In this document: piece after piece, positions 1 through 40,095 of the stretch
Position numbering within the stretch: the stretch's first letter is position 1
Layout: each line of letters opens with the position of its first letter
Origin: Bacteroidales bacterium
GTDB lineage: Bacteria; Bacteroidota; Bacteroidia; Bacteroidales; UBA7960
Direction of reading: 5' to 3'
Assembly: GCA_007129355.1 (NCBI GenBank)
Contig: SKVR01000145.1
Location: forward strand, 1 to 40,095
DNA length: 40,095 nt
Translations under genes and position numbers: made by a program
Notes under the pieces: model-generated
Database searches by the model: none
Seen by the model: the letters and a program-made list of their open reading frames with translations, nothing else
What the model was told of the DNA's origin: nothing

Positions 1-350
1 GTCCAAACAAGCAGCGAAAGTGCTTTCTACATGCTTAGCCTTTAGTTGGGATTTCGGCTTCGGACCGGGAAAAGGCCGCCCTATCTTCAGCCAGAGCTTC
101 TTTATTTTTCGTGCAGGCACCAAAGCTTTACCTGCCTTATTCCGTATTTTATCGATGCTTCACTCGGAACGCTAACAGACGTCGCTTTCCGGGAAACAGC
201 AAGCAGCTAATAGCTACTATTAGGCTGCCATTGCGTAATTGTTGTTGTCGCCGTTTATAGGCTTCGTGAATTAGGATTTACGAGCCATATTCACAACGCT
301 CGGCATGCTTACAATCCCACTCAACTTGCTGTCTAATCCAAATCAGCCCC
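1..350 (-). ncRNA. ssrA: transfer-messenger RNA (tmRNA), 3' end truncated by window edge
   Basis: Minus strand starts GGGGCTGATTTGGATTAGACAGC (typical tmRNA 5' end) and contains a tag reading frame GGC GAC AAC AAC AAT TAC GCA ATG GCA GCC TAA (GDNNNYAMAA*), followed by pseudoknot-like GC-rich segments and ending towards ...TTCGCTGCTTGTTTGGAC at the window edge. Confidence 0.93.
220..252 (-). other. tmRNA-encoded proteolysis tag GDNNNYAMAA (resume codon position approximate)
   Basis: Direct translation of minus strand 252..220 ending in TAA followed by TAG; AMAA terminus resembles the ALAA-type degradation tag. Confidence 0.8.
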
Positions 351-368
351 ATGGGTAAATTGCAAGTG

Positions 369-376
369 CAAAGATA
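369..376 (-). promoter_or_regulatory. Bacteroidota-type -7 box TATCTTTG for ssrA
   Basis: Reverse complement of caaagata, 19 nt upstream of the tmRNA 5' end; TTG at 399..397 as possible -33. Confidence 0.55.
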
Positions 377-423
377 CAAAAATTACACCTACTTTACAAT
401 CCCAAGGGCAAATTCGAACCGAG

Positions 424-539
424 CTTTCCCATTTTCCCACTTTCCCATTTTCTCACTTTCCCACTTTCCCATTTTCTCACTTTCTTAATAACCCATCAAC
501 TTTTCAACCCATCAACCCATCAACCCATCAACTCATCAA
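424..539. repeat. Bipartite octamer tandem array: 8 x YTTTCYYA then 6 x (CCCATCAA-type)
   Basis: Exact 8-bp period over 424..487 (ctttccca/ttttccca/ttttctca/ctttctta) and 492..539 (cccatcaa/cttttcaa/ctcatcaa). Confidence 0.9.
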
Positions 540-566
540 CCTTAACATACCAAACATAAATTATCG

Positions 567-574
567 TAACTTTG
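567..574 (+). promoter_or_regulatory. -7 box TAACTTTG for pdxA
   Basis: Matches TAnnTTTG, 31 nt upstream of the ATG at 605. Confidence 0.6.
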
Positions 575-604
575 CCTCCATAAATTCAAAACTTTTTCAT
601 TGCA

Positions 605-1765
605 ATGGAAAACGAATACAACGAACAAGAGGAAAGGGATACCAAACCCCTGGAAAAGATAAAACCCCTGCGCATCGGAATTACTCACGGAGATGTTAAC
701 AGTATAAGCTACGAGGTGATCCTGAAGAGTTTGCAGGACTCCCGGATTTTTGAATATTTTACCCCGGTGCTTTACGGTAGCTCCAAAGTAGCCTCGTACC
801 ATCGCAAGGCCCTTAATATGGCTGAGGTAGCTTTTAATGTGATCCGTGGCGCCGAACAGGCGGAGGATGAAAAGATTAATTTGGTAAATGTAATTACGCA
901 GGAAGTGAAAGTCGAACTGGGCCAAAGTACCGATGTGGCAGGAAAAGCTGCTTACATGGCACTGGATGCTGCCACGGTTGATCTGGGTGCCGGACGTATT
1001 GATGCGATGGTTACCGGTCCTATCAATAAACAAAATATTCAGAGCCGGGATTTTAGTTTTCCGGGCCATACCGAATACCTTGCCGGTAAATTTGAATCGC
1101 GCGATTACCTGATGCTGATGGTAAATGATACCATGCGAATCGGGGTGATTACCGGACATATTGCCCTGCGGGAGGTTTCGGCAAGGATCACCGAAGAACT
1201 GATACTGCAGAAAATACGCATAATGAATAATTCACTGGTGCGCGATTTCGGTATTCGTAAACCCAAAATTGCGGTACTCGGACTTAATCCGCATGCCGGC
1301 GATAAAGGGGTTTTGGGAATTGAGGAAGAAACCATAATCATTCCTGCCATTCAAAAGGCATTTGAAATGGGGATGATGGCCTTCGGACCCTATCCTGCTG
1401 ATGGTTTCTTTGGTTCTTCTAACTTCAGCCACTTTGATGGCGTACTTGCCATGTACCATGATCAGGGACTCATTCCCTTTAAATCCATGGCTTTCCAGTC
1501 GGGTGTTAATTTTACTGCAGGTTTGCCTGTGGTGCGCACTTCGCCTGCCCATGGCACCGCCTACGAACTGGCCGGTAAGAATATGGCTTCTGCCGATTCC
1601 TTCCGCGAAGCCATTTACCTGGCTATTGATGTGGTAAGAAATCGCCGTCTGTATGATGAAATCAACAGTAATCCCTTAAAAATATCATCTCTGGAAGAGG
1701 ATAGTGATTCCGATAAGAATGAGTTGAAGTCTCTTTCCGACAATGCCGACGAATACATTTTATAG
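605..1765 (+). CDS. pdxA: 4-hydroxythreonine-4-phosphate dehydrogenase
   Basis: 386 aa; motifs GITHGD, VTGPINKQ, FPGHTEYLA, LGLNPHAGDKGVLGIEE, MYHDQGLIPFK, VRTSPAHGTAYELAG. Confidence 0.93.
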   Translation: MENEYNEQEERDTKPLEKIKPLRIGITHGDVNSISYEVILKSLQDSRIFEYFTPVLYGSSKVASYHRKALNMAEVAFNVIRGAEQAEDEKINLVNVITQEVKVELGQSTDVAGKAAYMALDAATVDLGAGRIDAMVTGPINKQNIQSRDFSFPGHTEYLAGKFESRDYLMLMVNDTMRIGVITGHIALREVSARITEELILQKIRIMNNSLVRDFGIRKPKIAVLGLNPHAGDKGVLGIEEETIIIPAIQKAFEMGMMAFGPYPADGFFGSSNFSHFDGVLAMYHDQGLIPFKSMAFQSGVNFTAGLPVVRTSPAHGTAYELAGKNMASADSFREAIYLAIDVVRNRRLYDEINSNPLKISSLEEDSDSDKNELKSLSDNADEYIL

Positions 1766-1786
1766 GCAGTAAACCGCTGCGCTTTT

Positions 1787-4279
1787 ATGGCCGTATCCTA
1801 TACCATACAACAAATTGCCGGTTTTACAGGTGGTAACTTGTATGGGAATTTTGAGACCGAAAACGAAATCCGCTTTTTGCTTACCGACAGCCGACGGCTG
1901 GTTTTTCCAAAATCTGCTGTCTTTTTTGCCCTTGAAACATCCAAAAATGATGGTCATAACTATATGGCCGGCCTCATTGAGAAAGGTGTGGGTTGTTTTG
2001 TGGTTTCCCGGTTGCCGGAAAATCAGGAATGGTTGAAAAAAGCTGCTTTTATTCTAACAAATAATACCCTTGAAGCCCTGCAGAAGCTGGTTGCTGCTCA
2101 CCGGCAACAGTTCAGCATCCCTGTTATTGGCATTACCGGAAGCAATGGGAAAACCATTGTAAAAGAATGGTTGTCGCAGCTTCTGGCTGACAGGTTTTTT
2201 GTTGTGAAAAATCCGAAGAGCTACAACTCACAGACCGGAGTGCCCCTATCGGTTTGGCAGATGGATCATTTTCATGAGATGGGCATCTTTGAAGCTGGTA
2301 TTTCCCAACCTGGTGAAATGGAAAAGCTTGAAAAGATCATCAGGCCGGAACATGGCATTTTTACCAATATCGGTCCGGCCCACGACGAAGGCTTCCCCGG
2401 AAGGGAAAATAAAATCATGGAAAAACTGAAGCTTTTCGCAGGAAGTGAATTGCTGGTGTACAGGGCCGATAATGAGTTGCTTGAAAGTTCCATAAAAAGC
2501 TGGAAAGAGTCGCATGCCGGTATTCGTCTTTTTCGATGGGGAATGGCTGGTGATACAGATATGCAATTGTTGCGGGTGGAGAAGTTTCAGAACCATACAC
2601 AGGTAGAGGTCCGGATTCAGGAAAAGATAAGACAATTTACCCTTCCTTTTACAGATGATGCTTCTGTAGAGAATGTGCTGCATTGTATTGCTTATATGCA
2701 TTGCTGCGGTTTCGATAACCTGGCCGAAAAACTGCTCCGCTTGCAACCCGTGGCTATGCGTCTGCAACTCCGCCAGGGAATCAACAACTGCACCCTGATT
2801 GATGATGCATACAATTCGGATGTGCTTTCGCTGGGTGTGGCTCTCGATTTTCTCAATACACAGGTTAAGCAAAAGGAGAAAACCCTGATTCTCTCCGATA
2901 TTCTGCAGGCAGGAGTTTCTGCTTCGCGCCTGTATGATGAGGTGGCTGACCTGGTCAGAGCAAAAAACATCCAAAATTTTATTGGTATCGGACCTGATGT
3001 TTCATCAAGAAGTTCTGACTTTAAGGGGCTGAATGCTTTGTTTTTTCAAAGTACAGAAGATTTTCTCATAAATCATGATCCTGCATTGTTCCGTGATCAG
3101 GGAATTTTGCTGAAAGGGGCGCGGGATTTTGGGTTTGAACGGATCAGTAGCAAACTTCAGTTTAAGGATCATCAAACAGTTCTCGAAATTGATCTGGATG
3201 CGCTGGTGCATAATCTGAATGTTTATAAGTCGATGCTGAAGCCGGGTGTTAAAATAGCGGCTATGGTCAAGGCTTTTTCTTATGGAAGCGGCAGCTACGA
3301 AATTGCAGGTGTGCTGCAATATCACCAGATTGATTATCTGGCTGTGGCTTTTGCCGATGAAGGCAAAGAACTCAGGAATGCCGGAATTACCATGCCCATA
3401 ATGGTTTTGAATCCCGAACTTCACAACCTTGATATTTTGTTTCGTTACCGGCTTGAGCCTGAGGTGTATTCTGTTGATCTTCTCAAAAGACTGATGCAGG
3501 AGGCAGAGCTAAATCTGTCATCGCCAAAGCAATCCAATTTCCCCATACATATCAAGCTTGATAGCGGTTTGCATCGTATGGGTTTTATGGAAGATGAACT
3601 GGATGAGTTACTGAAAATACTGCAGAAAAACTCCTTGCTGAAAGTGGCCTCAGTATTTTCGCACCTTGCTGCTTCTGATTTACCGCAATTCGATGATTTC
3701 ACCCATGAACAGTTGAAAAGGTTTGAACGAATGACCGAAAAGCTGGAAGCAAGATTGGGTTACGGCTTTTTGAAACACATGGCCAACTCGGCTGCCATTA
3801 GTCGTTTTCCCGAAGCACAACTGGATATGGTGAGACTGGGCATAGGTATGTATGGGGTGGATGGAAATAAAGATGTGGAAGCACATTTGCAAACCGTAAA
3901 CACTTTTAAATCTGTAATATCGCAGATAAAAACGGTGCCTGCCGGCGAAACCGTAGGTTACAACCGGGCAGGTCATCTTAAAAAGGAAACCCGCATTGGC
4001 ATTGTGCCGGTAGGCTATGCCGACGGACTAAGCCGCCGGTTGAGCAACGGCAGGGGCTATCTGCTGGTAAACGGACAAAAGGCTCCCATCATCGGAAACA
4101 TCTCTATGGATATGTGCACTGTGGATATAACCGGACTGAACGCAAATGCCGGTGATGAGGTAATTATCTTTGGAAAAGATCTGCCCGTTACTTTGCTCGC
4201 CGAAAAACTGGAAACCATTCCATACGAGATTTTTACCAGCATTGCCGCACGGGTCAAGCGTGTGTATTTTCAGGAATAG
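1787..4279 (+). CDS. murF-alr: Bifunctional UDP-MurNAc-tripeptide:D-Ala-D-Ala ligase / alanine racemase (MurF-Alr fusion)
   Basis: 830 aa; N-terminal Mur ligase P-loop GITGSNGKT; C-terminal alanine racemase PLP Lys motif AAMVKAFSYGSG and VGYADGLSRRLSNGRG. Confidence 0.93.
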   Translation: MAVSYTIQQIAGFTGGNLYGNFETENEIRFLLTDSRRLVFPKSAVFFALETSKNDGHNYMAGLIEKGVGCFVVSRLPENQEWLKKAAFILTNNTLEALQKLVAAHRQQFSIPVIGITGSNGKTIVKEWLSQLLADRFFVVKNPKSYNSQTGVPLSVWQMDHFHEMGIFEAGISQPGEMEKLEKIIRPEHGIFTNIGPAHDEGFPGRENKIMEKLKLFAGSELLVYRADNELLESSIKSWKESHAGIRLFRWGMAGDTDMQLLRVEKFQNHTQVEVRIQEKIRQFTLPFTDDASVENVLHCIAYMHCCGFDNLAEKLLRLQPVAMRLQLRQGINNCTLIDDAYNSDVLSLGVALDFLNTQVKQKEKTLILSDILQAGVSASRLYDEVADLVRAKNIQNFIGIGPDVSSRSSDFKGLNALFFQSTEDFLINHDPALFRDQGILLKGARDFGFERISSKLQFKDHQTVLEIDLDALVHNLNVYKSMLKPGVKIAAMVKAFSYGSGSYEIAGVLQYHQIDYLAVAFADEGKELRNAGITMPIMVLNPELHNLDILFRYRLEPEVYSVDLLKRLMQEAELNLSSPKQSNFPIHIKLDSGLHRMGFMEDELDELLKILQKNSLLKVASVFSHLAASDLPQFDDFTHEQLKRFERMTEKLEARLGYGFLKHMANSAAISRFPEAQLDMVRLGIGMYGVDGNKDVEAHLQTVNTFKSVISQIKTVPAGETVGYNRAGHLKKETRIGIVPVGYADGLSRRLSNGRGYLLVNGQKAPIIGNISMDMCTVDITGLNANAGDEVIIFGKDLPVTLLAEKLETIPYEIFTSIAARVKRVYFQE

Positions 4280-4316
4280 CTGCTACTTTTCAAGCCTGAG
4301 CGTTATTTTTATTTCT

Positions 4317-4324
4317 TATTTTTG
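4317..4324 (+). promoter_or_regulatory. Possible -7 box TATTTTTG for ridA
   Basis: TAnnTTTG match in the 92-nt murF-alr/ridA gap. Confidence 0.4.
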
Positions 4325-4371
4325 CCCCGAAGGAAGACCTTTACTTAATTCATGTTTAAAATACATTCATT

Positions 4372-4749
4372 ATGAAAAAAGCAATAAAAACCGACAAGGC
4401 ACCGGCTCCCATCGGGCCCTACAATCAGGCTATCATGGCCGGAAACACCCTTTTTGTATCGGGTCAGATTCCGCTGAACCCCGCCAATGGAGAGCTGGTA
4501 AAGGGTGATGTGAAAGAACAAACCCGAAGGGTAATGGAAAACCTGAAAGCAATCCTTAAGGAAGCCGGATTGGATTTTGCCAACGTAGTGAAGTGCAGCA
4601 TTTTCATCTCTGATATGAAGGATTTCCCATTGATCAATGAGATTTACGGAGGCTATTTTACAGAAACACCTCCTGCCCGCGAAACGGTTCAGGTGGCGGG
4701 TCTGCCAATGGGTGTTGATGTGGAGATCAGCTGTATAGCCATTGCTTAA
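4372..4749 (+). CDS. ridA: Rid family 2-iminobutanoate/2-iminopropanoate deaminase
   Basis: 125 aa; APAPIGPYNQAI, FVSGQIPLNPANGELV, ARETVQVAGLPMGVDVEISCIAI. Confidence 0.95.
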   Translation: MKKAIKTDKAPAPIGPYNQAIMAGNTLFVSGQIPLNPANGELVKGDVKEQTRRVMENLKAILKEAGLDFANVVKCSIFISDMKDFPLINEIYGGYFTETPPARETVQVAGLPMGVDVEISCIAIA

Positions 4750-4770
4750 AATCTTTTCAAAAATAATATA

Positions 4771-4860
4771 GGGTTGTCTCGAAAGTGACATCCGGGCGTT
4801 ACACCTGTCGAAACGATAGTTCTCGCTTCGACAGGCTCAGCGACCCAACAAGACAGCCCC
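4771..4860. repeat. Nested inverted repeat / REP-like element, possible terminator
   Basis: Outer arms gggttgtct (4771-4779)/agacagccc (4851-4859), one GU pair; inner perfect 9-bp arms cctgtcgaa (4804-4812)/ttcgacagg (4827-4835); followed by TTTTT. Confidence 0.7.
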
Positions 4861-4888
4861 TTTTTATACTCTTTCAAATCCAGATAAT

Positions 4889-7054
4889 ATGTTGAAGAAG
4901 AAACTTTTATTTACTCTGTTTTTGCTAATATTTGTCAGCTTCAGGAGTGTTGCGGTGGAAGGCATGTGGCTTCCGTCGCTCATTCAAAAAAATATTGAAG
5001 AAATGCAGATGATGGGCCTTGAACTGGAGGCTCTTGATCTGTATAATGAAGATGGTGCCAGCCTGAAAGATGCTATTGTGCGCTTCGGCAGGGGTTGTAC
5101 CGGGGCATTTATCTCGCCTGAAGGGTTGCTGCTAACCAATCACCACTGCGGATACGGCGTAATTCAATCGCACAGCAGCGTCGAGAATGATTATCTTACG
5201 GAAGGATTCTGGGCGGCCAGCAAAGATGAAGAGTTGCCCAATCCCGGTCTTACCATTACTCTTTTGGTACGCATGGAAAATGTTACGGCAAGGGTACTGG
5301 AAGTTATTGATCTCAATATGAATGAAAGAGAACGTGCAATAGCAGTACGCGATATTTCGCACACCATTGCCGATGAAGCAAAAGAAGACGGCCGCTACGA
5401 AGCCATGGTAAATCCTTTTTATTACGGAAATGAGTATTATCTATTTGTGTACAACATTTACCGCGATGTGCGCCTGGTGGGTGCACCCCCCTCATCAATA
5501 GGAAAATTTGGCGGCGATGTTGACAACTGGATGTGGCCCCGCCACTCGGGCGATTTTGCCCTTTTCAGGGTGTATGCCGATGATGAGAACAACCCGGCAG
5601 ATTACAGTACTGACAATGTACCTTACCAACCGGCACACTTTTTCCCGGTGAGCAACCGTGGACTTGAGAAACATGATTTTACCATGGTTTATGGCTACCC
5701 TGGTCGCACACAACGCTATCTTACTTCGGATGCTGTGGATTTTATCATTGAGAAAGAAAACCCCATGGGTATTGATGTGCGTACACGAATTCTACAGATC
5801 TACGACCAGGAAATGGCAAAGAGTGATGAAGTGCGGATTCAATATGCCAGCAAACACGCCGGAGTTGCCAATGCCTGGAAAAGATGGATGGGTGAGAACC
5901 GTGGATTACACCGATTGGATGCTGTAAATGTGAAACTGGAACAGGAAAAGGAGTTCGGGCAATGGGTGGCAGCAAATCCATTAATAGCTGCACCTTATGA
6001 TGGGTTGTTGCAGGCTTTTGAAAAAACGTACACTGAATACCATCCCTATCGGTTTGCCATAAGACTTTATGGCGAGGCTGGCAGAAGTATTGAGATTGCC
6101 CGGTTTGCCGAACAGTTTACCCGGCTTGTGGCTATGAGCCAGGAAAATAATCCGAATCAGGAAAGGATTGATGCTGAAATAGAACGGCTTAAGTCGGCAA
6201 CCACAATTTATTTCAGGAATTATAATGTGGATATTGACAAACAAATCATGAACGAAATGATCCGAAAATATATTTACCACTCAGATGAAATGATGCCCGA
6301 TATCATTTTCAGGATCCTTCAAAGGCACGGAGATAACCTTGACCGGTATCCCGAAAATGTTTTTAAACGCACCATGTTCAAGTCTTCTGATGAAGTAATG
6401 AATTTTCTGGAAAATTATCGCCTGAGGCATCATCGCAGAATAGAAAGAGATCCGGCATTTCAGTTTGTCAATGGCCTGAACAGTTATATTGTGAGCGAGA
6501 TACAGCCACCACAGCAAAAACTGGAAAGTACACTCGACAGCCTTTACAGATTATATAATGCTGGTTTGCAGGCCATGAAACCCGATTATAACTTCTTCCC
6601 CGATGCCAACGGTACGCTGAGGATCTCTTACGGAAGGGTAGAAGGGTCTTATCCGCGCGATGCGGTTCAGTTCATACCCTTTACCACAGGCGAAGGTATT
6701 CTGGAAAAAGCCGCACAAACTGAAGTAGAAGATTATCGAATTTCGGAAAGGCTGGAAACGCTGCTTGCAAACCGTCGTTTTGATAGCTTTGCCCACCATG
6801 ACGAACTGGTAGTTAACTTTATTGCCAGCAACCATACTACGGGTGGAAACTCCGGAAGTCCTGTCATTGATGGACGTGGAAACCTGATCGGACTCAACTT
6901 CGACCGCAGCTGGGAAAGTACCATGAGCGATATCATGTTTGATCCCGAACAGTGCAGGAATATTTCCGTTAACTCACAGTATATTCTCTGGGTTATCAGC
7001 CAGTATGCAGGCAAGGATTACCTGCTGGATGAGATGCATGTTATTATGGAATAG
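4889..7054 (+). CDS. S46 family dipeptidyl-peptidase, DPP11-like
   Basis: 721 aa; signal peptide, GCTGAFISPEGLLLTNHHCGYG, DVDNWMWPRHSGDF, TTGGNSGSPVIDGRGNLIGLNFDRSWES; Arg lies 18 residues after the catalytic Ser. Confidence 0.92.
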   Translation: MLKKKLLFTLFLLIFVSFRSVAVEGMWLPSLIQKNIEEMQMMGLELEALDLYNEDGASLKDAIVRFGRGCTGAFISPEGLLLTNHHCGYGVIQSHSSVENDYLTEGFWAASKDEELPNPGLTITLLVRMENVTARVLEVIDLNMNERERAIAVRDISHTIADEAKEDGRYEAMVNPFYYGNEYYLFVYNIYRDVRLVGAPPSSIGKFGGDVDNWMWPRHSGDFALFRVYADDENNPADYSTDNVPYQPAHFFPVSNRGLEKHDFTMVYGYPGRTQRYLTSDAVDFIIEKENPMGIDVRTRILQIYDQEMAKSDEVRIQYASKHAGVANAWKRWMGENRGLHRLDAVNVKLEQEKEFGQWVAANPLIAAPYDGLLQAFEKTYTEYHPYRFAIRLYGEAGRSIEIARFAEQFTRLVAMSQENNPNQERIDAEIERLKSATTIYFRNYNVDIDKQIMNEMIRKYIYHSDEMMPDIIFRILQRHGDNLDRYPENVFKRTMFKSSDEVMNFLENYRLRHHRRIERDPAFQFVNGLNSYIVSEIQPPQQKLESTLDSLYRLYNAGLQAMKPDYNFFPDANGTLRISYGRVEGSYPRDAVQFIPFTTGEGILEKAAQTEVEDYRISERLETLLANRRFDSFAHHDELVVNFIASNHTTGGNSGSPVIDGRGNLIGLNFDRSWESTMSDIMFDPEQCRNISVNSQYILWVISQYAGKDYLLDEMHVIME

Positions 7055-7065
7055 CCATTGGAGAA

Positions 7066-8355
7066 TTAACCAACCGGCCATGAAAGCCTGGCTTCTGCAA
7101 TAATTTCAGCAGGGGTCAGGCTTTTGATTTTATTCTCGTAAATGAATGACAGTATTTTTTTGTATTGTGCCAGATATCCGCCGTATTTGTAATCCGTAAA
7201 GTAGGTATTGTGCCAGAGCAATGAGAAGATGCAGTTGTGTGGATTTGCCTCATAGAAGTCAATTATTATATTTGCAGTCTTTTCCCTTTCTATTTTCATG
7301 TAGTTGCGAAAAGTTGTGTCCATAAACGTCAGGGGGGCTTCCACAAAATTAAGAGGTTTATTTTTTCTGATATCAAAAGGTTGGAAAGCACCTCCGTACG
7401 AATTTCTGAAGCCATAGTGCTCAGCAAAACCCAGGCTGGAGTCGAAGGTGATAGGTGATGCTGATAATATGGGCCAGTGTTTGGGAGGTAAAAACTTTAG
7501 AAAATGATAGCGGTTATAGGGTTCAATTATTTTCCACCTGGCCAGTTTTTCATCAAAACTCATTTCCATGGATGATTTGTGAATTGCGTTTACAAAGCCC
7601 TTTTTCCTGATCTTCTGCAAAAGTGTTTGCTCCTTTTGGAAGGTATAATCTGCATTCCTGATATTATGTTTGCCCTTGCCCTTGTTTACCAGCCAGAAGA
7701 ACGTTGACTTTACATCGTATTCGGAGTTGATGCGCATTATCCTGTCCATGTTCTTCCAGTGGGGACGGCGGCTGATCTCTCCGGCAAGGATGGCCAGCAT
7801 GGCTGCCGGTTTCAGATTTTTGATTGCCCAGTTCCCGTCCTGCATCAGGGAACCGTATATGGAATCAATATCGTGCGAAACAAAAAATGCGCTGGGTTTT
7901 TTCTCACCTGGTATCCCTTTTTCTTCACAGAACTCATCCATGTATTGCTCAACAAGGTTCTTTTCTATGCTGCTGAATCTTTTCTGGTAAGATGATTCAT
8001 AGCGGAACCTGCCAAATGCGTCCAGATCGTTTTCACCGGCTGAATATTCCTGAAGACAGTTCACCATGTAAAAGATGCTGGCAATCAGGTCTTTCCGGTT
8101 CTTTGAGTCGCGTATCAGCTGCTCATCCTTAAATAGCTGCTTGTGCGAAAGCTCCGGATTTTCCTTACTTAGCTTACCATAAAAATCAAGATTGATAACC
8201 TCGCTGCTGGGGTGCTCGTGATCCCATACCAGGTCTGCATCATCAGCAGAATCAATGAAACTGAATTTTATACTCCGGTTTTTCTCAATGAGCAACAGGG
8301 TGTAAAATACCGGGTAGTGGTATGAAGTATTTTTACGGATGTGGATTTTTAACAT
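7066..8355 (-). CDS. Polysaccharide deacetylase-like protein (possible DUF7033)
   Basis: 429 aa; FFVSHDIDSIYGS metal-binding-like motif, STFFWLV, C-terminal FSLLWHNTYF. Confidence 0.65.
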   Translation of the reverse strand: MLKIHIRKNTSYHYPVFYTLLLIEKNRSIKFSFIDSADDADLVWDHEHPSSEVINLDFYGKLSKENPELSHKQLFKDEQLIRDSKNRKDLIASIFYMVNCLQEYSAGENDLDAFGRFRYESSYQKRFSSIEKNLVEQYMDEFCEEKGIPGEKKPSAFFVSHDIDSIYGSLMQDGNWAIKNLKPAAMLAILAGEISRRPHWKNMDRIMRINSEYDVKSTFFWLVNKGKGKHNIRNADYTFQKEQTLLQKIRKKGFVNAIHKSSMEMSFDEKLARWKIIEPYNRYHFLKFLPPKHWPILSASPITFDSSLGFAEHYGFRNSYGGAFQPFDIRKNKPLNFVEAPLTFMDTTFRNYMKIEREKTANIIIDFYEANPHNCIFSLLWHNTYFTDYKYGGYLAQYKKILSFIYENKIKSLTPAEIIAEARLSWPVG

Positions 8356-8499
8356 TATCCAATTTCTCTACAGTAGTGTTAATAACTGCCAGGCAGAAAG
8401 GATTGTTTTCTGTTTTCGCTTAACAGGTTCAAAGATATCCTCATTTCATTGAAAATCCTATGATTAGAGGTTAGTTTTGGAACTGGAATAAAGCAACGT

Positions 8500-8547
8500 C
8501 GCTTCGACAGGCTCAGCGTCCCTGGTGGTTGAGCCTGTCGAAACCAC
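8500..8547. repeat. REP-like inverted repeat, two hairpin units with the shared GAGCCTGTCGA loop
   Basis: ttcgacaggctc (8503-8514)/gagcctgtcgaa (8531-8542) perfect 12-bp inverted repeat; unit hairpin GTGGTT-gagcctgtcga-AACCAC at 8525-8547. Confidence 0.8.
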
Positions 8548-8557
8548 TCAACAGTAA

Positions 8558-9214
8558 CTATAAATGCTTCATCCCCATCAACCGGGAAAAAGCATTATGC
8601 ACATCTTTTTCCTCTACCACAAAGGTTACCTCGTTACTGGTTGATATCACCTCACAAACGTTGATGCCCGACCAGGCAAGATTTTTCAAAAGAAAGTAAT
8701 AAATCCCCGACACTTCAGTATTGCTTTCAGGCAACCTGATGGTTATGGAACTGAGCCTGGTTTTTTGGGCAATAAGCTTTTCCTTCCGGTAAATTTCCCT
8801 GATGCGCGATTCAAGTAAATTGCTCACCACAAGGGTAGTTTCGAAAACTCCCTGCGAAATGGTGCAGAATATTTCCTTTTCACCGGCTATTTCATCCATT
8901 AGTTGACGGTTGCAGGCAATCAGTCCGGCAGAGTTCTCAAAGGTATAATCCCTGAGATCGGAGCGTACAATCACATCACCTAGTTTACGCATGAATTCCC
9001 TGATTTCTTTGCTGATGCGAAAGGATAATCCCGATGGCCGTCGGTTTATGGCCATTACTATGGCTCCCGGCTGTACTTTTTTGTGCAATCTTTTCTCTAT
9101 ATCAGGCTGAAGTTTGCGTGCAAGAGATGATACGTTAATGAGTTCTTCCGACAGTGCCTCCTCAAGAAAGGGAGATGCCGAAATAAGCTCATCTACTGCC
9201 TGGGCTATATTCAT
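8558..9214 (-). CDS. ACT-domain-containing protein with HTH-like N-terminus, candidate regulator
   Basis: 218 aa; C-terminal SSITIRLPESNTEVSGIYYFLLKNLAWSGINVCEVISTSNEVTFVVEEKDVHNAFSRLM is ACT-like; divergent from lysC. Confidence 0.65.
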   Translation of the reverse strand: MNIAQAVDELISASPFLEEALSEELINVSSLARKLQPDIEKRLHKKVQPGAIVMAINRRPSGLSFRISKEIREFMRKLGDVIVRSDLRDYTFENSAGLIACNRQLMDEIAGEKEIFCTISQGVFETTLVVSNLLESRIREIYRKEKLIAQKTRLSSITIRLPESNTEVSGIYYFLLKNLAWSGINVCEVISTSNEVTFVVEEKDVHNAFSRLMGMKHL

Positions 9215-9239
9215 AATGTATAGTGTTAAAAATATAACG

Positions 9240-9247
9240 CAAAGTTA
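9240..9247 (-). promoter_or_regulatory. -7 box TAACTTTG for the ACT-domain gene
   Basis: Reverse complement of caaagtta, 25 nt upstream of the start codon at 9214. Confidence 0.5.
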
Positions 9248-9355
9248 CAAAAAAGTATTTTATAATTAAAAATTTCACAGAGTAGTATAAAATTTATTTC
9301 TTTGCACAGCTTTTAATCAAAAATCACTATTTCTCAATCTTAACCTTAACCTAAA

Positions 9356-10696
9356 ATGCTTGTTTTAAAATTCGGTGGTACATCTTTGGGCAATGCCAAA
9401 AGAATCAGAAAAGTTGCAGAAATAGTAAGTACGCACAGCAACTGTGTGGTGGTATGTTCTGCAATGGCAGGTGTAACCAATGCACTGGAACAGGTGAATC
9501 AGGCCTGGGAACAATCGGATTATCAACAGGCAACAGAAATACTCGATTTAACTGAATCCAGTTTTGAAGTCGTCATTCACGAATTATTTTTGGATCAGGA
9601 TATTATTACAGAAAATTGTCTTGGTATAAGAAAAATGTTTTCAGAAGTTCAGCATATAGTCGCCGAAAGTTATAATGAAGAGCTGAAAGGCAATGTTCTT
9701 TCGCTGGGTGAGCTTGCTACTTCATGGATATTCAACAATTATATGCAGTATTCAGGAAAAGAATCTTCTTTTGTTAATGCCCTGAATCTGATACATCTGA
9801 ACGAACAGGATGAGCCTGTCACGTCAAGCATTGCGCAAAGAATACACGAAACGGAAAGTTTTTCCCTGCCGGGTATTTATATTACCCAGGGTTTTATTTG
9901 TATGGATTGGCAAGGCAGGGTGTCCAATCTGAAGCGGGGTGGTAGTGATTATACGGCTACTTTGCTGGGTGCCGCCCTTCATGCTTCTCTTATTGAGATA
10001 TGGACCGACATAGATGGTCTTCATAACAACGACCCCAGGTATGTGGAGAACACAACACCCATTCGTGAGCTATCCTTTGCCGAAGCTGCCGAGCTGGCTT
10101 ACTTTGGCGCCAAAATACTGCATCCGTCATGCGTGTGGCCGGCACGTGAACATAATATTCCCATACAGTTAAAAAACACCATGAATCCAGATGCCCTGGG
10201 AACTCACATACATTCAGGAATGATACCCCAAGGCGTAAAAGCTATTGCCGCCAAAGATCATATAGCTGTGCTGCGCATCACATCAGGAAGAATGTTCAAT
10301 GCATACGGGTTTCTGCATAAGCTTTTCCAGGTATTTGAAGAGTTTAAAATACCGGTAGATGTGGTTACAACTTCCGAAGTATCGGTGTCAGTAACTATTG
10401 ATGATTCCCATGCTTTTGAAGGACTGGTTTCTCGTTTACGGTCACTAGGAAGAGTGAGTGTAGAAAACAATCGCTCAATTATTTGTATTGTGGGTAATAT
10501 TCAGGAACATCTTGCTGATGTTATGCATGCTGTTAAACATTTTAAAACCGATATGGTTTCATTAGGTGCCAGTTCCAATAATATCACATTGGTTGTGCCG
10601 CACAAGCAAAAAGTTGAGGCTTTGCAATCACTGCACAAACTTGTAAATAATAATATCGTTAACCGACAAGAATCATGTATACAACTTCAGGCATAA
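9356..10696 (+). CDS. lysC: Aspartate kinase
   Basis: 446 aa; LVLKFGGTSLGNAKRI, LKRGGSDYTATLLGAAL, EIWTDIDGLHNNDPR, C-terminal ACT repeats. Confidence 0.93.
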   Translation: MLVLKFGGTSLGNAKRIRKVAEIVSTHSNCVVVCSAMAGVTNALEQVNQAWEQSDYQQATEILDLTESSFEVVIHELFLDQDIITENCLGIRKMFSEVQHIVAESYNEELKGNVLSLGELATSWIFNNYMQYSGKESSFVNALNLIHLNEQDEPVTSSIAQRIHETESFSLPGIYITQGFICMDWQGRVSNLKRGGSDYTATLLGAALHASLIEIWTDIDGLHNNDPRYVENTTPIRELSFAEAAELAYFGAKILHPSCVWPAREHNIPIQLKNTMNPDALGTHIHSGMIPQGVKAIAAKDHIAVLRITSGRMFNAYGFLHKLFQVFEEFKIPVDVVTTSEVSVSVTIDDSHAFEGLVSRLRSLGRVSVENNRSIICIVGNIQEHLADVMHAVKHFKTDMVSLGASSNNITLVVPHKQKVEALQSLHKLVNNNIVNRQESCIQLQA

Positions 10697-11886
10697 AAAC
10701 ACCTTACTATCTTTACGACCTTGATCTGCTCAGGCAAACACTCGACGAAGCCCGACAGGCAGCCAACCAGCATGATTATCATATTCATTATGCCATTAAG
10801 GCCAATAACAATCCTATTGTCACAGGTATCATAAATGATTACGGCTATGGTGTTGATTGTGTCAGCGGCAGTGAAGTTATGGAAGCTCTGCACCGAGGAT
10901 TTCCCGCAGAAAAGATCGTTTATGCCGGGGTGGGAAAGAGTGATGATGAGATAAGACAGGCTCTTGAAAATGATATCTTTTGCTTTAATGTGGAATCGCT
11001 GGAAGAGTTGCAGGTCATTGATGAGATTGCATCTGAAATGAAAAAAACTGCCAGGGTTGCCCTCAGGGTAAATCCCGGAGTGCAGGCACATACCCATAAA
11101 TACATTACCACCGGTCTTGATGAGAATAAATTCGGAATTCACCCGTCGCAATTGCAGGAAGCCCTTAATCTTTGTCGCAGTTCCCAGTGGCTGGATTTTA
11201 TGGGACTCCATTTTCATATAGGTTCGCAGATCACTTCCTTGCAGCCATTTGCTGATCTTTGTCAAAGAGTCAATGAGATCTGGAATGAATTTGATATTAC
11301 ATCCATGGGTGCCAGAATCCTTAACCTGGGTGGCGGACTTGGTGTTAATTATGAAGATCCTGACAATAACCCCATTCCCGATTTTCAATCTTTCTTTAGT
11401 GTAATTGCCGAAAATCTGAAAATTCCTGAACATATCAAGGTACATTTTGAACTGGGCCGCAGTCTGGTAGCCCAATGCGGCAACCTGATCACCCGGGTGC
11501 TATATACAAAAAAAGGTGTTGATAAAGAATTTGTGATTACCGATGCGGGTATGACAGAATTGATGCGACCTTCACTTTACCAGGCAAGACACAGGATTGA
11601 AAATATCAGCAATTCAGGTGAAACCTGTCACTACGATGTGGTGGGGCCGGTATGCGAATCGAGCGATGTGTTCGGCAAAGCCGTTGAACTACCTGTTACC
11701 CGCCGTGGCCATTTACTGGCAATAAAAAGTTGCGGTGCCTACGCTGAATCTATGATGCTCAGGTACAATATGCGGGCAAGGGCAAAAAGCTTTTTTAAAA
11801 CATCCGGAAAGATTTCGCCGATTTCTCAGTGTAAAGGAGGAGAATCAATTACTACTGAGGAAGGGCAATTCAGCAGGGTTAACTAG
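10675..11886 (+). CDS. lysA: Diaminopimelate decarboxylase
   Basis: 403 aa; HYAIKANNNP (PLP Lys), MGLHFHIGSQ, LGGGLGVNY, GPVCESSDVFGK; overlaps lysC by 22 nt in a different frame. Confidence 0.93.
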   Translation: MYTTSGIKTPYYLYDLDLLRQTLDEARQAANQHDYHIHYAIKANNNPIVTGIINDYGYGVDCVSGSEVMEALHRGFPAEKIVYAGVGKSDDEIRQALENDIFCFNVESLEELQVIDEIASEMKKTARVALRVNPGVQAHTHKYITTGLDENKFGIHPSQLQEALNLCRSSQWLDFMGLHFHIGSQITSLQPFADLCQRVNEIWNEFDITSMGARILNLGGGLGVNYEDPDNNPIPDFQSFFSVIAENLKIPEHIKVHFELGRSLVAQCGNLITRVLYTKKGVDKEFVITDAGMTELMRPSLYQARHRIENISNSGETCHYDVVGPVCESSDVFGKAVELPVTRRGHLLAIKSCGAYAESMMLRYNMRARAKSFFKTSGKISPISQCKGGESITTEEGQFSRVN

Positions 11887-11916
11887 GTCTGGAGAATTTG
11901 TTATCGTGGTAATCTG

Positions 11917-12204
11917 TCAGAAATTCAAATTCAAATAAAAGAACACCCCAGCATAGATAAAAGTGGCAAGCAGAATTCCCCTGCCGGTTTTATCGAAATT
12001 AAGGTTCACCATGTAGTATCTGAAAGTAAAAAGATTGCTGAAGATCCCGATGAGCTGCATTGTGGATGGTTTCATCATGTAGATTCCGCGAATTTCATCC
12101 ACAACACCATAAGTTCTTACAATGGTAAGGATAATTCCATACACGATAAGCGGGACCACAAGCCCCATAATAATTCCCAGTGCCCAGTTATCTTTTTTAA
12201 GCAT
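11917..12204 (-). CDS. Small membrane protein of unknown function
   Basis: 95 aa with about three hydrophobic segments; start overlaps the surE stop. Confidence 0.6.
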   Translation of the reverse strand: MLKKDNWALGIIMGLVVPLIVYGIILTIVRTYGVVDEIRGIYMMKPSTMQLIGIFSNLFTFRYYMVNLNFDKTGRGILLATFIYAGVFFYLNLNF

Positions 12205-12973
12205 TAAAGTTCCAGTCTTTTAGTTGGGAAATCAGTTTATGCGCAGTAAAGTCGTATTGTATGGGTACCAGTGATATGTAGTTGTTGGCCAGAGCCCATT
12301 CGTCGGTTTCATCCATATCTTCATGCAGCTGAAACTTTCCTGTAAGCCAGTAGTAATCTTTACCCCTTGGATCTGTTCGGTGGTCAAACTCCTCCACCCA
12401 GTTGGCATTGGCCTGGCGGCAAACACGCACCCCTTTTATCTCATGCTCCTTTACGGCCGGTATATTCACATTCAGGCAGTTGCCCTTCGGAAGCCCATGC
12501 TTCAATACACTGCGTACAATCTGTTGTATATATTTGCGTGCCGGAAGAAAATCGGCATTCATGCGGTAATCGAGCAATGAAAATCCAACGCTTGGTATTC
12601 CTTCCATGGCACCTTCAATAGCTGCCGACATGGTTCCGCTATAGATCACATTGATGGATGCATTGCTGCCGTGGTTAACGCCCGAAACCAGGATGTCGGG
12701 TTTGCGATGCAATACTTTATTTACAGCAAGCTTGACACAGTCAACAGGAGTGCCGCTGCAACTGAATTCCTGGTGGTCGCCGTTAACGGCAATCTTTTCA
12801 AGTCGGATAGGCTCGGTTATGGTTACGGCATGGCCCATTCCACTTTGTCCTTTATCGGGGGCAACCACTACCACTTCACCTATTTCTAACATGAAGGAAA
12901 TGAGATTGCGGATACCTGGTGCCATGATGCCATCATCATTGGTAACTAATATTAAGGGTTTTTGCATTTTCAA
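12197..12973 (-). CDS. surE: 5'/3'-nucleotidase SurE
   Basis: 258 aa; ILVTNDDGIMAPGI, VVAPDKGQSGMGHAVT, SGTPVDCVKLA, LVSGVNHGSN, YSGTMSAAIEG. Confidence 0.95.
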   Translation of the reverse strand: MKMQKPLILVTNDDGIMAPGIRNLISFMLEIGEVVVVAPDKGQSGMGHAVTITEPIRLEKIAVNGDHQEFSCSGTPVDCVKLAVNKVLHRKPDILVSGVNHGSNASINVIYSGTMSAAIEGAMEGIPSVGFSLLDYRMNADFLPARKYIQQIVRSVLKHGLPKGNCLNVNIPAVKEHEIKGVRVCRQANANWVEEFDHRTDPRGKDYYWLTGKFQLHEDMDETDEWALANNYISLVPIQYDFTAHKLISQLKDWNFNA

Positions 12974-13056
12974 TTTTTTTTGGCAAAGCTATTAAGAATT
13001 CACTTTATGACAAGATTCTGGATGAGAAAAGTTTTTAAAGCATTATCTCAAACGGC

Positions 13057-13635
13057 TTAAACACGGGTTACCCCGCCCGAAACAATAAATTTCATAAAAT
13101 CGGCTGAATTAGCCACCACCGGAATCACATTTTCTGCCGGCACAATAAACATATTGCCCGAGAAATTATAAGAGTGGGGTAAATAAACAGCCACAAAATC
13201 ATCGCCTATGCCGATGTTTTGCAGATCTCGTTCAGTAATAAAACCCAGTTTCCTGATATTACTTTCCCTGTTCATGATTACCATAACAGGTTCTGTGAAT
13301 TTTTTCTTTTGCCCGACGAATGCTGATAACAAGTCAGATATGGCAGTGTAAAGCATCTTTATCAGGGGAACCTGGTCCATGATCCTGTTAAATAAAAAAG
13401 AAAGCGGGGTTCTGATGATTAATGACCCCAGCATACCTATGAGTGTAATGGACCCTAAAATGATAAGCAGACCAAGCCCGGGAATATTGAGAGGAATCAG
13501 TCCGTCAATAAACTCAAAAAGCTTAAAAATTACAAAAACAGTAATGGAAATAGGAGCTATAAGCAATAATCCCTGTAAAAATGAATTTACAATTTTGCGA
13601 AGGGTTTTTTTGTAGATGTACTCAGTTCGTTTCAT
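13057..13635 (-). CDS. DUF502 family membrane protein
   Basis: 192 aa; FLQGLLLIAPISITVFVIFKLF, MDQVPLIKMLYTAISDLLSAF, HSYNFSGNMFIVPAENV. Confidence 0.85.
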   Translation of the reverse strand: MKRTEYIYKKTLRKIVNSFLQGLLLIAPISITVFVIFKLFEFIDGLIPLNIPGLGLLIILGSITLIGMLGSLIIRTPLSFLFNRIMDQVPLIKMLYTAISDLLSAFVGQKKKFTEPVMVIMNRESNIRKLGFITERDLQNIGIGDDFVAVYLPHSYNFSGNMFIVPAENVIPVVANSADFMKFIVSGGVTRV

Positions 13636-13807
13636 ATGTTGTTATATTTTTTTTGATTTGTTGGAGTTAAATAATTTGCAGTAATAAAAATAAACAAACC
13701 CTTTCATAGGTTGTTTGCATATTGAAATAAAAAAGCAGTAAAAGAGCTTAACTATTTTTAACGCGCGACATAATGTCATGTGTTCGTCTTGTGGTCTGCT
13801 TTTTGAC

Positions 13808-13815
13808 TAATTTTG
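13808..13815 (+). promoter_or_regulatory. -7 box TAATTTTG for the Zn-peptidase gene
   Basis: TAnnTTTG match with TTG at 13789-13791. Confidence 0.5.
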
Positions 13816-13851
13816 TCCTGAATTTTAAATTGCAACTAAATTTTCTAAGAT

Positions 13852-14541
13852 ATGGTTTTTGATGTTAATATTTTGATCATTTTCGGAGTTTTTATGCTCC
13901 TGAGCTGGCTGGTTGGTAACCGGCTGAAATCTAAATTTGCTAAATACTCCCGGATGGGTCTGCGTTCTGGTTTGTCGGGCCGTGAAATTGCAGAGAAGAT
14001 GCTCCGCGACAGCGGAGTGAGCGGTGTTCGTGTTATTTCTACTCCCGGAAAACTTACCGATCACTACAACCCGTTAGATAAAACCGTAAATCTGAGTCCT
14101 GAAGTATTCAACGGGCGCAGTATCTCTGCCGCTGCGGTGGCAGCGCACGAATGCGGCCATGCTGTGCAGCATGCCCAAGCTTATTCGTTCCTGAAAATGC
14201 GCTCTGCACTGGTGCCCGTTATCAGTGTAAGTTCACGCTACATGCAGTGGGTGTTGCTCATCGGTATTCTTACTATTCAAGCATTCCCCGGAATTTTACT
14301 GGCCGGTATTATCATGTTTGCCATGACCACCCTGTTCAGCTTTGTCACCCTGCCGGTAGAATTTGACGCTACCAAAAGGGCGTTGGGATGGTTAAGGGAA
14401 ACTGGTCTCACGGTTGGTGAAGAGCACGGCTACGCCAAAGACGCTCTTAAATGGGCTGCACTTACTTATGTAGTAGCTGCGCTGGCATCGCTGGCAACAT
14501 TGATGTATTACATTATGATATTTCTTGGAAGCAGAAGATAG
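13852..14541 (+). CDS. Neutral zinc metallopeptidase (YugP-like)
   Basis: 229 aa; AAHECGHAVQHAQAY (HExxH-like HECGH), LPVEFDATKRAL. Confidence 0.88.
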   Translation: MVFDVNILIIFGVFMLLSWLVGNRLKSKFAKYSRMGLRSGLSGREIAEKMLRDSGVSGVRVISTPGKLTDHYNPLDKTVNLSPEVFNGRSISAAAVAAHECGHAVQHAQAYSFLKMRSALVPVISVSSRYMQWVLLIGILTIQAFPGILLAGIIMFAMTTLFSFVTLPVEFDATKRALGWLRETGLTVGEEHGYAKDALKWAALTYVVAALASLATLMYYIMIFLGSRR

Positions 14542-14555
14542 ATTTATTCTAAAAG

Positions 14556-14604
14556 AAAGATAAGGAAATATTACTGTTTGTTAAGTACATATTTCCTTAT
14601 CTTT
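14556..14604. promoter_or_regulatory. 16-bp perfect inverted repeat overlapping a -33/-7 promoter (TTTG 14577-14580, TATCTTTG 14598-14605)
   Basis: aaagataaggaaatat (14556-14571) and atatttccttatcttt (14589-14604) are exact reverse complements, 17-nt spacer. Confidence 0.85.
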
Positions 14605-14629
14605 GCAAGCCCACTTTTTAATACTTGTA

Positions 14630-15370
14630 ATGAGTGACCGACTAAAACGAGAAAAAGAATATCATAATAAAGCATTTAGTGAAGGAGTAAGAAAAGCCGC
14701 TGATAAGTACTATACCATCCATTCTACTTCTCTTAAAAAGCTTAATAATACATTAGAAGAATACTCAAAGGGAAAAACAGTACTTGAGTATGGATGCGGA
14801 CCCGGGGATAACGCATTCTTCCTGGCAAAACATGCCAGCAAATTAGTGGCGATCGATATTTCAGATTATGCCATAGAAACCGCAACTGAAAGAGCTAAAC
14901 AACTAAATCTTACCAATGCAGAATTCAGGGAAATGAATGCCGAAGAACTGGAGTTTGATGATAATTCCTTTGATCTGGTTTTTGGCAACTCTATTATTCA
15001 TCACCTTGATCTTAATATTTCCTTCAGTGAAATAAAAAGAGTATTAAAGCCCGGAGGCAAGGCAATTTTCTATGAACCTCTGGGGCATAACTTTTTCATC
15101 AATCATTACCGCAAGGCTACTCCTGAGATGAGAACAGAGGATGAGCATCCGTTGCTAATTGATGATATAAAACTGGCACTGGATTATTTTGATGAAGTTT
15201 CTGTTGATTTTCACCACCTGAGTACACTTGCTGCCGTGCCTTTCAGAAATACTTTCATTTTTAAACCTTTCTTAAAAATTCTTTCCGGTTCTGACAGGCT
15301 AATATTTAAGATGTTCCCCTTCATGCGCAAGTATGCCTGGTTTTGTATTCTTGAACTGGAAAAAAAATAA
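14630..15370 (+). CDS. Class I SAM-dependent methyltransferase
   Basis: VLEYGCGPGDNAFFLAK, VAIDISDYAIETA, FGNSIIHHLD, LKPGGKAIFYEP; start moved from TTG 14603 to ATG 14630 because 14603 overlaps the -7 box. Confidence 0.88.
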   Translation: MSDRLKREKEYHNKAFSEGVRKAADKYYTIHSTSLKKLNNTLEEYSKGKTVLEYGCGPGDNAFFLAKHASKLVAIDISDYAIETATERAKQLNLTNAEFREMNAEELEFDDNSFDLVFGNSIIHHLDLNISFSEIKRVLKPGGKAIFYEPLGHNFFINHYRKATPEMRTEDEHPLLIDDIKLALDYFDEVSVDFHHLSTLAAVPFRNTFIFKPFLKILSGSDRLIFKMFPFMRKYAWFCILELEKK

Positions 15371-15394
15371 ATTCTGTTATTTCTTTCAGCACTA

Positions 15395-16525
15395 TCAGTT
15401 CTCCTTAACAGTATTTTCTATGGTTTTCCATAATGCATCGGCGGTTTTATCCCAGGAAAATTGCATGCTTCTTTCTTTTCCCTTTTCAATTAGGATATTT
15501 CTCAATTCTTCATTGGTGCTAAGTGAGATCATGGCCTCAGATATGGAATCAACAGAACAGGGATCAACCAGCAGTGCAGCATCACCTGCCACCTCGGGCA
15601 TAGATGTAACATTTGAAGTAATAACAGCGGCCCCTGAGTTGAAGGCCTCAAGGATAGGTATTCCAAAGCCTTCAAAATAAGGTACAAAAAGCAAAGCCAG
15701 CGAAGCTGCATACAATTGGTTAAGTTCGGCAACCCCTAACCTTCCATGAAAAGTCACATCTTCCTTATACTCCAGTTTTTCCCATGCTTCGCTTATAGCC
15801 GGAGTCCAATATTTTTTCTGACCAACTACCAGTAAACGTGTATTTTGTGTATCCTGTTTTTTGAAGCGGTTGAATGCCTCAAACATCCGGGCAATATTTT
15901 TCCGGGGTATCAACGCACCTACATAAAGAAAATAGGGTTTACCCCGGGCGTATTTCTTTCGGGTTACCAGTTTTTCTTCCGGGCTAACGATTTTATAGCC
16001 TTCGTTACAACCATTATGGGTAACATCAATCTTATCGGGCGAAATTCCCCAGTACTTTATGATATCCTGCTTTGAATAATTGCTCACTGTAGCGATACGA
16101 CGAGCTTTTCGGGCATATTTTCTAAACAGGATATTGTAATATTTACGGGTGAAGAAAGGAATATCTTCAGGAAAATGTACAAAGTTCAGGTCATGAATTA
16201 CCTGTATGCATGGAGCAGGAGAGTTGAGTGTCATCCAGCCGTCGGGTGAAAGAAATACATCGGGTTTGAGTTTTCTCAGCAAAAAGGGAAGGATGATCTC
16301 AAACCGTATAAACCATAGGAAAGGATGCCTTGAAGGAGGAGATAATGTAACAAAACGTGTGTTGGGCGGGAACTTTAATTCAGAAGATGGCTTTCGGTCA
16401 AAGATAAGAATAAATTCATGCTCAGGGTGCCGGGCAGTGATTCTGCTTAGGGTTTCGTATGTATACCAGCCGATTCCATCCAGTTTTCCGGGTATAAGCA
16501 ATTGGGTATTTATAGCTATCTTCAT
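15395..16525 (-). CDS. Glycosyltransferase family 4-like (GT-B)
   Basis: 376 aa; FLYVGALIPRKNIARMFEAF, PYFEGFGIPILEAFNSGAAVITSNVTSMPEVAGDAALLVDP. Confidence 0.9.
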   Translation of the reverse strand: MKIAINTQLLIPGKLDGIGWYTYETLSRITARHPEHEFILIFDRKPSSELKFPPNTRFVTLSPPSRHPFLWFIRFEIILPFLLRKLKPDVFLSPDGWMTLNSPAPCIQVIHDLNFVHFPEDIPFFTRKYYNILFRKYARKARRIATVSNYSKQDIIKYWGISPDKIDVTHNGCNEGYKIVSPEEKLVTRKKYARGKPYFLYVGALIPRKNIARMFEAFNRFKKQDTQNTRLLVVGQKKYWTPAISEAWEKLEYKEDVTFHGRLGVAELNQLYAASLALLFVPYFEGFGIPILEAFNSGAAVITSNVTSMPEVAGDAALLVDPCSVDSISEAMISLSTNEELRNILIEKGKERSMQFSWDKTADALWKTIENTVKEN

Positions 16526-16566
16526 TTCACCTGTTTAGCTGGTTTTATCTGTCAAATGTAATATCA

Positions 16567-17184
16567 TTACTTTACATTCTCCACGGGAAAATGTTCTTTT
16601 ATGAAGTCTTTCAGGTTGCGATAAAGGGCTGCTACAGGCAAACCTACCACATTGTGCCATGAACCTTCTATACGTTCCACACATGTTAACCCGATCCACT
16701 CCTGTATACCGTAGGCTCCTGCCTTATCAAAAGGTTTGCAAGTATTGATGTAATAATCAATTTCATCAGGACTTATTGAAGAAAACTTAACCAATGTATT
16801 TTCATAAAAAGCTACCTGTTTTTTCATTGATGTAAGGCAAACTCCGGTAATTACCTGGTGGGTTGTACCAGATAGCAGAGTAAGCATCTGCCGGGCCTGC
16901 ATAACATTGCCGGCTTTGTTCAGGATTTGCTTACCCTTTACCACAATGGTATCGGCGGTTATGACAATACTTTTTTCAGATATCTGAGATTTAAAGGATT
17001 CTGCTTTCTGTTTGCATAAATGTAGTGCTATTTCATGGGGTGGCAGTTCTGGCGGAAAACTTTCATCGCAGGCAATAGCCCATACCCTGAAAGAAAAGCC
17101 GGCATCATTCATTAATGCCCTGCGGCGGGGCGATTGCGATGCAAGAATAAGATCAATGCTTTTAATTTGCTTGAAAAACTCCAT
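16567..17184 (-). CDS. maf: Maf family nucleotide pyrophosphatase
   Basis: 205 aa; LILASQSPRRRALM, ITADTIVVKGKQILNK, FDKAGAYGIQEW. Confidence 0.93.
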   Translation of the reverse strand: MEFFKQIKSIDLILASQSPRRRALMNDAGFSFRVWAIACDESFPPELPPHEIALHLCKQKAESFKSQISEKSIVITADTIVVKGKQILNKAGNVMQARQMLTLLSGTTHQVITGVCLTSMKKQVAFYENTLVKFSSISPDEIDYYINTCKPFDKAGAYGIQEWIGLTCVERIEGSWHNVVGLPVAALYRNLKDFIKEHFPVENVK

Positions 17185-17251
17185 GAATGCATTAAAAATT
17201 GAATTGTAGCGGACGCAAAGATAAATGCTTTGCCTATGCCTTCCAAACTAT

Positions 17252-18202
17252 TTATTCCAGATGAAACCCGCCTTGCAGATAGAAAGAAAAAATAAACATG
17301 GAAAACACACCTGCTACCATTACCCATTTTGAAAAAAGACTGAGATACCGGTAGTCTGTTTTTTCCTTGGCAGTCATAATTTTATTGATCATGATGATAA
17401 AGGGTATCTGCACGGTCAGCAGGAGATAGGCAAACAATATATCGAAGTCGCGCAGGAGAATGAAAATCTGGAACCATCCTACAAGAATGATGATGGTAAC
17501 GGTAAGAAATATGAGCAGTTTTTTGGTAGAATGTACTCCAGCCACAACAGGAATTGTTTTACAGCCGGTTTTGGCGTCTCCCTTAATATCTTCAATATCT
17601 TTGATGATCTCACGCAAGAGCGTGGTAAGAAATGCGAAAAGTGCATATACTCTTGAAAAATAGGATATATTCATAAAATCGACATCCCTGATTCCTTCAG
17701 CAGCCAAAGCATGTGATTCAAAAACCCATACAATGGCCACTACAAATCCTGCAAGGATGGCCACTATGATATTGCCTATCAGAAATTTTCTTTTATACCT
17801 GATGCTGTAAAGCCATAACAGGGTAGGAACAATCAGAAATACGAACAGCAATGGCCAGTATTGAACCCTGAAAGCCATGTATGCACCCAGTAAAACCGCA
17901 ATAATATTGAATAGCGAATGGTAGAAAATGGCCGAACGCCGCGAAATTTTCCTGCCCAGGATGATCCTGTCGGGTTTGTTGATTCGGTCAGTCCGTAAGT
18001 CAAAATAATCATTGATGGCATAACCTGCAGCAGTAATAAGCATAGTTGCCAGCACGATAAGAAAAAATTCGGCATGCGACAGGGATAGTTCAAGTCCTTT
18101 GCTCTGCAAAAGGGGCTGAATAATAGCATATCTGAACAGATACTGTATGGCCGCTACCATCAGCAGGTTGGGCCAGCGAAACAATTTCAGGTATGCCACC
18201 AT
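17252..18202 (-). CDS. UbiA family prenyltransferase (possible geranylgeranylglycerol-phosphate geranylgeranyltransferase)
   Basis: 316 aa polytopic; NDYFDLRTDRINKPDR and DIEDIKGDAKTG prenyl-diphosphate-binding motifs. Confidence 0.85.
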   Translation of the reverse strand: MVAYLKLFRWPNLLMVAAIQYLFRYAIIQPLLQSKGLELSLSHAEFFLIVLATMLITAAGYAINDYFDLRTDRINKPDRIILGRKISRRSAIFYHSLFNIIAVLLGAYMAFRVQYWPLLFVFLIVPTLLWLYSIRYKRKFLIGNIIVAILAGFVVAIVWVFESHALAAEGIRDVDFMNISYFSRVYALFAFLTTLLREIIKDIEDIKGDAKTGCKTIPVVAGVHSTKKLLIFLTVTIIILVGWFQIFILLRDFDILFAYLLLTVQIPFIIMINKIMTAKEKTDYRYLSLFSKWVMVAGVFSMFIFSFYLQGGFHLE

Positions 18203-18239
18203 ACGATTTTATTTAGGGATTAATGTATTCCTTGTTAAA

Positions 18240-18761
18240 TTACCAGTGAAACCCATCTTCATCAAACCATTTATCCTGTACTTTCATAACCTGTTCGAGT
18301 ACATCCCTGGCACAACCTTTACCCGCGGAGACGGGCGAAATGTATTTGCTGATATGTTTTATTTCCTGCGCTGCATCGGCCGGGCAGGCTGCAACGCCCA
18401 CCTCTTTCATGATCTCATAATCGGGAATGTCATCACCCATGTAAAGGATATTCTCCATTTTCAGATTATCCCTTTTTACAATTTCATGAAATACTTCCAG
18501 CTTGTTGCCAATGGCAAGATAAATTTCCTTAATACCCAACCCTTCAAATCTTTGTCTTACTGCTTCAGAATTACCCCCGGTAATTATTATGATACGATAA
18601 CCTTTTTTTATGGCAAGCTGCAGGGCATAGCCATCCTTTACATTCATGGAGCGGAGCATTTGTCCGTCGGGGGTGAGCAAAACAATGCCATCAGTCATTA
18701 CACCATCAACATCAAAAATAAACGTATCAATACCGGAGAGAAGGGCTTTGTAATTCGACAT
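18240..18761 (-). CDS. KdsC-like HAD family phosphatase
   Basis: 173 aa; TFIFDVDGVMTDGIVL, IIITGGNSEAVRQR, ILYMGDDIPDYEIMKEVGVAACPADA. Confidence 0.9.
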   Translation of the reverse strand: MSNYKALLSGIDTFIFDVDGVMTDGIVLLTPDGQMLRSMNVKDGYALQLAIKKGYRIIIITGGNSEAVRQRFEGLGIKEIYLAIGNKLEVFHEIVKRDNLKMENILYMGDDIPDYEIMKEVGVAACPADAAQEIKHISKYISPVSAGKGCARDVLEQVMKVQDKWFDEDGFHW

Positions 18762-18766
18762 TAGTT

Positions 18767-19558
18767 TCAGCTTTTCTTGTTTTTTTCTTTGCTTTCTATA
18801 ATACTTTGGGAAATAAAAGTATAAATTTTTTGGTAAGCGGGCAAGGCAGAAAGTTTTTCCAGGTGTTTTTCCATGATAGTATGGTCTTCACGAACAGCCG
18901 GACCTGTCTGTACTTCAGCCGGTTTATGGGTTTTTACTTTGCGTAAAGTTTCATCAAGTAAAGGCTGCAAAAGATCGAATGATATATTTTCTTTTTGCAG
19001 TATTTCATCGGCTATGGCAAACATATGGTTTGTGAAGTTGCAGGCAAACACTGCCGCAATATGCAATGCTTCCCTTTGCGGGGAATTGATACGTTCTACC
19101 TTACGGCTTATTTTGCGACCAAGCTTCATAAGCATCATCAGGTGTTCATGGTCCTGTGCTTCAATGCAAAGCGGAATATTTGAAAAACCGGCTTTTACTT
19201 TTTTTGAGAAGGTTTGCAGGGGATATAAAACACCGTATCTCAGGTTACGACCTTTTAAAATATTCATATCAAGACTACCTGAAGTATGCACTACAAAGGC
19301 ATTCTCAATGTCAAACTCTTTCAGAACATCCTCCAGTGCACCATCTGAAACTGAGAAAATATACAAATCGGCATGGGGTAGTATCTTTTTAATATCTGTA
19401 GTGCAGTAAGAGCCGAGCTTCTGGGCCAGTGCAGCTGCTGATTTTCCGGTACGGCTGAAAACCTGGAGTACTTCAATCCCGTTGGTTTTAAGTGCCATAC
19501 CCAAATGAGTTGCAACATTGCCTGCCCCTATCAGTATTACTGTTTTGATTGACTTCAT
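18767..19558 (-). CDS. Rossmann-like and DUF2520 domain protein
   Basis: 263 aa; VILIGAGNVATHLGMAL, VHTSGSLDMNILKG, YPLQTFSK. Confidence 0.87.
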   Translation of the reverse strand: MKSIKTVILIGAGNVATHLGMALKTNGIEVLQVFSRTGKSAAALAQKLGSYCTTDIKKILPHADLYIFSVSDGALEDVLKEFDIENAFVVHTSGSLDMNILKGRNLRYGVLYPLQTFSKKVKAGFSNIPLCIEAQDHEHLMMLMKLGRKISRKVERINSPQREALHIAAVFACNFTNHMFAIADEILQKENISFDLLQPLLDETLRKVKTHKPAEVQTGPAVREDHTIMEKHLEKLSALPAYQKIYTFISQSIIESKEKNKKS

Positions 19559-21954
19559 GTGTTTTTATTCCTTCTTTTCCACCTTCGGCGAAATGCCATC
19601 CAGAAACCGGTAAGCATTACCAGGCAGCTAAACCATAAAAGATTGATATAAGGGAATATAATGGTCTTGATGATAATAAAATCCGGATGCTCACGGTAAA
19701 GTTCCACCACTATGGTATAAGGTTTATCGGAAACTTCACTGAAGCGGAAACGATAATCCAGATCGCGGATTACATCGTCATTATACAATAAGGATTGCCC
19801 TTGCAGAATAAACTGAGGTTTTGCTGTTAAGGTCTGGCCTAAATGTGTGGTAACATCAATAGTTGCTTCAACAACAATCCTTTGTGCTGAATCAGGAATA
19901 ACATCACTTGCATTAATAGCGCTAACCACTATATGATTATTATCAATGTGCAGGGTATCATGCAGGGTCATTTCGTAGGTGCCCAGCAATTCCGACTCTT
20001 CATGATGGTGCTTATGGCTGTGCTTGTCAACATCGGCAAAAGTAATGTAGGTAAAGACATCCTTGTTCAGATAAACCTTTGCATAAGGATTATAAACATT
20101 GCCCATGTTTTCATTGAGTTTGATGGATGGCTTGGCCTGGAAAACCTTATAATACTCTCCATCCTGATTCTCTCTCAGAAAATCTAGTTCATAAAAAATA
20201 TCCTCACCCTCATGATAATGGCCTCTGTAGGTAACATAATAACTCCCCATAGGTAAAATTTCATCCTTGATCAGCAGCAGGTTCTCATTTTCTGAAAAGG
20301 CTTCACCCAGAAAATAGCCCGATGTGTTTTTGGAAATGGTTTCCTGTTGCGAAAAGGTCATCAGCACTGCAATAAGGAATAGGGCAATGCCCAGGTGGCT
20401 GATGATGGTAGGTGTGTTTGCCAGGATATTTTTAAAACGAAGCAACATATCCATGGAAGAGAAAAATGCAAACAAGCCTGCAAAAAGAAATACAATATGT
20501 GCAATTTGCCAGTCATGTGTAAACCATACGATTATTACTGTAAAAACAATGCTCAGGGTAAGAGATAGTCCGGTTTTACGGATGAACTTTTTTAAATCGT
20601 TCTTTCCCCACTTGAGGAAATGTGCAAAACCCATAAGCAGGGCAACCAGCACTGCAAACGGTAGTTGCCAGGTATTGTAGTGCTGCACTGCGTTTACCGG
20701 CGGAGAAAGTTCGGTACCCAGGAACTTATTGAATACCGGAATAGAAGTGGTAAAAATGATCTGAAAAGCCGATAGCACAAGCACCAGACCGGCAATAAAC
20801 AACCAGAATTCGCGCGATACAGGCTCTTCATTCTGTGCCGAAGGAAGCTTTTTGTAATGCCTGAAAAGCACTGTTAGTGAAAGGATAAGAAATGTAAAGA
20901 TATAGGTAAGGATCTGAAAGCCCATGCCGTCGTTGCCGAATGAGTGTACTGAAGTTTCCGAGAGTACACCGCTGCGGGTAAGATAAGTGCTGTATATTAC
21001 AAATATGAAAGCCAGGAATGTGAATAAGAATGCCGGGAAAAAGTTTTCCTTTTTTCTTCTGGCCACCAGCATCAGGTGCAAAGCAGCCACAATGACCAAC
21101 CAGGGAACCAGCGATGCATTTTCGATGGGGTCCCATGCCCAGAAGCCTCCAAAAGTAAGCGATTCATAAGCCCAGACACCACCCAGCAGGATACCTGCTC
21201 CCAGGAAAAAAACAGTAAGGTGTACCCAGGGCAGGGCAGGGGCGATCCACTCCTGATATTTCTTTTTCCAAAGCCCTGCTATTCCGTAAGCATAGGGAAC
21301 CAGTGCAAGGGCAAAACCGACAAACAATACCGGGGGATGCGACAACATCCAGAAATTGCGAAGCAGGGGGTTCAGTCCGTTTCCATCAACAATCAAAGAA
21401 AGATAGAACGGATTGCGGAAAAATTCACTGGCAGCATTTTCGGGCACTTCGCGCAGCAGCAGAAAAGGACTCATCCCAATGTTGATACTTCCCAAACTTA
21501 TACCCAGCATCATGGATGTCATGAAAAGCTGTGAGAAGGCAACGATGACCATAACCGGGTTTTCCCATTTTCCGGCAAACCGGATTAGGAACAACCCAAC
21601 CACCACCTGGCAAAGCGTCCAGAAAAGGAAACTACCTTCCTGACCGGCCCAGAATGAAGCAATCAGGTAGCCCAGTCCCAAATCATTCTCAGTATGTATC
21701 CACACATAGCGGTATTCGTAATAGCGGTTCAGGAGCAGGTACATCAGCATGACACCGGCAAGGAAAATAAAAAAGCTGTGCGCCATAAATGCATATCGTC
21801 CCCATCTTCGCCACAAGTGAGTGTCGGAAGGATGGTCTTTGGACGACTGCAGGTAAAAGAACGCTGAGAAGAGGGCGGCAAGGAATCCTATAAGAATGGA
21901 GAATTTGCCAATGTTACCGGGGAGAAGATGTTCCCCTACATATTGTATATCCAT
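19555..21954 (-). CDS. ccmF: Cytochrome c biogenesis protein CcmF-like (CcmF/CcsA family)
   Basis: 799 aa polytopic; WAGQEGSFLFW, LLRNFWMLSHPPVLFVGF, WAYESLTFGGFWAWDPIENASLVPWL, YSTYLTRSGVLSETSVHSF. Confidence 0.92.
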   Translation of the reverse strand: MDIQYVGEHLLPGNIGKFSILIGFLAALFSAFFYLQSSKDHPSDTHLWRRWGRYAFMAHSFFIFLAGVMLMYLLLNRYYEYRYVWIHTENDLGLGYLIASFWAGQEGSFLFWTLCQVVVGLFLIRFAGKWENPVMVIVAFSQLFMTSMMLGISLGSINIGMSPFLLLREVPENAASEFFRNPFYLSLIVDGNGLNPLLRNFWMLSHPPVLFVGFALALVPYAYGIAGLWKKKYQEWIAPALPWVHLTVFFLGAGILLGGVWAYESLTFGGFWAWDPIENASLVPWLVIVAALHLMLVARRKKENFFPAFLFTFLAFIFVIYSTYLTRSGVLSETSVHSFGNDGMGFQILTYIFTFLILSLTVLFRHYKKLPSAQNEEPVSREFWLFIAGLVLVLSAFQIIFTTSIPVFNKFLGTELSPPVNAVQHYNTWQLPFAVLVALLMGFAHFLKWGKNDLKKFIRKTGLSLTLSIVFTVIIVWFTHDWQIAHIVFLFAGLFAFFSSMDMLLRFKNILANTPTIISHLGIALFLIAVLMTFSQQETISKNTSGYFLGEAFSENENLLLIKDEILPMGSYYVTYRGHYHEGEDIFYELDFLRENQDGEYYKVFQAKPSIKLNENMGNVYNPYAKVYLNKDVFTYITFADVDKHSHKHHHEESELLGTYEMTLHDTLHIDNNHIVVSAINASDVIPDSAQRIVVEATIDVTTHLGQTLTAKPQFILQGQSLLYNDDVIRDLDYRFRFSEVSDKPYTIVVELYREHPDFIIIKTIIFPYINLLWFSCLVMLTGFWMAFRRRWKRRNKNT

Positions 21955-21985
21955 GAAGTAGAATTTGTTTCGTTGATTACGGGGG

Positions 21986-22014
21986 CAAAATTAAGGAAAT
22001 AATTTTCAAAACAA
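21986..22014 (-). promoter_or_regulatory. Candidate ccmF promoter: -7 TAATTTTG (21993..21986), -33 TTG (22014..22012)
   Basis: TAnnTTTG match with 18-nt spacer on minus strand, 32 nt upstream of the ccmF ATG. Confidence 0.55.
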
Positions 22015-22022
22015 GCATTTCG

Positions 22023-22050
22023 TTACCTTAATAAATGTTTAATAAGGTAA
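22023..22050. promoter_or_regulatory. Near-perfect palindrome upstream of the ccmF promoter
   Basis: ttaccttaataaa-tg-tttaataaggtaa, 13-bp arms with one mismatch. Confidence 0.7.
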
Positions 22051-22088
22051 TTTCCTGCATATAAATAATTACAGATAACTGCTGTAAT

Positions 22089-23534
22089 TTACCACCTGAA
22101 GCTCGGTGCAGCAGGATCCACTTTTTTACGGTAGTGGGTTACGATATTCAACCCGAAATGCACTGTAGCCGTCTGAATAGTATGTGGTCTAAGGCCGCCC
22201 AAAAAATTATCAACTACGGTATAAAACTGCAGGGGCCCCAGGTTCAGATGAAGGCCGAATCCCACATTATTGTAGTTCCAGTGTATTACGGAATACGAAA
22301 CTGATGTACCCAGCATGGGAGCTACCTGCAGGTTATATGAGGCGGTGAAGGATGGATAAATGGTTCCTGCGAGGTATTCTCCGCGTCCCAGTAAAGCAAA
22401 TTTGTGTTTCCTGCCGGGCGAAAAGGCAGCTGAAACAAAAAGTTTGGGAGGCAGCATTGTACGGTAGGCATTGGTGGTTTCTTCAACATCAAAGATATCC
22501 AGAATGGAGTCGGTTAATTGCTCGAAACCGCTGCCGTTCTCACTTCCGAAAAAGTCATTGAAATCAATGCCTGTAAATTCAAATTCACCTCGCATCCGGA
22601 AGTTCTCCACATCGCTTTTCCAGTCAATGAGACCCAGATCAACCAGGCTGAATGCCAGGGTAAATTTATCCGACAAACGGAATGAAGCACCCAGGTCAAT
22701 GGCCAGTCCCAGGTTTTGCGTATTGGTAAGATAGTTTATGATGTCTTCTTCTTCAACCTCAAAGTAGGTTTCATTGCCAATGGAGTCCAGAGGTGAGAGT
22801 TCAAAAAAAATGGAAGTATTTACCAGCAGATCAGCGTTAAGAAGTAATTCGTAATTATTGTCGCGGGTGGTAAGTTTCAGATCTGTCTTTTCAAAAAAGA
22901 CATTACCCATACCCTGCAGTGCTTTGGCGCGGATACCGGCAGTTAGCCAGTCGTTCCACTGGCGTGAGTAACCAATGCCAAATTCACGGTAGTGAATGGC
23001 ATCCAGCGAAATACGGCCGAGTTCGGCCGGTATTTCCTCACCCTGCTGAATACTTTGTTGAAGGAAGTAGTCATTGCCATCGGCCAGCAAACGTACAAAA
23101 TCACGCGAGTAACCCAAATGGGTTCCCACCCTTTCCGTAATATTGAATGAAAAATAGTCTTTTTTGCTTCTGAAACCAAAACCCAGAATATCGGTCTGAA
23201 AATCAAAACTCAGAAAGTTGTTTCTATCCAGCTTGTCGAGCATGGACTGCTCGTCGATGAAAAGGCTGCTGCCGTTTTCATTCTTTTTGATGAGGTCCTG
23301 GGGCGCAAATCCGCTATGGTTAAAACCTACGTAAAGAGATGATATCCCCGGAAATCCCAGGTAAAAACCTGCGTTGGGTTGCAGTGCGGGATTGCTGTAA
23401 GATGCCTGGGGTATACCCTGCATCCAGTAAATTGTGTTGTATAGCTGAGCTTTGACAGGATTTTGAAACCCTGATAAAACTATAATACCCATAAAAAGAA
23501 TAATCCTGATTGTTTTACATATATGTGGGGTCAT
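22089..23534 (-). CDS. DUF5723-like outer membrane protein
   Basis: 481 aa; signal peptide, QLYNTIYWMQGIPQASYSNPALQPNAGFYLGFPGISSLYVGFNHSGF, alternating beta-strand pattern. Confidence 0.75.
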   Translation of the reverse strand: MTPHICKTIRIILFMGIIVLSGFQNPVKAQLYNTIYWMQGIPQASYSNPALQPNAGFYLGFPGISSLYVGFNHSGFAPQDLIKKNENGSSLFIDEQSMLDKLDRNNFLSFDFQTDILGFGFRSKKDYFSFNITERVGTHLGYSRDFVRLLADGNDYFLQQSIQQGEEIPAELGRISLDAIHYREFGIGYSRQWNDWLTAGIRAKALQGMGNVFFEKTDLKLTTRDNNYELLLNADLLVNTSIFFELSPLDSIGNETYFEVEEEDIINYLTNTQNLGLAIDLGASFRLSDKFTLAFSLVDLGLIDWKSDVENFRMRGEFEFTGIDFNDFFGSENGSGFEQLTDSILDIFDVEETTNAYRTMLPPKLFVSAAFSPGRKHKFALLGRGEYLAGTIYPSFTASYNLQVAPMLGTSVSYSVIHWNYNNVGFGLHLNLGPLQFYTVVDNFLGGLRPHTIQTATVHFGLNIVTHYRKKVDPAAPSFRW

Positions 23535-23639
23535 AAAATAGTTCCTTTTTGAGTTATTTTTATGATAGCTTTTTATAATTAATATCTTAGATTAGTAATA
23601 TTAGCTTTTACGCTTTTGCAGACTCCTGATTGTGTATAG

Positions 23640-25253
23640 CTAATCTTCATCAACGTTAAAAAGTTCTGTTCTCACTTTTGCCCTTGCTCCCATACGGACA
23701 CCTATCTCGTAAGAGTCAAGTATTTTAACAGATGCCCCTTCTTCGTGGTTCCAGGTGTTGAACTGTACCTCGAGTAAAAGTTTTTCTGCATTTTGCAAGG
23801 ACTCGATTTTGCTTTCCTCAAGGTAAATCAACGTTTCTTTGAGGGTGGGTTGTGTAACAATCTGACTTCCTGGATCTGTTGGTGCCGGATCAATCACGTT
23901 AAGTGGAGTGGGCTCAGAAAAAAGACGATCAAAAATCTGCATATTTTCGTCCAGAAAGAAAATGTCGATGGATGCAGCAAGCGGGAATCCATTTTCTATT
24001 TGAATCTTTAATTCCAGCCATTCGATGGTGGCATCATCAGAAAGGCCACCAATCGGGTTGTCAATGTTTTCCTTCAATTCAAAGTTATCAACCCGGCCGA
24101 AAAGGGGCAGATTTACTTCTACATCAATACTAAGATTACTGTTGTAATTGATGAAATTGGGCGACTGTTGTTTGGCCGGATTGGTAATCCCAATTACATC
24201 GTAATGAATACTGACGGGCCTTATGCTCATTACTTCATCAATGTTAGTATTTGACCTGTTTAGCTCAAAGGTGGAAACTGAAGTATTCCCAAGGCTTTCG
24301 GGCATATCGATACTCCAGCCGGTTACGTCTTCATTCTCAACAGGTATGGTTTTATCGTCATTATTGTATGCATAAAACTCAGTAAATATGAGTTCCATGG
24401 GAGTGCCAAATGAATTTCTGGCAATAATTTCGATAACGGGATTTTCGAAAAATATGTCGGCAAGATTGACATTTTTGAATATATCAATTCCTACATCTGT
24501 ATTTCCCACAGGAAAGGTAATGTTACCAATATAGCCATAGATGTATTCGTACCTTATGTTTTCCATGGATTGCTGGAAATTTATGTTGTAAGGCGCATTG
24601 GCAGGATTGCCATTACCGGTAACGGTAATTGTAAACCTTACCACGAATAAATTGGCATCGTTGCCCAGATCAATACTGCTTCCATTCAGGTTAACACTTA
24701 AATCCTGGGATGGGGTTACGGTTCCTGAAATCATTTCACCGGTTTCTGTTTCAGAATTGATGATCTCAAACTCTGCACTGATGTTATACCCATCGGCTAT
24801 GAGCTGTTCGGCATTTTCAACACTTACATTGAATCTCCCTTGTCTGAATTTGATTTGTTCAACATACTGATCTTCACTGAATACTAGTAAAAAGCCTCTT
24901 TCAGTTACTATTTCAGACTTTGAAGTCGGATCAATTTCCACCGAAAAACCTTGATTCTGATCAGGTATACTGAAAATTTCCTCCGCCGGTAAGGAAAAAA
25001 CTCTGCCTTTATAGACAAGCCAGATCAGGTTTTCATCATCGGTCTCTATTATACCAAGACCCTCCGAATCTATAATATCGCTTATGGATAGTCTTGCATC
25101 AACCAGTGGGAGGGCAAAAGTGGCATCGTAAGTGTAATCATCCATATTATCAATAGAATCAAGGTAGCTGTAATCACATGATTTCAACATCAGGATGAAT
25201 ACCCAGATAACGGCAATTGCCGGCCATAAGATATTTTTTCTGCTAGTTTTCAT
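23640..25253 (-). CDS. Putative lipoprotein, beta-rich, unknown function
   Basis: Preferred ATG at 25253 gives MKTSRKNILWPAIAVIWVFILMLKSC (lipobox-like LKSC); rest beta-rich. Confidence 0.7.
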   Translation of the reverse strand: MKTSRKNILWPAIAVIWVFILMLKSCDYSYLDSIDNMDDYTYDATFALPLVDARLSISDIIDSEGLGIIETDDENLIWLVYKGRVFSLPAEEIFSIPDQNQGFSVEIDPTSKSEIVTERGFLLVFSEDQYVEQIKFRQGRFNVSVENAEQLIADGYNISAEFEIINSETETGEMISGTVTPSQDLSVNLNGSSIDLGNDANLFVVRFTITVTGNGNPANAPYNINFQQSMENIRYEYIYGYIGNITFPVGNTDVGIDIFKNVNLADIFFENPVIEIIARNSFGTPMELIFTEFYAYNNDDKTIPVENEDVTGWSIDMPESLGNTSVSTFELNRSNTNIDEVMSIRPVSIHYDVIGITNPAKQQSPNFINYNSNLSIDVEVNLPLFGRVDNFELKENIDNPIGGLSDDATIEWLELKIQIENGFPLAASIDIFFLDENMQIFDRLFSEPTPLNVIDPAPTDPGSQIVTQPTLKETLIYLEESKIESLQNAEKLLLEVQFNTWNHEEGASVKILDSYEIGVRMGARAKVRTELFNVDED

Positions 25254-25418
25254 GGTAAAAAAGTTATAAAGAAAATAATCTCTTCTTTGCAAGGCTAATT
25301 TAGTTGTTTTCAAGTTTTAAAGGTATTAAATTATCACATGCATGTAATTTATGTTGACAAGTTTTTTGATTTGCAGTTTCAGTTCATTCTGTCTTGATTA
25401 TTCAACAAAACTTCACCT

Positions 25419-27119
25419 TTACGGAGTCAACTTACCATCAGTTGCTTCAGATATTTCATCAACAGCCATGCTGTCACCGAAATTGAACTGAATTTTTGAA
25501 TTCACCCTGTCGCCCGGCCCCGGTGAGAACCGCCATATCATTTGCCCTAAATCAGGAAATGACGGTTTGGAGAGTTCCTTTAAATCCAGAAACCGATCGG
25601 TAAACATTACCTCAAATGTTTCCAATAAACGGGGTACAGAATAGTAGAGCATGATATTGTGACTCTCATTTAAGGCATTTTGTAAAAACATATCATCTGA
25701 TGATATGGTGGTATCTTTTTCAAGATGAAGTAATTCGAAATATTTCAATAGATTTTCTTTCTTCGCCGAAGCAATGATGTAATCATCGCTATGAATGGCC
25801 CACCTCAGTTCATCTTTGATCAGCCCGTGGGTAAATACCTGGAAAAATCCGGGAATACTTATTTCCATCAGCTGGCCTGGTAAGTAACCGGTTTCATTTT
25901 CAGGTTCCGGAATAAGGAAAAAAATCCCCAGCCCGGGGTGCTGCAGGATACTTTCAAAATGGGTTGACCCAATCAGAACAACCGGATATTCATTCTGCCA
26001 TTGTTGTTCTCCGGGGAGTACCATTGCCAGCTCACCGGTCCAGTAGCCTGATAAACTATCCGTGCTGAGTCCTGTTACATCTGAAAACCTTCTTTTATGA
26101 AGCTCAAATAACGCGTATTTTTGGTTTTGTTGAAGAACCAACCTGAAATCCTGCTCAAACAATTCAGTGTCGGGCAGGTGATGATGGTAAACCAGAGAAG
26201 ATTGTGCAGGGATAAATTCATTCATCAGGGTTTTGGCTGGTTCCTGAAAATTTAAAATCGAAAAAAATCCCGGTGTATGCCTATGTGTATAAAGGAAGCC
26301 ATCAAAACAGGGTGCTTCCTCATCGCGACTGACTGTAAGTGAAATCCAGCCTGAAATAATCGAACAATCGATGCTAAGGGGATGATCCCAGAAAAAATAA
26401 TTAGAAAAAAAACCGCAGAATCGCGATGGTTCAATAAAAAGATGGTCTTCTTTATTGCTTGTATTCGAAAGAAGTTCAGAAAGTGTATTCTGTGTATTTA
26501 GTATGCCCAGATTGTTTCGGCCGGCATTTAATGATTTGAAGATTAAATTTTTGTCTGAAGAAATTACCGTAAAGTTTTTATCATGGGCCATATAGAGTTC
26601 CCGATAGTTTTCAGTAGCAGCGATGCTGTAAAACGTTTGGTTTGAGGTATCTGCTTTTTGTATGTGAGAATCGGGAAATAAAACCCTGGCAATTTCCAAA
26701 GCTGTTCTTTCTGCTTTTTTGCGGTGGGGAAAAGCAAGAACAAATAACCAGTTGCTTTCTCCGGGTTTGTGCATATGGTGCCATGACACGACCAGCGATG
26801 TGTTTTCCGGCACAATTGGGGAATTTGCTTCAGAATTAAAAACCGATCCGGCCTTGCGCATAAGGTCTGCGAAACGGTTAACGGAAAGTATACCCGTAAT
26901 TTCTTCCGGGAAAGGATTTTCGAGTTCAAAGGTTCCCGAAAATTCCAGTAGGTTATTTGACTGGTATATCAAACCTGCATCAGCAGGTATATAAATGAAC
27001 GGACTTCGGGCTAATGATTCAGCTTTTTTCTGAAACTCTATCAAAACCAGGTAAACTGATACCATGATAATTAGTACCAGGCCTGTAAGAAGTAAAACAA
27101 CTGTAGAAATTCTTTGCAT
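25419..27119 (-). CDS. Hypothetical membrane-anchored protein
   Basis: 566 aa with N-terminal TM helix (ISTVVLLLTGLVLIIMVSVYLVLI) and large exported domain; family not recognised. Confidence 0.6.
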   Translation of the reverse strand: MQRISTVVLLLTGLVLIIMVSVYLVLIEFQKKAESLARSPFIYIPADAGLIYQSNNLLEFSGTFELENPFPEEITGILSVNRFADLMRKAGSVFNSEANSPIVPENTSLVVSWHHMHKPGESNWLFVLAFPHRKKAERTALEIARVLFPDSHIQKADTSNQTFYSIAATENYRELYMAHDKNFTVISSDKNLIFKSLNAGRNNLGILNTQNTLSELLSNTSNKEDHLFIEPSRFCGFFSNYFFWDHPLSIDCSIISGWISLTVSRDEEAPCFDGFLYTHRHTPGFFSILNFQEPAKTLMNEFIPAQSSLVYHHHLPDTELFEQDFRLVLQQNQKYALFELHKRRFSDVTGLSTDSLSGYWTGELAMVLPGEQQWQNEYPVVLIGSTHFESILQHPGLGIFFLIPEPENETGYLPGQLMEISIPGFFQVFTHGLIKDELRWAIHSDDYIIASAKKENLLKYFELLHLEKDTTISSDDMFLQNALNESHNIMLYYSVPRLLETFEVMFTDRFLDLKELSKPSFPDLGQMIWRFSPGPGDRVNSKIQFNFGDSMAVDEISEATDGKLTP

Positions 27120-27212
27120 GGTTGAATTACTTAAAAAACTGTTTCTATAATGGCTTCTTCAGCCCGTATTTGCCAAAAATGATTAAGTTTTAATCTGGTA
27201 CTCCGGATTTTA

Positions 27213-30077
27213 TTATTTCTTTAAAAACTTCAAACTCTGAACTTCATTACCTTGGATCAGTTGCAATATGTAAGTACCAGATGGCCAATCTATTGTATTT
27301 AAAGTCCGGGTATAGTTGCCTGGTTGCAAAAATTCTGATTTCTCAAAATGGTGTAACCGGGCTTTCATGTCATAGATTCTGATTTCAAAAGGTCCGGAAG
27401 CAGTAATTGTGTAACTCACATTCATGAGTTCTGCCGCAGGAGTCGGAAAAACGTTGAGCTTAAAACTATCCTGCAGGGGTTCGGTTAACGAAAGGGGAGC
27501 ATCACCACTGTAAATCAGAGCTGCCAGCTGGGAACTGGCCTGCAGGTCGTTGATATGGTCGCCGGCCAGCAGTGCAAAAGCAATGTGCAGGGTATCATTA
27601 GGTTGAATGATAAAGGGTCCGGTGCTTATCATTGTGCTGATATCGTTGTCTTTATCAAAGAAACCTGCCGAGTTGCGGTTGGATCTCATGGCGGTGTATT
27701 TATCAAATGATGTAAAACCGTTATTAATTCTTATGCTTCCGCCAAATCCCTGGTTATCAAATGCATAATGTGATAGGTTTTCATGACTTAGTAGCTGAAT
27801 ACCCGTATAATTTCCACCGTTGGCCGAAAACGCATAACCCAGCTTGTGGTCCGGATCAAAGGCTGCCCTGTGGTTTCTGATGTCCTGAAGGGTCCAATCA
27901 GCAAAAAAGCCCGCATGAAATCCCGGTAGATTGGCTCCCGATGTATTTACAATATTATACTCCAGTATCATGAACTTATCAATAGGCGAATTTGAAAATG
28001 TATAAATATCATAATGAACCCGGATTCCCACCTCGCTCATTTCGGCCAAAGTATCGGAGAATAGACCACTAATATGTACATCTCCCATGGGTGGGTCATC
28101 AGACACCCTTGCATTTTCATGAGGGAAAAACCTGTTGCTGAAAGAGTTTTCGACCGGCCCCCAGATATTATCCACAACTTTTGCTGTTGAAATGCCCGCA
28201 ACAAGTCCGGCGCATTTTATTAGGGTTCTGTTCTGGTTGGTATTGCTGTAAAGTAAGCCTACTCCCTGGCTATAGTTGGGATAATTGTAGCCAATGTTTC
28301 CTTTGCTGTTGATGGTTGTTTGGATCTGGTTGGCCTGAACATTAATATAATCCAGGTTAAAAGTCATGGAGAAGTTTTGCCGTCCGGCAAATGCACCCTC
28401 CTGCGTAAAAAAGCTGATGGTGAAATTAACATCATGGCTTGGGGGTATGCCCGGGTTGATCTTAAGAATAAAGGGATCGTTGAAATTATCGGCTGTTTCC
28501 ATATGGTTGATTGTACCAAGTACCGCCTGATCTGAAAGTATTTCAATCTGATTTGACGTTGTGGAAATAATCGCGGTTATATGGCTTGCAGAGGCCAGCA
28601 GGTTCCGGAACTGCGCACCAAGGGCAAAAGTTTCTCCGGGATTGTATAACTGGTAATATTCCGATGGGTGCTCAAACTGACTCAGCATAATGTAGGGATG
28701 ATGATCTTCAGTTAGTGCCTTGTATAGATTAAGTCTTCCGGTTCCCAGCAAACCCTGGTAGGGTAGGTTTTGCGGCAGAGTATCAATAATGTCGGTAGAA
28801 ACCTTGAGTTGTGCAGCAATCTGTAATGCCGAATATTCAGGAAAATGCGACCTGAGAAGTGCTGCAGCTCCTGCCACTACGGGAGCAGCCATGGATGTAC
28901 CGCTTGAATTAATATAGGATCCGTTGGTCCAGGTGGAGAAAATGCCCGCCCCCGGTGCCGAAATATCCACAAGATTACCAAAGCTGGAACCATCCCATTT
29001 AATATCCTGACTGTTGGTGGCAGCCACACTCATGGAGTTGGCAAATGAAGCTGGATAGATCCGTATCTGGTTGTTCGAATTGCCTGCGGCTGCAATAACC
29101 AGAGCATCCTGGTTGAGCACTGCATAGTTGATGATGTCCTGGCCAAACTGACCGGGAGAAATGGCACCTCCCCAGCTGCAATTGATAACCTTTGCCCCCT
29201 GGTCGGCAGCATAAATAATTCCTTCGTAGGCCCTGACCAATCTGCCATCAGCATCGCTGATCTTAATGGGCAGCAGCCGGCTTTTAAAGCCCACGCCTGC
29301 CATACCGGTGCCGTTGTCGGTTGATGCTCCTGCAATGCCGGCCACATGTACGCCATGAGCACTTGCATTGTATTGCGGGTAATTGTCGTTCTCACCCAGG
29401 TCCCATCCGTAAAAATTATCAACATAACCGTCGTTGTCGTTGTCTTCGCCGTTGATGGGGTCGTCATAATTGTATGCTATATCGTTGATCAGGTCGGGAT
29501 GAAAAAGATCAATGCCGGTATCAATGATGGCAATAACTATATTGGTGTCTCCCTGCTCAATGGCCCATGCATCAATAGCCTGGATGGTATTAAGATAATG
29601 TTGCGACCCGATAAAAGGATCATTGGGCTGATAAAGAAGCTGGGGCAAATACCTGGGCTGGGCATACTCTACAAGTCCTGATGCGTACAAACGGTTTATG
29701 GCGTCTTCCAGAGATTCTGTTTCGGTAATTTCGGTCTGATAAATAAGGCTGAGATCAGCATAAGGCTGACCACTGGCATGCAAGCTTTTGGCCGGGGGTG
29801 CATGGTCAGGAAATATTTTCCTGGTTTCTTCCGCATTCAAATCCTTGAGCAAAGCCTGGAATGATTGCAGTGTTATGTTGTCAGACTTGCTCCACTGCCG
29901 GGCTTCCTCCTTCAGCTTAAAAATGATCTGACCAGGGATGTAATCCTCATCGGTTATGTTTTCAGGCATGGAAAATACCGGGGGAACAAAAGATTGTGCC
30001 TGAAGTTCCCGGGTGTTCAATGCAGTTGTGAAAAAAACAACAGCCAGAAAAATGATACGGGTATCGGATATGCGCAT
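27213..30077 (-). CDS. S8 (subtilisin-like) serine peptidase with T9SS type A sorting domain
   Basis: Asp IAIIDTGIDLFHPD, His SAHGVHVAGIAG, Ser SGTSMAAPVVAGAAALL; C-terminal LNVFPTPAAELMNVSY...SGTYILQLIQGNEVQSLKFLKK. Start chosen at M40 of the ORF (signal peptide). Confidence 0.92.
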   Translation of the reverse strand: MRISDTRIIFLAVVFFTTALNTRELQAQSFVPPVFSMPENITDEDYIPGQIIFKLKEEARQWSKSDNITLQSFQALLKDLNAEETRKIFPDHAPPAKSLHASGQPYADLSLIYQTEITETESLEDAINRLYASGLVEYAQPRYLPQLLYQPNDPFIGSQHYLNTIQAIDAWAIEQGDTNIVIAIIDTGIDLFHPDLINDIAYNYDDPINGEDNDNDGYVDNFYGWDLGENDNYPQYNASAHGVHVAGIAGASTDNGTGMAGVGFKSRLLPIKISDADGRLVRAYEGIIYAADQGAKVINCSWGGAISPGQFGQDIINYAVLNQDALVIAAAGNSNNQIRIYPASFANSMSVAATNSQDIKWDGSSFGNLVDISAPGAGIFSTWTNGSYINSSGTSMAAPVVAGAAALLRSHFPEYSALQIAAQLKVSTDIIDTLPQNLPYQGLLGTGRLNLYKALTEDHHPYIMLSQFEHPSEYYQLYNPGETFALGAQFRNLLASASHITAIISTTSNQIEILSDQAVLGTINHMETADNFNDPFILKINPGIPPSHDVNFTISFFTQEGAFAGRQNFSMTFNLDYINVQANQIQTTINSKGNIGYNYPNYSQGVGLLYSNTNQNRTLIKCAGLVAGISTAKVVDNIWGPVENSFSNRFFPHENARVSDDPPMGDVHISGLFSDTLAEMSEVGIRVHYDIYTFSNSPIDKFMILEYNIVNTSGANLPGFHAGFFADWTLQDIRNHRAAFDPDHKLGYAFSANGGNYTGIQLLSHENLSHYAFDNQGFGGSIRINNGFTSFDKYTAMRSNRNSAGFFDKDNDISTMISTGPFIIQPNDTLHIAFALLAGDHINDLQASSQLAALIYSGDAPLSLTEPLQDSFKLNVFPTPAAELMNVSYTITASGPFEIRIYDMKARLHHFEKSEFLQPGNYTRTLNTIDWPSGTYILQLIQGNEVQSLKFLKK

Positions 30078-30200
30078 GAGAAACCGTTTTGAGATATTTT
30101 TAAAAAACAGTGCTTTGTGCCGCTGTAAGCTATTTAAAGCTTTTAAAAAGGTAAATTTACAATAAAACGGGGAAACAATTATCACTAGAAACACGGATAT

Positions 30201-30653
30201 TCAGCATATTTCATCGAACGTGGGGAAATTTTCCAGGAAAACAAGTTTTCCACTGGTCAGATCGATGCGGCAGCAATAGTGTTCCATTCCGTTGGTGAGT
30301 GCAAGGTATTGTGTGCGGAAACTATAATTGTAGCGGGCTGCCTGCTCAAAGGTTTGCTGCGTAATACTAACATGGGGGGCTTTACATTCAATTAGCATCA
30401 GGGGGTTGCCATGCCTGCCATAAACTACTGCATCAGCTCGCATGGTAAGGGTATTGTATTTCAGCGAAGCTTCCACGGCAATTAGTCCTTTGGGGTAGGC
30501 CAGTTCCTGGGTGATCCACATCAGGAAATGCTGCCGCACGTGTTCTTCTGGGGTAAGTACAAACCATGCCTTGCGAAAAGGATCAAAAATCCAGGTCTTG
30601 CCTTTCTTTTCGACCGTTTTAAATTCGTATGCCGGCAGGTTGAGTTGGGTCAT
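30201..30653 (-). CDS. Orphan type I restriction enzyme R subunit N-terminal-like (HsdR_N) protein
   Basis: 150 aa; PD-(D/E)xK-like RADAVVYGRHGNPLMLIECKAPHV. Confidence 0.85.
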   Translation of the reverse strand: MTQLNLPAYEFKTVEKKGKTWIFDPFRKAWFVLTPEEHVRQHFLMWITQELAYPKGLIAVEASLKYNTLTMRADAVVYGRHGNPLMLIECKAPHVSITQQTFEQAARYNYSFRTQYLALTNGMEHYCCRIDLTSGKLVFLENFPTFDEIC

Positions 30654-30678
30654 TGGTTTGTTTTCATTTGTAACGCTA

Positions 30679-30686
30679 CAAAGGTA
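30679..30686 (-). promoter_or_regulatory. -7 box TACCTTTG for the HsdR_N gene
   Basis: Reverse complement of caaaggta, 25 nt upstream of the start at 30653. Confidence 0.55.
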
Positions 30687-30695
30687 GATGTTTTT

Positions 30696-30778
30696 GGGTT
30701 AATGGGTTAATGGGTTAATGGGTTAATGGGAAAGTAAGAAAGTAAGAAAGTGAGAAAGTGAGAAAGTAAGAAAGTAAA
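30696..30778. repeat. Bipartite octamer tandem array: 4 x TTAATGGG then 6 x AAAGTRAG-type
   Basis: Exact 8-bp period 30699-30730 and 30731-30778, in phase with each other. Confidence 0.93.
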
Positions 30779-30786
30779 AAATCCAC

Positions 30787-30794
30787 TAACTTTG
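30787..30794 (+). promoter_or_regulatory. -7 box TAACTTTG for amn
   Basis: TAnnTTTG match directly after the octamer array. Confidence 0.55.
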
Positions 30795-30880
30795 GGCCCA
30801 ATTTACTTTTCAGGCCTTAAATTAGATTAAATAGGCTTATTTTAGCAGTTAAAACCAACACCCTTAATTCCATCAAGACT

Positions 30881-31666
30881 ATGAGAACCAGAGAAGAAAT
30901 TGTAGAGAACTGGTTACCAAGATATACCGGTACAGCCATTGATGAGTTTGGCAAATACATATTGCTCACCAACTTCAGTCAATACGTAAACCTGTTTGCC
31001 AGCAAATTCAATACAAAAATCAACGGCCTTGACCGTGCCATGCCCAGTGCAACACACGAAAATATTTCCATTATCAATTTTGGTATGGGAAGTGCCAATG
31101 CTGCAACGGTAATGGACCTTCTAAGCACCGTTGAACCCAGGGCGGTTTTATTTCTCGGGAAATGCGGCGGATTGAAGAAAATCAATCAGCTGGGCGATCT
31201 GATTCTACCCATCGCAGCCATCAGGGGTGAAGGTACATCCAACGACTATTTCCCGCCGGAAGTTCCTGCCCTGCCTGCCTTCAGTCTCCAGAAAGCCGTT
31301 TCCACCAACATTCGCAATCATAACCGCGATTACTGGACCGGTACCATTTACACAACCAACCGAAGGGTGTGGGAACATGATGACGTTTTTAAGAGTTACC
31401 TGCGCCGCATCCGTTGTATGGGCATCGACATGGAAACTGCCACCATCTTCAGTGTAGGCTTTTATAACCAGATTCCCACCGGTGCCTTATTGCTGGTCTC
31501 TGATCAGCCTATGATTTCATCGGGAGTAAAAACAGAAGAGAGCGATAAGGCAGTAAGTGAAAAATTTGTGGATATGCAACTCGAAATAGGAATAGACTCT
31601 TTGAAGGAACTTATCAATCAGGGCCTCACCGTTAAGCATCTGAAGTTTGATTTTGATGAACATTAA
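30881..31666 (+). CDS. amn: AMP nucleosidase
   Basis: 261 aa; NUP-fold motifs NFGMGSANAATVMDLL, FLGKCGGLKK, GIDMETATIFSVGF, LLLVSDQPM. Confidence 0.9.
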   Translation: MRTREEIVENWLPRYTGTAIDEFGKYILLTNFSQYVNLFASKFNTKINGLDRAMPSATHENISIINFGMGSANAATVMDLLSTVEPRAVLFLGKCGGLKKINQLGDLILPIAAIRGEGTSNDYFPPEVPALPAFSLQKAVSTNIRNHNRDYWTGTIYTTNRRVWEHDDVFKSYLRRIRCMGIDMETATIFSVGFYNQIPTGALLLVSDQPMISSGVKTEESDKAVSEKFVDMQLEIGIDSLKELINQGLTVKHLKFDFDEH

Positions 31667-31706
31667 CCCACCTGAAATCAGAAATTTCTGTTAACAAAAG
31701 AATACT

Positions 31707-32714
31707 ATGAGGGATTTATCCTGGAATGAAATTTTTAAGGATCTGAAAAACAAGGTTTATTACCCTGTTTACTTACTCATGGGTGAGGAGCCTTTTTATA
31801 TTGATGTCATTTCAAGATACATTGAAGAAAATGTGCTGGATGAAACGGAAAAGGAATTTAATCAGACCATTTTATATGGACGTGAAACGGATGTCCCCAC
31901 CATAATCAGCACTGCAAAGCGATATCCCATGATGGCCAACCACCAGGTGGTTATCGTTAAGGAAGCTCAGAATATCAAAGGTTACGAAGAACTGATCTCT
32001 TATTTTGAGAATCATCTCACAAGCACCATACTGGTCATTTGCTACAAATACAAATCGTTGAAGAAAACTACCAAATTTGTAAAAGAAGCAGGGAAAGTGG
32101 GTGTTGTAATGGACTCCAGAAAGGTTTACGACAACAAAATGCCTGAATGGGTAACTGACTATGTTGTACGTCGCGGATATAAAATCGGACCCAAGGCCAC
32201 ACAAATGCTTGCCGATCATTTGGGCAACGACCTGGGAAAGGTGGTAAATGAGATTAAAAAAGTGTTTATCAGTCTGCCAAAGGGCAGTGAGATAACCCCA
32301 CTTCTCATTGAACAGAATATTGGAATCAGCAAAGATTTTAATGTGTTTGAACTGCAGGATGCACTGGGTACAAAGAATGCCTTCAAAGCATTCCAGATTG
32401 CCAAATATTTTGGCGACAATCCCAAATCCAACCCCTTTGTACTTACTGTGGCCATGCTATACAATTATTTTTCAAAACTATTGATTTATCATTCCCTTAA
32501 GGATAAAAGCAGGGCTAAACTGGCAGGTGAGCTGGGTGTACCTCCTTTTCTGGTGGCTGGCTACCAGAAGAGTGCAGCCCATTACTCCAGCCCTAAACTG
32601 ATAGAGATTTTTTCCCTTTTGCGCGAGTATGATCTGAAATCCAAAGGTGTTGATAATACCTCAGCAGATCAAGGTGAGTTGCTCAAGGAACTGGTATATA
32701 AAATCCTGAATTAG
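31707..32714 (+). CDS. holA: DNA polymerase III subunit delta
   Basis: 335 aa; VYLLMGEEPFYIDVIS, NQVVIVKEAQ-like region, LADHLGNDLGKVVNEIKK. Confidence 0.9.
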   Translation: MRDLSWNEIFKDLKNKVYYPVYLLMGEEPFYIDVISRYIEENVLDETEKEFNQTILYGRETDVPTIISTAKRYPMMANHQVVIVKEAQNIKGYEELISYFENHLTSTILVICYKYKSLKKTTKFVKEAGKVGVVMDSRKVYDNKMPEWVTDYVVRRGYKIGPKATQMLADHLGNDLGKVVNEIKKVFISLPKGSEITPLLIEQNIGISKDFNVFELQDALGTKNAFKAFQIAKYFGDNPKSNPFVLTVAMLYNYFSKLLIYHSLKDKSRAKLAGELGVPPFLVAGYQKSAAHYSSPKLIEIFSLLREYDLKSKGVDNTSADQGELLKELVYKILN

Positions 32715-32731
32715 AAAATAAAAATAAAGAT

Positions 32732-33142
32732 ATGAACTACTGGCTTGTAAAATCTGAACCTGATGCCTATTCGTGGGAGCGTTTTACCAAAGATGGAAAA
32801 ACCATGTGGGAGGGCGTAAGAAACTACCAGGCACGCAACAATCTGAAAGAAATGAAGAAGGGTGATCTGGTGTTGTTTTACCACAGTGTTTCTTCCAAAG
32901 AAGTGGTGGGTTACGCCGAAGTGGTAAAGGAACATTATCCCGATCCCACGGCCGATGATGACCGCTGGGCAGTGGTTGACCTGGTGCCGGTGGATGCATT
33001 GAAAAAACCTGTAAAGCTGGCACAGATTAAAAAAGATGAACGCCTTGAAAACATTGCGCTTATCAAACAGTCCCGTTTGTCGGTCATGCCCCTGAAAAAG
33101 GAAGAGTTCGATATTATACTTCAATTGGGCGAAGACAACTGA
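32732..33142 (+). CDS. EVE domain-containing protein
   Basis: 136 aa; YWLVKSEPDAYSWERF, WEGVRNYQARNNLKEMKKGDLVLFYHS. Confidence 0.93.
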   Translation: MNYWLVKSEPDAYSWERFTKDGKTMWEGVRNYQARNNLKEMKKGDLVLFYHSVSSKEVVGYAEVVKEHYPDPTADDDRWAVVDLVPVDALKKPVKLAQIKKDERLENIALIKQSRLSVMPLKKEEFDIILQLGEDN

Positions 33143-33157
33143 TACAAATACTCTGTT

Positions 33158-33691
33158 ATGAACCACGTAGATATTATTCTTGCCATACCTCTTGCTATTG
33201 GTGCCATTCGCGGCTTTGCCCGCGGGTTTGTAATGGAAGCTGCCTCACTCATCGGGCTCATTGCCGGCGTTTTTCTTGCTGCACTGATAGCTGATGTCAT
33301 GGGAAAGATCGTTGCAGAACTTTCCGACTGGAATGTAATGACCTTCAAAATCATAACCTTTGTAATCATCTTTGTAATGGTTGTGGTACTCATTAATATG
33401 GTAGCTCGTTTTGTTGAAAAGCTTTTTAAACTCACCGGCCTTAACCTTATCAACCGCATTGCTGGTATTGGGGCAGGTATCGTTAAATATGCCTTTGTGC
33501 TCAGCGTGGTATTGATATTTTTCAATTACCTCAACCGAACCGAAGTTCTCATGTCGGATGAAACCCAAAACGAAAGCTATCTCTTCAACAAAATCTCAGG
33601 ATTTGTTCCTGCGGTGCTGCCGCCCAAAGACTTTATCGTGGTCAAGGATACCTTTAAAAGGATCATCAACAATAATAATGAAACCGATTGA
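33158..33691 (+). CDS. CvpA family membrane protein
   Basis: 177 aa; VDIILAIPLAIGAIRGFARGFVMEAASLIGLIAGVFLA, four TM helices. Confidence 0.88.
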   Translation: MNHVDIILAIPLAIGAIRGFARGFVMEAASLIGLIAGVFLAALIADVMGKIVAELSDWNVMTFKIITFVIIFVMVVVLINMVARFVEKLFKLTGLNLINRIAGIGAGIVKYAFVLSVVLIFFNYLNRTEVLMSDETQNESYLFNKISGFVPAVLPPKDFIVVKDTFKRIINNNNETD

Positions 33692-33780
33692 AAAAGGCAT
33701 GTTTCTGCCGGTTTTCATCCTTTTCAAATATTACCGGTGTCTTTTGATGCAGGTTGAAAAAATCTAACATAAATCAAGAT

Positions 33781-34941
33781 ATGGAAGAAAAATTCTGGGA
33801 TGAGATACGCGAGGAGTTTCCTGTAACCGTTAATCTGGCGTATTTTCACAGTGCAGGTATGAGTCCCATTCCCACAAGGGTATTCGAGACTGTAGTTCGG
33901 GCCTATGAAAAGATCAACAAATTCGGGGATATGTATTTTCTGGATGACCTGGAGCGTAGCAATGCCCTAAGGGGAAAGCTGGCAGAAATGCTCAATACGA
34001 AAACTAAAAATGTGTGTTACGCGCACAATACATCTACTGCTTTCGCTTTCGTGGCAGCTGCATTGAAAAAATCAGGCCCTGCCGGTTTTAACCTGGTTTC
34101 TCTTCATGATGAATTTCCTTCATCCAACATTCCTTTTGAGTTTCAGGGAATCCCCATGAAATTTGTTGAGCCGGAAAACGGTATATATACAGTGGAAAGT
34201 ATTCTGGATGCAGTTGATGGAAATACACTGGGCGTGGTTTGCAGCCACGTGCAATATTCCACCGGCTTTATGCTTGAAATGGAGAAGCTGGGAAAGGCTC
34301 TCAGGGAACGCGGTCTGCTATTCATCGTAAACGCAACGCAGGCTTTCCCGGTTTATGATGTGGATGTTGAAAAGATGCACATTGATGTACTTACCGTATC
34401 CTTTCACAAATGGGGTTTGTGTGCGGTGGCGGGCACTTTGTTTTTTACATCTGAAAGTTTTCGTAAAGAATATCCATCCGCCATGGCGGGTTGGCTGTCG
34501 GTAAAACCGCCTGCTGATGATTTTATTCCTACCCAGAAAAATGTGGAGTACGAAGCTCACGAAACTGCCGAACAATACAACTTCGGAACCATGAATATTC
34601 AGGCCCTTGCCGGTCTGGATACTGCCATCGAATTTTACAAAGAGATCGGAAGAGAAAAGATCAGGGAGCGGATCAACTCACTTACGGATTATCTCATTTC
34701 ACAGCTCAGGGAGTTGCCGGTTGATATTATTTCGCCGGTCGAAAAGCCTGAATACCGCTCGGCGATCATTCTCATCAATCTGAAGGATGCAGATAATTTA
34801 AAGGCAGTGGAGTTTCTGCGCAAGCATAATGTTGTTACATCGGTGCGCGCCGGTAATATCCGCATCGCGTGCAATTTCTTCAACAACTTCAATGAAATTG
34901 ATCAGTTGATCAATGTGCTGGAATTGTATATGGAAATGTGA
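33781..34941 (+). CDS. Class V-fold PLP-dependent aminotransferase/cysteine desulfurase-like enzyme
   Basis: PLP Lys motif VSFHKWGLCAVAGTLFF, NATQAFPVYDVDV, YNFGTMN; ATG at 33781 preferred over TTG 33754. Confidence 0.87.
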   Translation: MEEKFWDEIREEFPVTVNLAYFHSAGMSPIPTRVFETVVRAYEKINKFGDMYFLDDLERSNALRGKLAEMLNTKTKNVCYAHNTSTAFAFVAAALKKSGPAGFNLVSLHDEFPSSNIPFEFQGIPMKFVEPENGIYTVESILDAVDGNTLGVVCSHVQYSTGFMLEMEKLGKALRERGLLFIVNATQAFPVYDVDVEKMHIDVLTVSFHKWGLCAVAGTLFFTSESFRKEYPSAMAGWLSVKPPADDFIPTQKNVEYEAHETAEQYNFGTMNIQALAGLDTAIEFYKEIGREKIRERINSLTDYLISQLRELPVDIISPVEKPEYRSAIILINLKDADNLKAVEFLRKHNVVTSVRAGNIRIACNFFNNFNEIDQLINVLELYMEM

Positions 34942-34945
34942 ATTA

Positions 34946-37429
34946 TCAAAGCTGATTTTTATACTTGTAGTGGCCCAAAACACACCTGATCTCCTGGTAC
35001 GAGTAATCATTTCCCAGGGCTTGCCGTGCAACGCTTAAGCTGTGATCTTCCGATTTTGAAAAATAGTCCAAAAGGGGTTGTATCTTTTCGGGGGCTACAA
35101 TATCCTCCACAGAGATCTCGCCTTTAGCAATATAATTGGCGAGATGTCCTTCAATGGTGCTTGTGGCCAGTTCTCTTTCTTTTGCAATCTCCACAACGGT
35201 TTTACCTTGCTTGTAAAGCTCAAGGCTGAGTTCGGCCGAAGGTCTTTTTTTCTCTTTAGGCTTTTTTTCGGGCTTACCGGTATCGGGTGCATCATATTGG
35301 GGCTGCAAATCATTGTTGGCGCAGTATTCCTGTACGATGGAAATGATATCGGGTCCGAACTGCTCTGTCTTTTTCTTTCCCATGCCATAAATGGCTTTCA
35401 GTGCTTTGATAGATGCAGGCAACTCATTGGTGATGGAGATCATAGATTTGCGGGGCAGGATCATAAAAATGGGAATGCCCAGCTCAACGGCTGCCTTGTT
35501 GCGCCAGCTGCGCAGCTGTTCAAGCAACTGCGGATGGTTGGAAACCTCTGAATCTGCAGGAAATTTTCCGGGTTTTGGCTCCCGGCTGCGGGTCTTTTCA
35601 ATGGATGCTTTGGCCCTTACTTCCAGGTAGTTTGCGGTATGAAAGCCATCGGTGCAGGCATTAAGGCAGGCCAGTTTCAGCTCTGCTTCATGAAAAAGGC
35701 GATCATAAGCTTCGGTAAGAGATTTCTTAACCTGTTTGTTGTCGCTGTCAATCCCCATATTTTCAAGTATGTTTATCACTTCCTTTTCGAGAAGGGGGAT
35801 GAAATAGCTGCAAGCCTTTTTAATGCGATCCTGCAAAGCCATATTTTTTTCAATCTGCCCGTAATTTTTTACATGTTTGCTTATCTCCATCATGAACTTT
35901 GAACCCACACCTGACAGATCTTCCAGTTTCTTACTGAGAGGTTTCAGAGTATAGGCGATTCCTTCATCAATTGAGCTGATGTTTTCGCTCACCAGCTTTT
36001 TTAAATAGTTCAGTCGACGCTGAACGGGACCGAGGTCAAAAAGTTCGTCGAGCAGTTCATGCTGAAACTGCAGGCGCGCATCGGAAAGTGCCTGTTCGTT
36101 GGGCTGGTTTTGTGCAATATTATCGGAAAAATCTTTTACACTCATATCGCTTTTTACGGCCTGTCCGGAAATTCGTGAACTCAACACCAGTCCTTCGAGC
36201 GTTTTACAGCGGCTTAGCGCAACATATACCTGTCCGTGGGCAAAGGCAGCATGGGCGTCAATGATGGCCTTCTCGAAAGTGAGTCCCTGGCTTTTATGGA
36301 TGGTAATGGCCCAAGCCAGCTTGAGGGGGTACTGCGTGAAGGTTCCTATTACATTCTCCTGGATTTCTTTGGTGTCGGCATTGAGTTTATACCGGCGGTT
36401 TTCCCACATGAGAGGAGTAACCGTGATCAATGAGTCATCGCCCGGGCATCGCACGTAAATCACGTCATCTTCCATGCTGTCAACCACTCCGATCTTACCG
36501 TTATAGAAAAGCTTTTCAGGAGACGGGTCATTTTTTACAAACATAACCTGGGCTCCGGTTTTCAGACTTAGTTTTTCTTCGGTGGGATAGGCCATCTCAG
36601 AAAAGTCACCATCGATGTTTGCTCTGAACCAGCGGGTTTCTGCACGGAGTGCCTGAAGGCGCGAGTGATTAATCTGGTTGGACTGCTGGTTATGGGTGGT
36701 AAGGGTAATATAACCTTCATCTTCGTCCGGAGTAAAGCCGGGGCGGTATTGTTTATTCAGCTTCTGCAGTGAAGCAGAATCGAGATTGTTGTTTCGTACC
36801 CGGTTCAGCAGGTTGATGAAATCCTTGTCGGTTTGCCGGTAGATCTGCTGCAACTCTATGCTGATATAACTGGTTTGCTGCAGGGCCCTGCTGCCAAAGA
36901 AAAAATAATTGTCGTAGTACCTTCCGAGCAGTTCATGATCTTCCTGCTTTACCACGGGAGCCAGTTGCTGAAGATCACCGATGAGCAACAGTTGTAATCC
37001 ACCAAAAGGTTTATACCGGTTGCGGTAGCGGCGCAACACCTGGTCAATGCCGTCCAGCAAATCGGCCCGCACCATGCTTATCTCATCGATGATCAGCAGG
37101 TCAAGACTACGGATGATATTGATCTTTTCTTTATTGAGTTTGTGGAACCGTTTATCTTCTGCCTGTCTGCGGATGTCAGAATCTTCAGGTAAAATGGGTC
37201 CGAAAGGGAGCTGGAAAAAGGAGTGGATAGTTACTCCACCTGCATTTATAGCCGCAACTCCTGTGGGTGCTACCACCACAGAACGTTTGAAAGAATTTGA
37301 TCTTATATATTGCAGAAAAGTGGTTTTACCTGTGCCCGCCCGGCCGGTAAGAAAAAGGTTGATTCCGGTTTGCTCAATAAAATCATGGGCCAGTTTTAAT
37401 TGAGAATTGTTGTTGAAATTCATTGCCAT
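34946..37429 (-). CDS. PIF1-like SF1 helicase with C-terminal HRDC and RecQ-type HTH (HTH_40-like) domains
   Basis: 827 aa; NLFLTGRAGTGKTTFLQYI (Walker A), LLIIDEISMVRADLLD (Walker B), LAWAITIHKSQGLTFEKAIID, VYVALSRCKTLEGLVL; then LRSWRNKAAVELGIPIFMILP (HRDC) and SAELSLELYKQGKTVVEIAKERELATSTIEGHLANYI (HTH). Confidence 0.9.
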   Translation of the reverse strand: MAMNFNNNSQLKLAHDFIEQTGINLFLTGRAGTGKTTFLQYIRSNSFKRSVVVAPTGVAAINAGGVTIHSFFQLPFGPILPEDSDIRRQAEDKRFHKLNKEKINIIRSLDLLIIDEISMVRADLLDGIDQVLRRYRNRYKPFGGLQLLLIGDLQQLAPVVKQEDHELLGRYYDNYFFFGSRALQQTSYISIELQQIYRQTDKDFINLLNRVRNNNLDSASLQKLNKQYRPGFTPDEDEGYITLTTHNQQSNQINHSRLQALRAETRWFRANIDGDFSEMAYPTEEKLSLKTGAQVMFVKNDPSPEKLFYNGKIGVVDSMEDDVIYVRCPGDDSLITVTPLMWENRRYKLNADTKEIQENVIGTFTQYPLKLAWAITIHKSQGLTFEKAIIDAHAAFAHGQVYVALSRCKTLEGLVLSSRISGQAVKSDMSVKDFSDNIAQNQPNEQALSDARLQFQHELLDELFDLGPVQRRLNYLKKLVSENISSIDEGIAYTLKPLSKKLEDLSGVGSKFMMEISKHVKNYGQIEKNMALQDRIKKACSYFIPLLEKEVINILENMGIDSDNKQVKKSLTEAYDRLFHEAELKLACLNACTDGFHTANYLEVRAKASIEKTRSREPKPGKFPADSEVSNHPQLLEQLRSWRNKAAVELGIPIFMILPRKSMISITNELPASIKALKAIYGMGKKKTEQFGPDIISIVQEYCANNDLQPQYDAPDTGKPEKKPKEKKRPSAELSLELYKQGKTVVEIAKERELATSTIEGHLANYIAKGEISVEDIVAPEKIQPLLDYFSKSEDHSLSVARQALGNDYSYQEIRCVLGHYKYKNQL

Positions 37430-37562
37430 CGATGATAAGTTTCAATTTGTCTTTTAAATATAAGAAAAAAATGGCAATTATCAACCGGAAATATCAGACT
37501 TATTTTCCCTTTGACAGGTATTACAGTGAGTTAACCGAACTGCTCATTAACCAGTGCTACCG

Positions 37563-37585
37563 GTGCCTGAGCCTGTCGAAGGCAC
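37563..37585. repeat. REP-like hairpin GTGCCT-GAGCCTGTCGA-AGGCAC
   Basis: 6-bp perfect stem, loop identical to copies at 8531-8541 and (reverse complement) 4828-4838. Confidence 0.8.
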
Positions 37586-37604
37586 TCTTATCATTGACCC
37601 ATTC

Positions 37605-38258
37605 TTAACAACCCCCTCCAACTGCCGTTGTTTGCTGCTGGTTTAATGCAGGAATAATTCCCGCAGGTTGTTCGCGTCTTCTTTCAGGTTGCCCGGTAGG
37701 TGAAGCCTGCATATATCTGCGATAATCGAATCTTGCTTTTTCGTCCTTAAAGGCTGCAAAGGCCGGCTTAAAGTTCTCAATGGCGTACTCCACGGCAGTG
37801 TCGTAATTTCCTCCTATTACCCTGATATCCGTTTTCAATCCCTTTGTAAGTAACAGCATACGTGCGGTTTGTGCCCGGGCCTCAGCGCCGGCATATAAAA
37901 CAGGAGTTTTTTCGCCTGACCTTCTGATGGTTCTGATGTTTCTGCTATCCAGAAGCTCATCGAATGGTATGTTGACAGCCCCCGGAATATGGCCGGCTTC
38001 AAATTCTGCTTCGGTGCGCAGGTCAATCAGCAGGTATTTATCTGTTTGCCCCGATATGGCCGCATGCAGTTCATGGTAGTTGAACATGTATTCAGTGGCA
38101 TCCAGCATTTTTACTACTTCCTGGTTCGATCTGCCATAGTTGTTGGTGGTAAACAGGTTAATCACCACAATGATGGCCACGAAGCTGAAAAACAGGATAC
38201 TGATGTTGTTGAGATTTTGATTCTTATGCATAGCTTTATTTTTTTCAGTGATTAACAT
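37605..38258 (-). CDS. Membrane-anchored rhodanese-like protein lacking the catalytic Cys, ending -GGGC
   Basis: 217 aa (alternative start M10); N-terminal TM, LLIDLRTEAEFEAGHIPGAVNIPFDEL, active-site loop VLYAGAEARAQTA, C-terminus TTAVGGGC*; the only Cys is the last residue. Confidence 0.88.
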   Translation of the reverse strand: MLITEKNKAMHKNQNLNNISILFFSFVAIIVVINLFTTNNYGRSNQEVVKMLDATEYMFNYHELHAAISGQTDKYLLIDLRTEAEFEAGHIPGAVNIPFDELLDSRNIRTIRRSGEKTPVLYAGAEARAQTARMLLLTKGLKTDIRVIGGNYDTAVEYAIENFKPAFAAFKDEKARFDYRRYMQASPTGQPERRREQPAGIIPALNQQQTTAVGGGC

Positions 38259-39481
38259 CCTCCTCTTCCGCCGGGAGTTTCCAGTTCAATGATGGTACGG
38301 ATGGGCACCGGAGCAGGGGGTTCGGTGGGAATGGCTTCGCCCTCCAGGAACAATTGCCGGGCTTTGGTCATAAACCTCACGGCAAATTCTTCATCCAGAT
38401 TCAGCGGGTCGTCAGGACTGTCATTTCCATTGAACAGGGTATCAAACATTCCGTTAAGGCCACCTTCCAGCACGTAAATATTTCCGAAATCTGCCCTTGC
38501 GGCCACCGCCCAGGCCAGTTCGGCAGCGCTTTCACCAAAACCGTAAAATACTCTCTTGCTGTTGTGCGGAGGGTTGCGGAAAAAGTCTCTGTATCTTCTT
38601 CCCAGTATTTCCTCTTTGGTTACATTGATGGCCCCGGGAAGTGAAAATTTTTCAAACTCTTCGGGGTCTCTCACATCAATAAGTATAAAGCCTCTGTCCT
38701 CATGGATGATCTTGTAGGCTGCCTCTTCTGCATCCACAAAGCGTTTGGTATCCTGCAGCATGGCATGTAGCTGAGTTGCTCCGGTTTCGCGGGCATTGCT
38801 TCTTCTTTGTTCGGGAAGGAATAAAAATGCAAAAATGGCAATGATCAGCAGCATACCGGGCATCATATAGGATGGACGTTGTTCAATCACCTGCGGGGGT
38901 GTTTCGTTTACATTGTCTTCAATTTTTTGTGTAACGGCAAAGGCGATTACTGCCACCATTACCAGGATGAATGCAAACCATGCCCTTGACATGCCCAGGG
39001 TTTCATAGATAAACGGATTTCCCTGGAAATTAGCCATAAACAGCGGTTCCCATGCGCTGAAAAAATGAGCGAAAATGAAGATACCGATCACTGCACCCAG
39101 CAGAAACAGCATGGCGTCAATTTTTCCTACAGTGGCCGCTACAATGCTGGTGCCAGGACAATAGCCCCCCAGGATAAAGCCAAAGCCCATGATGCCACCT
39201 CCCAGGATGGCCGACCATACATAGAGCGGGTTGATGTAAACCAGGCTCATGTCGATCCATCCCATGAAGCTCAGAAACAATAGTCCCATCATGGCCGTAA
39301 TGGCCGCTGTAAAAAATACGCGCAGCACCACAAAGTCGTAACCGTAAAATACACCTGCCAGCTTACGCGATGAAGAAAAACCGGCCTGTTCAAGCACATA
39401 GCCGAAGCCAATGCCCAGTACCAGGGCAAAGAACAGACTCAATTGGGGGTTTACTAACCCCTCGGGGATAAAAGGTGCCAT
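38252..39481 (-). CDS. YeeE/YedE family membrane protein fused to a Cys-less rhodanese-like domain, ending -GGRGGC
   Basis: 409 aa; YeeE motif GGYCPGTSIVAA, GFILIDVRDPEEFEKFSLPGAINV, active-site loop VFYGFGESAAELA, C-terminus ETPGGRGGC*. Confidence 0.9.
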   Translation of the reverse strand: MAPFIPEGLVNPQLSLFFALVLGIGFGYVLEQAGFSSSRKLAGVFYGYDFVVLRVFFTAAITAMMGLLFLSFMGWIDMSLVYINPLYVWSAILGGGIMGFGFILGGYCPGTSIVAATVGKIDAMLFLLGAVIGIFIFAHFFSAWEPLFMANFQGNPFIYETLGMSRAWFAFILVMVAVIAFAVTQKIEDNVNETPPQVIEQRPSYMMPGMLLIIAIFAFLFLPEQRRSNARETGATQLHAMLQDTKRFVDAEEAAYKIIHEDRGFILIDVRDPEEFEKFSLPGAINVTKEEILGRRYRDFFRNPPHNSKRVFYGFGESAAELAWAVAARADFGNIYVLEGGLNGMFDTLFNGNDSPDDPLNLDEEFAVRFMTKARQLFLEGEAIPTEPPAPVPIRTIIELETPGGRGGC

Positions 39482-39483
39482 AT

Positions 39484-39537
39484 GTTGTTAATTGTTAATT
39501 GTTTAAATAAAAACTAATCCCTATTCACTAATCACTA
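39484..39537. repeat. Short heptamer repeats (TTGTTAA-type then ACTAATC-type)
   Basis: gttaattgttaattgttt and actaatccctattcactaatcactaatc, 7-nt period. Confidence 0.65.
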
Positions 39538-39549
39538 ATCAGCCTTCCC

Positions 39550-40068
39550 TCATATCCAAAGTCTCCTGAAAAAGTAAGCGATCATATAGCCTGATCCGAA
39601 GATCATCATCATGGTGAGGATGCCGCCGGTAGAAAGAACCGCCATTCCACTCAGCGCCGCACCACTGGTGCAGCCCCTGCCGAACTGGGCACCCAGCCCG
39701 AATAATAATCCGCCCGCCAGGGCAAAGGCGGCACGGGTTGGCACATTGATGCGCGGACCACGCTCCATCTTGAATCCCAGCCGGTTGGATGATGCTCCAC
39801 TGATAAATCCGCCTATGATTACACCAATGGCCAGGTAAACCAGCCACGAACGGATGGGACTTTCACCGGTTGCAAGATATACATCATAGTATGGCGACTT
39901 CTCAGCGTAATCGGGCGCTACATTAATCACCGTTGCCACCATGGCATCTCTGGCTGCCCCGCTGGCGCCCAGCCCGCGGCCCACTATTACAAAGGATGCC
40001 AGCAACACCAGCCCCAGCAGAAAACCTGCCAGGTATGGGTTCATGAAGGGTTTGGGTTGATTTTGCAT
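39550..40068 (-). CDS. YeeE/YedE family half-transporter
   Basis: 172 aa; GLGAQFGRGCTSGAALSGMAVLSTGG Cys motif, four or five TM helices. Confidence 0.9.
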   Translation of the reverse strand: MQNQPKPFMNPYLAGFLLGLVLLASFVIVGRGLGASGAARDAMVATVINVAPDYAEKSPYYDVYLATGESPIRSWLVYLAIGVIIGGFISGASSNRLGFKMERGPRINVPTRAAFALAGGLLFGLGAQFGRGCTSGAALSGMAVLSTGGILTMMMIFGSGYMIAYFFRRLWI

Positions 40069-40074
40069 ATGTTT

Positions 40075-40095
40075 GGGTTATTAGGTTATTGGTTA
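40075..40095. repeat. Start of a further octamer array (GGGTTATT/AGGTTATT/GGTTA), cut by window edge
   Basis: 8-nt period directly upstream of the minus-strand CDS at 40068. Confidence 0.6.

Follow-up and report, generated by a model that had tools for sequence, protein, structure and literature searches.

Rhodanese-fold proteins lacking the loop cysteine and ending in a conserved Gly-Gly-Cys tail, encoded beside a split YeeE channel in a Bacteroidales bacterium

In catalytic rhodaneses a persulfide is carried by the Cys of a CxxGxR-type active-site loop. Covalent carriage also takes place on the arm Cys of SoxY (PMC5336275), and divergent SoxY genes adjoin those for octaheme tetrathionate reductase and YeeE in other bacteria (PMC11237559). 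YeeE-family proteins pass thiosulfate or sulfur via a conserved Cys; PmpA and PmpB have been proposed to be half-channels, and a transfer from the SoxY Cys to SoxT has been deemed conceivable (PMC11582611).

The window analysed here is a stretch of 40,095 nucleotides from a Bacteroidales bacterium (contig SKVR01000145.1), in which the following features were located.

39550..40068, reverse strand: P0003, 172 aa, YeeE (A half) with the GRGCTSG Cys, channel partner half (PF04143, 9.9e-19)
38252..39481, reverse strand: P0001, 409 aa, fusion of YeeE (B half), TM segment and rhodanese (PF04143, 6.9e-17; PF00581, 1.3e-12)
38906..39481, reverse strand: YeeE/PmpB-like half channel in P0001 with the GGYCPG Cys108 (C108 invariant in 50 sequences)
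38450..38713, reverse strand: rhodanese domain of P0001, predicted periplasmic, Gly314 in place of the active-site Cys (Pfam and fold)
38255..38272, reverse strand: C-terminal arm of P0001, GGRGGC followed by the stop, Cys409 (G408 and C409 invariant, G407 at least 90%)
37605..38258, reverse strand: P0002, 217 aa, rhodanese-fold, membrane-anchored (Pfam, fold)
37809..38072, reverse strand: rhodanese domain of P0002, Ala123 in place of the active-site Cys (Pfam)
37608..37619, reverse strand: C-terminal arm of P0002, GGGC followed by the stop, Cys217 (G215 and C217 invariant)

All Pfam assignments were above cut-off (Sulf_transp and Rhodanese for P0001, Rhodanese for P0002). The rhodanese core was predicted with high confidence and resembled solved rhodaneses in a fold search; the P0001 model likewise returned rhodanese-fold matches, its YeeE part being of moderate confidence. 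P0001 and P0002 are rhodanese-fold proteins by both PF00581 and structure, and neither contains the CxxGxR-type loop Cys of a catalytic rhodanese: the loop reads YGFGESA in P0001 (Gly314, GGT codon at 38540-38542) and YAGAEAR in P0002 (Ala123, GCC codon at 37890-37892). P0001 contains only two Cys residues, 108 (in GGYCPG) and 409, and P0002 only Cys217. A preliminary description of this locus had given both ORFs with these loops, tails, coordinates and Cys counts, and a recheck of the sequence agreed throughout. The YeeE is split into two PF04143 halves with one conserved Cys each, that of the A half being read in P0003 alone and that of the B half (C108) in the 50-sequence alignment. Translation of P0002 probably begins at Met10 (38231), as it does in a close homologue in locus L033. 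The linker had been called flexible, which the models bear out: the tail of P0001 was predicted to be disordered (pLDDT about 42-60, and below 50 for residues 393-409) and that of P0002 was of low confidence (pLDDT 57-66). Elsewhere in the window, an 830-aa ORF (1787-4279) resembles, on reading of its sequence, a MurF–alanine racemase fusion.

The terminal GGC of the window rhodaneses is not a chance ending. The host genome has 33 sites with the pattern GGN-GGN-TGY-stop (at a few of them TGG stands in place of a stop), and no open frame of more than 81 aa other than P0001 and P0002 ended at such a GGC-stop; among flanking ORFs (non-redundant, at least 150 aa, rhodaneses excluded) the ending occurred in 1/869. 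A sorting, lipidation or protease signal, of the kind formed by other short C-terminal motifs, would suit the extreme C-terminal position and the export of these proteins. It is an extremely improbable explanation: the host has just those two bearers where a sorting signal would have many substrates per genome, TM helices are already present in the fusion and anchor proteins, and the tandem protein described below has an N-terminal lipobox. A general C-terminal sorting signal is ruled out by the same count. Another YeeE pair in the host genome (L002, contig C209) is accompanied by a rhodanese with an intact loop Cys (ICSSGNR) and no GGC tail, and that rhodanese serves as a natural control within the genome.

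Similarity to the window protein, for the most part to its YeeE half, was used to gather homologues, which came from Bacteroidota, Ignavibacteriae and KSB1. Identical copies were dropped, and the counts given below are of sequences and not of independent events. Of 295 genomes sampled from the host's order, 123 had a YeeE/rhodanese match, as had 41/248 in a phylum sample. In the first set, a GGC tail with at most one extra residue was carried by 96/99 first or fused rhodaneses (corresponding to P0001), 76/80 second rhodaneses (corresponding to P0002) and 63/69 tandem rhodaneses. After the addition of 40 further loci the loop Cys was absent from all 139 first or fused rhodaneses, 136 of which had a Cys tail, and from 92 of the 99 second rhodaneses, with a Cys tail in 96/99. 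The Arg of CxxGxR had been lost too, from the first rhodaneses and from almost all of the second.

In an alignment of first and second rhodaneses the tail column was 98% Cys and every other column at most 14% Cys, so that the terminal Cys, which had been singled out before the survey, is indeed the one Cys that the rhodanese domains conserve widely; it is the sole Cys in 57–68% of them. Among 50 homologues of P0002 (19–72% identical to it) only G140, G215 and C217 were invariant; the linker preceding the tail drifts freely and the last three residues are constant. Neither retention of CxxGxR without the terminal Cys nor a lack of GGC conservation, both named at the outset as findings that would speak against the proposal, was borne out in the homologues. 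The fused YeeB-rhodanese of L113–L115 (2680-3876 in L113) closes with GGLCG or GGLCS in place of GGC, and some remoter members end in EGC or MGC. As the tails vary in this way (GGC, GGLC, EGC, MGC, GGCS), the constant feature is a Cys near the C-terminus. The few tail-less homologues, whose sequences were read and not put through a dedicated screen, gave no sign of selenocysteine in place of the tail Cys. A remoter rhodanese-like protein beside a YeeE pair (L133, 4157-4717) has its sole Cys as the last residue (REGC, then the stop), which suggests that the C-terminal Cys arm reaches beyond the GGC-tailed rhodanese family.

Most homologous loci encode a third protein, a lipoprotein of ∼360 aa with two rhodanese domains. 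The loop Cys was present in both domains in 63 of the 69 tandem rhodaneses, and the GGC tail occurs at the same frequency. A trade-off within one protein (loop Cys lost, tail gained) is ruled out, the tandem rhodanese carrying both. The correlation between loop loss and tail gain that had been claimed thus holds in the first and second rhodaneses and fails in the tandem protein; because the latter has loop Cys and tail together, the tail is a property of the operon and not a compensation within the protein. Tandem rhodaneses of L065, L083, L077, L079 and L085 have one or both loop Cys replaced by Asp or Ser and keep the GGC tail, and in L065 all three rhodaneses are without any loop Cys, yet the three GGC tails remain. 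In Lutibacter and Urechidicola the tandem rhodanese has the loop Cys and is tail-less, so that the tail is optional on the active tandem protein and near-obligatory on the inactive rhodaneses. Not every arm is needed, since 6/69 tandem rhodaneses and some second rhodaneses lack it. A search of the host contigs did not find the tandem rhodanese. Genes for the octaheme cytochrome, for cytochrome b and for a porin-like protein occupy host contig C183 up to its end (L185/L186, 4713-8296), and the window contig resumes the operon at the YeeE half; from the gene order in L033, the host tandem rhodanese probably lies in the assembly gap between the two.

The tails resemble one another within an operon. 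The six residues preceding GGC showed an identity of 0.45 between first and second rhodaneses of the same operon; this fell to 0.28 against the operon of the nearest relative and to 0.15 when operons were permuted (at most 0.21 in 2000 permutations). The rhodanese domains themselves are divergent despite these similar tails. The residue following the Cys also agrees within single operons (for example three tails in GGCE, three in GGCN or three in GGCS) and was mismatched in 3 of the 66 pairs compared. This likeness fits selection by a common partner; gene conversion or composition could account for part of it. It would also suit a tail that serves to dock or assemble the protein at one common receptor (YeeE, OTR or MopB), the Cys being used for binding, possibly via a metal: agreement extends past the Cys, and one extra residue (S, A, G, E, N or T) is tolerated. 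The Cys is nevertheless constant amid the drift of its surroundings, and if docking were its whole purpose, more conservation, or tolerance of Ser, would be expected; docking is distinctly unlikely to be the function of the tail.

Operon types were tallied over 139 distinct loci. A fused YeeB-rhodanese together with the octaheme cytochrome and/or cytochrome b was found at 56 loci, and split genes together with a PhsA-like molybdoenzyme, FeS and NrfD proteins at 52; a single locus combined the octaheme cytochrome with split genes, and the remainder were mainly contigs cut short, control loci or a small third type lacking any redox enzyme nearby. The octaheme cytochrome belongs to the tetrathionate-reductase family (OTR; TIGR04315, 560.6 bits against a cut-off of 375) and the gene after it encodes a thiosulfate-reductase-like cytochrome b. 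For the PhsA-like protein the match to NF012032 fell short of the cut-off, so that the term denotes likeness and not substrate. A sulfur-oxyanion redox module was present at nearly all loci with sufficient flank, the exception being the third type (L126, L142, L143 and L146), which consists of YeeA, YeeB and a first rhodanese ending in GGCE or GGCG, the second and tandem rhodaneses being tail-less and neither OTR nor molybdoenzyme lying nearby. Minimal systems comprise OTR (usually with cytochrome b), YeeA, a fused YeeB-rhodanese and one tail, so that one arm can do without others as long as the channel and/or the redox enzyme is there. SoxY (PF13501) was not matched in the host genome; it is absent from 117 of 119 genomes of the host's order and above cut-off in 1/119.

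The preliminary description had proposed sulfur, with selenium as an alternative, as cargo to be received from YeeE. A selenium or tellurium oxyanion would be suggested by the ExtM-like protein of the selenite/tellurite cluster that adjoins some split operons (5 loci) and by the rhodanese ExtH of the Geobacter ext cluster (PMC5877670). Such a cargo is very unlikely, as the ExtM-like genes occur at few loci and fall under the curated cut-off (L112, 199.8 bits against 800), and the usual neighbours are OTR, PhsA-like and YeeE proteins of the thiosulfate type.

An N-terminal TM helix is predicted in at least 98% of first and second rhodaneses and is preceded by net positive charge (a bias that is weak for the second rhodanese). 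The split YeeB proteins have positive C-termini, the MopB molybdoenzyme has a Tat-type motif in 13/14 cases and the tandem protein a lipobox-like motif in 69/71. From the helix, the charge, the YeeB C-termini and these two motifs we infer that the tails are periplasmic.

The reading preferred here, to which about an even chance is given, is that of a periplasmic, membrane-tethered sulfur system in which Cys-less rhodaneses would serve as scaffolds and the GGC arm, by analogy with SoxY, would be the working thiol that carries a sulfur intermediate. Its basis was observed: loop-Cys loss, tail conservation, operon context, the resemblance of tails within operons and predicted flexibility. A rhodanese domain without its own catalytic Cys would act as a tethered scaffold, and the arm, like the swinging GGCGG arm of SoxY on an unrelated fold, would most likely bear a persulfide or S-thiosulfonate between a periplasmic redox enzyme (an octaheme cytochrome of the tetrathionate-reductase family or a PhsA-like molybdoenzyme) and the split YeeE channel. 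The arm may be loaded or unloaded by an intact tandem rhodanese in operons that encode one. The sulfur cargo, the direction of transfer and the partner that would read the tails are likewise what we infer. The suggestion that catalysis or carriage had moved from the loop to the tail is upheld insofar as the tail Cys is conserved and the loop Cys lost, and is limited by the tandem rhodanese, which keeps both. The four third-type loci, with a GGC-tailed first rhodanese and neither OTR nor molybdoenzyme nearby, count against a sulfur-carrying arm.

C-terminal redox arms are found in thioredoxin reductases and in DsrC. The tail Cys might similarly form a dithiol/disulfide arm that relays electrons to, or enters mixed disulfides with, a partner enzyme and carries no sulfur; the thiol is terminal and flexible, and the operons contain cytochromes and quinone-linked redox modules. 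This is considered unlikely, as most of the domains have a single Cys and so no resolving partner within the protein, and both the rhodanese fold and the YeeE fusion favour a sulfur cargo. A -GG thiocarboxylate of the ubiquitin-like type (ThiS, MoaD, Urm1) was ruled out by the final Cys, the rhodanese domains and the predicted ATP-free periplasm.

More tentatively, and somewhat on the doubtful side, a SoxY-independent, rhodanese-based covalent carrier with interchangeable GGC arms may have evolved in Bacteroidota and neighbouring phyla. Such arms would hold the substrate in tetrathionate, thiosulfate or polysulfide respiration and give it to, or take it from, the YeeE channel, the rhodanese fold having been converted from enzyme to carrier in convergence with SoxYZ. 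If the carrier reading is true, a second, structurally unrelated type of swinging-arm sulfur carrier would exist, a possible connection from the OTR or PhsA-like enzyme to the YeeE channel in Bacteroidota would be accounted for, and a terminal GGC with a Cys-less rhodanese loop would be a cheap marker of possible Sox-free sulfur-oxyanion processing.

No curated NCBIfam model matched the GGC-tailed rhodaneses at its cut-off and none names a GGC-tail element. The preliminary description had recognised no described family, and no account of the terminal GGC arm was found in the accessible literature, subscription papers falling largely outside the search; the arm is provisionally regarded as undescribed.

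Among known systems, the YTD cluster of sulfur disproportionators (YeeE–TusA–DsrE; PMC13047784, PMC8780430) similarly combines YeeE with dedicated sulfur-transfer proteins, but no tusA or dsrE was noted in the GGC-tail operons, whose putative carriers are of rhodanese fold and predicted to be periplasmic. The Geobacter ext cluster shares a rhodanese-like protein, ExtH, there accompanied by a porin and multiheme cytochromes, whereas the available part of its report mentions neither YeeE nor an octaheme cytochrome for ext (PMC5877670). The single-domain sulfurtransferases GlpE and PspE have the same rhodanese fold (PF00581); unlike them, the first and nearly all second rhodaneses have lost the loop Cys and the Arg of CxxGxR. 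With the YeeE/YedE (TsuA), PmpA/PmpB and SoxT channels for thiosulfate or sulfur the locus shares YeeE, here as two half-size proteins that each have a single key Cys, in the manner described for PmpA/PmpB (PMC11582611); but one half is fused to an inactive rhodanese with a GGC arm, and none of the operons examined was noted to have a TusA/TsuB partner. SoxY and SoxYZ share the flexible, predicted periplasmic C-terminal arm with Gly around the Cys, a comparison drawn in the preliminary description and strengthened by the report of divergent SoxY genes that neighbour those for octaheme tetrathionate reductase and YeeE (PMC11237559). They differ in that no SoxZ was seen in GGC-tail operons, the SoxY family is absent from the host genome, and the window proteins are membrane-tethered and match only PF00581 and PF04143, not PF13501. 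By this analogy the GGC arm would be a swinging-arm thiol carrier, known in kind and here placed on a rhodanese fold.
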